From an uncultured Lachnospiraceae bacterium (GTDB lineage Bacteria; Bacillota; Clostridia; Lachnospirales; Lachnospiraceae), in contig CACZBZ010000005.1 of NCBI GenBank assembly GCA_902779505.1, positions 28,659 to 92,658 on the forward strand: a stretch of 64,000 nucleotides of DNA. The letters run 5' to 3'. Under the pieces are notes generated by a model. That model did no database searches. It had not been told where the DNA came from and saw only the letters and a program-made list of their open reading frames with translations. Each line of letters opens with the position of its first letter. Within the stretch, counting starts at the first letter, position 1. Shown one piece after another: positions 1 to 64,000 of this stretch. Both the position numbers and the translations under genes were made by a program.

Positions 1-24
1 TTTAATCTGATCTTCTGTCTTCAT
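1..24 (-). CDS. start of a truncated coding region (first 8 codons)
   Basis: An ATG at 24 on the minus strand opens a frame reading MKTEDQIK to the window edge. It is preceded by AGGAGG at 29-34, four bases upstream, which is close but workable. Only eight codons are visible, so no function can be assigned. The direction matches the SCP2-like gene upstream of it. Confidence 0.45.
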
Positions 25-59
25 TCTGCCTCCTGACTTACAGGTCCATAATACGACAC

Positions 60-95
60 GAGCTTCCGGGCAATGTACACGGAAGCTCTTTTTTC
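60..95. terminator. hairpin with T-tract, orientation uncertain
   Basis: Arms GAGCTTCC (60-67) and GGAAGCTC (81-88) enclose a 13-base loop. A T-rich tract follows on the plus strand only. The hairpin lies just after the stop of the minus-strand SCP2-like gene, yet the U-tract would suit a plus-strand transcript, and no plus-strand gene is visible to its left. It may simply separate the SCP2-like gene from the next minus-strand gene. Confidence 0.4.
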
Positions 96-99
96 TCTA

Positions 100-450
100 T
101 TATTTTTTAACAGTTTTTCTTTTTCTTTTTACCTTTGTTACTTTACGCATCTGCTCGAATTTTTTCATATCACCGGCTATTCTGAATCGGCCGCTGTCCA
201 CAGCCTCCTGAAAACCGACCCTTCCTTCGATAAATCCAAGTATGGTCTCCCCGTCGGTTGTTATGAGGATATCTCTGTCGAAATAATCATAGGGCTCCAC
301 ACATATCTGTCTTTCCGCCACTTCGATATAGAATACCCCACCACCTTCGCCTACAATATCCACCTGTATTGCAATGTGGTCGTATATCTGCCTTGCGTCT
401 GCGTTTTCATATACTTCCCTTACAAGGTCAACGATCTCTTCGTAAGTCAT
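100..450 (-). CDS. SCP2 sterol-binding-like domain protein
   Basis: This 116-aa soluble protein is a single small domain resembling the SCP2/YhbT-like sterol-carrier fold. The central block ITTDGETILGFIEG followed by GRFRIAGDMKKFEQM matches the C-terminal half of that fold. The tail is strongly basic (VTKVKRKRKTVKK). In bacteria such proteins are thought to bind hydrophobic ligands, and no reaction can be assigned. I chose the ATG at 450 because AGGAGG lies eight bases before it, while the ATG at 456 sits only two bases after that site. It follows the GH13 gene by about 65 bases and probably shares its transcript, although a functional link is not obvious. Confidence 0.7.
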   Translation of the reverse strand: MTYEEIVDLVREVYENADARQIYDHIAIQVDIVGEGGGVFYIEVAERQICVEPYDYFDRDILITTDGETILGFIEGRVGFQEAVDSGRFRIAGDMKKFEQMRKVTKVKRKRKTVKK

Positions 451-515
451 ACGCATTCCCTCCTGCGCGAATTCCCCAATACAGCGCTGTAAAGATAATT
501 ATATCACATTTTATT

Positions 516-2363
516 TCATAAGTGCCATATCCTTGCTTCATATGGCTTAAGTTTGTTCTCCTCTTCCTTCCCCTGTGTCGAATACATAAGACTGTATCCT
601 TTCGTCTTCTTGTATGCGGACAGTTCCCTTTTTGACAGATTGCAGTCAATTATATAACGACCTTTTTCGGATACTCTCTCATAGACAAAATGATCTTTTC
701 TTCCGTCAAGAAGATTAAGTTCACCGTATACAAGAGTGTCGTCGCTGTGTCTTAAGGCTATCAGTTCTTTGTAAGCTCTGCTTATATCTTCATCTATCTT
801 CTGAGTCAGGCCTTTATGATAATCGGGAAGTTTGTCATTCCAAGGCAAAAGAACTCTTGCGTGCTCTCTTGTACCCGCAAGGATTGCCTGCCATACCTTG
901 TCTTTTCCTTCCTTCTCATGTTCCCTATAATAGCCTTTTGCTTCCACATCCGTTATCTGATCCATGGAAGTAAAGTCATAATTGACCAGGCCCATCTCAT
1001 CTCCCTGAAAGATAAAGGGAGTTCCTTTCATGGTCATCTGTATCACCGCAAGAAGTCCTGCGATAGACTTGCTGTAGGTCCTGTCCATGCTAACCTTGCT
1101 GACCATTCTGGGATTGTCATGATTGTTATAGAAAAGAGACATCCAGCAGTTATTGCCGTAATTCTCACTCCAGTCCATAAGATAATCCTTCAGGTAATTG
1201 AGGTCATATTCGTAATCTTCATATCTGCCGTGTCCCGGCGTCTCAAGGTGATCAAAAGAGAAGACCATATCCAGTTCTCCTCTTTCTTCGGCGGTCACAG
1301 ACCTGCACATATTCATGCCCAGTCCCGGTGTCTCACCTACGGAAAAAGCATTGTGAGGCGCGAAGGCTTTCTCATGAAGTTCTCTCAGATATTTATGAAG
1401 ATTGGGACCGTAATAATATTTTTCGATTCCCGTAAGCCCCATCATGCTGCCTATGACAGGATCTCCGTCCGGCAGTCCTTCCGCTTTGGATATGATATTG
1501 ATTACGTCCATTCTGAATCCGTCGATTCCTTTATCGAACCACCAGTTGATCATATCCCTAACATCGTCTCTTACTATTTCATTGTCCCAGTTAAGGTCCA
1601 TCTGCTTCTTTGAAAACAGATGCATGGCATAGATATCGGATCCGTCACTGTCCTCGTATTTATTCCACACATCACCTGAGAAGAAGGAAGTCCAGTTATT
1701 GGGCAGACCTTCTCCCTTCCCTTTTCTGAAGAAATAATAATCCCTATAGGGGCTGTTCTTGTCTTTTAAAGCTTCCTTAAACCACTCATGTTCATCGGAT
1801 GTATGGTTGACCACCAGATCCATGATAAGCTTCATTCCTCTTTCATGGACCCCCTCAAGCAGCCTGTCAAAATCTTCCATGCTGCCGAATTCCTTCATGA
1901 TCTTCCTGTAGTCTCTGATATCATATCCGTTGTCATCGTTGGGCGAATCATATATGGGTGACAGCCAGAGAACGTCCACTCCAAGGTCCTTAAGATAGTC
2001 CAGCTTTGAGAATATTCCCTTAAGGTCACCGATACCGTCCCCATCGCTGTCGCAGAAGGATCTGGGATATATCTGGTAGAATACCGCTTCCTTCCACCAT
2101 TTACGACTTATGGCTCCTTTGGATGCAATAACCTCTTCCCTATCGGTATTAACAAGTTCTATTATCCCTTCTGCAAGGCCTCTGCCGTTCTTTTTTCCCA
2201 TAAGCTTGGCAAAAGTTAAAAACTTAATATTTCTTACAATGGGATTTTTGATCAGTCTCTCGGACACTCCTGCCTGAAGGAGAACCTTCTTCAATATGTC
2301 ATGACCTATGGGAGTGTCATATATCTGTCCTATGCTGCTGTTAAGATCTACTTTAGCTGCCAT
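516..2363 (-). CDS. GH13 alpha-glucosidase (oligo-1,6-glucosidase type) with N-terminal extension
   Basis: This 615-aa cytoplasmic glycoside hydrolase has no signal peptide. The (beta/alpha)8 core starts near residue 89 (WWKEAVFYQIYPRSF). It carries a calcium-loop-like DSDGDGIGD at 105-113, DLVVNH at 182-187, the nucleophile D286 in GFRMD, the acid/base E344 in SVGET, and the stabilising D416 in NNHDNPR. The order matches oligo-1,6-glucosidases that cleave short alpha-glucosides from the non-reducing end. An extra N-terminal segment of about 85 residues (IGQIYDTPIGHDILKK and onward) lies outside the usual enzyme and looks helical. The gene starts seven bases after the symporter stop, whose final codons supply an AAAGG ribosome site, so the two are translationally linked. 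Together they import and hydrolyse an alpha-glucoside; the exact sugar is not shown. Confidence 0.9.
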   Translation of the reverse strand: MAAKVDLNSSIGQIYDTPIGHDILKKVLLQAGVSERLIKNPIVRNIKFLTFAKLMGKKNGRGLAEGIIELVNTDREEVIASKGAISRKWWKEAVFYQIYPRSFCDSDGDGIGDLKGIFSKLDYLKDLGVDVLWLSPIYDSPNDDNGYDIRDYRKIMKEFGSMEDFDRLLEGVHERGMKLIMDLVVNHTSDEHEWFKEALKDKNSPYRDYYFFRKGKGEGLPNNWTSFFSGDVWNKYEDSDGSDIYAMHLFSKKQMDLNWDNEIVRDDVRDMINWWFDKGIDGFRMDVINIISKAEGLPDGDPVIGSMMGLTGIEKYYYGPNLHKYLRELHEKAFAPHNAFSVGETPGLGMNMCRSVTAEERGELDMVFSFDHLETPGHGRYEDYEYDLNYLKDYLMDWSENYGNNCWMSLFYNNHDNPRMVSKVSMDRTYSKSIAGLLAVIQMTMKGTPFIFQGDEMGLVNYDFTSMDQITDVEAKGYYREHEKEGKDKVWQAILAGTREHARVLLPWNDKLPDYHKGLTQKIDEDISRAYKELIALRHSDDTLVYGELNLLDGRKDHFVYERVSEKGRYIIDCNLSKRELSAYKKTKGYSLMYSTQGKEEENKLKPYEARIWHL

Positions 2364-2369
2364 AAGGGA

Positions 2370-3794
2370 TTACCTTTCGTTTTCAAGAATGCCACAGAGT
2401 CTCTCGTATTCCTTCTCATCGATCACGTATTTCTTTTTAAGTATAAGCACTGCCGTTCCCATTGTGATTATGGGAATGATAACCATACCAAGTCTGAGAA
2501 TTACAGTCTGATATGTAGCAATGCCCGCCAGCAGATTGTTGGCCTCAGTCACTGCCGCTTCAGAGCTGATGGCTCCCTTATCAACTTCTATCTCAAGTCC
2601 CGATATCTTCTGACTTACCGCATATATACCGCTGATTATGAGCACCAGCGCCGAGAGTCCCTGATTCACTCCGCCTGCAAGCTTTACCGAGAAAGAACGA
2701 ACTGCGGATATGACGCTGTCGTGTCTCTCATGGAACTTCACTTCATCGTATTCAATGGTATTGTTGACCATCACGATAATTGCAAGATTCATAAGGCCCT
2801 GGAAGAAGAAAAGCATCAGTCCTATGGCATTGAGAAGCACCGTGTTCTTGGGCAGTATATATCCGTAAGACATAAGCAGAACATAGCCGATCACTATGCA
2901 AGTGATGGCCAGTTTTAACAACTGTTCCCTGACAAGTTTTTTTGTGAAAGTCTGGTAAAGCAGCTGAGCCAAGAGCATGCCCACACCGTACATTACCGTG
3001 AATAAGAATACCAGCGTACCGCTGTCGGAATAGCCGAATTCAACGTAGAAGAAATTGACACCGAATATAATGAGAAGACCGTTTCCTATGTTGAAAAGCA
3101 GACATGCGATTCCCGCTGCAACAAGCTGGTCGTTTCTCACGAATATATTGAACATTCCCTTTAAGGACAGTTTCTCTTTGTTGTCCTGTCTGGGTCTTTC
3201 TTTGACACCGAAAGTTGTAAGAAGCTGGAAAGCAATAAAACTTAAAGCAACTACAAAAGCTATCGTCCTGTAGGCTTTGACCGCATTACCCGCGATCACC
3301 ATGGGTACTATACCCGCTACGGCGAACTGTCCCACGCTGCAGAAAACACTCATGGTAGTAACAAGAGAATCTCTGATTGCCGAATCACTGGACAGACTGG
3401 GAAGCATGCCCCAGTAAGATATGTCGTTCATGGTAAAGGTCATACCCCAACATAGATAACCTATTCCGTAGAAGGCAACAAAAGCCCAGCCCGAAGGTCT
3501 GATTGAGAAAAGGCATATGATAACTATGGCGTTAAGAATACAGCCCAGCAGTATCCAGGGTCGGAATTTTCCCATCTTCATGTGCGTATTCTCAATAATG
3601 ATCCCCATAAGCAGGTCGTTGACAGCATCCCAGATAAAACACACAACCATACATGCCGAGATTGCGGCGAACTGCGCCGTAGTCAGATTCATCGTGTACT
3701 GCACATAGAGCATTAAAAACATGTTGACCAGAGTATAGGCCGCATCTCTTCCCACTGCTCCCACGCAGTAGGACCATTTTGTCCTCTTATCCAT
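2370..3794 (-). CDS. GPH-family sugar:cation symporter (MelB-like)
   Basis: This 474-aa integral membrane protein has about twelve hydrophobic segments. It is of the glycoside-pentoside-hexuronide symporter type: DAVNDLLMGIIIENTHMKMGKFRPWIL near residue 55-80 matches the family segment with the conserved Asp and the GKFRPW loop. It should bring an oligosaccharide or glycoside in with Na+ or H+. GGGAGG lies about six bases before the ATG at 3794. The downstream GH13 enzyme, seven bases away, points to an alpha-glucoside such as isomaltose or a short maltodextrin as cargo. That is inferred from context only. Confidence 0.88.
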   Translation of the reverse strand: MDKRTKWSYCVGAVGRDAAYTLVNMFLMLYVQYTMNLTTAQFAAISACMVVCFIWDAVNDLLMGIIIENTHMKMGKFRPWILLGCILNAIVIICLFSIRPSGWAFVAFYGIGYLCWGMTFTMNDISYWGMLPSLSSDSAIRDSLVTTMSVFCSVGQFAVAGIVPMVIAGNAVKAYRTIAFVVALSFIAFQLLTTFGVKERPRQDNKEKLSLKGMFNIFVRNDQLVAAGIACLLFNIGNGLLIIFGVNFFYVEFGYSDSGTLVFLFTVMYGVGMLLAQLLYQTFTKKLVREQLLKLAITCIVIGYVLLMSYGYILPKNTVLLNAIGLMLFFFQGLMNLAIIVMVNNTIEYDEVKFHERHDSVISAVRSFSVKLAGGVNQGLSALVLIISGIYAVSQKISGLEIEVDKGAISSEAAVTEANNLLAGIATYQTVILRLGMVIIPIITMGTAVLILKKKYVIDEKEYERLCGILENER

Positions 3795-3817
3795 AACTTC
3801 CCTCCCAATTTTATAAA

Positions 3818-3845
3818 GGGCCTCGGAAAATGATTTCCGAAGCCC
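3818..3845 (-). terminator. hairpin ending the purA transcript
   Basis: Arms GGGCCTCGGAAA and TTTCCGAAGCCC pair with one imperfect position around a four-base loop. On the minus strand they are followed by a short TTTATAA tract. It sits between the purA stop and the symporter start, so it probably separates the glnA-purA operon from the sugar operon. Confidence 0.65.
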
Positions 3846-3891
3846 TATAGTAAATAATCACTCAAGGGATGTGATTTAATTACTACCCATC

Positions 3892-5184
3892 TTATTTGCT
3901 GTATTTGCTCTTTCTGTAGATGATATCATCTCTGCTTGGTCCGTTGCTTACCATAGTGATAGGGAATCCGATCTGGTCCTCTACGAACTCAACATATTTT
4001 CTGCAGTTCTCAGGAAGTTCATCGTAGTTCTTGATACCTCTGATATCGCACTTCCATCCGGGAAGAGTCTTAAGAACGGGCTTAGCCTTTTCAAGAAGAT
4101 GAGTAACAGGGAAGTCTGTTACAACCTCACCGTCGATCTCATATCCTACACATACCGGAATCTCATCAAGATATCCGAGTACATCAAGTACAGTGAATGC
4201 AACATCCGTTGTTCCCTGAAGTCTGCAACCGTACTTTGAAGCTACACAGTCGAACCAGCCCATTCTTCTGGGACGTCCCGTTGTTGCTCCGTACTCGCCG
4301 CCGTCTCCGCCGCGTCTTCTGAGTTCATCGGCCTCGTCACCGAATATCTCTGATACAAAAGCACCCGCACCTACTGCAGATGAATAAGCTTTACATACTG
4401 TAACAACCTGCTTGATCTCGTAAGGAGGAAGTCCTGCACCTACCGCACCGTATCCTGCAAGTGTTGATGATGATGTAACCATGGGATAGATACCGTGATC
4501 GGGATCTTTAAGGGTACCAAGCTGACCCTCAAGAAGAACAGTCTTGCCTTCCTTAAGCGCATCGTTGATGAACAATGACACATCACCCACATAGGGCTTT
4601 ACCATTTCCTTGTACTCCATCAGAGTCTTAAAGAGTTCATCGGCATCAAGCAAAGGCTTGTGATAGAGATGCTCAAGAAGCACGTTCTTGGTCTCAACTA
4701 CTCCCTTGATCTTCTCCTTAAGTCTGTCCTCATCAAAGAGTTCATTTACCTGGAAACCGATCTTGGCATATTTATCTGAGTAAAAAGGAGCGATACCTGA
4801 CTTTGTTGAGCCGAATGACTTACCTGCCAGTCTCTCCTCCTCATACTGATCAAAAAGAATATGATAAGGCATTACGATCTGTGCCCTGTCGGAAATCATG
4901 ATCTTGGGAGCAGGAACACCCTTCTCCTCGATTGACTTGATCTCATTAAAAAGAATGGGAATATTGAGTGCAACACCGTTGCCTATAACGCTTGTTGTGT
5001 GCTGATAGAACACACCTGAAGGAAGTGTGTGCAAAGCAAACTTTCCGTATTTGTTGACAATAGTATGTCCTGCATTTGCTCCGCCCTGAAATCTGACAAT
5101 GATGTCAGCTTTTTCAGCAAGCATATCAGTGATCTTGCCCTTGCCTTCATCTCCCCAGTTAGCACCTACGACTGCCTTAACCAT
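3892..5184 (-). CDS. purA: adenylosuccinate synthase
   Basis: This 430-aa enzyme makes adenylosuccinate from IMP, aspartate and GTP in AMP synthesis. The start of the protein shows GANWGDEGKGK with catalytic D12, then GGANAGHT with H40, followed by GTP- and IMP-binding segments. Full length agrees with the family. I use the ATG at 5184 because the in-frame ATG 24 bases upstream overlaps the AGGAGG that serves it. The gene is last in a run glnA-ANTAR-dapF-dapL-purA with 61 bases from the dapL stop, and a hairpin follows. Its partner enzyme PurB is encoded at 9489-10943 on the opposite strand. Confidence 0.97.
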   Translation of the reverse strand: MVKAVVGANWGDEGKGKITDMLAEKADIIVRFQGGANAGHTIVNKYGKFALHTLPSGVFYQHTTSVIGNGVALNIPILFNEIKSIEEKGVPAPKIMISDRAQIVMPYHILFDQYEEERLAGKSFGSTKSGIAPFYSDKYAKIGFQVNELFDEDRLKEKIKGVVETKNVLLEHLYHKPLLDADELFKTLMEYKEMVKPYVGDVSLFINDALKEGKTVLLEGQLGTLKDPDHGIYPMVTSSSTLAGYGAVGAGLPPYEIKQVVTVCKAYSSAVGAGAFVSEIFGDEADELRRRGGDGGEYGATTGRPRRMGWFDCVASKYGCRLQGTTDVAFTVLDVLGYLDEIPVCVGYEIDGEVVTDFPVTHLLEKAKPVLKTLPGWKCDIRGIKNYDELPENCRKYVEFVEDQIGFPITMVSNGPSRDDIIYRKSKYSK

Positions 5185-5245
5185 ATAACCTTTATACCTC
5201 CTACTCATTTGAGTAAACGTTTATTCAATGCAAACCTTCGATCCG

Positions 5246-6466
5246 CTAAAAGGTCATACTCTTAATTCTGTCCACGGCTTCCACAGTCTTGTCTCTGTCT
5301 CCGAACGCCGTCAGTCTGAAGTATCCTTCACCGTGAGGACCGAAACCTACACCGGGAGTTCCCACAACGGAAATCCCATAGAGAAGTTTATCAAAAAATT
5401 CCCAACTACTCAAGTGATTTGGAGTCTTTAACCATACATATGGCGAATTTTTTCCTCCGTATACTTCATATCCCGCTTCTTCCAGATTGCTTCTGATATA
5501 TTCGGCATTGTTCATGTAGTAGTCTATCTGGGCTCTGAGCTCCTTTTTTCCTGCCTCCGAATACACTGCTTCCCCCGCCTTCTGTACGATATAGGGAGCG
5601 CCGTTATATTTTGTACCGTGTCTTCTTCTCCAGAGAGCATTAAGAGATACACCCTCTCTCTCCAGTTCCTTCGGCACTACCGTGTATCCAAGTCTTAAGC
5701 CTGTGAATCCGGCATTTTTAGAAAAAGAATGAATCTCAATCGCGCAGGTTTTTGCACCTTCACATTCATATATCGAATGGGGTATGTCGTCCTCTGCGAT
5801 ATAAGCTTCATAAGCCGCATCGTATATTATTACGGCTCCTGTCTTGTTGGCATGATCCACCCATTTCTGCAGATCATCTTTTTTGATTACAGTGCCCGTA
5901 GGGTTGTTGGGATAGCAGAGATATATGATATCCACATGTTCCTTAGGAATCTCAGCTACGAATCCGTTCTCCGCTGTACAGGGCATATAGACCAGATCCT
6001 TCCATCTGTCCAAATCCTCATCAAAATTCTTAATACGGCCCGCCATAACATTGGAGTCCACATATACGGGATAGACAGGGTCACATACCGCCACCACATT
6101 GTCTGTGGAGAAGAGTTCCTGAATATTACCGCTGTCGGACTTGGCTCCGTCGGATACAAATATCTCATCTTCTTCTATGTCACAGCCTCTTGCTTTGAAG
6201 TCATTGTCCACAATGGCTTTTCTCAAAAAATCGTAGCCCAGGTCGGGTGCATAGCCTTTAAATGTTGCCGCGCTTCCCATCTCATCCACGGCACTGTGAA
6301 GTGCATTTATTATGCTGGGAGCGATGGGTCTTGTAACATCTCCTATACCCAGCCTGATTATGGGAAGTGCCGGTCCCTTACTTTCGTATTCTCTTACTTT
6401 TCTTGCGATGTCAGAAAAAAGATATGATCCTCTGAGTCTGCAATAATCCTGATTAATCTTAGCCAT
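5246..6466 (-). CDS. dapL: LL-diaminopimelate aminotransferase
   Basis: This 406-aa class I PLP aminotransferase converts tetrahydrodipicolinate directly to LL-diaminopimelate, bypassing acylated intermediates. Visible landmarks are IRLGIGDVTRP near 37, the PLP-binding region YPNNPTG (184-190), and the Schiff-base lysine K250 in SFSKNAGFTG. The GSAATFKGYAPDLGY segment is typical of DapL rather than other aminotransferases. The ATG at 6466 lies four bases after the dapF stop, with GGAG nine bases before it, so translation is coupled. DapL and DapF catalyse consecutive steps to meso-diaminopimelate for lysine and peptidoglycan. Confidence 0.95.
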   Translation of the reverse strand: MAKINQDYCRLRGSYLFSDIARKVREYESKGPALPIIRLGIGDVTRPIAPSIINALHSAVDEMGSAATFKGYAPDLGYDFLRKAIVDNDFKARGCDIEEDEIFVSDGAKSDSGNIQELFSTDNVVAVCDPVYPVYVDSNVMAGRIKNFDEDLDRWKDLVYMPCTAENGFVAEIPKEHVDIIYLCYPNNPTGTVIKKDDLQKWVDHANKTGAVIIYDAAYEAYIAEDDIPHSIYECEGAKTCAIEIHSFSKNAGFTGLRLGYTVVPKELEREGVSLNALWRRRHGTKYNGAPYIVQKAGEAVYSEAGKKELRAQIDYYMNNAEYIRSNLEEAGYEVYGGKNSPYVWLKTPNHLSSWEFFDKLLYGISVVGTPGVGFGPHGEGYFRLTAFGDRDKTVEAVDRIKSMTF

Positions 6467-6470
6467 TTTC

Positions 6471-7319
6471 TTATTCTCCGATCTCGACCTCTCCGTCAAA
6501 TACTGTGGTTGCCGGTCCGGTCATAAATACATGATTAGTCTCTCTGTCCCAATTTATCTTTACTTCTCCTCCGAGAACATGAACAGTCACTTCATCCTCT
6601 GTGAGTCCGTTAAGGATACAGGCCACAGCCGTTGCACAACATCCGGTGCCGCAGCAGAGGGTCTCGCCCGTTCCTCTTTCCCAGACTCTCATCTCCACAT
6701 TTTTTCTATCCAGGATCTTAACGAATTCGGCGTTGACTCTCTTGGGGAAAAGCTTGTGGAATTCAATCAGTGGTCCGTAGCTTAATACAAGATCCGGATC
6801 ACAGAACATAACCGTATGAGGGTTGCCCATTGACACACATGTCATTTCGAATGTCCTGTCATCCACTTGCACCTTTCTTGCGACGAATCTGTCTGTCTTC
6901 TCATCACAGACAACAGGAATAAGTTCGGGCTCAAGTATGGGTTCTCCCATATCCACTTTCACCTCTTTTACTTCTCCGTCCGGTGCATCAAGGGTAATAT
7001 ATTTTTTCTTGCCCATACTTTCGATAACAAAATTCTCTCTGTTCGTCATTCTGTTATCGTATACGTATTTGGCTACACATCTTATTCCGTTACCGCACAT
7101 CTCGGCTCTGCTGCCGTCGGCATTGAACATCTCCATCTCGAAGTCCGCAATCTCTGAGGGGTTGATGAATATCACTCCGTCGGAACCTATTCCGAAATGT
7201 CTGTCGCTGAGCTTTCTTACCATATCCGGCTTTTTATCTTTGGGAACAGAATATTCGAATCCGTTCACATAGATATAGTCATTTCCGCATCCATGCATTT
7301 TCGTAAATTTAATTTTCAT
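6471..7319 (-). CDS. dapF: diaminopimelate epimerase
   Basis: This 282-aa enzyme interconverts LL- and meso-diaminopimelate using two cysteines as acid and base. Both are visible: C75 in NADGSRAEMCGNGIR and C223 in GTGETLCCGTG. The start MKIKFTKMHGCGNDYIYV is characteristic. I prefer the ATG at 7319, served by AGGTG seven bases upstream, over a GTG at 7328 that is itself part of that ribosome site. It lies between the ANTAR regulator gene and dapL in a tight operon headed by glnA, so diaminopimelate synthesis is tied to nitrogen supply. Confidence 0.96.
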   Translation of the reverse strand: MKIKFTKMHGCGNDYIYVNGFEYSVPKDKKPDMVRKLSDRHFGIGSDGVIFINPSEIADFEMEMFNADGSRAEMCGNGIRCVAKYVYDNRMTNRENFVIESMGKKKYITLDAPDGEVKEVKVDMGEPILEPELIPVVCDEKTDRFVARKVQVDDRTFEMTCVSMGNPHTVMFCDPDLVLSYGPLIEFHKLFPKRVNAEFVKILDRKNVEMRVWERGTGETLCCGTGCCATAVACILNGLTEDEVTVHVLGGEVKINWDRETNHVFMTGPATTVFDGEVEIGE

Positions 7320-7345
7320 CTTCGTCACCTAAGTCCTTGTATTTT

Positions 7346-7891
7346 TTACTGCGAATTAAGCGTCAATATCATCTGAGCACTCTCTACAAAAGTTCTGCCC
7401 ATATCCATGCTGTTCTTCTGGATATATCTGAAAGCCTCCGGTTCCGTCATACCGTTTCTCTCCATAAGCAGATGCTTGGCTTCAAGTATGAGTTTCTCTT
7501 CTTCCTCAGTCCTTTTGCGAGGCTTGGTTGATTTCTTTTTCTTCCTTTCATAGGGGGCTGTAATCATATCCACCGTGGATATAAGCTCACTCATTTTGAA
7601 AGGTATCGGCAGTTTAACAACAGCTCCGGAGTCCGTATCTACCGTCATATCTTTGGTTAACAGTATGATTCCGAATCCGGAAGGAATGCAGTATTCAAGT
7701 TCTATGATGCTCATATCCTTCAGTGTCTTTGTGCATATGACAACACCATATTCTCTTTCACCCGCAAGTCGTAAGATCTCTGCTGCCGTGTGGCACACCT
7801 CGATCTCGTGATACATTCCCATGCCGGTCAGTCTGTCTTTAAGCCGCTTCGCATCTTCACTCTTAGGCATTGCAATAAGCACACTACCCAT
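7346..7891 (-). CDS. ANTAR-domain RNA-binding regulator with degenerate receiver domain
   Basis: This 181-aa protein has a receiver-like N-terminal half (about 1-110), a basic linker (KKKKSTKPRKR, 117-127), and a C-terminal three-helix ANTAR domain (about 128-178; EEEKLILEAKHLLMERNG then EAFRYIQKNSMDMGRTF). ANTAR proteins bind paired hexaloop hairpins in nascent RNA and stop terminators from forming. The receiver seems unable to take phosphate, because the strand expected to end in the acceptor Asp reads GVVICTKTL with no Asp. Control by ligand, protein partner or abundance is therefore more likely. It is cotranscribed 51 bases after glnA. Matching hexaloop hairpins lie in the leaders of glnA, glnN, amt and purF, making it the likely regulator of that set. 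Confidence 0.88.
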   Translation of the reverse strand: MGSVLIAMPKSEDAKRLKDRLTGMGMYHEIEVCHTAAEILRLAGEREYGVVICTKTLKDMSIIELEYCIPSGFGIILLTKDMTVDTDSGAVVKLPIPFKMSELISTVDMITAPYERKKKKSTKPRKRTEEEEKLILEAKHLLMERNGMTEPEAFRYIQKNSMDMGRTFVESAQMILTLNSQ

Positions 7892-7942
7892 AAATAATTC
7901 TCCCGGTCAAAAGATTTTTATTTTGCGAAGTTACCTGCGTTT

Positions 7943-9211
7943 CTATACCAGATATCTGTTAATCTCCCACTCCGATACCTGAATCATGTATTCTTTCCAT
8001 TCAGCCTTCTTGACATCTATGTAGAGTTTTGTAAGCTCCTCACCCAGAGCTTCCTTCATCAGCTCATCCTTTTCCATGTGCTTTATGGCACTTTCAAGGC
8101 TCTCGGGAAGTTTTCTTGTCTTGGGAATGCTGTCCGGAGATATCTTCTTTTCGATTCCGTCAAGACCCGCTGCAATACATACCGCTATCTCCAGATAAGG
8201 ATTGGCGGAACTGTCGGGGAATCTGAGTTCCACCTTGTTCTCACCAAGGCATCTCTGAAGCTTTATAAGGGCATTCTTACCATTGACTGCCCAGTCGATA
8301 TTCCCTGGTGCTTCGAAGCCCGAAAGAATTCTTTTATATGAATTGACAATGGGATTGGTGATAGCGCAAAGTGCGGGAGCATGACTCATGATTCCGCCTA
8401 TGAAATACTTTGCCGTATCAGATATCTCCCCATTCTTAGCGCTGTCAAAAAGATTGACTCCGTTCCTGTACATAGCAAACTTGGTGTGCATTCCGCTTCC
8501 TGCCGCATCAGCCTTGGGCTTGGGCATGAAAGACGCACAGAGGCCGAATCTCTTGGCAATGGAACGAACAGCGAATCTGAATGTAATAACCGCATCGGCT
8601 GCATCAACGCTCTCACCCTGCATAAAATCTATCTCATGCTGAGCAGATGCTCTCTCATGGTGAGAAGATTCAACCTTGAATCCCAGCTCCTCCAGTGTGA
8701 GCACCATATCTCTTCTTGCATTCTCTCCGAAGTCCACCGGTCCCACATCAAGATAACCCGCATTCTCGTGGGTCAGTGTGGTGGGATTACCGTTCTCATC
8801 CGTATGGAAGAGGAAGAATTCACATTCCGTATTAACTGCAAAAGTGAAGCCCTTGGCTTCGGCTTCTTTTACCACTTTCTTAAGTACGCTTCTGGGACTC
8901 ATCTCAAAGAGCTTTCCGTCCTCATAAGCCAGATCACATATCATCTTTGCAACTTTTCCCTGCTGGGGTCTCCAGGGCAGGATTACAAATGTATCGGGAT
9001 CCGGTACGAGATAGAGATCTGTATCGACACTGACCAGTCCGTCGAACAGCGCTCCTCCTTCAATACTGAATTCATTGTCCATGGCCCTCTTTATCTGATC
9101 CGGAGTGATGGCTATGTTCTTGAGATTTCCCCACACGTCCGTGAACTGAAGCCTGATAAATTCCACGTCTTCTTCTTCGATCATATTTAATATCTGGTCT
9201 TTTGTTTTCAT
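7943..9211 (-). CDS. glnA: glutamine synthetase, type I-like (short form)
   Basis: This 422-aa GSI-family enzyme makes glutamine from glutamate, ammonium and ATP. The beta-grasp region comes first (FTDVWGNLKNIAI). Metal and substrate motifs follow: NTECEFFLF, SSHHERASAQHEIDF, GSGMHTKF, ITNPIVNSYKR and RFPDSSANPYLE. Several spots differ from textbook GSI. The ATP/phosphate segment usually reading like NRSALIRIP is GKNALIKLQ here, and the HHE motif is followed by RASAQ rather than VAPGQ. It could be a divergent active enzyme or one with altered regulation. The adenylylation-type Tyr region of long forms is absent, in keeping with its size. It is first in the operon with the ANTAR gene, behind a leader with two hexaloop attenuators. 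AGGAGG precedes the ATG. Confidence 0.9.
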   Translation of the reverse strand: MKTKDQILNMIEEEDVEFIRLQFTDVWGNLKNIAITPDQIKRAMDNEFSIEGGALFDGLVSVDTDLYLVPDPDTFVILPWRPQQGKVAKMICDLAYEDGKLFEMSPRSVLKKVVKEAEAKGFTFAVNTECEFFLFHTDENGNPTTLTHENAGYLDVGPVDFGENARRDMVLTLEELGFKVESSHHERASAQHEIDFMQGESVDAADAVITFRFAVRSIAKRFGLCASFMPKPKADAAGSGMHTKFAMYRNGVNLFDSAKNGEISDTAKYFIGGIMSHAPALCAITNPIVNSYKRILSGFEAPGNIDWAVNGKNALIKLQRCLGENKVELRFPDSSANPYLEIAVCIAAGLDGIEKKISPDSIPKTRKLPESLESAIKHMEKDELMKEALGEELTKLYIDVKKAEWKEYMIQVSEWEINRYLV

Positions 9212-9225
9212 CTTCCCTCCTGAAT

Positions 9226-9277
9226 AAAAAAAAGGCGCATGTGACCTGTCAAACAGTCACAAACGCCTCTTTGCATT
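9226..9277 (-). promoter_or_regulatory. second hexaloop hairpin and terminator in the glnA leader
   Basis: On the minus strand AATGC-AAAGAG-GCGTT (9262-9277) folds into a five-pair stem with a six-base loop that has A at position 1 and G at position 4, the ANTAR hallmark. Its 3' side overlaps a longer stem (about 9234-9267, GGCG to CGCC with an inner GTGAC/GTCAC stem) followed by a run of eight or more T. The two structures exclude one another, so protein bound to the small hairpin would keep transcription going into glnA. Confidence 0.75.
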
Positions 9278-9299
9278 GCTATAATTACCTTATGAAAAT

Positions 9300-9349
9300 A
9301 AAAAAACGTCTTGGCGGAATATTACCATTCCATCAAGACGCCTTTGCCT
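9300..9349 (-). promoter_or_regulatory. first hexaloop hairpin and terminator in the glnA leader
   Basis: On the minus strand AGGC-AAAGGC-GTCT (9336-9349) forms a short stem with an A1/G4 hexaloop. It overlaps a terminator with arms CGTCTTG and CAAGACG (9307-9313, 9334-9340), an inner GGAAT/ATTCC stem, and a T-rich tail. The small stem begins only seven bases past the predicted -10 box, so it should be the 5' end of the RNA. Confidence 0.75.
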
Positions 9350-9356
9350 CGGACTT

Positions 9357-9385
9357 ATTTTATCTCATTCCCCGCCATATGACAA
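9357..9385 (-). promoter_or_regulatory. glnA promoter
   Basis: Read on the minus strand, TTGTCA (9380-9385) and TAAAAT (9357-9362) are separated by exactly 17 bases, a good sigma-A-type promoter. The start would fall at about 9350, directly before the first hexaloop hairpin. Confidence 0.72.
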
Positions 9386-9392
9386 GCCTTAT

Positions 9393-9438
9393 TTCTGCTT
9401 TTTTGCTGGTATATGGAGAGACTTTATGGCATAATATA
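9393..9438 (+). promoter_or_regulatory. conserved 46-bp block upstream of purB
   Basis: This block matches 38 of 46 positions with a block at 30364-30409 upstream of the other plus-strand gene. The shared parts are GCTTTTTTGCTGGTATAT, then five variable bases, then GACTTTRTGGSATAATATA. The ATAAT near the end could be a -10 box, but no good -35 sits 16-18 bases upstream, so a regulator may assist. It lies between the diverging glnA and purB promoters. Confidence 0.6.
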
Positions 9439-9488
9439 CAGGGTATCTTAGGATACTCTTAGAAAAACACCGATAAAGGAGAACCTAC

Positions 9489-10943
9489 ATGAGCAATACA
9501 GACAGATACATCAGTCCTTTTTCAGAGAGATATGCTTCTCCCGAGATGCAGTTCATCTTCAGCCAGGACAAGAAATTCAGCACCTGGAGAAAACTGTGGA
9601 TCGCACTTGCGGAGACAGAGATGGAACTTGGCCTGTCCCAGGACGGCAAGCCTGTTATAACACAGGAAATGATCGACGAGATGAAATCTCACATCACAGA
9701 CATCAATTACGATGTGGCAAAAGAACGTGAGAAGCAGGTTCGTCACGATGTAATGAGTCATGTATATGCATACGGTAAGCAGTGTCCCAAGGCTGCCGGA
9801 ATAATCCATCTTGGTGCAACAAGCTGCTATGTAGGTGACAATACTGATATCATCATAATGAGAGATGCTCTTACTCTTGTTCGACGCAAGCTTATCAATG
9901 TTATCGCTGAACTTGCCAAGTTCGCCGATAGTTACAAGGCTTTACCTACACTTGCCTTTACACATTTCCAGCCTGCTCAGCCTACAACAGTGGGAAAAAG
10001 AGCAAGCCTTTGGATGCAGGAATTCCTTATGGATTTCCAGGATCTGGAATATGTCCTTGGCTCTTTAAAACTTCTTGGATGTAAGGGAACCACGGGAACT
10101 CAGGCATCTTTCAAGGAGCTCTTTAATAACGACAAAGAAAAACTGGATAAGATCGATCCCATGATTGCTTCAAAGATGGGCTTCGATGACTGTTATCCCG
10201 TATCGGGTCAGACCTATTCCAGAAAAGTGGACACCAGAGTTGTTAACGTGCTTGCGGGCATAGCCGCTTCAGCTCACAAGATGTCCAATGATATACGTCT
10301 TCTTCAGCACCTTAAGGAGATTGAAGAACCCTTCGAGAAGAATCAGATCGGCTCGTCTGCAATGGCATATAAGCGTAACCCCATGAGATCTGAGAGAATC
10401 GCTTCTCTTTCAAGATATGTGATCGTGGATGCACTTAACCCCGCCATTACATCCGCTACTCAGTGGTTCGAGAGAACTCTGGACGATTCGGCCAACAAGA
10501 GAATCTCCATTGCGGAAGGCTTCATGGCAATAGACGGTGTTCTCGACCTCTGTCTCAACGTAACGGACGGACTTGTAGTCAATGAAAAAGTTATCGAGAA
10601 GCGCCTGAGAAGCGAGCTTCCTTTCATGGCAACGGAAAATATCATGATGGATGCCGTTAAGGAAGGCGGCAATCGTCAGGAACTTCATGAGGAGATAAGA
10701 AAGCTCAGCATGCAGGCCGGTGAGACCGTTAAAAAGAAAGGTCTTGAAAATAATCTTCTTGAACTCATCGCAGACTGTGATGCATTCAACCTTACACTGG
10801 ATGAGCTTAACAGCTACATGGTTCCTTCAAATTACGTGGGAAGATCTGCAGAGCAGGTTGATAACTTCCTTGAGAATTACATCAATCCCATACTTGATGC
10901 CAACAAAGATATCCTGGGAATCAAGGCTGAGATCAACGTATAA
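9489..10943 (+). CDS. purB: adenylosuccinate lyase
   Basis: This 484-aa fumarase/aspartase-superfamily enzyme acts twice in purine synthesis, releasing fumarate from SAICAR and from adenylosuccinate. The superfamily signature GSSAMAYKRNPMRSE is clear near residue 290. The region IIHLGATSCYVGDNTDI and the THFQPAQPTTVGKR segment match the longer, eukaryote-like PurB group. AAAGGAG precedes the ATG. It is one of only two plus-strand genes in the window. It diverges from glnA across a 277-base region holding the glnA attenuators and the conserved 46-bp block. A strong terminator follows. Confidence 0.97.
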   Translation: MSNTDRYISPFSERYASPEMQFIFSQDKKFSTWRKLWIALAETEMELGLSQDGKPVITQEMIDEMKSHITDINYDVAKEREKQVRHDVMSHVYAYGKQCPKAAGIIHLGATSCYVGDNTDIIIMRDALTLVRRKLINVIAELAKFADSYKALPTLAFTHFQPAQPTTVGKRASLWMQEFLMDFQDLEYVLGSLKLLGCKGTTGTQASFKELFNNDKEKLDKIDPMIASKMGFDDCYPVSGQTYSRKVDTRVVNVLAGIAASAHKMSNDIRLLQHLKEIEEPFEKNQIGSSAMAYKRNPMRSERIASLSRYVIVDALNPAITSATQWFERTLDDSANKRISIAEGFMAIDGVLDLCLNVTDGLVVNEKVIEKRLRSELPFMATENIMMDAVKEGGNRQELHEEIRKLSMQAGETVKKKGLENNLLELIADCDAFNLTLDELNSYMVPSNYVGRSAEQVDNFLENYINPILDANKDILGIKAEINV

Positions 10944-10967
10944 ATTCATAAAAATCTATGATATAAG

Positions 10968-11006
10968 AAAGATCCTGTATCGCCATGATACAGGATCTTT
11001 TATTTT
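10968..11006. terminator. terminator between convergent purB and gltD
   Basis: AAAGATCCTGTATC and GATACAGGATCTTT form a 14-pair stem with a five-base loop and then TATTTT on the plus strand. The minus-strand side ends in CTTTCTTAT, so it could also stop gltD transcription. Confidence 0.88.
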
Positions 11007-11037
11007 GGATCTTATTAAGACTAAAGCCTCGATTGAT

Positions 11038-12546
11038 TTACAGGTTGCTGTAGCCCATAAGAGATTCGTCCACGGCTCTTGCCGCTTCTCTTCCCTCATG
11101 TATGGCCCAGACTACAAGCGACTGGCCTCTGTGCATATCGCCTGCTGTGAAGACCTTGTCCCTGCCGGTCTCATACATACCTGCTTCGGTCTTGACATTG
11201 CTACGTCCGTCCACGTCTACCTTGAACTGCTTGGTAACATATTCTTCACTTCCAAGGAAACCTGCGGCAATAAGAACAATATCCGCTTTCAGTTCCTTCT
11301 CCGTTCCCTTTACGGGAGACATTGTCACTCTGCCTGTTTCTTTATCAAGCTTTCTTTCCAGTTCAACGGTCTTGACACCTTTAAGATTGCCTTTGGAATC
11401 CTTGAGGAATTCCGTTACGGTAGTCTTGTAGATTCTCGGATCCGAACCGAATTTATAGATAGCTTCTTCCTGGCCGTAATCGGTCTTAAGCACCTTGGGC
11501 CATTCGGGCCATGGATTGCTCTCTGCTCTGCATGGGGGTGCCGGTGGCATCATCTCTATCTGTTTAACGTCTGCCGCTTTAAGTCTTATACTGGTTCCCA
11601 CGCAGTCATTGCCGGTGTCACCGCCTCCGATGACTATGACCTTCTTGCCTTCAAGAGATCCGAAGGAATAATCTTTTGCCCCTATGATCTCCTTGGAATC
11701 ATAATCATTGTCCATAAGCTTTTTGCTTACTTCCTTGAGGAAATCCACCGCAAAATATATACCCTTGGCATCTCTGCCCGGTGCGTTAATATCTCTGGGA
11801 TTGGACGCGCCACAGCAAAGAATCACTCTGTCGTAGTTCTTCACAAGTTCTTCGGCTTTTATATCCTTGCCCACATTAACGGAACACTTGAATTCAACCC
11901 CGGCATCCTTCATAAGCTCCACTCTTCTGTCTATGGATCTCTTATCAAGTTTCATGTTGGGGATGCCGTAACGCAGAAGTCCGCCGGGACGGTCGCTTCT
12001 CTCATATACGGTTACCTTGTGTCCTCTCCTGTTAAGGAGTTGGGCTGCCGCGAGACCCGAAGGTCCGCTTCCCACGATTGCTATTGTCTTGCCTGTTCTT
12101 ACCTTAGGCTCTTCCTCTTTTACAAGACCATGTTCATATGCATAGTCTATTATGGCTCTCTCATTGTCCTTGGTGGCAACTGCTGCCGTATTCAGACCGC
12201 ATGTACATGCCGCCTCGCAGAGTGCCGGACATACTCTGGATGTAAATTCCGGAAAGCTGTGTGTCTTACAGAGTCTGTAATATGCCTGCTCCCAGTTTTT
12301 CTTGTATACAAGATCGTTGGTCTCGGGAATAAGATTGTGAAGAGGACAGCCTGAGGCCATTCCGGCAATCATCACTCCCGCCTGGCAAAAGGGAACTCCG
12401 CAGGACATACATCTTGCTCCCTGAACGGACTGTTCCTCCAGAGGAAGTCCGTAATGAAATTCATTAAAATTTTCTATTCTTACTTCAGGCTCATCACAGT
12501 AAGTTTCTTTTCTGTCATATTCCATAAAGCCGGTTGCTTTTCCCAT
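11038..12546 (-). CDS. gltD: glutamate synthase, small subunit
   Basis: This 502-aa NADPH-oxidising subunit passes electrons to GltB. The N-terminal part carries the cysteine clusters for iron-sulfur centres (CMSCGVPFCQ, then CPLHNLIPE, and CPALCEAACTCG). An FAD-binding Rossmann motif follows (IAIVGSGPSGLAAA, about 153-166), and a second dinucleotide site KVIVIGGGDTGNDC lies near 290. The C-terminal TAGDMHRGQSLVVWAI contacts FAD. GGAGG sits six bases before the ATG. It is 14 bases after gltB and is the last gene of pyrG-gltB-gltD. Confidence 0.97.
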   Translation of the reverse strand: MGKATGFMEYDRKETYCDEPEVRIENFNEFHYGLPLEEQSVQGARCMSCGVPFCQAGVMIAGMASGCPLHNLIPETNDLVYKKNWEQAYYRLCKTHSFPEFTSRVCPALCEAACTCGLNTAAVATKDNERAIIDYAYEHGLVKEEEPKVRTGKTIAIVGSGPSGLAAAQLLNRRGHKVTVYERSDRPGGLLRYGIPNMKLDKRSIDRRVELMKDAGVEFKCSVNVGKDIKAEELVKNYDRVILCCGASNPRDINAPGRDAKGIYFAVDFLKEVSKKLMDNDYDSKEIIGAKDYSFGSLEGKKVIVIGGGDTGNDCVGTSIRLKAADVKQIEMMPPAPPCRAESNPWPEWPKVLKTDYGQEEAIYKFGSDPRIYKTTVTEFLKDSKGNLKGVKTVELERKLDKETGRVTMSPVKGTEKELKADIVLIAAGFLGSEEYVTKQFKVDVDGRSNVKTEAGMYETGRDKVFTAGDMHRGQSLVVWAIHEGREAARAVDESLMGYSNL

Positions 12547-12560
12547 GTCAATCCTCCTTC

Positions 12561-18730
<6,170 letters not shown>

Positions 18731-18770
18731 TCACCTGTCATAATAATCTGTGTCCGTTTTATGTGTCTGT

Positions 18771-20351
18771 TTATTCTCCGCTGGCTCCGTAGTTGGACAG
18801 AACTCTTGCCGACGGATCGTTTACGTTACATCCTTCCCAAGACTTGTTGGGCATCCAGAAATCAACTATCATCTCTGCCTGACCCGGATAATACTCTTCG
18901 AAGATCTCTCTGTATAGAAGTGATTCCTTGGTAAAAGGCTTAGCGTGATCGTATTTTTTAATCAGTGATTCGTATTCCTCATCCGTATATTTTTCCTCTG
19001 CATACATCTTGAGGTAATCAACCATTGAATGACCCACAGCATCCGAGAATGCAGCCTTTTCTCTCATAAGAATGTCATAAGGCAGGTAATCTCCTTCAAA
19101 AGCGTGTCTGAGAAGGTATTTGCCCTTGCCGTATGTATTGAGTTTCTTCTCGGGATCGATGCTCATAACGAATGACGCAAAATCAAGATCACCGAAAGGT
19201 ACTCTTGCCTCTATTGAGTTAACAGATATACATCTGTCGGCTCTCAGCACATCGTACATGTAGAGTTCCCTAATTCTCTTAGCTGCCTCTTCCTGGAAGC
19301 TTGCAGCATCGGGAGCAAAATCCGTGTACTTATATCCAAAGAGCTCGTCTGATATCTCACCCGTCATAAGAACTCTTATATCCGTCTGCTCATGTATGGC
19401 CTTGCACACAAGATACATTCCTATACTTGCTCTGACTGTTGTTATGTCGAAAGTTCCGAGAATGGATATAACCGTGGGAAGCGCTTCAATAACATCCTCT
19501 TTTGTAATGATTACTTCCTTATGGTCACTGCCGATATAGTCCGCAACCTCTTTTGCATATTTAAGGTCAATGGCGTCGGTGCTCATTCCTATGGCAAAAG
19601 TTCTTATGGGCTTATCCAGAAGCTTGGCTGATATTGCACATACCAGAGAACTGTCCAGACCGCCGCTGAGTAAGAATCCCAAAGGTGCATCTGCATCCAG
19701 TCTCTTTTCAACTCCCTTTACAAGTCTGTCGTGAATCTCCTTGCATATGTCATCCACATCGTCTTTTACATATTCCTTAACATCCGTCAGGTCTCTGTAG
19801 CGTACGAATTTGCCATCCGCATAGAAATGACCCGGAGGGAAAGGAGTAACCTTGCTTACAAGTCCCACAAGGTTCTTGGCCTCACTGGCAAATACGATGT
19901 CTCCCTCTTCTGTATATCCGTAGAAAAGAGGACGGATTCCGATGGGATCTCTTGCCGCAACAAGTTCATCCTTCTTCGAATCGTAGATGATGCAGGCATA
20001 TTCCGCATCCAACTTTACGAACATATCAGTTCCGTACTTTTCGTACATGGGAAGCAGTATCTCGCAGTCCGAATCACTTACGAATCTGTATTCCTTTTCA
20101 AGTTCTTTCTTAATCGGTCTGAAACCGTATATCTCTCCGTTACATACAAGAGCATTACCGGACAGCTTGAAGGGCTGCATGCCTTCCTCCGTCAGACCCA
20201 TGATTGCAAGTCTCTCAAAGCCCAGTGTTACGTCATCTCCGAATTCTTCTATCCTGGTCATATCAGGACCTCTTGATATTGTCTTCTGGAAATGCTCTGC
20301 AAAACTGTCCTTTGGGATGCTCTTTCCTTTGTATCCCATTATTGAACACAT
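18771..20351 (-). CDS. asnB: asparagine synthase (glutamine-hydrolysing)
   Basis: This 526-aa class II glutamine amidotransferase converts aspartate, ATP and glutamine to asparagine. I place the start at the ATG at 20351 so that Cys2 becomes the N-terminal nucleophile (MCSIMGYKG). The ATG at 20360 fits the GGAGG spacing but would bury the cysteine. The glutaminase domain covers about 1-200 (NGEIYGFR, SEAKNL). The synthetase domain carries the pyrophosphate loop LLSGGLDSS near 228 and GEISDELFGYKY. It lies between amt and pyrG-gltBD, so it draws on the same glutamine pool. A hairpin upstream separates it from amt. Confidence 0.92.
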   Translation of the reverse strand: MCSIMGYKGKSIPKDSFAEHFQKTISRGPDMTRIEEFGDDVTLGFERLAIMGLTEEGMQPFKLSGNALVCNGEIYGFRPIKKELEKEYRFVSDSDCEILLPMYEKYGTDMFVKLDAEYACIIYDSKKDELVAARDPIGIRPLFYGYTEEGDIVFASEAKNLVGLVSKVTPFPPGHFYADGKFVRYRDLTDVKEYVKDDVDDICKEIHDRLVKGVEKRLDADAPLGFLLSGGLDSSLVCAISAKLLDKPIRTFAIGMSTDAIDLKYAKEVADYIGSDHKEVIITKEDVIEALPTVISILGTFDITTVRASIGMYLVCKAIHEQTDIRVLMTGEISDELFGYKYTDFAPDAASFQEEAAKRIRELYMYDVLRADRCISVNSIEARVPFGDLDFASFVMSIDPEKKLNTYGKGKYLLRHAFEGDYLPYDILMREKAAFSDAVGHSMVDYLKMYAEEKYTDEEYESLIKKYDHAKPFTKESLLYREIFEEYYPGQAEMIVDFWMPNKSWEGCNVNDPSARVLSNYGASGE

Positions 20352-20385
20352 AACATTCAATCCTCCTATATCCTATATACGACTT

Positions 20386-20417
20386 CACGGAAGGCATAAT
20401 AATGCCTCCCGTAAGTG
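20386..20417 (-). terminator. hairpin after amt, weak U-tract
   Basis: Arms CACGGAAGGCAT and ATGCCTCCCGT with a trailing GTG pair imperfectly around a short AT-rich loop. On the minus strand no clear T run follows, so it may reduce rather than stop readthrough from amt into asnB. Confidence 0.45.
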
Positions 20418-20439
20418 TACATATATTAATCTGTAATAA

Positions 20440-22197
20440 TTACTCAACATCCTGAAGAGCTTCAAAATCTTCTTCACCTGTACGGATCTTAACAACCTTA
20501 TCAACGTTGTATACGAAGATCTTGCCGTCGCCGATGTGTCCTGTGTAGAGTGCCTTCTTGGCAGCCTCGATAACCTTTTCTACAGGAATCTCACTTACAA
20601 CAACCTCAACCTTAACCTTAGGTAAGAGTGTAGCGTCGACTTCAACACCTCTGTACTTCTCTCCGGCACCCTTCTGGATACCACATCCCATAACCTGTGT
20701 TACCGTCATACCTGTTACACCGAGATCATTAAGAGCTTTCTTGAGGGCATCGTATCTGGTGAGTTTTGCGATAACAACAACTTTATGAATTCCTGTCTCA
20801 AGGTCTGGAGCCATCTGAACGCTTACTGCAGCTTTCTTCATTACTTCAGAAGCTTCTTCATAACTGTCAACACCAAGGTTAGTATTTTCATTTACTTCCA
20901 TTGTCATGGTGTTGGAAACATCCATGATAGAGAAGCCTGAGTATGCTGATGTAAGACCATGCTCACATACATCCATACCGATGATTTCTTCCTCCTCCGT
21001 TACTCTGAGGCCGATAGTCTTCTTAATTACGGTAAATGCAATGATGATCGTGATTACTGTCCAGAGAATTGTTACGCACATACCACCGAGCTGTTTACCA
21101 AGCTGTAAGAATCCACCGCCGTAGAAGAGACCTTCTTCGATTCCGGCAAGTGCAAAGCCGGGAGCTGTCTCTGTTGCAAAGAGACCAACAGCCAATGTAC
21201 CCCAGATACCGTTGAACATATGAACAGCAACGGCACCGACGGGATCGTCTACGTGTAACACATTATCTGTGAACCACACGCCGAATACTACAAGCAATCC
21301 TGCCACTACACCTATAATTGCAGCACCTGTACAATCAGTAACATCACAAGGTGCCGTAATTGCAACCAGGCCGGCAAGTGATGCATTCAGACACATTGAC
21401 ACATCAGGCTTGCCATATTTGATCCATGTGAACACCATGCAAGTTACAGTTGCGACTGCGGGTGCAACGGTTGTTGTCAGGAATACAGAACCGAGGGTGG
21501 GTAGGTCTGTAGCTGCCGCACCGTTGAAACCATACCAGCCGAGCCAGAGGATGAACACACCAAGTGCTGCAATTACCAGGTTATGACCGGGAAATGCGTT
21601 AACTTTGATAACTTTTCCATCTTTATCCTTTGTGAACTTACCGATACGGGGACCGAGCATCCATGCACCAACCAGAGCACAGATACCACCAACCATATGA
21701 ATACAGTTGGAACCTGCGTAATCGTGGAATCCCCAGTCTGCGAGGAATCCGCCGCCCCATGTCCAGTGAGCTTCAATGGGATAGATGATTGCTGAAATTA
21801 CTGCTGAATATACACAGTAAGAAGAGAATTTTGTTCTTTCAGCCATTGATCCTGATACGATGGTTGCTGTTGTTGCACAGAACACAAGGTTGAAAACAAA
21901 AGCTGAATAATCAAAACTCTGATAATTCGTAAAAACATCAAATGAGAACTTGCCGACTGTACCGCCCAGCATATTCTCGCCGAGCATCAGAGATGCTCCC
22001 ATGATGAACCACATTACTGTACCGATACAGAAGTCCATGAGGTTCTTCATGATAATATTTCCTGCATTCTTGGCTCTTGTAAAACCTGATTCACACATTG
22101 CGAATCCGGCCTGCATCCAGAATACAAGTGCTGCTCCTATAAGGAACCAGACGCCGTAGACTTCGCCGTTGATGGCTTCCAAAATTTCACTAGTCAT
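20440..22197 (-). CDS. amt: ammonium transporter fused to a C-terminal PII (GlnK-like) domain
   Basis: This 585-aa protein has two parts. Residues about 10-420 are an Amt/Rh channel with eleven hydrophobic segments. The pore histidines are visible in NCIHMVGGICALVGAW and VHMFNGIWGTLAVG, and QAGFAMCESGFTRAKN is the conserved first-helix end. After a linker, residues 469-585 form a complete PII domain: a T-loop with KYRGVEVDATLLPKVKVEVVV (Tyr near 515) and TGHIGDGKIFVYNVDKVVKIRTGE for nucleotide and 2-oxoglutarate binding. Normally GlnK is a separate trimer that plugs the Amt trimer. Here the sensor is tethered, three per channel trimer. The gene follows glnN with a hexaloop hairpin between them. 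Confidence 0.95.
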   Translation of the reverse strand: MTSEILEAINGEVYGVWFLIGAALVFWMQAGFAMCESGFTRAKNAGNIIMKNLMDFCIGTVMWFIMGASLMLGENMLGGTVGKFSFDVFTNYQSFDYSAFVFNLVFCATTATIVSGSMAERTKFSSYCVYSAVISAIIYPIEAHWTWGGGFLADWGFHDYAGSNCIHMVGGICALVGAWMLGPRIGKFTKDKDGKVIKVNAFPGHNLVIAALGVFILWLGWYGFNGAAATDLPTLGSVFLTTTVAPAVATVTCMVFTWIKYGKPDVSMCLNASLAGLVAITAPCDVTDCTGAAIIGVVAGLLVVFGVWFTDNVLHVDDPVGAVAVHMFNGIWGTLAVGLFATETAPGFALAGIEEGLFYGGGFLQLGKQLGGMCVTILWTVITIIIAFTVIKKTIGLRVTEEEEIIGMDVCEHGLTSAYSGFSIMDVSNTMTMEVNENTNLGVDSYEEASEVMKKAAVSVQMAPDLETGIHKVVVIAKLTRYDALKKALNDLGVTGMTVTQVMGCGIQKGAGEKYRGVEVDATLLPKVKVEVVVSEIPVEKVIEAAKKALYTGHIGDGKIFVYNVDKVVKIRTGEEDFEALQDVE

Positions 22198-22244
22198 AAT
22201 TTATCCTCCTCATTTTCCGAATCGAAATCCGGTATTTATAACGA

Positions 22245-22280
22245 CAAAGGCACGTTTCCCCTGAAACGCGCCTTTGCATT
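22245..22280 (-). promoter_or_regulatory. hexaloop hairpin in the amt leader
   Basis: On the minus strand AATGC-AAAGGC-GCGTT (22265-22280) has the A1/G4 hexaloop on a five-pair stem. It overlaps a fourteen-pair stem-loop running from CAAAGGC to GCCTTTG (22245-22276). No T run follows, so it may act on mRNA stability or translation, or the terminator may be incomplete. No good promoter separates it from glnN. Confidence 0.65.
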
Positions 22281-22301
22281 AAAAATCATTCATTATTCTG
22301 T

Positions 22302-24398
22302 TTATACATAAAACAGGATCTTGCTGTATGTAGGATAAGGAAGATCTTCTTCCGGAATATATGCTTCCATATAATCTGTAAGTTCTCTTATATCCGTCAT
22401 ATCCTTGAATACCGTATCATGATAGAACTTAGCCTGTGCAAGTTCATCATCCATAGCCTTTGCAGCCTCGATATCTGTCTCAAGACGATCTGCCATTGTT
22501 GACAGTTCACTGTACTTACCCGCAATCTTGGATAACATCTTCTCTTCAGCTGCTGTTGTAATGCTCTCTGATACCTCCCTCTTAAGAAGGATCGAATTCG
22601 TAAGTGAGTCCATATATTTTGAAGCAGCCGGCATGAAATCATGATAAAGCATTTCTTTCAGTGTAGATGCCTCGATATTAAGAATCTTTGTATAATTCTC
22701 AATAAGAATCTCATATCTTGATCTGAGTTCTACCTCTGTGTATATTCCCTGCTCTTCGAAGAGCTTGATATTCTTTTCATCCAAGAGATGAGGAAGAACT
22801 TCGGGAGTAGACTTAAGATTGTAAAGTCCTCTTCTCTCAGCTTCCTGAACCCATTCATCCGTGTATCCGTTGCCGTTGAATATTACTCTCTTATGCTTGA
22901 TGATTGTCTTCTTGATAAGTTCATGGATGGCATCATCAAGTTTGTCTGCTGCCACATCCTTCAGTGCTTCATAGAACTCTGAAAGTGAATGTGCAACTGC
23001 TGTATTAAGAATGATATTCGGTGTAGCAACCGATGCTGAAGATCCAAGAGATCTGAACTCGAACTTATTACCTGTAAAAGCAAAAGGTGATGTTCTGTTA
23101 CGATCTGTATTGTCTCTTGTAAAGTGAGGGATAACAGCTGCTCCTGTCTCCATCTCTACCTTGTCGGCCTTTACAAAGAATCTGTCATTTTCAATTGAAT
23201 CGATAACTGCTGTAAGCTCATCTCCGAGGAAAATCGAAATGATTGCCGGAGGTGCTTCGTTAGCTCCGAGTCTGTGATCATTGCCGGCAGATGCAACTGA
23301 CAGTCTCATAAGATCTGCATATTCATCCACTGCCTTGATAACTGCTACCAGGAAGATCAGGAACTGTGTATTCTCAGCAGGTGTCTTACCGGGATCCAAG
23401 AGGTTAACGCCTGTGTTGGTAGACATTGACCAGTTGTTGTGCTTACCTGATCCGTTGATTCCTGCGAAAGGCTTCTCATGAAGCAGACATACAAATCCGT
23501 GCTTCTCGGCAACCTTTTTCATAATCTCCATTGTAAGCTGGTTGTGATCGACAGCAACGTTGGTTGTATCGAAGATGGGTGCCAGCTCGTGCTGTGCGGG
23601 AGCAACTTCGTTGTGCTTTGTCTTGGCGGGAATTCCGTATTTCCATAATTCTGTGTCAAGATCATGCATATAAGCCGCAACCCTGGGTCTGAGTGTTCCG
23701 AAGTAATGATCGTCCATCTCCTGACCCTTAGGAGGCTGTGCTCCCAAAAGAGTTCTGCCTGTAAATATCAGGTCACGTCTCTTCTTGTAATCTTCCTTGT
23801 CGATAAGGAAGTATTCCTGCTCGGGTCCTACTGTTGTCGTAACCCTGTCTACATCCTTTCCAAGAAGTGAAAGCATCTTGACCGCTTCTCTGCTGAGGGC
23901 ATCCATTGATCTTAAAAGCGGTGTCTTTTTATCAAGTGCTTCACCTGTGTATGAACAGAATGCTGTAGGTATATATAATGTGCCTTCTTTAATGAAAGCC
24001 GGTGATGAAGGATCCCATGCTGTATAACCTCTTGCTTCGAATGTAGCTCTGATTCCGCCTGAGGGGAATGATGAAGCATCGGGTTCACCCTTAACAAGTT
24101 CCTTGCCTGAGAACTCCATGATCACTTCTCCGTCATCTGTGGGAGAGATAAAACTGTCATGCTTCTCAGCTGTATATCCTGTAAGCGGCTGGAACCAGTG
24201 TGTAAAATGTGTCGCACCGTTTTCAACTGCCCACTCCTTCATTGCCAGTGCTACGGCATTGGCAACGTCAAGTTCAAGATGAGTTCCTTTCTCAATTGTC
24301 TTCTTAAGTGCCTTGTAAATATCCTTGGGAAGCTTGTCTCTCATGATCTTGTCATTGAAAACCATGCTTCCGTACAACTCCGGTACATTTCCTGCCAT
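22302..24398 (-). CDS. glnN: glutamine synthetase type III
   Basis: This 698-aa GSIII makes glutamine. Its length and motifs separate it from [13 protein letters not shown] near 193, [18 protein letters not shown] near 260, [16 protein letters not shown] near 315, and a long helical C-terminal region with [24 protein letters not shown] forms large double-ring oligomers and is common in Bacteroidetes and some Clostridia. GAGGAG precedes the ATG. The leader has its own promoter and two hexaloop attenuators, and amt-PII follows about 100 bases later. This organism therefore has two glutamine synthetases under apparently shared RNA control. Confidence 0.96.
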
Positions 24399-24414
24399 AT
24401 TATTTCTCCTCTCT

Positions 24415-24457
24415 AAAAAAGGCGCCTCGGGTACTGTTACCCAAGACGCCTTTGTCT
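24415..24457 (-). promoter_or_regulatory. second hexaloop hairpin and terminator in the glnN leader
   Basis: AGAC-AAAGGC-GTCT (24444-24457, minus strand) is a perfect four-pair stem with an A1/G4 hexaloop. It overlaps a strong terminator with 15-base arms (24419-24433 and 24438-24452), loop ACAG and six T. The terminator ends about fifteen bases before the ribosome site of glnN. Confidence 0.78.
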
Positions 24458-24498
24458 GTTAAAAAAAATATATATAAAGATTTCCGGAAAATAGATTA

Positions 24499-24533
24499 GG
24501 GCACTTCGGATATCTCCAAAGCGCCCTTGCTCT
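24499..24533 (-). promoter_or_regulatory. first hexaloop hairpin and competing stem in the glnN leader
   Basis: AGAGC-AAGGGC-GCTTT (24518-24533, minus strand) carries an A1/G4 hexaloop. It overlaps a 12-pair stem (24499-24510 with 24515-24526, loop GATA) whose tail is only moderately T-rich (TAATCTATTTT). The small stem starts nine bases after the predicted -10 box. Confidence 0.7.
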
Positions 24534-24542
24534 ATGTCCCAT

Positions 24543-24571
24543 AGTTTAATGCTCTTGTTTTTTCTTGTCAA
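24543..24571 (-). promoter_or_regulatory. glnN promoter
   Basis: Read on the minus strand, TTGACA (24566-24571) and TAAACT (24543-24548) stand 17 bases apart. It lies just after the carB stop, so glnN can be transcribed apart from purF-carA-carB. Confidence 0.75.
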
Positions 24572-24597
24572 CACTTTTTTTCAAAAAATTTTATTAT

Positions 24598-27500
24598 TTA
24601 AAAAAATGATGATACTTTGATGGTCAGTTCCTCCAGAACATCAAGCAGAACCTTTACCGTATCAAGGGATGTGAACATGGTAACATTGTTCTCCGTTGCA
24701 CATCTTCTTATGGCCGTTCCGTCCTCATAATGTACTCCTGAAAGAATTGCTCTGGTGTTAATCACATAAGCCACGCTTCCGCTTCTTATAGCTTCCAGTA
24801 TCTCATCGGAACCTTCGCTTAATTTCTTTCTGATCCTTGCCTTGATTCCGTAATTGTGGAGATACTCTCCCGTAAGAGATGTGGCCTCGATATTGAAGCC
24901 CATATCATAGAATCTCTTGATGAGAGGCATAGCTTCCACCTTGTCTTCATCCGCCAGAGATACAATGACCGTTCCGTAATTCTTAAGCTTGATTCCCGAT
25001 GCGGTAAGAGCCTTGTACATTGCACGAGGCAGTTTCTCATCGTAGCCTATTGCCTCACCGGTTGATTTCATTTCGGGTGACAGATAAGCATCCATGCCCT
25101 TAAGTTTTGAGAATGAGAATGCAGGCACTTTTACACATATCCTGTTTCTCTCCTCGGGATAGAGGCAGAATATTCCCTGCTCCTTAAGGCTGCTGCCCAG
25201 GATACATTTGGTTGCTATATCCGCAAGAGGGTAGCCCGTAGCCTTTGATAAGAAAGGTACCGTCCTTGAGGATCTGGGATTGACCTCTATGATGTATACA
25301 TTATCTTCTGAATCAACGATGAACTGTATATTGTAAAGACCCACTATGCCTATGCCCAGACCCAGTTTCTTGGCATAAGTAAGTACGGTTCCCTTGGCCT
25401 TGTCAGACAGACTGAAAGGCGGGTAGACACTTATGGAGTCACCGGAATGGACACCTGTCCTCTCAACAAGTTCCATAATACCCGGTACAAATACATCCAC
25501 GCCGTCGCATACGGCATCCACCTCTACTTCACGTCCTCTGATATATTTGTCTACGAGAACCGGCTTGTCGGCATCAACCTCAACGGCTGTCTTAAGGTAA
25601 TGTCGCATATCTTTTTCCTTGGATACGATCTGCATGGCACGTCCCCCAAGCACGAAGCTGGGACGTACCAGTACGGGATATCCTATCTCGGCTGCCGCAG
25701 TTACACCGTCCTCAATATTGGTTACCGCTCTGCCCTTAGGCTGAGGTATATCAAGTTCCTCAAGTACCTTCTCGAAAGCATCCCTGTTCTCTGCTCTCTC
25801 TATGGCATCGCAGTCTGTTCCTATGATGTTGACCCCGTATTCCTTAAGAGGCTCATTCTCCATCTTGATTATGTTAACCACATCTTCCACGCAGAGAGGC
25901 TCGAAATAAAGCTTGTCCGAAGTGGTGTAGTCGGTTGATACGGTCTCCGGGTTGTTGTTGATGATTATAGCCTCATATCCCATCTCCTTGATGGTCTTAA
26001 CGGCATGCACGGTTGAATAGTCGAACTCTATACCCTGACCTATTCTGATAGGTCCGGAGCCCAGTACTATCACCTTTTTCCTGTCGGATATGACAGACTC
26101 GTTCTCTTCCTCGTAAGTTGAATAGAAGTAGGGAACGTATGACTTGAACTCCGAAGCACAGGTATCGATCATCTTATATACGGGCTTGATGCCACATTCC
26201 GTCCTGTAATCGAAGACTTCCCTTGCGCTCATTCCCCAAAGGATGGCTATCTCCCTGTCGGAAAAGCCCATCTGTTTAGCTTTAAGAAGGACCTTTGGGT
26301 CTTTTACCGTTCCGGCGATCACCTTTTCCATGTCTACAATATTCCTGAACTTGCTTATGAAGAAAGGATCCATGCCTGTGGCAGCTGCCAGTTCCTTGAC
26401 AGTGAAGCCTCTTCTTAAGAGTTCAGCCATTGCATATATTCTGTCATCGGTTCCGATAGCGATATATTTCATCATGTCATCGCTGTCGGCATCATCGAAC
26501 TTGGCATTATGAAGATGGAATGTTCCCGTCTCAAGACTTCTTATAGCCTTAAGAAGACTTTCCTCCAGAGTTCTTCCCACACTCATGACTTCGCCGGTTG
26601 CCTTCATCTGTGTACCCAGTGAATTGTTGGCATCGTCGAATTTGTCGAAGGGGAATCTGGGCATCTTGGTAACCACGTAATCCAATGCGGGTTCGAAGGA
26701 TGCAAGAGTGTTGGCAAGTTCTATCTCATCCAGATGCATACCCACGGCTATCTTGGCGGATACTCTGGCTATAGGGTAACCGCTGGCTTTGGATGCAAGC
26801 GCCGATGATCTGGATACTCGGGGATTGACCTCAATAAGATAGTAATTGAAAGATTTTGTATCCAACGCAAACTGAACGTTACAGCCACCCTCTATCTTAA
26901 GTTCTCTTATAATCTTAAGGGCGCTGGAACGCAGCATCTGATATTCTTTATTGGTAAGGGTCTGAGAGGGGCACACCACTATTGAGTCACCGGTATGTAT
27001 TCCCACGGGATCGATGTTCTCCATGTTACATACGGCAAGAGCGGTGTCATTGGCATCTCTCATTACTTCGTATTCGATCTCTCTGTAGCCTTTTACACTC
27101 TTCTCTACAAGCACCTGATGAACAGGGGAAAGAGCAAGAGCATTCTTCATGATCTCCCTGAATTCTTCCTCGTTCTCTACGAATCCGCCTCCGGTACCTC
27201 CAAGGGTGAAGGCAGGTCTTAAAACAAGGGGATAGCCTATCTCTTTGGCGGCTTCCAGACCTTCTTCCATGCTCTCCGCAATCATTGAAGGAAGCACAGG
27301 CTCACCGATACTGAGACAAAGTTCCTTGAAGAGTTCTCTGTCTTCGGCTCTCTCTATACTATCTACACATGTGCCGAGAAGTTCTACTCCACACTCCTTT
27401 AATACACCTTTCTTTTCAAGCTGCATTGCAAGATTGAGGCCTGTCTGTCCTCCGATTCCGGGGAGAATCGCATCAGGTCTCTCCATTCTGATTATCTTGG

Positions 27501-27723
27501 CCATGAATTCAAGGTTAAGGGGTTCCATGAAGACCTTGTCGGCGATAACCTCATCCGTCATGATGGTAGCGGGATTGGAATTGCAGAGAAGCACTTCATA
27601 GCCTTCCTCCTTGAGAGCAAGACATGCCTGTGTACCCGCATAATCAAATTCTGCGGCCTGACCTATAACTATAGGTCCCGATCCGATAACAAGTATTTTT
27701 TTTAAGTCCGTTCTCTTAGGCAT
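24598..27723 (-). CDS. carB: carbamoyl-phosphate synthase, large subunit
   Basis: This 1041-aa subunit makes carbamoyl phosphate from bicarbonate, ATP and ammonia delivered by CarA. It shows the internal duplication of ATP-grasp halves: KILVIGSGPIVIGQAAEFDYAG at the start and KVIVLGSGPIRIGQGIEFDYS near 550. Each half contains an EVNPR segment (LIEVNPRVSRSSALASKA, IIEVNPRSSRTVPF). A C-terminal regulatory MGS-like domain of about 120 residues follows. The ATG overlaps the carA stop by eight bases. Product goes to pyrimidine and arginine synthesis. There is no separate pyrimidine gene cluster here. Confidence 0.98.
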   Translation of the reverse strand: MPKRTDLKKILVIGSGPIVIGQAAEFDYAGTQACLALKEEGYEVLLCNSNPATIMTDEVIADKVFMEPLNLEFMAKIIRMERPDAILPGIGGQTGLNLAMQLEKKGVLKECGVELLGTCVDSIERAEDRELFKELCLSIGEPVLPSMIAESMEEGLEAAKEIGYPLVLRPAFTLGGTGGGFVENEEEFREIMKNALALSPVHQVLVEKSVKGYREIEYEVMRDANDTALAVCNMENIDPVGIHTGDSIVVCPSQTLTNKEYQMLRSSALKIIRELKIEGGCNVQFALDTKSFNYYLIEVNPRVSRSSALASKASGYPIARVSAKIAVGMHLDEIELANTLASFEPALDYVVTKMPRFPFDKFDDANNSLGTQMKATGEVMSVGRTLEESLLKAIRSLETGTFHLHNAKFDDADSDDMMKYIAIGTDDRIYAMAELLRRGFTVKELAAATGMDPFFISKFRNIVDMEKVIAGTVKDPKVLLKAKQMGFSDREIAILWGMSAREVFDYRTECGIKPVYKMIDTCASEFKSYVPYFYSTYEEENESVISDRKKVIVLGSGPIRIGQGIEFDYSTVHAVKTIKEMGYEAIIINNNPETVSTDYTTSDKLYFEPLCVEDVVNIIKMENEPLKEYGVNIIGTDCDAIERAENRDAFEKVLEELDIPQPKGRAVTNIEDGVTAAAEIGYPVLVRPSFVLGGRAMQIVSKEKDMRHYLKTAVEVDADKPVLVDKYIRGREVEVDAVCDGVDVFVPGIMELVERTGVHSGDSISVYPPFSLSDKAKGTVLTYAKKLGLGIGIVGLYNIQFIVDSEDNVYIIEVNPRSSRTVPFLSKATGYPLADIATKCILGSSLKEQGIFCLYPEERNRICVKVPAFSFSKLKGMDAYLSPEMKSTGEAIGYDEKLPRAMYKALTASGIKLKNYGTVIVSLADEDKVEAMPLIKRFYDMGFNIEATSLTGEYLHNYGIKARIRKKLSEGSDEILEAIRSGSVAYVINTRAILSGVHYEDGTAIRRCATENNVTMFTSLDTVKVLLDVLEELTIKVSSFF

Positions 27724-28828
27724 CCTGCTTCACCTCCCCGCTCATATTTGCCATAAATATGTCAAAAAGATATTCGCTGTCCTGAGGGCCGGGTGCGCTC
27801 TCCGGATGATACTGTACCGAGAAGACTTTGTCTTTCTTACATTCCACACCTTCGATGGTATTGTCCAAAAGGTTCACATGAGTTACCTCAAGTCCCGTAT
27901 CCTTAAGGCTGTCGTCCACAACGGCATATGAATGGTTCTGGGATGTGAATTCAATCTTGCCCGTCTTAAGACTCTTAACGGGATGATTGCCTCCACGATG
28001 ACCGAACTTAAGCTTATATGTCTTGGCACCGTAGGCAAGGGATATGATCTGGTGTCCCAGACATATTCCGAATATAGGGCACTTGCCTATAAGCGCTTTG
28101 ATGGCTTCGATTGTCTCTTTGCAGTCGGTGGGATCTCCGGGGCCGTTGGATATAAAGATGCCATCCGGCTTAAGGGACAATATTTTTTCCGCAGTAGTAT
28201 TCCACGGCACCACCGTCACATCACATCCGTGAGCCGCAAGTTCCCTTACGATATTCTTCTTCATGCCGCAGTCTACGGCTACCACATGTTTTGTCTTCTT
28301 ATTCTCTGTGTCTGTAGACTTTACTTCGTAGATTTCTTTGGTGCTTACTCTGGCAACGGCGTCTGTAGGAGCCTTAAAATCCTTCAGTTTTTCAGATAAA
28401 GAAGCCGCCTCTTTATCGGCATCTGCAATGTAAGCCTTACAACTTCCGTAGTCTCTGATACGTCTGGTAAGCTTTCTTGTATCTATGCCTTCCACGCCTA
28501 TGATACCGTAGCGCTCCATAACCTGACCCAGGGTCTCACTGCATCTGAAATTGGAAGGTTCATCGCAGTACTCACCCACTACAAGGGCCGATATTGACGG
28601 AGTGTCTGTCTCATAGTCATCATCGTTCATTCCGTAATTGCCTATAAGAGGGTATGTCATTACTACAGCCTGGTCTGTATATGAAGGATCTGATATAATC
28701 TCCTGATATCCCGCCATGGTAGTGTTGAACACAAGCTCAACTATCTTTTCCCCATCGGCACCGAAGGAATAACCCACATATTCCGTTCCGTCCTCAAGCA
28801 CTATCCTCTTTTTCTTCTTCTCGTTCAT
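27716..28828 (-). CDS. carA: carbamoyl-phosphate synthase, small subunit
   Basis: This 370-aa glutaminase subunit supplies ammonia to CarB through a tunnel. The N-terminal CPSase domain (LVLEDG-like RIVLEDGTEYVGYSFG) is followed by a class I glutamine amidotransferase with nucleophile Cys in FGICLGHQI and a C-terminal VQYHPESAPGP. I use the ATG at 28828, seven bases after AGGAG and fifteen bases past the purF stop. A longer in-frame reading upstream would run into purF. Operon order is purF-carA-carB. Confidence 0.97.
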   Translation of the reverse strand: MNEKKKKRIVLEDGTEYVGYSFGADGEKIVELVFNTTMAGYQEIISDPSYTDQAVVMTYPLIGNYGMNDDDYETDTPSISALVVGEYCDEPSNFRCSETLGQVMERYGIIGVEGIDTRKLTRRIRDYGSCKAYIADADKEAASLSEKLKDFKAPTDAVARVSTKEIYEVKSTDTENKKTKHVVAVDCGMKKNIVRELAAHGCDVTVVPWNTTAEKILSLKPDGIFISNGPGDPTDCKETIEAIKALIGKCPIFGICLGHQIISLAYGAKTYKLKFGHRGGNHPVKSLKTGKIEFTSQNHSYAVVDDSLKDTGLEVTHVNLLDNTIEGVECKKDKVFSVQYHPESAPGPQDSEYLFDIFMANMSGEVKQDA

Positions 28829-28842
28829 GCTTAATCTCCTGT

Positions 28843-30210
28843 CTACACCGGATAACAATTGTCGAAGCAGGCTTTGCACAAAGGCAGGTCACCTGTCATC
28901 TTGGGCAGATCTTCAAGGCACATATAGCCCAGTGAATCCGCACCTATCTGCTGTCTTATCTCCTCTGTTGAATGCTCATTTGCTATGAGCAGAGAGTTGT
29001 CCGGTACATCCGTTCCATAATAACACGGATAGAGGAAGGGTGGCGAGCTGATTCTGACGTGAACCTCTTTAGCCCCTGCTTCTCTCATCTCCCTGATTAG
29101 ATTCTTAATGGTTGTTCCTCTTACTATGGAATCATCTATAAGTACAACTCTCTTGTCTTTTACAACACTCTCTATTACTCTGAGCTTCATATGAACGGCA
29201 GACATTCTCTCACCTTGGGTGGGCTTGATGAATGTTCTTCCCACATAGCTGTTCTTGGCAAATGCCAGCTTAAAAGGTATACCCGATCTCTCCGAATAAC
29301 CAACCGCAGAGGTCAGTCCCGATTCGGGAACTCCCGTTACAACGTCCGCATCAACGGGATATCTGTCCGCCAGTGCCATTCCGCCTCTTATTCTGGCATC
29401 GTAGACACTGATACCGTCAATCTTGGAATCCAGTCTGGCAAAATATATATATTCGAATATACAGTGAGCCTTTTTATCGGATTTCAGAACCATCTCCGAC
29501 TTTATGCCGTCTTTTGTTATTGTCACTATCTCACCGGGCTTAACATCTCTTACAAGTTTCGCTCCTACCGCAAGCAGGGCAGTACTTTCGGATGCAAGTA
29601 TATAGCCTCTTTCGATCTCACCTATGCAGAGAGGCTTAAGTCCAAGAGGGTCTCTTACGCCCACCAGTTTCTGGGGACTTAACAAAAGAAGGGCATATCC
29701 TCCCTTAAGTCCTGTTGCAACTTTGGCTGCTGCCTCCTCGATAGAAGCGACGCTCATTCTTTCTCTGGCTATTTTATATGCGATTACTTCGGAATCGGCT
29801 GTTCCGTTGAATACAGCCCCCTCATCCTGAAGTTCTTTTCTGATTTCTTCCGCGTTGGTTATATTGCCGTTATGGGCAAGGGCAAGGGTACCTTTTGCGT
29901 AATTTAAAAAAATGGGTTGAGCATTCTCTTCAATACTCCCCCCTGCTGTTGAATAACGCACATGGCCTATTCCGATATTACCCCTGAGCTTCTCAAGTTC
30001 TTCTCCATGGAACACTTCACTAACCAGTCCCATACCCTTATGCGAACTGATATTACCGATAGGACCACAGGTATCACACACAACGATACCGGCCGATTCC
30101 TGTCCCCTGTGCTGCAAAGCAATAAGTCCGTAATAAATAACCTGAGCGGCATTTATTCTGTCTGAACTCCATATTCCGAATACACCACATTCCTCGTGAA
30201 GACTGCCCAT
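28843..30210 (-). CDS. purF: amidophosphoribosyltransferase
   Basis: This 455-aa enzyme starts purine synthesis by converting PRPP and glutamine to phosphoribosylamine. A seven-residue propeptide (MGSLHEE) precedes the catalytic Cys (ECGVFGIW), which must be exposed by cleavage. The glutaminase domain is followed by a PRTase domain with the PRPP loop VVLIDDSIVRGTTIK near 350. C-terminal cysteines (CLEDLPKMTG, CKACFDNCYPV) suggest the iron-sulfur cluster of Bacillus-type PurF. I use the ATG at 30210 with AAGGA seven bases before it. An upstream TTG frame lies inside the leader terminator. A hexaloop attenuator precedes the gene. Confidence 0.97.
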   Translation of the reverse strand: MGSLHEECGVFGIWSSDRINAAQVIYYGLIALQHRGQESAGIVVCDTCGPIGNISSHKGMGLVSEVFHGEELEKLRGNIGIGHVRYSTAGGSIEENAQPIFLNYAKGTLALAHNGNITNAEEIRKELQDEGAVFNGTADSEVIAYKIARERMSVASIEEAAAKVATGLKGGYALLLLSPQKLVGVRDPLGLKPLCIGEIERGYILASESTALLAVGAKLVRDVKPGEIVTITKDGIKSEMVLKSDKKAHCIFEYIYFARLDSKIDGISVYDARIRGGMALADRYPVDADVVTGVPESGLTSAVGYSERSGIPFKLAFAKNSYVGRTFIKPTQGERMSAVHMKLRVIESVVKDKRVVLIDDSIVRGTTIKNLIREMREAGAKEVHVRISSPPFLYPCYYGTDVPDNSLLIANEHSTEEIRQQIGADSLGYMCLEDLPKMTGDLPLCKACFDNCYPV

Positions 30211-30255
30211 GCTGTCATCCTTTCCTGTCTCTTCAGCCTTAGTTAACCCCGGCAC

Positions 30256-30297
30256 AAAAAAAGACACTTTGGACAAGGTCCAAAGCGCCTTTGCTTC
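30256..30297 (-). promoter_or_regulatory. single hexaloop hairpin and terminator in the purF leader
   Basis: GAAGC-AAAGGC-GCTTT (30282-30297, minus strand, with one G-U pair) has the A1/G4 hexaloop. It overlaps a 12-pair terminator (30263-30274 with 30278-30289) followed by seven T. Only one hexaloop unit is present here, unlike the tandem units of glnA and glnN. It begins seven bases after the -10 box. Confidence 0.75.
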
Positions 30298-30304
30298 TTA
30301 AAGT

Positions 30305-30333
30305 ATTCTATACCAGCTCTTATTTCCTGTCAA
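30305..30333 (-). promoter_or_regulatory. purF promoter
   Basis: Read on the minus strand, TTGACA (30328-30333) and TAGAAT (30305-30310) are 17 bases apart, giving a start near 30298, right at the foot of the hexaloop hairpin. Confidence 0.78.
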
Positions 30334-30363
30334 TTATCATTACGCTTGTTTTGCCATATATAA

Positions 30364-30409
30364 TTCAGCTTTTTTGCTGGTATATAAGTCGACTTTGTGG
30401 GATAATATA
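30364..30409 (+). promoter_or_regulatory. conserved 46-bp block upstream of the DHH phosphoesterase gene
   Basis: This is the second copy of the block at 9393-9438 (38 of 46 identical). Here the first half contains an inverted repeat CAGC-TTTTTT-GCTG, and GATAAT could be a -10 box. As at purB, it stands between a plus-strand gene and a divergent hexaloop-controlled operon. A small CCTCGG/CCGAGG hairpin lies between it and the coding region. Confidence 0.6.
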
Positions 30410-30498
30410 TAAGAAAATAGTACTAAATAAAATATCCTCGGAAGCAGGGCCGAGGTCAATGTATAGTATATAAAAGTTGTAAAATGAGGTGACAGATT

Positions 30499-31391
30499 AT
30501 GAGCAGAAGATTGGTAACAAGAAGTGACTTTGACGGTTTGGTATGCGCCATGCTGTTGAAAGAGTTGGATCTAATTGACGACATCAAGTTCGTACATCCC
30601 AAAGATGTTCAGGATGGGAAAGTGGATCTGACAGCTGATGATATCACAACCAACCTTCCCTTTGACCCCAGAGTAAAACTTGCTTTCGATCATCACGAGT
30701 CTGAGTTGTCACGTGTTGATCCCGCTCTTGCCAAGGACAAATTCATAATAGAGGGCGAAGCAAAATCAGCTGCAAGGGTTGTATATAACTACTATGGTGG
30801 TAAGGAAACATTCAAGCGAATCTCTGAAGAAATCATGACAGCCGTTGATAAGGGCGACAGTGCTGATTTCACAGTTGACGAGATTCTTAATCCCGAAGGA
30901 TGGGTACTCATGAACTATATCATGGATGCCAGAACAGGACTGGGACGTTTCCATGATTTCAGAATATCCAACTACGATCTTATGATGGAACTAATTGATT
31001 ACTGTGTTGAGCATCCCATTGAAGATGTGCTCAAGCTTCCGGATGTAAAAGAGCGTGTGGATATGTATTTTGAGCAGCAGGAACTCTTCAAGGCACAGCT
31101 GGAGCGTATCGCTCGTGTTGAAGGAAAAGTAGTTGTCATCGATCTTAGAAATGAAGAGACAATCTACACCGGCAACCGTTTTATGATCTATGCAATGCAT
31201 CCCGAAGTAGAGATGTCGGTACAGCCGTAATGATCGGTAAATCCATCGTCAATAAGGCTTCTAAGGTTAACATCGGTGACCTGTGTCTGTCCTATGGCGG
31301 TGGCGGACATGCCAATGCCGGAACTTGTCAGCTGGACAACGACAAGGTGGATAAAGAACTCCCCAATATCATAAAAGCATTACAGGGTTAA
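30499..31391 (+). pseudogene. DHH-family phosphoesterase (nanoRNase/exopolyphosphatase-like), frameshifted
   Basis: The first frame (30499-31230, 243 aa) contains the DHH domain with SDFDGLVC and LAFDHHES. It stops right after MHPEVEMSVQP. A second frame, one base back, continues without a gap (TAVMIGKSIVNKASK, then the DHHA1 signature YGGGGHANAGTCQL) to a TAA at 31389-31391. The join lies near 31221-31229. Homologues have roughly ten residues between these two segments, so a short out-of-frame deletion is the best explanation. The result would lack the substrate-binding DHHA1 domain unless frameshifting occurs. A sequencing or assembly error is also possible. Members hydrolyse short RNAs, pAp, c-di-AMP-derived or similar phosphodiesters. 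It is one of two plus-strand genes; AGGTG lies nine bases before the ATG. Confidence 0.8.
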
Positions 31392-31401
31392 GTTAAAAAT
31401 A

Positions 31402-31441
31402 AACAGCAAGCATTCTTAAACAGATGCTTGCTGTTTTTTTT
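31402..31441. terminator. bidirectional terminator
   Basis: ACAGCAAGCAT and ATGCTTGCTGT pair around a ten-base loop, then eight T on the plus strand. On the minus strand the tail reads TTTATTTTT, so it can end the 59-aa gene as well. The plus-strand T run merges with the stop codon of that gene. Confidence 0.88.
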
Positions 31442-31619
31442 ATGAGCAATTGATGCTGATCCCGATACCTTCTCCGGCATCAGACTTTACATCGTTCGCA
31501 CTGTTGTATATTGCTTCTATTTCTTCCCTTGGAAAATTCGGAAAACTGCCCATCACACTTTCCAAACTCATTCCGCATCTGCATAGCGACTCAACCGCTC
31601 TTTTGTCTTGTTCTTTCAT
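31440..31619 (-). CDS. 59-aa protein of unknown function
   Basis: This short gene lies after the secreted-protein gene, with a strong GGAGG about seven bases before its ATG. The product (MKEQDKRAVESLCRCGMSLE, ending SINCS) is soluble. It has a CxC pair at residues 13-15 and a second-half helix around PREEIEAIYNSAND. I do not recognise the family. The ribosome site, the operon position 48 bases past the upstream stop, and a terminator immediately after argue that it is real. It could be a small regulator or a toxin/antitoxin-like peptide, but nothing in the sequence decides this. Confidence 0.6.
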   Translation of the reverse strand: MKEQDKRAVESLCRCGMSLESVMGSFPNFPREEIEAIYNSANDVKSDAGEGIGISINCS

Positions 31620-31667
31620 ATTATCCTCCGCATTTAATAACCTCGGAAGGCATTATTAATTTCTCTA

Positions 31668-32933
31668 TTATTTTTTTTTCGAAATAATCCACCAGAGGAC
31701 TTCATGTATATTCATCGTTCCATCTGCTTTTATAAAAGGACGGAAATTGAAGTTTGCCGGGATCATAATAGTAGTTGTCAGTCCTCCTGAAACTGATATC
31801 TTAACGTTATATGCAAACCTGCTATTCTGCAAAAGAAGACTTACAGTGGCAGGGTCAAGTATATCAATATTTGTCATATCAAGATCCACTGCACTGCGGG
31901 CGTTTACTTCCCTATCACTCGTCTTTGCACTGAGCAATGTTTGGATTTCAGCCAGCTGTGCACTCGCTGCCTGCTGTTTCGCAGCCTTCTCGGCTGCTAT
32001 GGTTGCAGCGGCATTTTCCGGAGTCAGTGAAATATCCGTAAGGAATGCCTTCATCGCATCGTCGTCATAACGACTAAGTGTCATAAACTCAGCGGACGTC
32101 TCAGTAAGAGCCGATGTAGCCTTCGGTGGGAACACGCCATTGCTACACACTGCTCTGATGAATTCGAACCCGACATACCCGGTATAATCGACCATCTCCT
32201 TTAACGTATACTTGTAGTTTGCCGGAATAAATATCTCCTTAGGCTCACCATTATATATATATTTGATTGTTACAGGAACGCCCCTCTTTATCAACTCGTC
32301 CAACGCACTACATGTGGCAAAATCAAAGCTAATCCAGTTTCCTGCTTCTATCGTAAGTCCATTCTTCTTAAGTCCGGCCAGAGCTGTTGGATTATTAGCG
32401 ACACTCTGCATCTGTCTTAATTTATCCTTCACCTGAGACTTAACGCCATCCAAAAAATACTTCATAGTCTGATCAGGATTGGTTCCCTCTTCCTCAGGAG
32501 GATTCGGCGTAGAAGTCGGTCCCGTATCAGAAACTGTAGTAGGGGTATGTTCTGTTTCATCCTCAACAAAATGCGCGGTTATGTTCACGCTCTTTGCCGG
32601 CATAGTGAAAGAAATGGATGAACTATCTGTAGCTCCCGAAATATTAATATCTGTTTCAGATTCTATTGTCCAATTTCCGAATCTGTAGTTGGCTGCCGGA
32701 TTTGCAACAATGCTTATTGATGCACCGGCTTCTACATCATACGGCGAAGAACTTACCGGAGCTTCAGCATTTATCGTAACGTCAAAAGTACCGCCTCCAT
32801 TTCCATCAACAGCGACAGTTAATGTATAACCCGTAACTGCTTCAACATCTGCCTTATTAAACAGACTCAGCACAATCCCTAATGCCGTCACAAGCATCAG
32901 TCTCATTAAAATTTGCCTTGTTTTTCCCATCAT
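31668..32933 (-). CDS. secreted protein with InlB B-repeat-like domain and a duplicated C-terminal module
   Basis: About 421 aa. A basic and hydrophobic N terminus (MMGKTRQILMRLMLVTALG) looks like a signal peptide ending near ADVEA. Residues about 35-125 resemble a B-repeat/beta-grasp surface domain (NYRFGNWTIES, SFTMPAKSVNITAHF). A Pro/Thr/Glu-rich linker follows (TPTTVSDTGPTSTPNPPEEE). The rest contains two copies of a module with the pattern V-x-I, about ten residues, then IPAN: VPVTIKYIYNGEPKEIFIPAN near 215 and YNVKISVSGGLTTTIMIPAN near 375. Between them lies an Ala-rich coiled segment. No sorting signal is seen. The start at 32933 is chosen for its GAGAG site; an ATG at 32969 lacks one. 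Likely extracellular, role unknown. Confidence 0.72.
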   Translation of the reverse strand: MMGKTRQILMRLMLVTALGIVLSLFNKADVEAVTGYTLTVAVDGNGGGTFDVTINAEAPVSSSPYDVEAGASISIVANPAANYRFGNWTIESETDINISGATDSSSISFTMPAKSVNITAHFVEDETEHTPTTVSDTGPTSTPNPPEEEGTNPDQTMKYFLDGVKSQVKDKLRQMQSVANNPTALAGLKKNGLTIEAGNWISFDFATCSALDELIKRGVPVTIKYIYNGEPKEIFIPANYKYTLKEMVDYTGYVGFEFIRAVCSNGVFPPKATSALTETSAEFMTLSRYDDDAMKAFLTDISLTPENAAATIAAEKAAKQQAASAQLAEIQTLLSAKTSDREVNARSAVDLDMTNIDILDPATVSLLLQNSRFAYNVKISVSGGLTTTIMIPANFNFRPFIKADGTMNIHEVLWWIISKKK

Positions 32934-32979
32934 AAGAAGTACTCTCTCTTTACACTGACTATTTCTCATTATGCTTTAA

Positions 32980-33204
32980 TTACCTTAACTCTCCCATTTC
33001 CATAGCAAGATCTTCTTTGAATTCTTCCTCAGCCGATGCTGTATTATTGCCGTTTGCTGAATTATTGCCGTTGTAGCTTCCTATAGTGATACCTTTTTTA
33101 ACCGGTGCCATAATGATGCCTACCACGGTTCCAAAGAAGAATCCCAAAAGGAGTATGATTATCTTCTCTCTTCTTTTGTAGAGTTCATATAAAAACTTTT
33201 TCAC
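32980..33204 (-). CDS. small membrane-anchored protein (YtxH-like)
   Basis: This 74-aa protein has a basic N terminus (KKFLYELYKRREK), one membrane segment (IIILLLGFFFGTVVGIIMAP), and an Asn/Ser-rich then acidic tail. The glycine-rich membrane helix ending in AP-K recalls YtxH-type stress proteins, but similarity is weak. Translation starts at a GTG at 33204, six bases after a perfect GGGAGG. The GTG at 33222 lies upstream of that site. It precedes the secreted B-repeat protein gene by ten to fifty bases, so the two are probably cotranscribed and perhaps act together at the cell surface. Confidence 0.65.
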   Translation of the reverse strand: MKKFLYELYKRREKIIILLLGFFFGTVVGIIMAPVKKGITIGSYNGNNSANGNNTASAEEEFKEDLAMEMGELR

Positions 33205-33339
33205 TTCTAACCTCCCAATCACAACGCTTTTTTAATACATTTCGCAGTCATAAAAAAACTGACTGTCACTGTATTATTCTACCATATGCGTATCTGATTT
33301 CAAACATAAGCAAGTTTTTGGCTTTTTCAATACGTTATC

Positions 33340-34566
33340 CTATACCCTGGCTAAATTGGGATAAGTCTTCTTGAGTTCTTCTTTATTGTCATACATCATA
33401 TTATCTACTATTTGCATAGCGTCATCGATGCTTTCATTCTGAACAATGTAGTAAGCACTGGCCACAGAAAAATGATAATCCAGCTCTATATTCTTTTCCG
33501 CTATTTTATCTTTGAACTTCTGATACATAGCCTCAAAATCACTCTGATTGTTCCCAATACTGATAATACAGAATTCATCCCCACCGATACGATAGCAGTT
33601 TTCTTTATCCGAAAAAGTTTCTTTTATGATCAATGCAACATTTTTAATTGCCTCGTCACCTGTATTGTGTCCAAAGGTGTCATTCAAATATTTCAGAAAA
33701 TTCAAATCAGCCATAAGAATTATGATCATATTCTGTTCTTTGATTTTTCTCATATTTGTTCTTAAATCTAACTCTTTTTCCTCAAATGCGGTACGATTTA
33801 ATAATTCTGTCATTTGATCCACATGGGCAAGTTCATAGTATTTTTTATTCAGCTTCTCTAACTCTGATTTTGTTGTTTCCAACTCCTCGAGAGTAGTTTG
33901 CAATTTTGCATAGTCCGGTGTTTCCAAAGAAAAGAGCGTAACCAACATAATCAGTGAAGCACCAAGCATGATGATTAATATGTTCTGGAAAAATAAGACC
34001 TGCAGTATTATTGGCAGAACATAGAGTGATATAATAATGGACCCATATATAATCTGTGATTTTCCAAGTATTCTTATGTTTATAAACATGGATATTCCTG
34101 CCATTACAATAAACAGGATCGAAACGAAATGCATAACATAGAAATAGTCACCATGAGTATATATATTATCTTTCGTGATATAAAAGAAAAATCCCCCAAA
34201 CATATTGGCAATGATTGCAATTTCCTCTATTATCAGCATTATCAGCTTTGCTTTTAGAAAGGGCTTTTTCCCGTTTTCAGGTATGATGTGATAATCAATA
34301 TAGGCCCCCAGCAAATAACAAAGTGCCGTACCCAAAAAGAAATATGCCGTGTTCACCAGGATATTAGTGAATCTTGAGAAGATATCATTATAGGATATTA
34401 CATACGCCGATAATATGTCGAAAGACTGAGTAAAGATCAGAATTATACTCATAATTCTGAAAAGCATATTCTTCCTGTTTCTCATCGGATATTCAATACA
34501 GGAATACACAAATATAAAAAGGACAAATATTTGTGCAGTTATTTCATATTCCACATCATATAGCAT
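33340..34566 (-). CDS. membrane-bound diguanylate cyclase (GGDEF)
   Basis: This 408-aa protein has six to eight hydrophobic segments in residues 10-215, then a coiled coil (LQTTLEELETTKSELEKLNKKY, split over 222-243), and a GGDEF domain from about 245. The catalytic motif GGDEF is intact at 328-332, and DLNFLKYLNDTFGHNTGDEA is the substrate-binding region. The inhibitory RxxD site upstream of GGDEF is not conserved (SDKE in that place), so product inhibition may be absent. It should make c-di-GMP in response to a signal at the membrane. No EAL or HD-GYP partner is in the window. It stands alone, with two direct repeats upstream. Confidence 0.88.
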   Translation of the reverse strand: MLYDVEYEITAQIFVLFIFVYSCIEYPMRNRKNMLFRIMSIILIFTQSFDILSAYVISYNDIFSRFTNILVNTAYFFLGTALCYLLGAYIDYHIIPENGKKPFLKAKLIMLIIEEIAIIANMFGGFFFYITKDNIYTHGDYFYVMHFVSILFIVMAGISMFINIRILGKSQIIYGSIIISLYVLPIILQVLFFQNILIIMLGASLIMLVTLFSLETPDYAKLQTTLEELETTKSELEKLNKKYYELAHVDQMTELLNRTAFEEKELDLRTNMRKIKEQNMIIILMADLNFLKYLNDTFGHNTGDEAIKNVALIIKETFSDKENCYRIGGDEFCIISIGNNQSDFEAMYQKFKDKIAEKNIELDYHFSVASAYYIVQNESIDDAMQIVDNMMYDNKEELKKTYPNLARV

Positions 34567-34660
34567 AGCTATTACCTCATAAAGAAAACGTACGATTCTT
34601 GGTTCATTTGAGAATATATTTTATCATATATGTCCGCTACAGGGCAAAGACTGTATTTTT

Positions 34661-34706
34661 TGTCAAAAATACAAGTATAAATAGCTCTATTCTGTCAAAA
34701 ATACAA
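34661..34706 (-). repeat. two direct repeats upstream of the GGDEF gene
   Basis: TGTCAAAAATACAA occurs at 34661-34674 and again at 34693-34706, 32 bases apart, i.e. three helical turns. Read on the minus strand each contains TTGACA. They may be alternative -35 boxes or a regulator site; the rest of the 220-base gap is AT-rich with no other feature. Confidence 0.5.
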
Positions 34707-34786
34707 CACCAACATGAATTAATATTTTTTCCAAATGCAACCGCTATGGTATGAAAAAGTAACTGTTTGAGATGCACATATACATT

Positions 34787-35692
34787 CTATTCCAATAAGT
34801 ATTTTTTTATTTTTGCCGTCATAAGCTTAGTATCAAATGCAGAGTGTTCTCCCTCGATTGTTATTATGAGTCCATCGCCTATTAATAAACCATTAGACTC
34901 GTACAGATTAAGCTTAGTGGCCATACTATCCCGGTATTCGGCATTATCTGCCAATCCAAAATGCTCCCAATACCATGTCCTCCTCGTTTTCATATTCAAC
35001 ACTGTGAAATCGGGATAGCAATGTGTCCCTTGCCCCAATGCAAGCCTGCTCTCGTACACATAGGGAATCTTCATATCGTATAATTTATCAGCAATTATTT
35101 TTTCGGATTTTGAACGAACAATTTCACCCCGTTCAGTATCATATCTGGTGTTCATTTCATATTCGTTCATACATCCCTGATGCATGTCATACCATTTTTC
35201 AAGAAAATCACTATCCATTAAGAATATTGGTTGAATTAGTCTCTGTTTTTCTTCCTTAAGACAGCCATATACATGGTACAGCTTCATGGTATCACTAATG
35301 GATGGCACATCATCCGATGCAAGTAGCCTGTCTGTCTCACTGATCAACAGTTCATAATAGTCACGCGCGGCCAGCTGTTCGGCATATTCAATTCGAGCTG
35401 ATGAAATATATTGCTTCCTGCTTTGGTGCGTTCTTGAATAACTATAATACTGTGTGTAGCCATTGCTTTTTGATATTATCAAAGTTTCCTTGGGTAATTC
35501 ATCCAGAAGCTGACTTAATCTCTTTCTTAATGAAAGCAACTCCTTTCTTGTCATAGCCACAAATCCCCGTTCATCAATGTCGATTAGAGGTGCCATTAAG
35601 GAAATCTTCTTGTTGGATTGGATTGATTGTGAAGTCAGCCTGAATGAAGTATCTTCAAGTTGTGTTGGATATGCCTGTGCGTATGTGCTCAT
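34787..35692 (-). CDS. stand-alone PD-(D/E)XK nuclease-like protein
   Basis: This 301-aa protein has a helical N-terminal part (residues 45-150; a long TRKELLSLRKRLSQLLDEL helix) and a C-terminal restriction-endonuclease-like fold. The expected residues are in order: E197 in SKSEKIIADKL, D228 in YPDFTVLN, E243 in WYWEHFG and K260 in SMATKLNLY. The YPDF-WEHFG pairing is seen in nuclease domains attached to some helicases, but no helicase is fused or adjacent here. The start at 35692 has AGGAG seven bases before it. It has its own promoter and a repeat-rich leader, and it lies beside the 85-bp palindrome array. A defence or DNA-repair role is possible; I cannot name the family. Confidence 0.7.
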   Translation of the reverse strand: MSTYAQAYPTQLEDTSFRLTSQSIQSNKKISLMAPLIDIDERGFVAMTRKELLSLRKRLSQLLDELPKETLIISKSNGYTQYYSYSRTHQSRKQYISSARIEYAEQLAARDYYELLISETDRLLASDDVPSISDTMKLYHVYGCLKEEKQRLIQPIFLMDSDFLEKWYDMHQGCMNEYEMNTRYDTERGEIVRSKSEKIIADKLYDMKIPYVYESRLALGQGTHCYPDFTVLNMKTRRTWYWEHFGLADNAEYRDSMATKLNLYESNGLLIGDGLIITIEGEHSAFDTKLMTAKIKKYLLE

Positions 35693-35721
35693 ACTATTCT
35701 CCTGATATTGATGTGAATCTT

Positions 35722-35760
35722 GCATTGCATAGTTGGTGCAACGAAAGGTTGGCGCAATGC
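35722..35760 (-). promoter_or_regulatory. inverted repeat in the nuclease gene leader
   Basis: GCATTGC (35722-35728) and GCAATGC (35754-35760) are inverted around 25 bases that hold two near-copies of GTTGGYGCAA. Together with the CAATGCAAGAT direct repeats flanking them, this is a dense regulatory-looking leader between the promoter and the ATG of the nuclease gene. Confidence 0.45.
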
Positions 35761-35773
35761 GATATGTACCCAT

Positions 35774-35802
35774 AATGTACGATATAGATCTTGCATTGTC
35801 AA
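35774..35802 (-). promoter_or_regulatory. promoter of the nuclease gene
   Basis: Read on the minus strand, TTGACA (35797-35802) is a perfect -35 and TACATT (35774-35779) a fair -10, with 17 bases between them. The start lies about 75 bases before the ATG. Confidence 0.6.
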
Positions 35803-35916
35803 GAGGTTTTCTGACAAGCAAGCATATTTCTACAGGTCAAGCAGCCTTATGGCACCCCCCTGACAAGTCGCACTCTGGCAAACCGCACCCTGGCAAGCCA
35901 CCTCCTTGCTAAGGCT

Positions 35917-36466
35917 TTACGGAACAGCAGTCACAATTCCACTGGTTGTTCCGTAAAATCCAATCAGAATCTACCAAGTAAGTGGCTTCCTGCCGATGAT
36001 TTTACGGAACAGGCTCCACTATTCACGCAAGTGTTCCGTAATATGAAGGCCTGCGAAGCCTGATCAGGTTACAACAACAGTCAGAATTACGGAACAGCAG
36101 CCACAATTCCACTGGTTGTTCCGTAAATTCCACTCCAAATCTACTAGGCTTGTGGCTTCCTCACGGTGATTTTACGGAACAGGCTCCACTATTCACGCAA
36201 GTGTTCCGTAATATTGAGGCCAGCAAGGCTTGATTAAGCTGCAACATAAGTCAGAATTACGGAACAACAACTACAATTCCACTGGTTGTTCCGTAAAATC
36301 CACTCCAAATCTACCGGCCATGAGACTTCCTGCCTGTGATTTTACGGAACAACCACCACGATTCAAGCAAATGTTCCGTAATATGATGGCCTGCGAAGCT
36401 TGATCAGGTTACAACAACAGCCAGAATTACGGAACAGGCACCGGGATTCAGGCATGTGTTCCGTAA
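35917..36466. repeat. array of seven palindromic elements at an exact 85-bp period
   Basis: Each unit is TTACGGAACA, 20 bases, TGTTCCGTAA (40 bp). Units start at 35917, 36002, 36087, 36172, 36257, 36342 and 36427, always 85 bp apart. Arms are invariant in all seven. Loops alternate between two types: A (with TCCACTGGT) at 35917, 36087 and 36257, and B (with ATTCACGCAAG or similar) at 36002, 36172 and 36342; the seventh is mixed. The 45-bp separators also alternate, so the higher repeat is 170 bp, about 3.2 copies. 85 bp is close to eight helical turns, placing all units on one face of the DNA. No coding frame explains it. It lies between the nuclease gene promoter and the str-operon terminators. 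Confidence 0.9.
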
Positions 36467-36524
36467 AATCCCCGAAAGTAAACAAAACTAAACAGCTCCC
36501 GAGGAAGTCCCAAAAGCAAGCAAG

Positions 36525-36557
36525 CAAAAAAGCCTCCCGAGGAAACCTCGGAAGGCT
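36525..36557 (-). terminator. second terminator downstream of tuf
   Basis: AGCCTCCCGAGG and CCTCGGAAGGCT pair with one mismatch around AAA. On the minus strand six T follow. It stops anything reading through from tuf before the palindrome array. Confidence 0.82.
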
Positions 36558-36589
36558 ATGTAAATACTAGCTTCGTGAACTATCGACCA

Positions 36590-36712
36590 GCGAATTCAGA
36601 TTGCTTCGCAATCTTCATGTTCGCGTCTGTCGCCGCGAACATCCGCTCATTAAAAAATGCCCGAATACAAGCAAGCTTGTATCGGGCATTTTATCATTCG
36701 CTTTGAATTCGC
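36590..36712 (-). repeat. nested inverted repeats downstream of tuf
   Basis: GCGAATTCA (36590-36598) and TGAATTCGC (36704-36712) enclose three hairpins in a row: AGATTGC/GCAATCT (36598-36614), TGTTCGCG/CGCGAACA (36618-36641) and the tuf terminator. The whole could fold as one branched structure in the 3' untranslated region of the tuf mRNA. Confidence 0.55.
36654..36693 (-). terminator. tuf terminator
   Basis: AAATGCCCGAATACAAGC and GCTTGTATCGGGCATTT pair almost perfectly. The minus-strand end is six T. It lies about 40 bases past the tuf stop. Confidence 0.85.
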
Positions 36713-36728
36713 TTCTCGTTACTCGCGA

Positions 36729-37919
36729 CTATTCGATGATAGTAGCAACTCTACCAGAACCTACTGTTCTACCACCCTCACGGATAGCAAATGTAAGACC
36801 CTGCTCCATAGCGATAGGATGGATGAGCTCGATTGTCATCTCAATGTTATCACCAGGCATGCACATCTCTGTACCTGCAGGAAGGTTACATACACCAGTT
36901 ACGTCTGTTGTTCTGAAGTAGAACTGAGGACGATAGTTGTTGAAGAAAGGAGTATGACGACCACCTTCATCCTTTGTAAGAACGTAAACCTGAGCAGTAA
37001 ACTTTGTATGACATGTTACTGTACCGGGCTTAGCAAGGATCTGTCCACGCTCGATATCTGTTCTCTGGATACCACGGAGAAGAACACCGATGTTATCACC
37101 TGCATATGCCTCATCAAGAAGCTTTCTGAACATCTCGATACCTGTTACAACTGACTTCTGTGTCTCTTCCTTGATACCAACGATTTCAACTTCTTCAGAC
37201 ATCTTAAGAGTACCACGCTCTACTCTACCTGTAGCAACTGTACCACGACCTGTGATTGAGAATACGTCCTCTATTGGCATAAGGAAAGGCTTGTCTGTCT
37301 CTCTCTGAGGATCAGGGATGTATGAATCTACGGTATCCATGAGCTCCATGATCTTGTCGCCCCACTCACCGTTGGGATCTTCAAGAGCCTTAAGAGCTGA
37401 ACCCTTAACGATAGGACATCCTTCGAAACCATACTCTTCAAGCTGCTCTGTAACTTCCATCTCAACGAGCTCGATAAGCTCAGGATCATCAACCATATCA
37501 CACTTGTTAAGGAATACTACGATGTAAGGAACACCTACCTGACGAGAAAGGAGGATATGCTCCTTTGTCTGAGCCATAACACCGTCTGTTGCAGCAACAA
37601 CGAGGATAGCACCATCCATCTGAGCTGCACCTGTGATCATGTTCTTAACGTAGTCAGCATGTCCGGGACAGTCAACGTGTGCGTAATGTCTCTTCTCTGT
37701 CTGGTACTCAACGTGAGCTGTAGAGATTGTGATACCTCTTTCTCTCTCTTCGGGAGCCTTATCGATATTCTCGAAATCTACCTTTTCATTTCCGGCTACT
37801 CTCTCAGCAAGAACCTTTGTGATTGCAGCTGTAAGAGTTGTCTTACCATGGTCTACGTGTCCGATAGTACCAATGTTACAATGAGGCTTATTACCTCTCT
37901 CGAAATGTGCCTTTGCCAT
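36729..37919 (-). CDS. tuf: elongation factor Tu
   Basis: This 396-aa GTPase delivers aminoacyl-tRNA to the ribosome. G1 [10 protein letters not shown] is near 20, G3 DCPGHADY near 81, G4 NKCDM near 136 and G5 SALKAL near 174. Domains 2 and 3 follow and end in [12 protein letters not shown]. Codon use is strongly biased, with repeated preferred codons, as expected for a highly expressed gene. It is last in rpsL-rpsG-fusA-tuf, 149 bases after fusA, with a hairpin in between and two terminators after it. Confidence 0.99.
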
Positions 37920-38037
37920 TTTTACTTTCCTCCTAGAAAACTATGTTGTTAATATACTTTTTTACTCCCCAACCGGGGTTTAACTCGGCTATCTTCGATT
38001 ATATTAAATAAAGCGAAGATTTTCAAGTATTTTTAAC

Positions 38038-38060
38038 CCTGTGCAGCATGGCTGCACAGG
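38038..38060 (-). terminator. hairpin between fusA and tuf
   Basis: CCTGTGCAG and CTGCACAGG form a nine-pair stem with a five-base loop, immediately after the fusA stop. The minus-strand tail (GTTAAAAATAC) is a poor U-tract, so partial termination or mRNA protection is likelier than a full stop. Confidence 0.5.
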
Positions 38061-38068
38061 TCATTTTT

Positions 38069-40189
38069 TTAGTTGCTTGCTTTTGCAGCAAGTACCTTGT
38101 CAGCTACGTTCTTAGGTACCGGCTCATACTTCTCGAAGAACATTGAGTAGTTACCACGACCCTGTGTCTTAGAACGAAGGTCTGTAGAGTAGCCAAACAT
38201 CTCAGCAAGAGGAACATAGCCTCTTACGATCTTACCGCCGCCAAGGTCGTCCATACCTTCGATACGACCACGACGAGAGTTGATATCACCGATAACATCA
38301 CCCATGTATTCCTCAGGCATTGTTACTTCAACCTTCATGATAGGCTCAAGAAGAACGGGAGCGGCCTTAGCCATAGCTTCCTTGAAGCACATAGAACCTG
38401 CAATGTGGAATGCCATTTCTGATGAATCGACTTCATGGTAAGAACCATCGTATACAGTAGCATGAATACCAACAACAGGGAATCCACCGAGTGAACCGGC
38501 CTTTGTTGCTTCTTCAATACCTTCACCGACTGCAGGGATGTATTCCTTGGGAATAGCACCACCGACAACCTCTGAGTCGAACTTGAAGAGTTCTTCTCCG
38601 TTGGCATCCATCGGCTCGAAACGTACTTTACAGTGACCGTACTGTCCACGACCACCGGACTGCTTTGCATACTTGTATTCCTGGTCAACAGGCTTTGTAA
38701 ATGTCTCCTTGTAAGCAACCTGAGGAGCACCTACGTTAGCCTCAACCTTAAATTCACGAAGAAGTCTGTCAACGATGATCTCAAGGTGGAGCTCACCCAT
38801 ACCTGCGATGATCGTCTGTCCTGTTTCAGGATCAGTATGAGCACGGAATGTAGGATCTTCTTCTGCAAGTTTTGCAAGAGATTCTCCAAGCTTGCCCTGT
38901 CCTGCCTTTGTCTTGGGCTCGATAGCTAACTCGATAACGGGCTCCGGGAACTCCATAGACTCTAAGATAACAGGATGCTGCTCATCACAGATTGTATCAC
39001 CTGTTGATGTGAACTTGAATCCGACAGCTGCTGCGATATCACCTGAGTAAACCTTATCAAGCTCTGCTCTGTGGTTAGCATGCATCTGGAGGATACGTCC
39101 AACACGTTCCTTCTTATTCTTTGTTGAGTTAAATACATATGAACCTGAGTTCATTGTACCTGAATATACTCTGAAGAATGCGAGCTTACCAACGAATGGA
39201 TCGGCCATGATCTTGAATGCGAGAGCTGAGAAAGGCTCTTCATCCGAAGAATGTCTCTCGATCTCGTTGCCATCCATATCTGTACCCTTAATAGCAGGGA
39301 TATCAAGTGGAGACGGCATATATTCGATTACGGCATCAAGAAGCTTCTGTACACCCTTGTTTCTGTAAGCTGTACCACAGCATACAGGTACGGCTGCACA
39401 TTCACATGTTGCCTTACGTAATACCTTCTTAAGCTCGTCTACTGAAGGCTCTTCACCTTCAAGGTAAGCCATCATAAGATCATCATCAAGCTCACAGATC
39501 TTCTCAATAAGCTCTTCATGATACTTATCAGCTTCTGCCTTCATATCATCGGGAACATCAACGATTGAGATATCCTCACCCTTATCATCATTGTAGATGT
39601 AAGCCTGCATCTCAAAAAGATCGATGATTCCCTTGAAATCATCTTCCTTACCGATAGGAAGCTGTAATACGATAGCATTCTTGCCCAGTCTGTTACGGAT
39701 CTGGTCAACTGCTGCGTAGAAATTGGCACCCAATATATCCATCTTGTTGATGAATGCCATTCTGGGTACGTTGTATGTATCAGCCTGACGCCATACATTC
39801 TCTGACTGAGGCTCAACACCACCCTTAGCACAGAATACACCTACAGCACCATCCAATACTCTGAGTGAACGCTCAACTTCTACAGTGAAGTCTACGTGTC
39901 CGGGAGTATCAATGATGTTGATACGATGCTCTAAAGCTCCTGCCTTAGGCTTAGCATGATCCTGTAAAGTCCAGTGACATGTTGTGGCAGCTGATGTAAT
40001 TGTGATACCTCTTTCCTGCTCCTGCTCCATCCAGTCCATGGTTGCTGAGCCGTCATGAGTCTCACCTATCTTGTGATTTACACCAGTGTAATATAGGATA
40101 CGCTCTGTTGTGGTTGTCTTACCCGCATCAATATGAGCCATGATACCTATGTTTCTGGTTCTATCTAATGGATATTCTCTTCCAGCCAA
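38069..40189 (-). CDS. fusA: elongation factor G
   Basis: This 706-aa translocase has the GTPase domain first ([38 protein letters not shown]). Domains II to V follow, and the domain IV loop includes the [10 protein letters not shown]-like [15 protein letters not shown] segment. The length and the single, complete five-domain layout indicate the canonical EF-G. It sits 24 bases after rpsG in the str operon and has the same strong codon bias as tuf. Confidence 0.99.
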
Positions 40190-40213
40190 GGTTTTTTCCT
40201 CCTATATTAGTTA

Positions 40214-40684
40214 CTAGAAACGATAGTGAGCAAACGCCTTGTTTGCCTCTGCCATCTTGTGCATATCTTCTTTTCTCTTAACTGCTGCACCTGTATTGTT
40301 TGCAGCGTCAAGAATCTCATTTGCCAGTCTTTCTTCCATTGTCTTCTCTCCACGCTTACGTGAGAACATTGTAAGCCATCTGAGAGCAAGTGCCTGGCGT
40401 CTGTCAGGTCTGACTTCGATAGGTACCTGATATGTGGCACCACCGATACGTCTTGCCTTAACTTCGAGAATAGGCATGATGTTGTTCATTGCCTCTTCAA
40501 ATACTTCGAGAGCAGGCTTTCCGGCCTTCTCTTCTACTGTAGCAAATGCGCCGTATACGATCTTCTGTGCTACACCCTTCTTACCATCAAGCATAATGTT
40601 GTTGATAAGCTTGGTAACAACCTTGTTGTCGTATAAAGGATCTGCTAATACATCTCTTTTCTGAATATGTCCTTTACGTGGCAC
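40214..40684 (-). CDS. rpsG: 30S ribosomal protein S7
   Basis: This 156-aa protein nucleates the head of the 30S subunit. It begins at a GTG ([12 protein letters not shown] follows), eight bases after AAGGAGG. Longer in-frame readings upstream have no ribosome site and exceed the family length. The sequence [24 protein letters not shown] is typical. The 143-base gap to rpsL holds a small GCCGC/GCGGC hairpin (40732-40744), perhaps tied to S7 autoregulation as in other bacteria, though the known site is not recognisable. Confidence 0.98.
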
Positions 40685-40827
40685 GATTCTTCCCTCCTTA
40701 ATTATAGTAATTAAATCATAGGTACTCACACGCCGCTATGCGGCAACTAGTGTCCGTGTCTTCTATCTGTAAACCAGAATTCCAACACCTTTTTAGTCAT
40801 TGTGGTACTTAATAGCCTACCAAAAGA

Positions 40828-41247
40828 TTATTTAGCATCCTTAGGTCTCTTTGCTCCGTACTTAGAACGGGCCTGCTTACGATTAGCAACGCCTGCTGTA
40901 TCAAGAGTACCACGGATAATGTGATATCTTGTACCGGGTAAGTCCTTTACTCTTCCACCACGGATAAGAACAACACTATGCTCCTGAAGGTTGTGGCCTT
41001 CACCGGGGATATAGCTTGTTACCTCCATTCCGTTAGAAAGACGTACTCTGGCGATCTTACGTAAAGCTGAGTTAGGCTTCTTAGGAGTAGCTGTCTTAAC
41101 AGCTGTGCACACACCTCTCTTCTGAGGAGAGTTAGAATCAACAGCCTTCTTGTGAAGAGAATTGTAGCTCTTTAACAATGCAGGTGCTGTAGACTTCTTT
41201 TCAGATGCTTGACGTCCTTTTCTTACTAACTGGTTAAATGTTGGCAT
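40828..41247 (-). CDS. rpsL: 30S ribosomal protein S12
   Basis: This 139-aa decoding-centre protein shows [17 protein letters not shown] and the [18 protein letters not shown] loop. The streptomycin-relevant lysines in both loops are present (TPKKPN and GGRVKDLPG), so no resistance change is seen. The family length matches. It is first in the str operon with GGAGG before the ATG and a consensus promoter about 80 bases upstream. Confidence 0.99.
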
Positions 41248-41325
41248 TCGGTTTCACCTCCTACTGTGTATAAACTGTGATTTTTGCCCATCAAAAAAGA
41301 CGAGCAGATTCACGCACGCTAGATT

Positions 41326-41354
41326 AGTATACGTTTCTGTACGCCTTTTGTCAA
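41326..41354 (-). promoter_or_regulatory. str operon promoter
   Basis: Read on the minus strand, TTGACA (41349-41354) and TATACT (41326-41331) have a 17-base spacer, a near-perfect sigma-A promoter for rpsL-rpsG-fusA-tuf, located just past the birA stop. Confidence 0.88.
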
Positions 41355-41394
41355 CAAAATTTAGGAAAATATATGAAAATAGTTTCTTCTTATA

Positions 41395-42420
41395 TTAGTA
41401 CTTCACAACACTCACTTCGCCGCTGCTTATTGCCTCTTCACGTCCGTCCTCGTATCTGACCAGCAGGCGACAGTCTTTATCTATGCCCGTAACATAGGCA
41501 TAGCCCGCGTCCTTTGCCGCTTTTCTTCCGTCGGAAGGATACATTTTAACGTACTTGCCCACAAGTATCGAACGGCTGATATAGTCTTCAACAAAGGGAT
41601 TCTTATCCGGATATCTGTAGCATGATAAGAATTCGCAGATTATCGCCGCATACAATTTGTCTTTTATCTCATCATCCGTCTTTTCAAAAAGCAGTGCTCC
41701 TGCCCTTTTCTCGATATCGGCAGGGAATCCCTCATAGGGGGTGTACAGGTTGATCCCGGCGCCTATGATCACGTGCGACAGCTCACCGTCTTCAAGGGAT
41801 GCAATTCCTTCCGTCAGGATTCCGGCTACCTTCCTGTCTTTGTAATAGATATCATTTACCCATTTAATACCGGTCTCGATGCCGGTCACTTTTTTGATGG
41901 CCCTGCATACACACTCAGCCATCATGCAGGTGTAGTTCATGGCTTTGTCAAAAGACACATGAGGATAGATAAGAAAACTTATATATATACCGGTTCCGGC
42001 AGGCGAATAGAAATCTCTGCCTCTGCGACCTCTTCCTTTTGTCTGAGCATCGGCTATGATTATATATTCCTTTCCGGGATTTTCTTTGGCAAAAGCGGCC
42101 GCCACATCATTTGTTGACTCCACGGAATCATAGACTCTGATAAGCGTATCAGCCAGAGTCGACTCATATTTTCCCGCAGTCCCCGGATACTCTCTTATAT
42201 AGCCGTCGATCCTCTCTTCGGCAGGAAGCTCTATATCTCCCGTCAGTCTGTATCCCTTGTTGGTCACAGCCTCGATTTCATGTCCCTCTTCTCTGAGGGA
42301 CTTGATGGCTTTCCATACCGCCGTTCTCGTAAGAAAAAGTTTTTCAGCCATCTCCTGGCCGGACATATAATTGCTCCCGCTTCTTTTTAGAAGCTCGTAT
42401 ACCTGGTCTTTTGTCTTCAT
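41395..42420 (-). CDS. birA: biotin-[acetyl-CoA carboxylase] ligase / biotin repressor
   Basis: This 341-aa bifunctional protein has an N-terminal winged helix (MAEKLFLTRTAVWKAIKSLREEG, split at about 22-45). The ligase domain has the biotinyl-AMP loop GRGRRGRDFYSPAGTGIY near 130 and KWVNDIYY with the catalytic lysine region near 185. A C-terminal SH3-like domain completes it. It attaches biotin to carboxylase carrier proteins and can repress biotin genes, none of which are in the window. The start is the ATG at 42420; a TTG one codon earlier overlaps the ribosome site AAAGGA. It follows the AGE gene by about 40 bases. Confidence 0.93.
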   Translation of the reverse strand: MKTKDQVYELLKRSGSNYMSGQEMAEKLFLTRTAVWKAIKSLREEGHEIEAVTNKGYRLTGDIELPAEERIDGYIREYPGTAGKYESTLADTLIRVYDSVESTNDVAAAFAKENPGKEYIIIADAQTKGRGRRGRDFYSPAGTGIYISFLIYPHVSFDKAMNYTCMMAECVCRAIKKVTGIETGIKWVNDIYYKDRKVAGILTEGIASLEDGELSHVIIGAGINLYTPYEGFPADIEKRAGALLFEKTDDEIKDKLYAAIICEFLSCYRYPDKNPFVEDYISRSILVGKYVKMYPSDGRKAAKDAGYAYVTGIDKDCRLLVRYEDGREEAISSGEVSVVKY

Positions 42421-42459
42421 CAATGATCCTTTAAACAGATTTACCGGCTGCGGCTGAGC

Positions 42460-43704
42460 TTATCTTGCAGTCTGTACCGCCTTGGCTATGGACATTTCGG
42501 GAGGCAGGTAAGGGATCAGCATAGCCTGAAATGCATGATATATATCAGGCTTGCCGGGCCATACAGTCTCTTTCAGTCTGTTGTTTTCATCCAGCTGATG
42601 ATACCATGAACCCGTCTCATGGTCTATTACATACCTGTCCAGATATGACATCAGCATTCCGTAATCGGCACCGTAAGCAGGATCTTTTGTGATCCTGTAC
42701 AATACGGCAGAAGTATTTATGGCTTCTGCGAGAGTCCAGTGCATCCTGTCACGGACAACCGGCTTGCCTTCCCAGTCGGTTGTATACACCAGGCCTTCCG
42801 CTCCGTCCACACACCATGCATCCGACGTAGCTCTCTTATAGAGACTTACCGAAACATCTATATATTTATCCCGCTCTTCTTTTGAGATACTTTTATCCGA
42901 TACTGCCCACTGGGCGATTAGTCTTGACCACTCAATACCGTGACCGGGTGTTGCACCGTAAGGCTTGAACTGATCGTCGGGGCGATCTTTGTTAAGCTCC
43001 GGAAGAGGCTTCCAGTCGCTGTTAAAATGCTCCGGAATACGCCATTCCATTTCCTCCGCCCATTTTGCCACGCGTCTGATGATCCTTCCCGCTCTTTCTC
43101 TGTAGGATGCATCTTCTATGGCATCAGCCACAGCCAAAAATGCTTCCACTGTATGCATATTGGCATTAAGCCCTCTGTATTCATCACATTTGCTGAAGGC
43201 AGTATCCCACATATCGCAAGACAGACCTATATTGTCATCCCAGAATCTCAGATCATAGAGGATCTTCGCATCATCCAGAAGTTCCTTTGCTCCGCCTATC
43301 CCTGCAAGATATGCCGAAGATGCCGCTAACATCACAAAGGCATGGGCATAGCACTGCTTGCCTTCAACTATCCCGCCTTCAGGTGTAAGTCCGGCGTACC
43401 AGCCTCCGTTTTTATGATCGTGCAGTTCTCCTCTGAGGCCTTTCAGTCCTGCTGTTGCAAGATCCCTGTATTTCTCGGCAGTTTTTCCCTCTGCAAGCAT
43501 TGAACCCATACTGTAGACATGAACCATTCTGCTTGTGATCCATGTCTCTCTGTTCATCTCTTTCATTGGCTCACCTTTGCCGTCAAGGTAATAGCTTGAA
43601 CCGCCGTCAGACGGGTATTTTATTCCGAATTTCAAAAGCGAACAGGCATTATCCCTAAGAAAATCCCTGTTCGCGCTGTTGTCCATTATATATTTGTTAT
43701 CCAT
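42460..43704 (-). CDS. AGE-family sugar isomerase/epimerase
   Basis: This 414-aa (alpha/alpha)6-barrel protein belongs to the N-acylglucosamine 2-epimerase superfamily, which also includes mannose isomerase, sulfoquinovose isomerase YihS and cellobiose epimerase. Typical features are ETWITSRMVHVYSMG near 55, PGHGIEWSRLIAQW near 252 with a catalytic-type His, and HWTLAEAINTSAVLYR near 325 with another. With a fructokinase, a ROK regulator and a monosaccharide transporter in the same operon, an aldose-ketose isomerase such as mannose to fructose is the best guess. Sequence alone does not separate it from the epimerases. Confidence 0.82.
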   Translation of the reverse strand: MDNKYIMDNSANRDFLRDNACSLLKFGIKYPSDGGSSYYLDGKGEPMKEMNRETWITSRMVHVYSMGSMLAEGKTAEKYRDLATAGLKGLRGELHDHKNGGWYAGLTPEGGIVEGKQCYAHAFVMLAASSAYLAGIGGAKELLDDAKILYDLRFWDDNIGLSCDMWDTAFSKCDEYRGLNANMHTVEAFLAVADAIEDASYRERAGRIIRRVAKWAEEMEWRIPEHFNSDWKPLPELNKDRPDDQFKPYGATPGHGIEWSRLIAQWAVSDKSISKEERDKYIDVSVSLYKRATSDAWCVDGAEGLVYTTDWEGKPVVRDRMHWTLAEAINTSAVLYRITKDPAYGADYGMLMSYLDRYVIDHETGSWYHQLDENNRLKETVWPGKPDIYHAFQAMLIPYLPPEMSIAKAVQTAR

Positions 43705-43723
43705 ACTTTTTCCGTTTATAAAA

Positions 43724-44929
43724 TCACTTTACCGCCAGATATTCACTGGGCTTCCTTAAGACTCTGTCTGTAGCTATGGCCGCAGCTCCGTAAAGAGTGG
43801 GGTCTACTCCCAGCTTGGAGAATACTATCTTGACCTCGTCATACAATTCGGGTATAACCCTCTCTTTGATGACTTCATCTATGACAGGCAGCATCAGATC
43901 GCCGCCCTGGGCCAGTATATCCCCGATCACAATGATGTCAGGATTGTATCCGTTGATCAGAGTCACACAGCCGTATCCGATGTATTCCGCGATACTCCTC
44001 ACCAGCTTAACAGCCTTCTGGTTGTTTTTCCTGGCTGCATCAAAAACAGCTGCGCAGGCCTCAGATCTGCTGGCATAATTTTTTTCCTCAAAGCCCGCTA
44101 TCTTATTCTCAGCTTCCTTAAGCATTGCGGGAGCGGAACAATAAAGCTCCAGACAGCCTCTGTTACCACACTCACACTTGGGTCCCTTGTAATCTATACT
44201 TATATGACCTGTCTCGCTGGCAGTACCCTGCTTACCGAAAAGCAGTCTTCCGTCATTGACTATTCCAGAGCCCACACCTTCTCCTGCCAGGAAATAAGCC
44301 AGAGTGTTGATAGGTCTGCCGTGGTTGCCGAACCACCATTCCGCCAATGCTCCGGCATTGGCATCCTGCTCTATGAAAACAGGCTTGTCGAATTCATTTT
44401 TGAACTCATCTATAAAATTGATACTGTGCCATACCTGCATACGGGTAACCATGGCTATACGCCCCTCAGCCTTGAGATAAGGTCCCGGAAGGGCCAGACC
44501 AATGGCCACAATATCATCAAACATTTCCAGCATTTTGCGGATCTGATTCTTCATGGAATCGATAACCGTGCGGGTATCCTGATTAAGGTCAAAAGAGATG
44601 TCCTTCTGAGCATAGAGCTTGCCCGAGATGTCAAACACTCCCAGGGCGAACACATGTCGGCCGAACTTCACACCGATGACCTTCTTCTGCTCCGCATTGA
44701 GTCTGAGTCCGATGGATCGCCTGTTACCGTTACCGGCGATTATTCCCACTTCGGATACTATTCCCATCTCAATAAGGACAGCCACAATCTTGGTTATGGA
44801 TGCCTGCGTAAGACCCGTGATCTTGGCAATATCTGCCCTTGAACAGACCTGTTTCTGCTGCAATATCTTTACTATTGCAGATCTGTTCATTTCCACAAGA
44901 TCATTGTTGTTGTTGCCCTGTGATTCCAT
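43724..44929 (-). CDS. ROK-family transcriptional regulator
   Basis: This 401-aa protein has an N-terminal winged helix (MNRSAIVKILQQKQVCSRADIAKITGLTQASITKIV, split over about 14-50), then a ROK sugar-kinase-like fold. The zinc-binding cluster is in GPKCECGNRGCLELYCS near 255, and DANAGALAEWWFG near 195 precedes it. These proteins bind a sugar or sugar phosphate and release DNA. It is encoded within the sugar operon between fructokinase and the AGE gene. Two tandem GTTAAT-NN-ATTAAC palindromes upstream of mmsA are its probable operator. Confidence 0.92.
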   Translation of the reverse strand: MESQGNNNNDLVEMNRSAIVKILQQKQVCSRADIAKITGLTQASITKIVAVLIEMGIVSEVGIIAGNGNRRSIGLRLNAEQKKVIGVKFGRHVFALGVFDISGKLYAQKDISFDLNQDTRTVIDSMKNQIRKMLEMFDDIVAIGLALPGPYLKAEGRIAMVTRMQVWHSINFIDEFKNEFDKPVFIEQDANAGALAEWWFGNHGRPINTLAYFLAGEGVGSGIVNDGRLLFGKQGTASETGHISIDYKGPKCECGNRGCLELYCSAPAMLKEAENKIAGFEEKNYASRSEACAAVFDAARKNNQKAVKLVRSIAEYIGYGCVTLINGYNPDIIVIGDILAQGGDLMLPVIDEVIKERVIPELYDEVKIVFSKLGVDPTLYGAAAIATDRVLRKPSEYLAVK

Positions 44930-44946
44930 GCACCTGCTCTCTTCCT

Positions 44947-45942
44947 TCAGATTATTTTTTTATCTGCGATCCTCTCTATCTCTTCTATAGAAGGCATTAC
45001 TCTTAAGGCACCGTTTCTGGTGGTTATGACAGCTGCAGCCGCATTTGCCGTTTCCAGCATATCTTTGAGATCAGTCTCTGTAAGACCCTTAAGTCCCTTT
45101 TCCAGAAGGAAATGGATCATACATCCGCAGAAAGTGTCTCCGGCTCCTGTTGTCTCTACTGTATTGGGAAGGATAAAGGCAGGAACTTCAACAACGATCT
45201 CTTTTCCGTCCCCTGCACGATCCTTATAATAAGCTATGCTTCCATCTCTACCGGCCGATACCGTGATAAGAGGAATATCATATCTCTCCCTTATATACTT
45301 TACGCCTTCGCTATAATCATCCAAACCTGTAAGCCAGATTATCTCATTGTCGGATATCTTCAGATAATCGCAGTATTTCAATCCCTCAAGTACCTGTTCC
45401 TTGGCAAGATCAAGATTCGGCCAAAGGGGAGGTCTTAAATTGGGATCAAAAGAGATTATGGCTCCGGCCTCTTTTGCCTTCTTGGCAGCATATATTGTAG
45501 CTTCTCTCACGCCGTCATGAGTCATGGAGAGTGTACCGAAATGGAATACTTCCGTATCCTCAAGAAGCCTGTCGTCTATATCGTCCACCCTTAACATCAT
45601 ATCAGCTCCGGGATTGCGATAAAAGGAAAAATCCCTGTCTCCGTCTTCAAATGTTTTGACAAAAGCAAGGGTCGTTCTTGTATCTTTATCTTCGATCACA
45701 TGATCCGTATCAATAGCCAGGTCTTTCAGGGTCTGTATCAGCAAAGAACCGAACATGTCATCGCCCACCTTGCCGATCATGGCAACCCTGTGGTCAAATC
45801 TTCTGAGCATGGCCAGCACATTGCCGGGAGCCCCGCCGGGATTGGCTTCGTATAGAGTATTATTTCTTTCCGTTACGCCGTTATTTGTCATATCAATGAG
45901 CAATTCGCCCAAAGCTACGGCACTGTATTTCTTTTTTCCCAT
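44947..45942 (-). CDS. PfkB-family carbohydrate kinase, probable fructokinase
   Basis: This 331-aa ribokinase-fold enzyme opens with VALGELLIDM and NPGGAPGNVLAML (substrate Gly-Gly and neighbours). It has the catalytic TTGAGDTFCGCMIHF near 265 and the FDPNLRPPLW segment, which fits fructokinases that make fructose 6-phosphate. It lies 17 bases before the ROK gene and downstream of the binding protein, separated by a strong hairpin. With the AGE isomerase it would complete uptake, isomerisation and phosphorylation of a hexose. Confidence 0.9.
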   Translation of the reverse strand: MGKKKYSAVALGELLIDMTNNGVTERNNTLYEANPGGAPGNVLAMLRRFDHRVAMIGKVGDDMFGSLLIQTLKDLAIDTDHVIEDKDTRTTLAFVKTFEDGDRDFSFYRNPGADMMLRVDDIDDRLLEDTEVFHFGTLSMTHDGVREATIYAAKKAKEAGAIISFDPNLRPPLWPNLDLAKEQVLEGLKYCDYLKISDNEIIWLTGLDDYSEGVKYIRERYDIPLITVSAGRDGSIAYYKDRAGDGKEIVVEVPAFILPNTVETTGAGDTFCGCMIHFLLEKGLKGLTETDLKDMLETANAAAAVITTRNGALRVMPSIEEIERIADKKII

Positions 45943-45963
45943 ATATCATTCCTTGTATAATTT

Positions 45964-46001
45964 ACCGGAAAGCGGGGTCATACAATGCCCCGCTTCCCGG
46001 T
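45964..46001 (-). promoter_or_regulatory. GC-rich intercistronic hairpin after the binding-protein gene
   Basis: ACCGGAAAGCGGGG and CCCCGCTTCCCGGT pair over 14 bases with one weak pair and a ten-base loop. No T run follows, so it is better suited to protecting the 3' end of the upstream mRNA, raising binding-protein yield over the kinase, than to terminating. Confidence 0.65.
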
Positions 46002-46023
46002 TATCAGTCTCAGAGGCTGGCTG

Positions 46024-47184
46024 TTACTTTAACAGTTCCATTCTGCTTGGATCATTGGCAAATACTTCTTTTGCATTATCCTTTGTTACTACTACAGGAG
46101 GTAATTCATAGATCGGAACTTCCATTACACCATTATCTGCTGTAACATCTGTTGCAGGCATACCATTACCGTCCTTAAGTGAATTGATTATCTCAACTGT
46201 CTTGGCAACAAGCGCATCAGTAGGCTTAGCTACTGTAGAGTACTGTCTTCCTGACCATACCCATTCTACAGACTCGTTCTCTGCATCAAGGCCTGATACT
46301 ACAGGAATATCCTGTCCGGCATTCTCACACGATGTTATTATAGCACGAGCAATACCATCGTTGGGAGATAAAACTCCATGAATTTCCTTGTCTGAATAGA
46401 AGCCTGAAAGAAGTGAATCCATTCTTGCCTGTGCCTTTGAATTATCCCAGTCAGCTGTTGCACACTGTGTGAAATCAACCTGTCCTGATACTACTGTAAG
46501 TGTACCGTCATCGATCTTGGGCTGAAGTACAGACATTGCTCCCTTGAAGAAGTTAGGTGCGTTAGGGTCTGCAGGACCGCCACCGAAGAGCTCGATATTG
46601 TAAGGGCCTTCGCCTTTTTCTTTTGCAAGTCCGTCAAGAAGTGCCTGAGCCTGAAGCTCACCTGTCTTCACACTGCCGAACTGAACGACACCGTCAACAC
46701 CTGTTGTGTTCTCAAGGAGTCTGTCGTATCCGATTACATATATTCCTGCATCCTTAGCCTGCTCAAGAACTGCACCAAGCTGTGTTCCGTCGATAGGACC
46801 GACTACGATGACTTTTGCACCGTTCTCGATCATAGACTCGATCTGCTGCTGCTGCTGAGGAACCTTCTGATCTGCTGCCTGAATGATAGGATTGTATCCT
46901 GCTGCCTCAAGCTGCTCCTTGAACATTGTCTCAGCTTCCTTCCAGTTCTGTGTTCCAAGCCATGGAAGAGAAACACCGATTGTTGCTCCGTCTTCAAATC
47001 CTGCGCTCTCTGCAGGTGCTGCTTCTGCTGTATCTGCTGTCTCCTCGGCTGCAGCTACGGCAGCTGTAGTCTCTGTCTCCTGTGCGCCTGTTGTTGCGCC
47101 CTCTCTCTCTGAACCACAACCTGCGATCAACGCTACGCTCATTGCTGTTGCGGCCAAGACTGCCAAAAGTTTCTTACCCTTCAT
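46024..47184 (-). CDS. chvE: monosaccharide-binding lipoprotein (ChvE type)
   Basis: This 386-aa extracellular sugar-binding protein has a lipoprotein signal peptide with lipobox LIAGC (Cys23), then a Glu/Ala/Thr-rich linker (about 25-55). The periplasmic-binding-protein fold shows IGVSLPWLGTQNW, ENGAKVIVVGPIDG, YVIGYDRLLENT and NDGIARAII. The pattern fits the ChvE/multiple-monosaccharide group, which binds several aldoses. I start at 47184, six bases after AGAGAGG; an upstream in-frame start has no ribosome site. It is unusual in following the permease gene rather than leading the operon. Confidence 0.9.
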   Translation of the reverse strand: MKGKKLLAVLAATAMSVALIAGCGSEREGATTGAQETETTAAVAAAEETADTAEAAPAESAGFEDGATIGVSLPWLGTQNWKEAETMFKEQLEAAGYNPIIQAADQKVPQQQQQIESMIENGAKVIVVGPIDGTQLGAVLEQAKDAGIYVIGYDRLLENTTGVDGVVQFGSVKTGELQAQALLDGLAKEKGEGPYNIELFGGGPADPNAPNFFKGAMSVLQPKIDDGTLTVVSGQVDFTQCATADWDNSKAQARMDSLLSGFYSDKEIHGVLSPNDGIARAIITSCENAGQDIPVVSGLDAENESVEWVWSGRQYSTVAKPTDALVAKTVEIINSLKDGNGMPATDVTADNGVMEVPIYELPPVVVTKDNAKEVFANDPSRMELLK

Positions 47185-47300
47185 AATAAACCTCTCTTTC
47201 TTAATATATACTCCGTTTATGTTCAATCCGCCCCCTACATGGATCCCTGTAACTGCGGACATACATAACTTTTAACAATGCTTCTGTTATTCTTAACTGC

Positions 47301-48506
47301 TTAATCTTTTTTACTGTGCTTCTTGAATCCGAAGCCTGACGAGCCCTTTTTGCTGTATACGTCAAAAGCAACCGCAACAAGAAGAACTATTCCCTTTATA
47401 ACCTGTGTACGATCGGCACCGACACCCATGAGCATAAGTCCGTTGTTGAGTACCGCCATCACAAGACCACCGACCATGGTCGCAAAGATGGTTCCTACAC
47501 CACCGGCTACTGACGCTCCACCGATAAATACGGATGCAATGGCATCCATCTCCCATGATGTACCGTCAGCAGGACCGGCTGCCGTAGATCTTCCTACGAA
47601 GAGGATTCCCGCAACTGCCGCTAAGAAGGACATATTTACCATAGTTAAGAAGTAAGTCTTACTTACATTGACGCCGGAAAGAGCAGCTGCGCTTTTGTTA
47701 CCACCCACAGCATATATATGACGTCCGAAGGAGGTGTGCTGTGTCAGTGTGTGATAGATAACCGCAAGTATCAGAAGGATGAGACCCGGTATAGGGAATG
47801 AAGTTCCTTCTCTTCCTGAGCCAAACAGCCATGTGAAATAACCTATTATCGCTGTTCCCAGGATTATTCGAACAACTACCGGCCATAATGGCTCTTTCTC
47901 CGTTGCAAGGCTTGATGCACTCTTGTATTTCTTAAGCTGCATACAGATAAAGATTGCTATTATAACAAGTCCGAGCAGTAGGGTTGAATTGTTCATGCCT
48001 GTGGCTTTTGGTCCCCATTCGGGGAGATATCCTGCACCGAACCATTTAAGTTCCTGGGGTGCGGGAACGGAGATGGATCTTGATATCCATATAACACCGC
48101 CTCTGAAGATCATCATTCCACCCAGTGTGGTGATAAATCCTGGGATACCGAGCTTTGATAAGAAGAAGCCGTGAATACTTCCCGCTGCAACACCGATTAC
48201 AAGAGCTATCAGCACAGCCACCCACCAGGGAAGATTGAACTGTCTGGCTGTGATTGCCATCACCATTCCGGAAAATCCGGCTACGGAACCAACCGACAGA
48301 TCGATCTGTCCGATGACTATGACCATGAGCATACCAAGTGCAAGCACAAGGACATATGCGTTACCTGACAGAAGATTCTGCATGTTAGAGGAAGTAAGCA
48401 TTCTTCCTCCCGATATGATATTAAAAGCAACTGCCAGAACAACCAGTGCAAGCACCATTGTGTATTGGCGAAGGTCTCCGCCTAAGACCTTTTTGATATA
48501 TTTCAT
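47301..48506 (-). CDS. mmsB: monosaccharide ABC transporter permease (MmsB/XylH type)
   Basis: This 401-aa membrane protein is of the BPD_transp_2 family, with about ten to twelve hydrophobic segments. It shows the GQIDLSVGSVAGFSGM motif near 65 and GGASVAGGVGTIFATMVGGLVMAVLNNGL near 330, standard for ribose/xylose-type permeases. The extra length and the central GREGTSFPIPG loop place it with the longer MmsB/XylH subgroup. It lies between the ATPase gene and the binding-protein gene. Confidence 0.93.
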   Translation of the reverse strand: MKYIKKVLGGDLRQYTMVLALVVLAVAFNIISGGRMLTSSNMQNLLSGNAYVLVLALGMLMVIVIGQIDLSVGSVAGFSGMVMAITARQFNLPWWVAVLIALVIGVAAGSIHGFFLSKLGIPGFITTLGGMMIFRGGVIWISRSISVPAPQELKWFGAGYLPEWGPKATGMNNSTLLLGLVIIAIFICMQLKKYKSASSLATEKEPLWPVVVRIILGTAIIGYFTWLFGSGREGTSFPIPGLILLILAVIYHTLTQHTSFGRHIYAVGGNKSAAALSGVNVSKTYFLTMVNMSFLAAVAGILFVGRSTAAGPADGTSWEMDAIASVFIGGASVAGGVGTIFATMVGGLVMAVLNNGLMLMGVGADRTQVIKGIVLLVAVAFDVYSKKGSSGFGFKKHSKKD

Positions 48507-48540
48507 CTGTATTACCTTCCTTTCGTCTGTATAACCTGCA

Positions 48541-50079
48541 TTAAGAAGCCGTTGTTATGGTCATTTTCTTCATCAGTGATTCCTGATTGGCTTCTTCTCT
48601 TGATAATTCTCCCGTAATGCTTCCTTCAAAAATGGTATATATTCTGTCTGCCATTCCGAGAAGTTCCGGAAGTTCCGATGATACCAGCACCACCGCTTTG
48701 CCACTGTCGGCAAGTTCATTGATAAGCTTGTATATCTCGTATTTTGCTCCTACATCAATACCTCTTGTAGGTTCATCAAGTATCAGTATCTCAGGTTCCG
48801 TAAACATCCATTTTGAGAGAACAACCTTTTGCTGATTGCCTCCCGACAGAGTGCTTACTCCCACGTCTATGGAAGCAGTCTTGATCTGGAGAGAATTCCT
48901 GTATTCTTCCGCCGCTTCCGCTTCCTTGGCGTGATCCAGCAGGAACATACCTGTTATCTTTTTAAGGAAAGCCGATACTACTGTGGTCTTAACACTGTCC
49001 AAAAGATTCAGACCAAGATTTTTTCTGTCTTCAGGCACATATGCTATACCGTGCTTAATGGCCGATGATACAGAATCTATCTTTACTTCCTTTCCTCTGA
49101 TCTTTATTACACCGCTTATATATTTTCCGTAATTCTTTCCGAAGATGGATCTCATGAGTTCGGTACGTCCGGCGCCCATCAGTCCGGCGAATCCCACGAT
49201 CTCACCGGCTCTTACATAGAAGCTGGAATTCTTGCATACCAGCCTTCCCTCAACATCGGGATCCTCCACACACCAGTCATCAACTTCAAAAATGATCTCA
49301 CCGGGATGGGATACATGCTCGGGATATCTGTTCTCTATGGAACGGCCAACCATGGCCTTGATGATCCTGTCCTCATCAACCTTGCCCTCTTCAACTTCGA
49401 AGTCCTCTACGGTCTTGCCGTCTCTGATCACCGTAACCGCATCAGACACATCCGCTATCTCGTTGAGCTTATGTGATATCATGATGCATGTCATTCCGCC
49501 TGCCTTAAGTTCCTTCATAAGAGCAAGGAGATTGGCTGAATCCGTTTCATTAAGAGCCGAAGTGGGCTCGTCAAGTATCAGGAGCTTAACATTCTTGGAC
49601 AGCGCCTTGGCTATCTCCACCATCTGCTGCTGACCGACTCCCAGATGTTTGATAAGAGTATCCGGATCCAGTGAGAGTCCCACCTTGGACAGCATCTCCT
49701 TAGTCTTTGTCCTCTGGGCTGTCCAGTCGATCAGTCCTCTTTCCGTTATCTCGTTGCCCATAAAGATGTTCTCGGTTATGGACAACTCAGGTATCATAGT
49801 CAGTTCCTGATGTATGATCGCAATCCCGGCATTCTCTGATTCCTTGATATTCTTAAACTTCATCACTTCGCCGGAGAATAATATATCTCCATCGTATGAG
49901 CCGTAAGGATATACACCGGACAGTACCTTCATCAAAGTCGATTTGCCGGCACCGTTCTCACCGCAGATTGCATGAATAGTTCCCGTCTTGACTTCAAGTG
50001 TTACATCATCAAGGGCCCTGACACCGGGGAATTCCTTTGTGATATGCCGCATTTGAAGTATGTAGGGATTCTTTTCCAT
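48541..50079 (-). CDS. mmsA: monosaccharide ABC transporter, dual ATPase (MmsA type)
   Basis: This 512-aa protein has two ABC cassettes. The first has Walker [14 protein letters not shown] near 40, signature [12 protein letters not shown] and Walker [12 protein letters not shown]. The second has [16 protein letters not shown] as a degenerate Walker [15 protein letters not shown] and [14 protein letters not shown]. This arrangement is the rule for ribose/xylose-type importers. It is first in the operon, behind a promoter covered by tandem palindromes. Confidence 0.95.
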
Positions 50080-50118
50080 ATATTAACCACCTCCCAAAAT
50101 CAGTCATGGTATTCATGC

Positions 50119-50149
50119 GTTAATTGATTAACTCTGTTAATACATTAAC
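50119..50149 (-). promoter_or_regulatory. tandem palindromic operators upstream of mmsA
   Basis: GTTAATTGATTAAC (50119-50132) and GTTAATACATTAAC (50136-50149) are perfect palindromes apart from the two central bases, with TCT between them. Centres are 17 bp apart. The second covers the predicted -10 box, which would block transcription when bound. The ROK regulator of the same operon is the likely ligand-sensitive binder. Confidence 0.78.
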
Positions 50150-50170
50150 ACCAGTAAACAATGTCGTCAA
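50142..50170 (-). promoter_or_regulatory. promoter of the sugar operon
   Basis: Read on the minus strand, TTGACG (50165-50170) and TAATGT (50142-50147) are separated by 17 bases, and the -10 lies inside the second palindrome. Confidence 0.68.
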
Positions 50171-50260
50171 TACACCTCCTGCATTTTTGGCACATCTACA
50201 CAAATCAGGCGACCGGCCTTAATCGCTTTTGCACAAATCAAGTTCATCGAACTTTCCTAT

Positions 50261-50293
50261 AAAACAAAAACACCGGACATTCCCGTCCGGTGT
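50261..50293 (-). terminator. terminator after the response regulator gene
   Basis: ACACCGGAC and GTCCGGTGT (50270-50278, 50285-50293) form a nine-pair stem with a six-base loop, followed on the minus strand by TTTTTGTTTT. Confidence 0.88.
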
Positions 50294-50319
50294 CTTTCTC
50301 AATTCTCATTATTGTTTTT

Positions 50320-50967
50320 TTATTTCCTGCCTGTAAGGTAATATACCGCAAGTGCTGTCCTGTGAGACAGATTCTCTTTCGACAGGATATTGCTGATATG
50401 ATTCTTGACCGTTCCCTCCGAGATATAGAGCTCAGCGGCGATTTCCTTGTTTGACATGCCTTCGGCCACAGCCCTTACGATATCCATCTCCCGCTCTGAA
50501 TAGCCTGAGGGATCAAAGCCGCTTGCCTGCGTCACCTTCTCTTCCCCATTCTCGACTTTGCCCGCCAGATTCTGTAAGATACTCTCCTCCATAACACCGG
50601 TCCCATTATAGACCGATTTGATCATCTGTTTCAGATGCTCCGGCGTATGGTTTTTGATCAGATATCCTTTTGCACCGTTGCGAATTGCCTGCGCTACCAG
50701 CTCATCATCATCAAAGGTGGTAAGTATCAATACCTTGCCCAGATCCTGTTCCACGATGTGTTTCGTAGCCTCTATGCCGTCCATTTCCGGCATCTGTATG
50801 TCCATCAGGATCACATCGGGCCTGTTCTTTTCTGCCAGATTTAGCAGCTCACGCCCATTGGCAGCCGTCCCCAGCACTTCAAATTCCTCATCCACATCCA
50901 GGATGATCTTCATGCCGTCACGTACGAAATCGCTGTCATCCGCTATCATCACTTTGATCTTATCCAT
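50320..50967 (-). CDS. NarL/LuxR-type response regulator
   Basis: This 215-aa protein has a receiver domain with D10/D11, the phosphoacceptor D56 (VILMDIQMPEMDG), a Thr in LILTTFDDD, and a Lys in KGYLIKN. A C-terminal LuxR-type helix-turn-helix follows (YSEREMDIVRAVAEGMSNKEIAAELYISEGTVKNHISNIL, about 153-192). I start at 50967, seven bases after AGGA; earlier in-frame starts overlap the kinase gene. It pairs with the histidine kinase directly upstream and probably controls the ABC efflux genes. Confidence 0.94.
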   Translation of the reverse strand: MDKIKVMIADDSDFVRDGMKIILDVDEEFEVLGTAANGRELLNLAEKNRPDVILMDIQMPEMDGIEATKHIVEQDLGKVLILTTFDDDELVAQAIRNGAKGYLIKNHTPEHLKQMIKSVYNGTGVMEESILQNLAGKVENGEEKVTQASGFDPSGYSEREMDIVRAVAEGMSNKEIAAELYISEGTVKNHISNILSKENLSHRTALAVYYLTGRK

Positions 50968-51026
50968 CGCAATTTCCTTTCCATTCCGCATCACAGCCAT
51001 GCAACAGATCCGTCGGATTCCGATGA

Positions 51027-52166
51027 TCACTGATTGCTTTTCAGTGGCAGGAGCATATTTACACGGAAGCCTGCCTCCGTCTCAAAATTAATACTTCCGC
51101 CGGCATTACGTATCCTCTGCCTCATACCCGATATACCCATGCCGTCTTTTATCGTTTTGCATCCGACTCCGTCATCCGATACGCTGCACCTTACCATCTC
51201 ATTCATCACAAGGATACTGATATCTATCCGTCTGCAGCGTGAATACTTCATGGAATTCGTCACAGCCTCAAAGGTATTATCAAGTATGATCTCCCACAAG
51301 GCATCCGGTATTACCGAGAGATTGCCCTCCGTATCAAGCTCCGCCTCCACTCCTTTTTTATTGCAGTCCGCGCAGAGCTCATACAATTGAAGCAGTGCCG
51401 TTTTTTTCTTTTCCGGCCGCTGTTTGCGGAGGATCGCACGGATCTCATCCATACCTCCTCGCAGCTGATCGATAACTGACTGAAGCATCCCCTCTGCCTT
51501 TACAGGATCCTTTTCCAGCAGAACTTTTGCAGCTTCCAGCTGGTATATGGAGCCATTGATATTATGGCCCAGTTTATCGTGCAAAGTCTGTGAAAGCGCT
51601 GCCCTCTCCAAAAGAATATGATTCTCGGCCTCAAGCATATTTTTCTTAAGCTCTGCCTGTACTTCGAATTCACGGTTCTCATATTCACGTTTCAGATCCT
51701 GCTGAAGAACGGTATCCTCATACATCCGCTTCTCATAGTCGGCCACCACATGTTCGTGCTGAACATAAAAAACGATCAGCATGGTAACAATCATGAATTC
51801 CGTGATATTTCCCAGAGGGCTGTCCGCCAGCACTGCAAGGTACATGACAAAATACAGGGCCGCCCTTCCTTTAAAGAAGCTGATGATCTCAAAACCCAAG
51901 AAACATCCCAGGGGAATAAAACCGCCCCCTCCAAACCTGATAAGCAGAACATTGGCCACAAGTGCCGCAGCAAGACAGATCAATCCAAGCTTTCCTTCCG
52001 TGAGTTCCTTTATCGTCATCACAGAGATATATAACGCCAGAAGCAGGAGTATCCTCAAGGGTACTCCTGCATGCTCCACATTTCCCATTAATCCGTACAC
52101 GCCGTATATCAGCATGAGGATCATACGAACCAATATGTAATAATTCTCTTTTAAGAATTTCCCCAT
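51027..52166 (-). CDS. HisKA_3-type sensor histidine kinase
   Basis: This 379-aa kinase has four to five membrane segments in residues 10-135, a coiled coil (about 140-185), and the phosphoacceptor H196 in LSQTLHDKLGHNI. The ATPase core has ITNSMKYS-like EAVTNSMKYSRC (N box) and SDDGVGC with GMGISGMRQRI (G boxes). The short extracytoplasmic loops suggest it senses within the membrane or through the ABC transporter. Its ATG at 52166 overlaps the permease stop by 16 bases, with AAGGA seven bases upstream. Confidence 0.93.
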   Translation of the reverse strand: MGKFLKENYYILVRMILMLIYGVYGLMGNVEHAGVPLRILLLLALYISVMTIKELTEGKLGLICLAAALVANVLLIRFGGGGFIPLGCFLGFEIISFFKGRAALYFVMYLAVLADSPLGNITEFMIVTMLIVFYVQHEHVVADYEKRMYEDTVLQQDLKREYENREFEVQAELKKNMLEAENHILLERAALSQTLHDKLGHNINGSIYQLEAAKVLLEKDPVKAEGMLQSVIDQLRGGMDEIRAILRKQRPEKKKTALLQLYELCADCNKKGVEAELDTEGNLSVIPDALWEIILDNTFEAVTNSMKYSRCRRIDISILVMNEMVRCSVSDDGVGCKTIKDGMGISGMRQRIRNAGGSINFETEAGFRVNMLLPLKSNQ

Positions 52167-53401
52167 TCGCTTATCCTTCGCAGCTTGATTCCCAGACTGC
52201 CTGTACTGATCACTACGCACAGGTATGCTGCTGTTATACATAATACCATACCGAATGCCGAATTGTCGCCTGTGATGATCCTTTCAGAAGCCTTCAAGAA
52301 CCACTTCTGCGGCATAAGCGATGCCAGTACATTGATAAAATCAGATACGTCATCAAGCGGGAAATACAGTCCGCTTAAGAGCGCAGACAGACACCATACG
52401 GAGAAAGCCGCAACGTTGGCGCTCATCACATCCCCGATGAGTATTCCCAAAAGCATGCTGATAGAACTGAAGATAAGCCCCAGCAGGAATATCATCAATA
52501 GATATTTGCCTCTGCTCATACCAAGGTCCTTACTGTCAATTATCAGGCTGCATATTCCCATCACGCCGGTGGACATGAATGAGATGACTGCTGCCGTAAC
52601 CAGCTTCGAGACAAAATACTGCACCGGGCCCGCCTTTGTGAGACTGATCCTGGTAAAAACTCCGTTTTTCTGTTCGTTAATCGTTGCATGGGCCACAAAA
52701 ACACCGCAGAATACAAATCCCAGAGTCATGAATGCAAAGGCATATCCGATCTGTGTCTTATTGTTTACCTGTTCAGCCGTAAGACTGCTTCCCGCTTTTC
52801 CTGATACCGTGATCACTTTTTTGTTCTCGTATACGCTCTCAAGGGCATCCGTGAATTCTTTACCGTCACGGGCCGCACCATTTACGAAAAAACTGATGTC
52901 ATCCCGGAGCAGATCTGTCCTTTCGTCATCCGACAGGACATACAGCTTTATATTATCTGCCATTTCTTCCGCGCTTTCCGCCGTGCCGAAGCCGGGATAC
53001 AGGTACAACGCGGCACCCATCCTGTCTTCATAACCGTCACGTTTCATATGCGCCTGTATAAAGTCATCCGTAAATACTTCTCCCTGTCCGGAAAGATCGC
53101 ATCTGCACACCATATACATTCCGGACCCTGCAAGCATCTTTAAAAGTTCTTCCGAATAGCTGCTCTTTGACGCGTCATAGACCTTTAGCAGATACTCTCC
53201 GTTTCCGCCGTTATAGGCAACCTTCTCATCCGCCCCCGAAAGCTCGATCACGCTTCCGTCATCCTTCTGAATATAAGCTGCGGAGCTGTCAAACTGTGAT
53301 TTAAGTACAAGGGTGGACAATACGGGTGTCAGTATCAGAAAGAACCAGAATGCCTTAGTCCGAAGCAGCAGCTTTAAACTCATTTTTATCAACGTCTTCA
53401 T
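52151..53401 (-). CDS. ABC-2-type efflux permease (second)
   Basis: This 416-aa membrane protein has one N-terminal helix (KAFWFFLILTPVLSTLVL), an extracytoplasmic region of about 170 residues, then five helices, the ABC-2 layout. Its start overlaps the stop of the first permease gene by four bases (ATGA). It forms a transporter with the neighbouring permease and ATPase. The order ATPase-permease-permease-kinase-regulator resembles yvfRSTU-like modules of Bacillus. Confidence 0.85.
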   Translation of the reverse strand: MKTLIKMSLKLLLRTKAFWFFLILTPVLSTLVLKSQFDSSAAYIQKDDGSVIELSGADEKVAYNGGNGEYLLKVYDASKSSYSEELLKMLAGSGMYMVCRCDLSGQGEVFTDDFIQAHMKRDGYEDRMGAALYLYPGFGTAESAEEMADNIKLYVLSDDERTDLLRDDISFFVNGAARDGKEFTDALESVYENKKVITVSGKAGSSLTAEQVNNKTQIGYAFAFMTLGFVFCGVFVAHATINEQKNGVFTRISLTKAGPVQYFVSKLVTAAVISFMSTGVMGICSLIIDSKDLGMSRGKYLLMIFLLGLIFSSISMLLGILIGDVMSANVAAFSVWCLSALLSGLYFPLDDVSDFINVLASLMPQKWFLKASERIITGDNSAFGMVLCITAAYLCVVISTGSLGIKLRRISEWGNS

Positions 53402-54498
53402 TTTCCTTTCCTCCCTCTTATATATCCCGCCATGATCGACACACAGGCGCTTACGAACATGATTATGATGCAATAGATAACAGCACTTCTCGTATAGTCG
53501 CTGTGTCCCATGCAGGACAGCTCCGTAAGAGCCCTGTTGATATGATAGATGGGCGATATATCTTTCAGCTGCTGCGGCTGAGTTGAGAACATATAGGTCT
53601 CAAAACTTCCTCCGGTAAAACCGGCCATCCATACAAGGGCAAATACTGCGATTATTGTAACCACCACATTTTCCGTAATGTTATAGAACATCAGCCCGAA
53701 TGCCGTAGCGGCCGCTGCAGAAAGCACCACGATCAAAGCGGATATGAGCGGACTTCCCCAATGCACTCCAAAGAGCAGTATCGTTATCCCTGCCGTAATG
53801 AGCGACGATATGGACACCACCAGAAGCATAGGTATGAACTTGCCAAAGAAAAGCTGTAACTCGGAAAGGCCCGATACCCTCAGTTTTTTGCCGATATGGT
53901 ATTTTTTCTCGGCAGTGAATATACCGGCTCCGCATACAACAGCACACCAGCCGAAATATACCACTTCAACAATCCCGTAGTAATCCGAAGCCTCTATGGG
54001 CTCCATATAGCTCGGATATTTGACGGCAACCGATGCTTCGGAAGGCATATCGCTCCTGTATGCATCGAGCATAAACTGTGCGATATGCTTATCAACACTG
54101 CTGATAAGGTAGTCCAGAGCTTTCGCCTCGTATTTCTGCTCCCCGTTTTCATATATGCTGTATGTCCCGTCTTTTCCAAAAACAACGAATCCTGCCAGAT
54201 CTTCTTCCATGATCTTTTCTTCGATGTCACACTTCGGATACTCAGTCAGGATCATATCACTCTCATCCGCTGCAGTTCTGACCTGCTCTGCCAAAAGCTG
54301 CGCCCTGACATCAGTATCCTCTGCGTCAATTCTGTATCCTGCTTTGATACTGTCATCTCTTTCGTATTTTTCCAGAAGATCTCCGAATGCGCTTGAAAGC
54401 AGGGCCACCAGTACTACCGGAGTCACGATAAAAAGCAGGATATTCGTTGCGCTTCTCATCATAAGTTTGAAATTGTTTTTGATAAGATATCTGATCAT
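53398..54498 (-). CDS. ABC-2-type efflux permease (first)
   Basis: This 366-aa membrane protein has the same layout as its neighbour: a first helix (NILLFIVTPVVLVALLSSAFG), a large outer loop of about 150 residues, then five helices, including KKLRVSGLSELQLFFGKFIPM, the cytoplasmic coupling-type segment. It begins one base after the ATPase gene stop. The pair with the following permease should form a heterodimer. Substrate unknown; drug or peptide export is likely from the family. Confidence 0.86.
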   Translation of the reverse strand: MIRYLIKNNFKLMMRSATNILLFIVTPVVLVALLSSAFGDLLEKYERDDSIKAGYRIDAEDTDVRAQLLAEQVRTAADESDMILTEYPKCDIEEKIMEEDLAGFVVFGKDGTYSIYENGEQKYEAKALDYLISSVDKHIAQFMLDAYRSDMPSEASVAVKYPSYMEPIEASDYYGIVEVVYFGWCAVVCGAGIFTAEKKYHIGKKLRVSGLSELQLFFGKFIPMLLVVSISSLITAGITILLFGVHWGSPLISALIVVLSAAAATAFGLMFYNITENVVVTIIAVFALVWMAGFTGGSFETYMFSTQPQQLKDISPIYHINRALTELSCMGHSDYTRSAVIYCIIIMFVSACVSIMAGYIRGRKGK

Positions 54499-54499
54499 G

Positions 54500-55252
54500 T
54501 CAATAATCCCTCAGTTTCTTTCCGGTCAGTGTAAGGAATACTTCTTCCAGGGTGATGGATGAAGTATCTTCTACAACCATTTTCTTCAGCTCTTCGGAGG
54601 TTCCCGTAGCGATTACCTTCCCGTTGTCCATTATGGCTATCCTGCTGCATATCGCCTCCACTTCTTCCATATAGTGGCTGGTATAGATGATCGTGGCGCC
54701 GTTTTTGTTGGATTCCCTGATCTTCTCCAGGATGAAGTTCCTTGACTGCGGATCGATACCGACAGTAGGCTCATCGAAGATCAGAAGATCCGGATGATGC
54801 CCTATGGCACAGGCGATATTGAGTCGTCTCTTCATACCACCGGAAAATGTTTTCGCATAATCGTTTTTCTTTTCCAGCAGCCCTACATATTCCAGAGACT
54901 CATCGATCCTCTTCTTAAGCTCTGCACCTCCGATCCCATAAAGGGATGTAAACAGTTCCACGTTTTCCCATGCCTTGAGATTACCGTGAATTGCCAGTTC
55001 CTGAGGGATGTAGCCCAGTTCGACTATCAGTTCTTTCCGATGTTTGTCAAAATCCTTTCCGTGAAACTCCACGCTTCCCAGAGTCGGCTTTACGATCCCG
55101 CAGATCATGTTCATCGTGGTACTCTTACCTGCCCCATTGGGTCCCAGGAGTCCGAATACCTCTCCTTCTTCGATAGTCAGATTCAAGTTATCTACCACGA
55201 CCCTGCCGTCATATTTCTTTGTAAGGTCCTTTGTTTTTAAAATCGTTCCCAT
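54500..55252 (-). CDS. ABC-2 transporter ATPase
   Basis: This 250-aa single-cassette ATPase has Walker A LLGPNGAGKSTT near 38, Q-loop IPQELAIHG, signature FSGGMKRRLNIACAI, Walker B LLIFDEPTVGID and the switch His in YTSHYMEE. These are hallmarks of the CcmA/drug-efflux subfamily. I start at 55252, served by GGAGAGG. An inverted repeat sits at the predicted transcription start, followed by the ATG within about 25 bases. Confidence 0.95.
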   Translation of the reverse strand: MGTILKTKDLTKKYDGRVVVDNLNLTIEEGEVFGLLGPNGAGKSTTMNMICGIVKPTLGSVEFHGKDFDKHRKELIVELGYIPQELAIHGNLKAWENVELFTSLYGIGGAELKKRIDESLEYVGLLEKKNDYAKTFSGGMKRRLNIACAIGHHPDLLIFDEPTVGIDPQSRNFILEKIRESNKNGATIIYTSHYMEEVEAICSRIAIMDNGKVIATGTSEELKKMVVEDTSSITLEEVFLTLTGKKLRDY

Positions 55253-55275
55253 ATTTTCCTCTCCATAAAAAATAA

Positions 55276-55308
55276 AGTGTATCAGACTCGTTCTTCTTCT
55301 GATACACT
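55276..55308 (-). promoter_or_regulatory. inverted repeat at the start of the ABC/two-component operon
   Basis: AGTGTATCAGA and TCTGATACACT (11-bp perfect arms, 11-base loop) lie directly after TATAAT on the minus strand and before a T-rich stretch that runs into the ribosome site of the ATPase gene. It is either an operator for the NarL-type regulator or an attenuator-like hairpin. A good -35 was not found, which fits activation by a regulator. Confidence 0.6.
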
Positions 55309-55466
55309 CATTATATTTATCCGCCATCCCCTTTTGTAGTGAAAAAAGAACTGTTACGGCATGACTTTTGTCACTTCTTTAAAAGAGATCATCGATGACT
55401 TTTGCCCTCAAATGTATAGAATAAAAATGACCTTCCACAACAGTTTGTGAAAAGTCATTTCAGCAG

Positions 55467-55546
55467 TGCGGATAACAGGACTTGAACCTGCACGGTCTCC
55501 CACCAGAACCTAAATCTGGCGCGTCTGCCAATTCCGCCATATCCGC
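55467..55546 (-). tRNA. tRNA-Leu (anticodon TAG)
   Basis: The acceptor GCGGATA pairs with TATCCGC, the anticodon stem CCAGA/TCTGG encloses TTTAGGT, and the T arm has GGTTCAAGTCC. A class II variable arm is compressed. It reads CUA-type codons. It is separate from the six-tRNA operon and is followed by the ABC operon. Confidence 0.93.
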
Positions 55547-55604
55547 ATAAGTGCAAAGCACTTTTTTTATTATAAAAAACATCAATAATAGGTGTCAATG
55601 TCTC

Positions 55605-56972
55605 CTATTCCCCAATAGGGATCCTGGATATGATGTCTTTATCTATCTTAATAAAGAAGATTGTGGTCATAAGAGCCGACATAACTTCGGCGATGGGGAA
55701 CGACCACCACACGTTGTTGACGTTTCCCGAAAGGGCAAGAAGAAATGCCGCAGGAAGAAGTACAACAATCTGTCTCATGATTGAGTTGATCATTGAATAT
55801 ATACCGTTGCCCAGAGCCTGGAATGTGGATCCCAGGATGATGGCATAAGCAGCAACGGGGAAATGTACTGCGATTATCCTCAGTGCGGGAACACCCATAC
55901 TGAGCATATATTCCGATGCATCAAAGAGCATAAAAAGCTTGTCGGGCATAGTCTCGAAGACAATCAGTCCCGCTGTCATGATACATACGGCAATAAGCAC
56001 CGCAAACTTCATTGTGTCAATCATTCTCTTACGCTTCTGTGCTCCGAAGTTGTATGCGATTATGGGAATCATACCGTTGTTAAGACCGAATACCGGCATG
56101 AAGATAAAACTCTGAAGCTTAAAGTATACTCCGAACACAGCCACAGCCGTAGAAGAAAACTGTCCCAGAATCTTATTCATTCCGTATACCATCACAGAAC
56201 CGATGGACTGCATGATAATAGAAGGAACACCAACTTTATATATTCTTTTGATCGCCTTTCCGTCAGGTCTGAAGCCCTTGAGTGAAAGGTTCACTTCATG
56301 ATTCTTCTTTATGTTGATTATAAGGGCCATGATAGCCGCCACAATCTGGCCTGCCACTGTTGCAAGGGCCGCACCTTTTACCCCAAGCTTGGGTGCTCCG
56401 AGGAGACCAAAGATAAGAATGGGATCAAAGATCAGGTTAATAATGGCACCTGTACCCTGAGTGATCATGGCATAGAAAGTCCTGCCCGTGGACTGCAGGA
56501 TTCTCTCAAAGATAAACTGTCCGTATATACCGAAAGAACAACAGCAGACAATGGTAAGATAATCAATTCCGTAATCAATGATTGACTGTACATCGGTTTG
56601 GCCTCTGTAGAAGGGTCCCACCAAAGTAAGTCCTATAATAAGGAACAGAATATATGAGCAGAGCGAAAGAAACATACCATTGGTAGCGGCCTTGTCAGCT
56701 TCCTCCTGCTTCTTCTCTCCCAGCGACTTACTGAGCATGGCATTGACACCGACACCCATACCTGCACCTATAGCAACCATAAGGGTCTGCATAGGGAAAG
56801 CCATGGACACGGCTGTAAGCGCATCCTCACTTACTCTGGAAACAAATATACTGTCAACAATGTTATATAATGCCTGAACAAGCATGGAGATCATCATAGG
56901 TGCAGACATATTAATAAGGAGTTTCTGCACGGGCATGACGCCCATCTTATTCTCAACAACTCTTTCTTCCAT
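55605..56972 (-). CDS. MATE-family efflux transporter
   Basis: This 455-aa protein has twelve hydrophobic segments in two homologous halves. The start of half one (LLINMSAPMMISMLVQALYNIVDSIFVSRV, split) and the corresponding start of half two (KVGVPSIIMQSIGSVMVYGMN) are typical of NorM/DinF-like exporters that use Na+ or H+. The ATG at 56972 is chosen because an upstream open frame runs through the long palindrome and lacks a family match. The ribosome site is weak (CCAGG, six T, ATG), and it abuts the palindrome arms, so RNA folding may control translation. Confidence 0.9.
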   Translation of the reverse strand: MEERVVENKMGVMPVQKLLINMSAPMMISMLVQALYNIVDSIFVSRVSEDALTAVSMAFPMQTLMVAIGAGMGVGVNAMLSKSLGEKKQEEADKAATNGMFLSLCSYILFLIIGLTLVGPFYRGQTDVQSIIDYGIDYLTIVCCCSFGIYGQFIFERILQSTGRTFYAMITQGTGAIINLIFDPILIFGLLGAPKLGVKGAALATVAGQIVAAIMALIINIKKNHEVNLSLKGFRPDGKAIKRIYKVGVPSIIMQSIGSVMVYGMNKILGQFSSTAVAVFGVYFKLQSFIFMPVFGLNNGMIPIIAYNFGAQKRKRMIDTMKFAVLIAVCIMTAGLIVFETMPDKLFMLFDASEYMLSMGVPALRIIAVHFPVAAYAIILGSTFQALGNGIYSMINSIMRQIVVLLPAAFLLALSGNVNNVWWSFPIAEVMSALMTTIFFIKIDKDIISRIPIGE

Positions 56973-56980
56973 AAAAAACC

Positions 56981-57123
56981 TGGTCCGGTTTGGGGGATAG
57001 TTATAGTTTTCAGGCACGCTTTCGCTTCGATTCGACGTAACGGTACTAAGGCGGTAAAATACACCGCCTAAGTACCGACGTCTCCATAGAGCCTGAAAAC
57101 TATAACTATCCCCCGCCGGACCA
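56981..57123. repeat. long palindromic element 1
   Basis: Outer arms TGGTCCGG/CCGGACCA, middle arms GGGGGATAGTTATAG/CTATAACTATCCCCC, then a conserved core that starts TTTTCAGGCACGCTTTCGC and ends CATAGAGCCTGAAAA. Its inner stem CGGTAC/GTACCG carries a tip AAGGCGGT/CACCGCCT-like hairpin. The core matches element 2 in inverted orientation, while the flanking arms and tip differ but stay paired. Confidence 0.8.
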
Positions 57124-57277
57124 TGGTACACTACGTCCAGCAAAGGCTATCTTGCCACGCACATCATAACATCGATCTGACATGGCGATTCTAATGTGCC
57201 CAAAAGTATCTCCATCGCGCTGTTGCATTGAATCAAAGTAAATGCGCAGCCTATGCTGTGCAGATTGTAATCCTTAT

Positions 57278-57413
57278 CGGTTCGTGATGATTTCTGTTTT
57301 TCAGGCTCTATGAAAGCGCCGGTACTTAATTGCCGTCTTTTGGCAATTTATGTACCGCTGCGCTGAATCGAAGCGAGAGCGTGCCTGAAAAACAGAAATC
57401 ATCAACAGAACCG
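57278..57413. repeat. long palindromic element 2
   Basis: Inverted relative to element 1. Arms CGGTTC/GAACCG and GATGATTTCTG/CAGAAATCATC flank the same core (reverse strand: TTTTTCAGGCACGCTCTCGC to CATAGAGCCTGAAAAA). The tip ATTGCC/GGCAAT differs from that of element 1. The 154 bases between the two elements (57124-57277) hold no convincing gene; only short frames of about 40 codons are open. Confidence 0.8.
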
Positions 57414-57417
57414 GGAT

Positions 57418-57461
57418 GAATACAAAAAACGCACAGCATGGACTGTGCGTTCTTTGTATTC
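57418..57461 (-). terminator. terminator of the tRNA operon
   Basis: GAATACAAAGAACGCACAG and CTGTGCGTTTTTTGTATTC pair around a six-base loop on the minus strand, with the T run built into the descending arm. It begins two bases after tRNA-Lys. Confidence 0.85.
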
Positions 57462-57462
57462 A

Positions 57463-57535
57463 TGAGCCACGCGGGAATCGAACCCGCGACAACTTGATTA
57501 AAAGTCAAGTGCTCTACCGACTGAGCTAGTGGCCC
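57463..57535 (-). tRNA. tRNA-Lys (anticodon TTT)
   Basis: Acceptor GGGCCAC/GTGGCTC with discriminator A. The anticodon stem CTTGA/TCAAG holds CTTTTAA, and the T arm is CGCGGGTTCGATTCCCGCG. It is the last tRNA of the operon. Confidence 0.97.
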
Positions 57536-57576
57536 ATATGAGTTATTATTGGACCGGTCACAAATCCCAGCCCTAG

Positions 57577-57648
57577 CTGGGCCAACTGGATTCGAACCAG
57601 CGCATGCGAGGATCAAAACCTCGTGCCTTACCGCTTGGCGATGGCCCA
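57577..57648 (-). tRNA. tRNA-Gln (anticodon TTG)
   Basis: Acceptor TGGGCCA/TGGCCCA with discriminator G. The anticodon stem CGAGG/CCTCG holds TTTTGAT, and the T arm has CTGGTTCGAATCCAG. The U1-A72 pair is typical of tRNA-Gln. Confidence 0.97.
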
Positions 57649-57694
57649 ATAATTGCCATATAATAGCAAAAAAGTCTTGGTAAACAAGACTTAG

Positions 57695-57769
57695 GGTGGA
57701 TAGAGGGATTCGAACCCTCGGCCTCCAGAGCCACAATCTGGCGCGCTAACCAACTGCGCCATATCCACC
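57695..57769 (-). tRNA. tRNA-His (anticodon GTG)
   Basis: Acceptor GTGGATA/TATCCAC, with an encoded extra G at -1 (57769) facing discriminator C, the histidine identity pair. The anticodon stem CCAGA/TCTGG holds TTGTGGC. Confidence 0.97.
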
Positions 57770-57784
57770 ATATAAAGCAAAAAA

Positions 57785-57858
<74 letters not shown>

Positions 57859-57909
57859 ATTTGAGCTACTGCTCCCAACTGCATCAGGAATATCCTTTTG
57901 CAATTGAAA

Positions 57910-57980
57910 AGCGGGTGATGGGAATCGAACCCACGTATCTAGCTTGGAAGGCTAGTGTTCTACCATTGAACTACACCCGC
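57910..57980 (-). tRNA. tRNA-Gly (anticodon TCC)
   Basis: Acceptor GCGGGTG/CACCCGC with discriminator T. The anticodon stem CTAGC/GCTAG holds CTTCCAA, and the D arm is short, as is usual for tRNA-Gly. Confidence 0.97.
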
Positions 57981-58010
57981 ACGTTTTTTAATCTATTAAG
58001 TTGTCAATTA

Positions 58011-58085
58011 TCGGGGTGACAGGATTCGAACCTGCGACCTCCTGGTCCCAAACCAGGCGCTCTAGCCAAGCTGAGCCACACCCCG
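58011..58085 (-). tRNA. tRNA-Pro (anticodon TGG)
   Basis: Acceptor CGGGGTG/CACCCCG with discriminator A. The anticodon stem CCTGG/CCAGG holds TTTGGGA. It is the first tRNA of the operon Pro-Gly-Arg-His-Gln-Lys. Confidence 0.97.
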
Positions 58086-58115
58086 GTTTCGCGACTCTCA
58101 ATTGACGCAAGTGTT

Positions 58116-58144
58116 ATTATAATGTAACCGCAAATCCTTGTCAA
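58116..58144 (-). promoter_or_regulatory. promoter of the tRNA operon
   Basis: Read on the minus strand, TTGACA (58139-58144) and TATAAT (58116-58121) match consensus perfectly with a 17-base spacer, as expected for stable RNA. Confidence 0.92.
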
Positions 58145-58203
58145 CACATTTTTAATATTAATTTTTCGATGTCTTACTTATAAGATTATACATTAAATTT
58201 CCA

Positions 58204-58686
58204 TTATGGCAAGTACTTAATTTCAAACTTCGGTTCCCCGTTTTTATCTGTCTCCATAATGATATATGTGGGCTTTCTACCTTCCTGTCTGGGATATGAC
58301 AAACTTCCCGGATTGATCAGGATGATATCTCCTGCATAATTTACAAGGGGTCTGTGGGTATGTCCGAACATCACTATGTCCACACCTCTGGCTCTCGCTT
58401 CAGCTTTGAGCACCTCTGTACCCATGGAGATATAGTAGTTGTGCCCGTGTGTAAGCCAGACCTTTAATTTACCTATATTGAATTCTTTGTCTTTGGGCAG
58501 ATCGGAAAAGTAGTCGTTGTTGCCTGCAACCATATGAACGGTACAGCCTGCCGACTCTCTGATGAGTTCTTCACTGCCTTCCACATCACCGCAATGGATA
58601 ACCATGTCCAGAGGCGCGTATTTTTTGCACAGTCTCTGATAGAGTCCATCCATCCTGTGAGTATCACTGACTATCAATACTTTCAT
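58204..58686 (-). CDS. YfcE/MJ0936-family metallophosphoesterase
   Basis: This 160-aa calcineurin-like phosphodiesterase has the metal ligands in order: SDTHR (8-12), HCGDVEGS near 31, AGNND near 54, THGHNYY near 79 and FGHTHRP near 107. Members cleave phosphodiesters, often cyclic or model substrates; the natural substrate is unknown. It is the last gene of the run starting at lgt, 12 bases after rdgB. Confidence 0.92.
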   Translation of the reverse strand: MKVLIVSDTHRMDGLYQRLCKKYAPLDMVIHCGDVEGSEELIRESAGCTVHMVAGNNDYFSDLPKDKEFNIGKLKVWLTHGHNYYISMGTEVLKAEARARGVDIVMFGHTHRPLVNYAGDIILINPGSLSYPRQEGRKPTYIIMETDKNGEPKFEIKYLP

Positions 58687-58698
58687 ATATACCTGCTT

Positions 58699-59310
58699 CT
58701 ATAGCTTATCGCTAAGTATGGCTTTCATTCTCTTAAGAGCTCTTCCCCTGTGACTGATTCTGTTCTTTTCCTCGGGATCGAGTTCTGCACTGTAGAGCTT
58801 TCTGTCCGGAAGATAGAAGATGGGATCGTAGCCGAATCCGTGAGTTCCCTTTATCTCGTATCCTATGATTCCCTCATATCTGGCTTCCGCAGATATCTCT
58901 TTTCCGTCGGGAAGAATACATGCTATGGCACATACGAATCTTGCGGTTCTATCCTTCTCCGGAACATCTTTCATTCTTTCAAGAATCTTGTTGTTCTTTA
59001 TAGTATATGAAGTATCTTCTCCCAAATATCTTGCGGAATATATACCCGGTTCTCCGTTAAGAGCATCAACTACCAGCCCCGAATCATCTGCAAGCACAAT
59101 GTCTTCATAACCGGAATCCTTGCACTTTTCGGCAACCGCTCTTGCCTTGATAAAAGAGTTCTCCAAAAAACTGCTTCCTGTTTCCTCGGCTTCCGTATAT
59201 ACACCGGCCTCTTCCATAGATAAAATCGGCAGATTGAAATCAGCCATTATTTCTCTGATTTCATTCATCTTGCCTTTATTGCCCGTTGCAAAAATAATAC
59301 GCTTACTCAT
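58699..59310 (-). CDS. rdgB: XTP/dITP pyrophosphatase (RdgB/HAM1)
   Basis: This 203-aa enzyme removes deaminated purine nucleotides such as dITP and XTP. The signature RIIFATGNKGKMNEI opens the protein. ADDSGLVVDALNGEPGIYSARY near 70 is the catalytic loop, and the end shows GYDPIFYLPD and NRISHRGRALK. The ATG at 59310 overlaps the amidase stop by eight bases and has GGGAG before it. Earlier in-frame starts have no family match. Confidence 0.96.
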   Translation of the reverse strand: MSKRIIFATGNKGKMNEIREIMADFNLPILSMEEAGVYTEAEETGSSFLENSFIKARAVAEKCKDSGYEDIVLADDSGLVVDALNGEPGIYSARYLGEDTSYTIKNNKILERMKDVPEKDRTARFVCAIACILPDGKEISAEARYEGIIGYEIKGTHGFGYDPIFYLPDRKLYSAELDPEEKNRISHRGRALKRMKAILSDKL

Positions 59311-60073
59311 AACATATCTCCCTGATGGCGTTAAGAATACCTTGCGCGATGCTCTTCTGATATGCACTGTCCGTCAGTGCCTCCGCTTCCAGCGAATTGC
59401 TTATATATCCGCAGGATAAAGCTACGCAGGGAACCTTAACATCCTTAATAAAATCGTATTCCGATGAATCTTCCATTCCCACTATGTCACATAGACCCAG
59501 CGCTACTCCGCCTTCAGACAGAGCCACGTTTCTCTCAATAATATCCGCCAGTTCTTCATTGGTCAGATCATATCTGTAGAAGTCACTTCTGTAATATGTC
59601 CTCACACCCATTACCGAACTGTCATGTGTATCTTCGGACACATGAAGGTCTATTACCATATCGGGCTTAAGATCCGTTATAAAAGAATTCCTCTGTTCAA
59701 ACGTAGGATTGGTGTCGGTATTGCGGGTAAGAAGGATGCCTATGGAGGAATCGTCATTCAAAGTCCTTACATACTGTGCAATGACCAATGCCACATCAGA
59801 CTCGTTCAGTCTGCCTTCGTCCGTTACAAGAGTTGCTCCCGTATCGTCTCCGCCGTGTGAAGGATTAATGAGAACCACATAATCATATGAGGCAAGTCCC
59901 ACCTTGGACTGGGCCATAAGATAATCATAGGCCTCATTGGTCTCCTGTAATTTACGGGAAGACACCGCATCCGGAGCCTTGTACACAAAAAAGTAATGAT
60001 ATGCACCCACCGTTGCAAGAATCACTACTATCAACAATATAGTCAATCCGACATTAAGCTTTGTTTTTTTCAT
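59303..60073 (-). CDS. N-acetylmuramoyl-L-alanine amidase (Amidase_3)
   Basis: This 256-aa enzyme has an N-terminal membrane anchor (LNVGLTILLIVVILATVGAYH), a short linker, and a zinc amidase domain. The first motif is VLINPSHGGDDTGA, where DPGHGG is usual. The second ligand is the Glu in GRLNESDVAL, the third is VIDLHVSED, and the closing CGYISNSLEAEAL holds the catalytic Glu. It would cut the bond between MurNAc and the stem peptide. Changes in the first motif (NPS for DPG) keep the zinc His. It starts right after the methyltransferase stop (TAAATG). Confidence 0.85.
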   Translation of the reverse strand: MKKTKLNVGLTILLIVVILATVGAYHYFFVYKAPDAVSSRKLQETNEAYDYLMAQSKVGLASYDYVVLINPSHGGDDTGATLVTDEGRLNESDVALVIAQYVRTLNDDSSIGILLTRNTDTNPTFEQRNSFITDLKPDMVIDLHVSEDTHDSSVMGVRTYYRSDFYRYDLTNEELADIIERNVALSEGGVALGLCDIVGMEDSSEYDFIKDVKVPCVALSCGYISNSLEAEALTDSAYQKSIAQGILNAIREICYE

Positions 60074-61115
60074 TTACTGCTTCTTAGGAGGCTTGGGTCC
60101 CATAAAGGAATAGAATCTTGTCTGCATCATACCGTTGTAGAGCTTGCGATTCTTATCAGCCTTCTTGCCTATAGCCTTCTCTGTCCCCTCATACGCCGTG
60201 ATGACATACATTGACCAGTCATCCAGCATTTTATATCTGTCACCGAGAGTCTTATACAGTTCACCCACTGTATCCTTCTCTCCGATTCTTTCTCCGTAGG
60301 GCGGATTGGTGATGATGAATCCGTAATGTCCCGAATGGCTCAGTTCTTCCACTCCTCTTTTTTGGAAATGAATGAGCTTATCCACACCGGCAATTTTAGC
60401 ATTTTTTCTTGCTATAGTAACCATCTCATCATCAATATCATAACCCTGTATATCCGTATCGATATTGAGATCTATCATGTCTCTGGCTTCGTCAAAACAG
60501 TCTTTCCACTCTTTTGCCGCTATGATGTGATTCCAGTCCATAGCCGTAAAATCACGGTTAACGCCGGGAGCGATTCCTGCTGCCATCATGGCTGCCTCAA
60601 TGGGAAAAGTTCCGCTTCCGCAAAATGGATCCAAGTGAGTCTCCCGTTGTATCAAGCCCCACTGTCACAATATCCTTCATAATAAAGACTCTTACCGGGT
60701 AAGAGTCGCCATCTTCGGAAAAATATTCTATTCCATAGGTCTTCTTAAGGCTCTCAACCATCGCCTTCTTCATTATGGACTGAATATCCGACGGACTGAA
60801 GAGCTTGCTCTTGATACTGGCTGCTTTTGCAACCCAGAACTTTCCGTCCTTGGGGATATACTCGTCCCATGGCAAAGCCTTGGTTCCTTCAAAGAGCTCG
60901 TCAAAACTTGTGGCCTCGAACTCGCCCACTTTGATAAGTATCCTCTCAGCTGTACGCAAATGTATATTGGCCCTGCATACGGCTTCCTCATCACCTTCGA
61001 AAGTAACTCTTCCGTCTTCCACTCGGGTGATATCATATCCAAGATCTGTTATCTCTCTCTTCAGCACCGACTCCAATCCGAAGTGACAGGGTGCCATCAA
61101 TTCCATACGTCTCAT
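60074..61115 (-). pseudogene. THUMP-domain RNA methyltransferase (RlmL/YpsC-like), internally deleted
   Basis: Two overlapping frames together make an incomplete methyltransferase. The first (from 61115) has the ferredoxin-like and THUMP domains and ends VGLDTTGDSLGSILRKRNFSH. The second runs from about 60655 to 60074 and opens inside ETHLDPFCGSGTFPIEAAM, holding the SAM-binding Rossmann fold and the NPPYGERIG motif. The family has about 35 residues between TGDSL and the DPFCGSG motif; these are missing. The 11 bases GAGACTCACTT (60633-60643) read as GDSL in one frame and ETHL in the other, both family-like. This suggests deletion between two direct repeats that left one copy and shifted the frame. 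Function is probably lost. Confidence 0.82.
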
Positions 61116-61116
61116 A

Positions 61117-61578
61117 TCAATTCAAAAAATTATCTTTAATGAACTTATAAAAAAGTCCAAACAATGCCACTATGACAACAATGGGAAGCAATGCCCTACC
61201 TATAATGAAAAGGACTATGACCATCAGTACGGCCCCTGCTCCTCCGATAAGCTTAGCTGCCCATAAGGGTAAGTCTATCTTTCTTCCGCCAATAACAAAA
61301 GTCCTTCTGCCCGGATCTTCCATGCTGTCGGAAGCCCCTCTGTCCGCATAACTATCTCTCCTGCCGCCCTCAGCTTCCGCTTCCTTGGTTGCCAGAATAG
61401 ACTTGGCAATAAGTCTGGGATCACCGAGAGATTCCAGCACGCTCTCTTCGCTCTCTCCCTTCCTTATGCGGGTGTCAATATAGTCGTCGTAGTACTTCAC
61501 CGTGTCATTAACAAACTGATAGTCGTTAACTTCCGAAATACTTCGTCTCAGTTGTTCTGTGAATTCTGTCTTAGTCAT
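61117..61578 (-). CDS. HAAS/DUF1700-type membrane protein
   Basis: This 153-aa protein has an N-terminal HAAS-like helical domain (TKTEFTEQLRRSIS, then YYDDYIDTRIRKGESEESVLESLGDPRLIAKSIL). A low-complexity hydrophilic middle and two membrane helices near the C terminus follow (LWAAKLIGGAGAVLMVIVLFIIG and ALLPIVVIVALFGLFYKFI). HAAS proteins act in sensing or regulation at the membrane, often with PadR regulators, which are not present here. The start is the ATG at 61578, eight bases after GGA; a TTG twelve bases earlier is unlikely. It sits between the DUF6472-type gene and the methyltransferase gene. Confidence 0.8.
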   Translation of the reverse strand: MTKTEFTEQLRRSISEVNDYQFVNDTVKYYDDYIDTRIRKGESEESVLESLGDPRLIAKSILATKEAEAEGGRRDSYADRGASDSMEDPGRRTFVIGGRKIDLPLWAAKLIGGAGAVLMVIVLFIIGRALLPIVVIVALFGLFYKFIKDNFLN

Positions 61579-61614
61579 AGTAGTATCCAATCGCAGGATC
61601 TTTTAGCGAAGATG

Positions 61615-61791
61615 CTAAAAGGCCTGATGTTTTACAATAGCATACTCGTCGTCCAACTGGTAATAAGGACAGGTCTCGTTATTACCCGACAAAAAGCGCT
61701 GCATCTCGTCTTCATCAAGATCGATATCGCATACGTAATATTCATAATCTTCATCATATGTATAATTGATACACGAATCGCAGCAAGCCAT
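61615..61791 (-). CDS. DUF6472-like cysteine-rich small protein
   Basis: This 58-aa protein begins MACCDSCINYTYDEDYEYY, with a CxxC pair (C4, C7; Cys3 adjacent) and further cysteines at 21 and 41, and ends YYQLDDEYAIVKHQAF. I recognise the pattern CCDSCxNYxYDEDYExYxC with CPYY as a small family widespread in Clostridia. The cysteines could bind metal. Function is unknown. The ATG shares one base with the lgt stop (TAATG), and AGGAG lies seven bases before it. A small stem (TTTTAGC/GCTAAAA) overlaps its stop. Confidence 0.85.
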   Translation of the reverse strand: MACCDSCINYTYDEDYEYYVCDIDLDEDEMQRFLSGNNETCPYYQLDDEYAIVKHQAF

Positions 61792-62570
61792 TATTTTTCT
61801 CCTTCTTCTGTGACCTCAGGCTCCTTGTTCAACACGGGAACAAGGAATATGTATGCGGCAACAGCAGCTATAAGTGTGAATATACCTATGAACTGCGATG
61901 TCGAAAGTATACCGATATTGCCTCTGTAATCATTACGTAAGAATTCAACTCCGAATCTGCCTATACTATATAAAGCAATGTAGACACATGTGGGCTGAAG
62001 TCTCTTTCTGTCCTTACTGAGATAGAGGAATAAAAGTCCGGCGATTATGAAATCACCGAGAGACATTATAAGCTGTGTCGGAATAAGGCTGACGCCGTTG
62101 GGTGCAAAATGTGAGCGGGTAAATGTGATTCCCCACCATGCATCTGTCTCTCTTCCGTAACAGCATCCCGCAAGGAAACAACCGATACGGCCGAATCCCT
62201 GAGCAAGGGCAACGGAAGGTACCATAAGGTCCATATAATCAACGGGATTAACCTTCTTAATCTTACAATATACGTATATTGTGATGATTCCGCCGATAAT
62301 TCCGCCGAACACCACAAAACCCGAACCTGTAATATAGTCTATGGGAGCTTTAATAAAATTCTTCCACTCGGTTATTATGAAAAGAATTCTTGCCGCAAAG
62401 AAACCGAATACCACCGCAAAGAGTGTCATCGGATATACAAGTTCTCCGTTGAGACCTTTTTTCCCTGCTCTCTTGTCTCCCACCAGCAGAGCAACAACTA
62501 TTCCTATTGCTATCATCAGACCATATCCGTGTACGGTTACCGGTCCGATACTAAACAGATCGTTATACAT
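61791..62570 (-). CDS. lgt: prolipoprotein diacylglyceryl transferase
   Basis: This 259-aa membrane enzyme attaches diacylglycerol to the lipobox cysteine of prolipoproteins. Seven hydrophobic segments flank the signature GRIGCFLAGCCYGRETDAWWG near 130. HGYGLMIAIG near the N terminus and VEFLRNDYRG near the C terminus are the other conserved blocks. Lipoproteins such as the ChvE-type binding protein of this window are its substrates. It heads the run of genes down to the phosphodiesterase. Confidence 0.96.
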   Translation of the reverse strand: MYNDLFSIGPVTVHGYGLMIAIGIVVALLVGDKRAGKKGLNGELVYPMTLFAVVFGFFAARILFIITEWKNFIKAPIDYITGSGFVVFGGIIGGIITIYVYCKIKKVNPVDYMDLMVPSVALAQGFGRIGCFLAGCCYGRETDAWWGITFTRSHFAPNGVSLIPTQLIMSLGDFIIAGLLFLYLSKDRKRLQPTCVYIALYSIGRFGVEFLRNDYRGNIGILSTSQFIGIFTLIAAVAAYIFLVPVLNKEPEVTEEGEK

Positions 62571-62647
62571 ATCTCCCTCTTTTCCTATATCCTTGATTCA
62601 CCTACAAATATATCACACTGCGTCTGCATATATCCATTAAATAACTA

Positions 62648-64000
62648 TTAACTTTTGATTACGCTTTTCTTCTTTTCAAGCAGACATCGCAAAACAAACA
62701 GAGCCACAAAGAGCAGACTCGCACCGATTCCTACGCCGAATCCCTTAGGGAAATAGCTGATTCTTATATCGTGGTCGCCTTTGCTCAGATAAACAGCCGT
62801 CATCATTTCACAGAAAAGTTCTTTTTCCGCTTTTACCCCATCCACATAGACAGTAATTCCCGGATCGTAAGGCATGCTTAAGATAAGATATCCCTCTTCC
62901 GAAGCCGTGATCTGGGCCTTGATATCCGAAGATGAGAAGGATTCTATCTTCATTGTGTCCTGACTCAGCTTATCCATCACTGCTTCATAGACATCCGTAT
63001 TCATCCTGTACATGGTCAGATGAAGGTCCTTTTCCTTGTCTTCATCGTTGATATATATGCCTTCGCCCGCTTCGCAGTATCCCAGGTTCATAACGTAAGG
63101 GTTCTTCATCTTTTTAAATGATTTATCCCCTTCGGAGGTCTTGGCATTTATGGTTGCTATCCTCTTGGTATCCGCATAGGCTGACATATAGCCCGCTTCA
63201 TCGGGGAAGCACACGTATTCACTTCCCGAATACTGCTCATTCACATATGTATACAGCTCGCCCTCTATTCCCAGATTATTGACCAGGACATTCTGTCTCT
63301 GAAGAGGATTAAGATCCGCATCCTCATCCGGGATGTCTCCGTCTATAAGGGAAAAAGCGGTCGCCTCATCTTTTACAAGCTCGTTAGTCTTCGTGTCCGA
63401 ATTGTGGATCATATAGCCGAAAGGAAGAGACTTGTTGTATTCATAGAGCAATACATTTTCCTCTGTGTCGATAAAAGTCATCAGATCATTTCTGCTTACA
63501 GGTTCTTCATAAAAAAGATACCTGTTGGACAAAAGTCCGCTGATTAAGGGGGTCATACCGTCATGACAGTAGAAGACCTTGCTGGTTCTCATACCGTAGT
63601 TCTTGTAGAAGCTCCCTGCCAAACCGTTTGAAGTTGAAGAAAACAACGAGGTAGACATGTAATTGTGAAGCATGGAATCATCGTTTCTTACTCTGTTGTC
63701 CACATTCTCGAATCTGTAGAGTTCGCCCTCTGCCAGTCTGTTATTCTCCTCGTACAGAGTGTTGTATGTATCGTAATTCTCAAGATAGTCCTCTCTTGAA
63801 ACGGTTGGAACACTGGTAAGCATGGTGTTGGTGCCGGCTTCTATGATAACCGCAATAACCGTCAGACATATAAGGCATTCTTTGGCCTTCTCCCCATGAT
63901 TGTACATATATACAAGCACCGAATATATTGCTAAGAATACTCCCGTCAATAGGAAGGACACTCCCGAAAAAGCGTCATCTGTCACAAGCTTCTGACATAA
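62648..64000 (-). CDS. YfhO-family membrane protein, C-terminal part (truncated by window)
   Basis: The frame is open to the right edge, so the N terminus lies outside. The visible 450 residues include two hydrophobic segments near the edge (SFLLTGVFLAIYSVLVYMY and ECLICLTVIAVIIEAG), a large soluble region of about 350 residues, and a final helix (FGVGIGASLLFVALFVLRCLL). The pattern RFENVDNRVRNDDSMLHNYMS and the closing DPGITVYVDGVKAEKE with GDHDIRISYFPKG agree with YfhO proteins, which act in teichoic acid glycosylation or related polymer decoration. The neighbour lgt is about 80 bases away and separately started. Confidence 0.85.
   Translation of the reverse strand, partial: LCQKLVTDDAFSGVSFLLTGVFLAIYSVLVYMYNHGEKAKECLICLTVIAVIIEAGTNTMLTSVPTVSREDYLENYDTYNTLYEENNRLAEGELYRFENVDNRVRNDDSMLHNYMSTSLFSSTSNGLAGSFYKNYGMRTSKVFYCHDGMTPLISGLLSNRYLFYEEPVSRNDLMTFIDTEENVLLYEYNKSLPFGYMIHNSDTKTNELVKDEATAFSLIDGDIPDEDADLNPLQRQNVLVNNLGIEGELYTYVNEQYSGSEYVCFPDEAGYMSAYADTKRIATINAKTSEGDKSFKKMKNPYVMNLGYCEAGEGIYINDEDKEKDLHLTMYRMNTDVYEAVMDKLSQDTMKIESFSSSDIKAQITASEEGYLILSMPYDPGITVYVDGVKAEKELFCEMMTAVYLSKGDHDIRISYFPKGFGVGIGASLLFVALFVLRCLLEKKKSVIKS

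Follow-up and report, generated by a model that had tools for sequence, protein, structure and literature searches.

Iterons, centromere-like sites such as sopC, and the ends of Tn7 are phased regions in which several sites are bound by protein. Among nucleases, the recombination-promoting Rpn and Transposase_31 proteins are of the PD-(D/E)XK type and sometimes occur in multiple copies. REPtrons, as outlined in parts of three reports, are clusters of palindromes beside RAYT genes, with one flavour of palindrome for each enzyme (PMC3116915, PMC3733652, PMC8266576). The locus described here resembles the REP, BIME and REPIN-RAYT systems of those same parts in that palindromes lie beside the gene for a DNA-processing enzyme, the palindrome is family-specific, copies are dispersed between genes and the clusters are ordered in tandem. 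It differs from them in its enzyme, which is PD-(D/E)XK-like, whereas RAYTs are HuH/Y1 proteins. With iterons, sopC and the Tn7 ends it shares regularly spaced, repeated sites that are probably bound by protein.

We define "the window" as the whole 64,000-nucleotide stretch of an uncultured Lachnospiraceae genome that was analysed. It carries seven exact copies of TTACGGAACA-N20-TGTTCCGTAA, each a 40-bp palindrome, with a loop of exactly 20 bp and a separator of exactly 45 bp in every unit (Table 1). The initial annotation had described seven palindromes at an exact 85-bp spacing, and every start-to-start interval is indeed 85 bp, about eight helical turns. A search at up to three mismatches found seven matches to the palindrome in the window and none in 100 dinucleotide shuffles. 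Loops and separators are of two alternating types, and the 170-bp super-repeat attributed to them is real, with three copies at 86% identity to the first. Its two kinds of separator are mutually unrelated (20-27% identity), yet each is 45 bp long. The array sits between the EF-Tu gene and the start of a gene for a 301-aa nuclease-like protein, beginning 225 bp upstream of that gene's start codon. A short imperfect 15-bp tandem repeat, CCCTGGCAAACCGCA, lies just before the array at 35858-35896.

Table 1. Features of the array and its immediate surroundings (positions within the window).
Feature	Position	Strand	Remark
PD-(D/E)XK-like protein, 301 aa, likely palindrome binder	34787..35692	-	ATG at 35692, AGGAG upstream, read from sequence
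Leader, nuclease start codon to array	35693..35916	.	
Array, seven 40-bp palindromes, 85-bp period	35917..36466	.	
Palindrome 1	35917..35956	.	loop type A
Palindrome 2	36002..36041	.	loop type B
Palindrome 3	36087..36126	.	loop type A
Palindrome 4	36172..36211	.	loop type B
Palindrome 5	36257..36296	.	loop type A
Palindrome 6	36342..36381	.	loop type B
Palindrome 7	36427..36466	.	loop nearest type B (65-70% identity)
EF-Tu gene	36729-37919	minus	named by eye

Across the three copies of the 170-bp unit, none of the 40 arm columns varies, against 41 of the 130 columns in loops and separators (Fisher p = 3.6e-6). The earlier impression that arms and phase seem to be under selection is supported. 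Duplication clearly relates the units of an array to one another, and a functionless palindrome copied in tandem by neutral processes would give such relatedness. Invariant arms amid so many variable columns argue against that origin, which we regard as scarcely credible; two further observations against it are given below with the spacings and the arms.

A regular array adjoining a nuclease gene also recalls CRISPR, or another guide array in which loops and separators would serve as guides. CRISPR is disfavoured: the window array has inverted, alternating arms and recurring loops and separators, not direct repeats with unique spacers. Inspection by eye of the open reading frames flanking the array revealed no cas gene. 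A guide array of any kind is very improbable here, since arm orientation alternates, the loops and separators of the window fall into two recurring types, and the array had no blastn match among 50,697 phage records at E 0.01.

The neighbouring protein contains RSKSE...PDF...EHxG motifs, which we, like the initial annotation, read as those of a PD-(D/E)XK nuclease. In 68 aligned sequences R193, S194, K195, E197, D228, E243 and H244 are invariant, and the active site of the family therefore looks kept; K260 is nearly invariant. The window protein matched no Pfam and no NCBIfam family, and among the 68 aligned members no Pfam family was matched by more than one (the 10 families listed had one member apiece). 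Like Rpn and Transposase_31 proteins the family is PD-(D/E)XK-like and sometimes multicopy, but the Pfam models for such proteins match none of the 68 aligned sequences at E 0.01. A Pfam scan covered the four proteins nearest the array; unlike the proteins of iterons, sopC and Tn7 ends, the neighbour is no known Rep, ParA/ParB or TnsB by Pfam, and the arms vary between paralogues of the family. A PDB profile search with the window protein gave a lone match that is not credible (E 0.42). The window also encodes a protein with a divergent InlB B-repeat domain (31668-32969, minus strand) and, between its gene and the nuclease gene, a GGDEF protein (33340-34566, minus strand).

The C-terminal part of the window protein is homologous to the end of PADLOC PDC-S68 proteins (E 1.2e-29). 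This domain is shared with the PDC-S68 candidate defence proteins and with helicase-fused PD-(D/E)XK domains; what differs here is that it forms part of a stand-alone protein, some 270-300 aa long, which has an N-terminal part of its own and a palindrome array. Matches in seven plasmid records were confined to the C-terminal part, and those in eight loci on viral contigs each ran from residue 171 onward only. In the plasmid matches (H1-H7) the domain lies within proteins annotated as RecD-like, RecQ or AAA family ATPase. Two unannotated faecal phage records also match, one of them across 77% of the window protein at 33% identity. Relatives were found in 9 of 20 genomes of the genus, its own genome counted, in 115 of 299 genomes of the family at E 0.001, some of them weakly, and in at least 576 confirmed stretches of GTDB contigs. 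The best 80 of these at least 576 stretches were kept for the locus set, and they include records titled Treponema and Fibrobacter. The hosts are bacteria of gut and rumen, in records titled Lachnospiraceae, Butyrivibrio, Pseudobutyrivibrio, Treponema and Fibrobacter.

Arrays accompany these relatives. Several of those in the genus lie beside arrays of alternating inverted arms, and the arms differ from one another: TACGGAAG, GGTAGGACT, CCTTGGTATT, ATACATCGG, CGTGGGCCTG and AACAGATAAT. Linkage was counted in 123 loci (80 from GTDB, 28 from the family, 14 from the genus, and the window), using flanks with at least 200 bases available. The family set comprises 28 of 30 loci, L163 and L164 being left out as repeats of genes already included, and the whole set retains some redundancy: L064 and L127 are apparently the same contig, and there are near-duplicates such as L085/L086 and L107/L109. 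Chains of at least four alternating arms, as exact 8-mers within 1.5 kb, were present upstream in 34 of 121 flanks and downstream in 8 of 121, in none of 1,210 shuffles, and in 2 of 153 windows at a distance of 1.5-3 kb, where one of the two is L076's second array. With one mismatch allowed and a chain of at least five, 66 of 123 loci have an array within 1.5 kb, compared with 0 of 242 shuffled flanks, in which the largest chain was three; the adjacent PD-(D/E)XK-like gene, raised by the initial annotation as a possible partner, is supported as a real one. Such chains were present in 3 of 153 distant windows, two of them carrying the locus's own arm, and 57 of the 123 loci had no array at this relaxed threshold. 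On the upstream side the median distance from array to matched stretch is 156 bp (n = 55). The linkage is seen among loci whose titles name Lachnospiraceae, Treponema and Fibrobacter, and positive loci in records not marked as MAGs come from Pseudobutyrivibrio sp. 49 (L091), Butyrivibrio hungatei NK4A153 (L107) and XBD2006 (L153), and Butyrivibrio sp. M55 (L132).

The placement of the arrays bears on the possibility that they are the ends of a complex transposon, with the nuclease as all or part of the transposase, the arrays as multi-site terminal binding regions and lone arrays as non-autonomous copies. In a looser count made without a shuffle control, arm chains occur within 3 kb to either side at 13 of the 66 positive loci, and L076 has two arrays in opposite orientation, as such ends might. 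In that same count, however, 44 of the 66 loci have chains upstream only and 9 downstream only, and an unsystematic look noticed no clean element boundary or target duplication. We consider transposon ends distinctly unlikely.

The same core arms recur in the genome from which the window was taken (G000, a draft of 115 contigs), where two further arrays were found: contig 32 has six units, a single one of which departs from the others at an arm base, and contig 5 begins with five. Their start-to-start spacings are 84-86 bp and all of their separators are 45 bp; the exact 85-bp period is a property of the window array only. Loops and separators of these arrays are not clearly related to the window's own, the best identities being at most 0.07 above shuffled. 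Among 19 congeners, two (G005 and G008) have the core arms TACGGAAC, at spacings of 73-75, 83-84 and 137-138 bp wherever there is more than one palindrome. Variable spacing in related genomes had been named in advance as an observation that would count against a fixed phase. Such variation does occur, but it consists mostly of steps of whole turns, which strengthens the case for phasing. At three loci of G005 and G008 (L065, L066, L068) the first full palindrome after a gene is followed by GTTTTTTG and could act as an intrinsic terminator. Arrays or palindromes also lie near contig ends, within about 700 bases (G000 C5:640; G005 C3, C29, C64, C81 and C118; G008 C30), which suggests that arrays break short-read assemblies and are hence under-counted.

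The distance between palindromes follows the pitch of the double helix. Spacings fall into classes with means of 52.7, 63.3, 73.3, 84.8 and 95.0 bp. Among the 50 array rows surveyed, L123 and L176 yielded fewer than two palindromes. When one modal value was taken per array, leaving out L137, which has no modal value, and arrays sharing another's arm, 33 arrays gave R = 0.90 at 10.5 bp with a best period of 10.61, a value reached by none of 5,000 jittered sets. A hold-out set of 23 arrays, found by a relaxed search and not used in forming the helical idea, gave R = 0.93 and a best period of 10.55 (again 0 of 5,000 jittered sets); L119, L160 and L192 had been dropped from its 26 loci, and L109 and L112 share the arm of L107. 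R is still 0.88 after removal of the largest spacing class. Removing similar arms (repeats of the L109/L112 kind and arms judged similar by eye) left 28 and 20 arrays, with R of 0.89 and 0.93 and best periods of 10.64 and 10.48. Secondary, non-modal spacings scatter more widely (34 values, R 0.66), and the hold-out list before filtering does so too (50 values, R 0.69, best period 10.50).

A regression through all spacing classes of 48 arrays, merged into 52 points, had a slope of 10.55, an intercept of -0.23 and a residual standard deviation of 0.80; some two-unit gaps (104, 107) were kept in it, and values of 127.5 (L118) and 169 (L005) were left out. Shifts of spacing inside single arrays are often close to whole turns: 74 to 105 in L120, 63 to 84 in L150, and 84 to 95 in L161. 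Because the intercept is near zero and the period is the helical repeat of B-DNA, the palindromes keep to a single face of the double helix. The earlier view that helical turns matter is upheld by this quantisation at about 10.5 bp. The sharing of helical spacing classes by arrays with unrelated arms is the first of the further observations against neutral duplication.

Folding into hairpins, in single-stranded DNA or in RNA, is another way in which palindromes might act, as REP or BIME elements, terminators or processed RNAs. Six of the window's seven units were put through RNA folding and can form hairpins (z -1.8 to -5.8), a result that is expected of near-perfect palindromes and with which a hairpin role is compatible, and in some arrays of G005 and G008 a T run comes directly after the opening palindrome. 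Several lines of evidence nonetheless argue that the arms are half-sites in duplex DNA. In 272 palindromes, counted with at most one mismatch per arm, both arms are at consensus in 207; of 71 arm deviations just 4 are compensated by a change in the other arm, while 39 are uncompensated non-GU changes and 28 uncompensated changes of the G-T type. Four of eight palindromes at two G008 loci (L068 and L069) pair an TACGGAAC arm with an TACGGAAG arm, a combination that makes a mismatched stem but two good half-sites. An Rfam scan of the window gave seven matches, all to tRNA, and no family at gathering score in the array. No Y1 transposase was found in the incomplete assemblies G000, G005 and G008. 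The phasing, too, is a property of the double strand and stands against hairpins. The suggestion of a hairpin-forming array recognised by the nuclease thus finds little favour in these data, and we judge hairpins quite improbable as the working form. Since arm changes are rarely compensated and spacing is helically quantised, the palindromes are probably sites in duplex DNA, aligned along a single face of the helix, to which a protein binds, most likely the one encoded next to them. Both G008 arrays (L068 6666-6924, L069 2205-2462) have the same order of units: an TACGGAAC pair, two mixed pairs, and an TACGGAAG pair.

Arm sequence and protein sequence vary together. Among 41 array-bearing loci (820 pairs; L176 left out), arm similarity is correlated with protein identity (Mantel r 0.37), a value reached in none of 5,000 permutations. 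At 60% protein identity or more, pairs have a mean of 7.4 of 8 arm bases in common (7 pairs); those at 45-60% share 4.8 (22 pairs), and those below 45% share 3.5-4.1. In 11 comparisons across loci of arrays with the same or similar arms, loops and separators reach identities at most 0.09 above shuffled in their best matches, and separator lengths are mostly unequal. With the loops and separators of same-arm arrays near the shuffled level, we conclude that arms are kept while the intervening sequence is lost, the second of the observations opposed to neutral duplication. The adjacent protein is a natural candidate for the cause of this conservation. The covariation may come in part from shared descent of whole loci. 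G005 has TACGGAAC palindromes, but the sole relative found in its incomplete assembly is near an TTTAGTCCTACC motif instead.

In some genomes the palindromes are dispersed. REPtrons are marked by many dispersed copies, and copies are numerous in two genomes and few in some others. G017 has 156 TACATCGG palindromes, at several loci at least and on at least three contigs, compared with none in three congeners and none for the reversed pattern, and G000 has 17 at three places. In the G017 arrays examined, 68 of 74 palindromes are perfect in both 8-bp arms, a proportion due partly to selection by the search, which was limited to two arm mismatches. These arrays resemble diverged copies of an ordered mosaic. 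At L202-L207 and L076 this is part of a larger mosaic with recurring non-palindromic blocks, of which, for example, GCAACGCGGGTTGCTTAAAT precedes several arrays and TTTCCCGCG...CCCCGCGC follows several.

One array of G017 lies in a 740-bp gap beside prs. The gap between prs and the aligned neighbour is 19-332 bp in 12 of 13 congeners examined and 905 bp in G001, where it apparently holds another gene; both arm orientations occur within 1.5 kb of prs in none of 19 congener loci, and seven copies of either orientation are there in G017. A mobile element with arrays at its ends could also leave an array that only G017 has beside prs. Spread of the palindromes is thus possible, but it is not universal, because the second family of G017, CGTGGGCC, has eight palindromes, all eight at their own nuclease, and the genome of L153 has seven, five of them at the nuclease.

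Arrays far from a nuclease gene, as in G000 and G017, would also be expected if some other host protein, whether a regulator, a nucleoid protein or a partition protein, bound the phased array and the nuclease gene were merely a neighbour or a user of it; any cooperative binder would fit the phasing and the half-site logic. That explanation must contend with the arms of paralogues within one genome, which differ (TACATCGG and CGTGGGCC in G017) and track protein similarity, and with the linkage of array and nuclease across loci in records titled Lachnospiraceae, Treponema and Fibrobacter. We regard it as unlikely.

The reading that we consider probable, on present sequence comparisons, is that the array is a row of double-stranded binding sites for the adjacent PD-(D/E)XK-like protein, gene and array together forming a two-part element. 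A cooperative DNA-binding protein, one of the possibilities raised by the initial annotation, is the best reading of the array. The protein would recognise a half-site of 8-10 bp (TTACGGAAC in the window), and two inverted half-sites about 20 bp apart would bind a dimer. Successive dimers, set whole helical turns apart, would stack along the same side of the DNA, each helping the next to bind. The half-site would change together with the protein, and sites would multiply and spread within the same genome by a logic like that of REPtrons, with another enzyme and double-stranded sites; nuclease activity may drive this amplification or spread. The gain to the element or its host may be self-regulation, site-directed amplification of the REPtron kind, or a chromosomal platform. 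Our preference is for an element of two parts that keeps up its own sites and at times spreads them, since both the linkage and the covariation extend across wide taxonomic distance while high copy numbers occur in single lineages.

This system would work in part as a REPtron does, but we do not file it as one, because neither the GTAG/CGTC tag nor the Y1 enzyme was found when looked for in the window and its genome. The tag is at the border of none of the seven window palindromes on either strand; elsewhere, GTAG occurs inside the G004 arm GGTAGGACT and CGTC starts the L093 arm CGTCCGTA. G017 has two Y1_Tnp matches, and a distance of about 18 kb separates the closer one from a nuclease gene. 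Loops here are about 20 bp, and those listed for GTAG and CGTC repeats are 2-20 and 4-5 bp (Table 1, PMC3733652). CGTC-type REPs, whose hosts in the same source include Spirochaetes, were set aside on account of the loops of 4-5 bp and rare clusters given there (PMC3733652). Unlike REP sites, the sites here seem to behave as duplex half-sites, and their spacing is helically quantised; the word "helical" is absent from the main text of PMC3733652 and PMC3116915.

Searches of titles and the starts of abstracts in the open-licence PMC literature found no description of such a gene-array element, which we call undescribed by these searches alone. Arrays beside about half of the relatives examined, with palindromes that vary between families, point to a two-part genetic element. 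Somewhat short of an even chance, and so put forward tentatively, is the fuller proposal of an undescribed class of such elements, in which a cooperative PD-(D/E)XK protein acts on helically locked palindromes, the site code diversifies with the family, chromosomal arrays are seeded by the element, and arms are selected as binding platforms. The phasing predicts that binding would be lost when 5 bp are inserted and regained at 10 bp. Natural variants, each with a protein matched to its half-site, would provide a large set for learning a DNA-recognition code. If the proposal is true, a system like the REPtron has been built on an unrelated class of enzyme, with double-stranded, helically phased sites.
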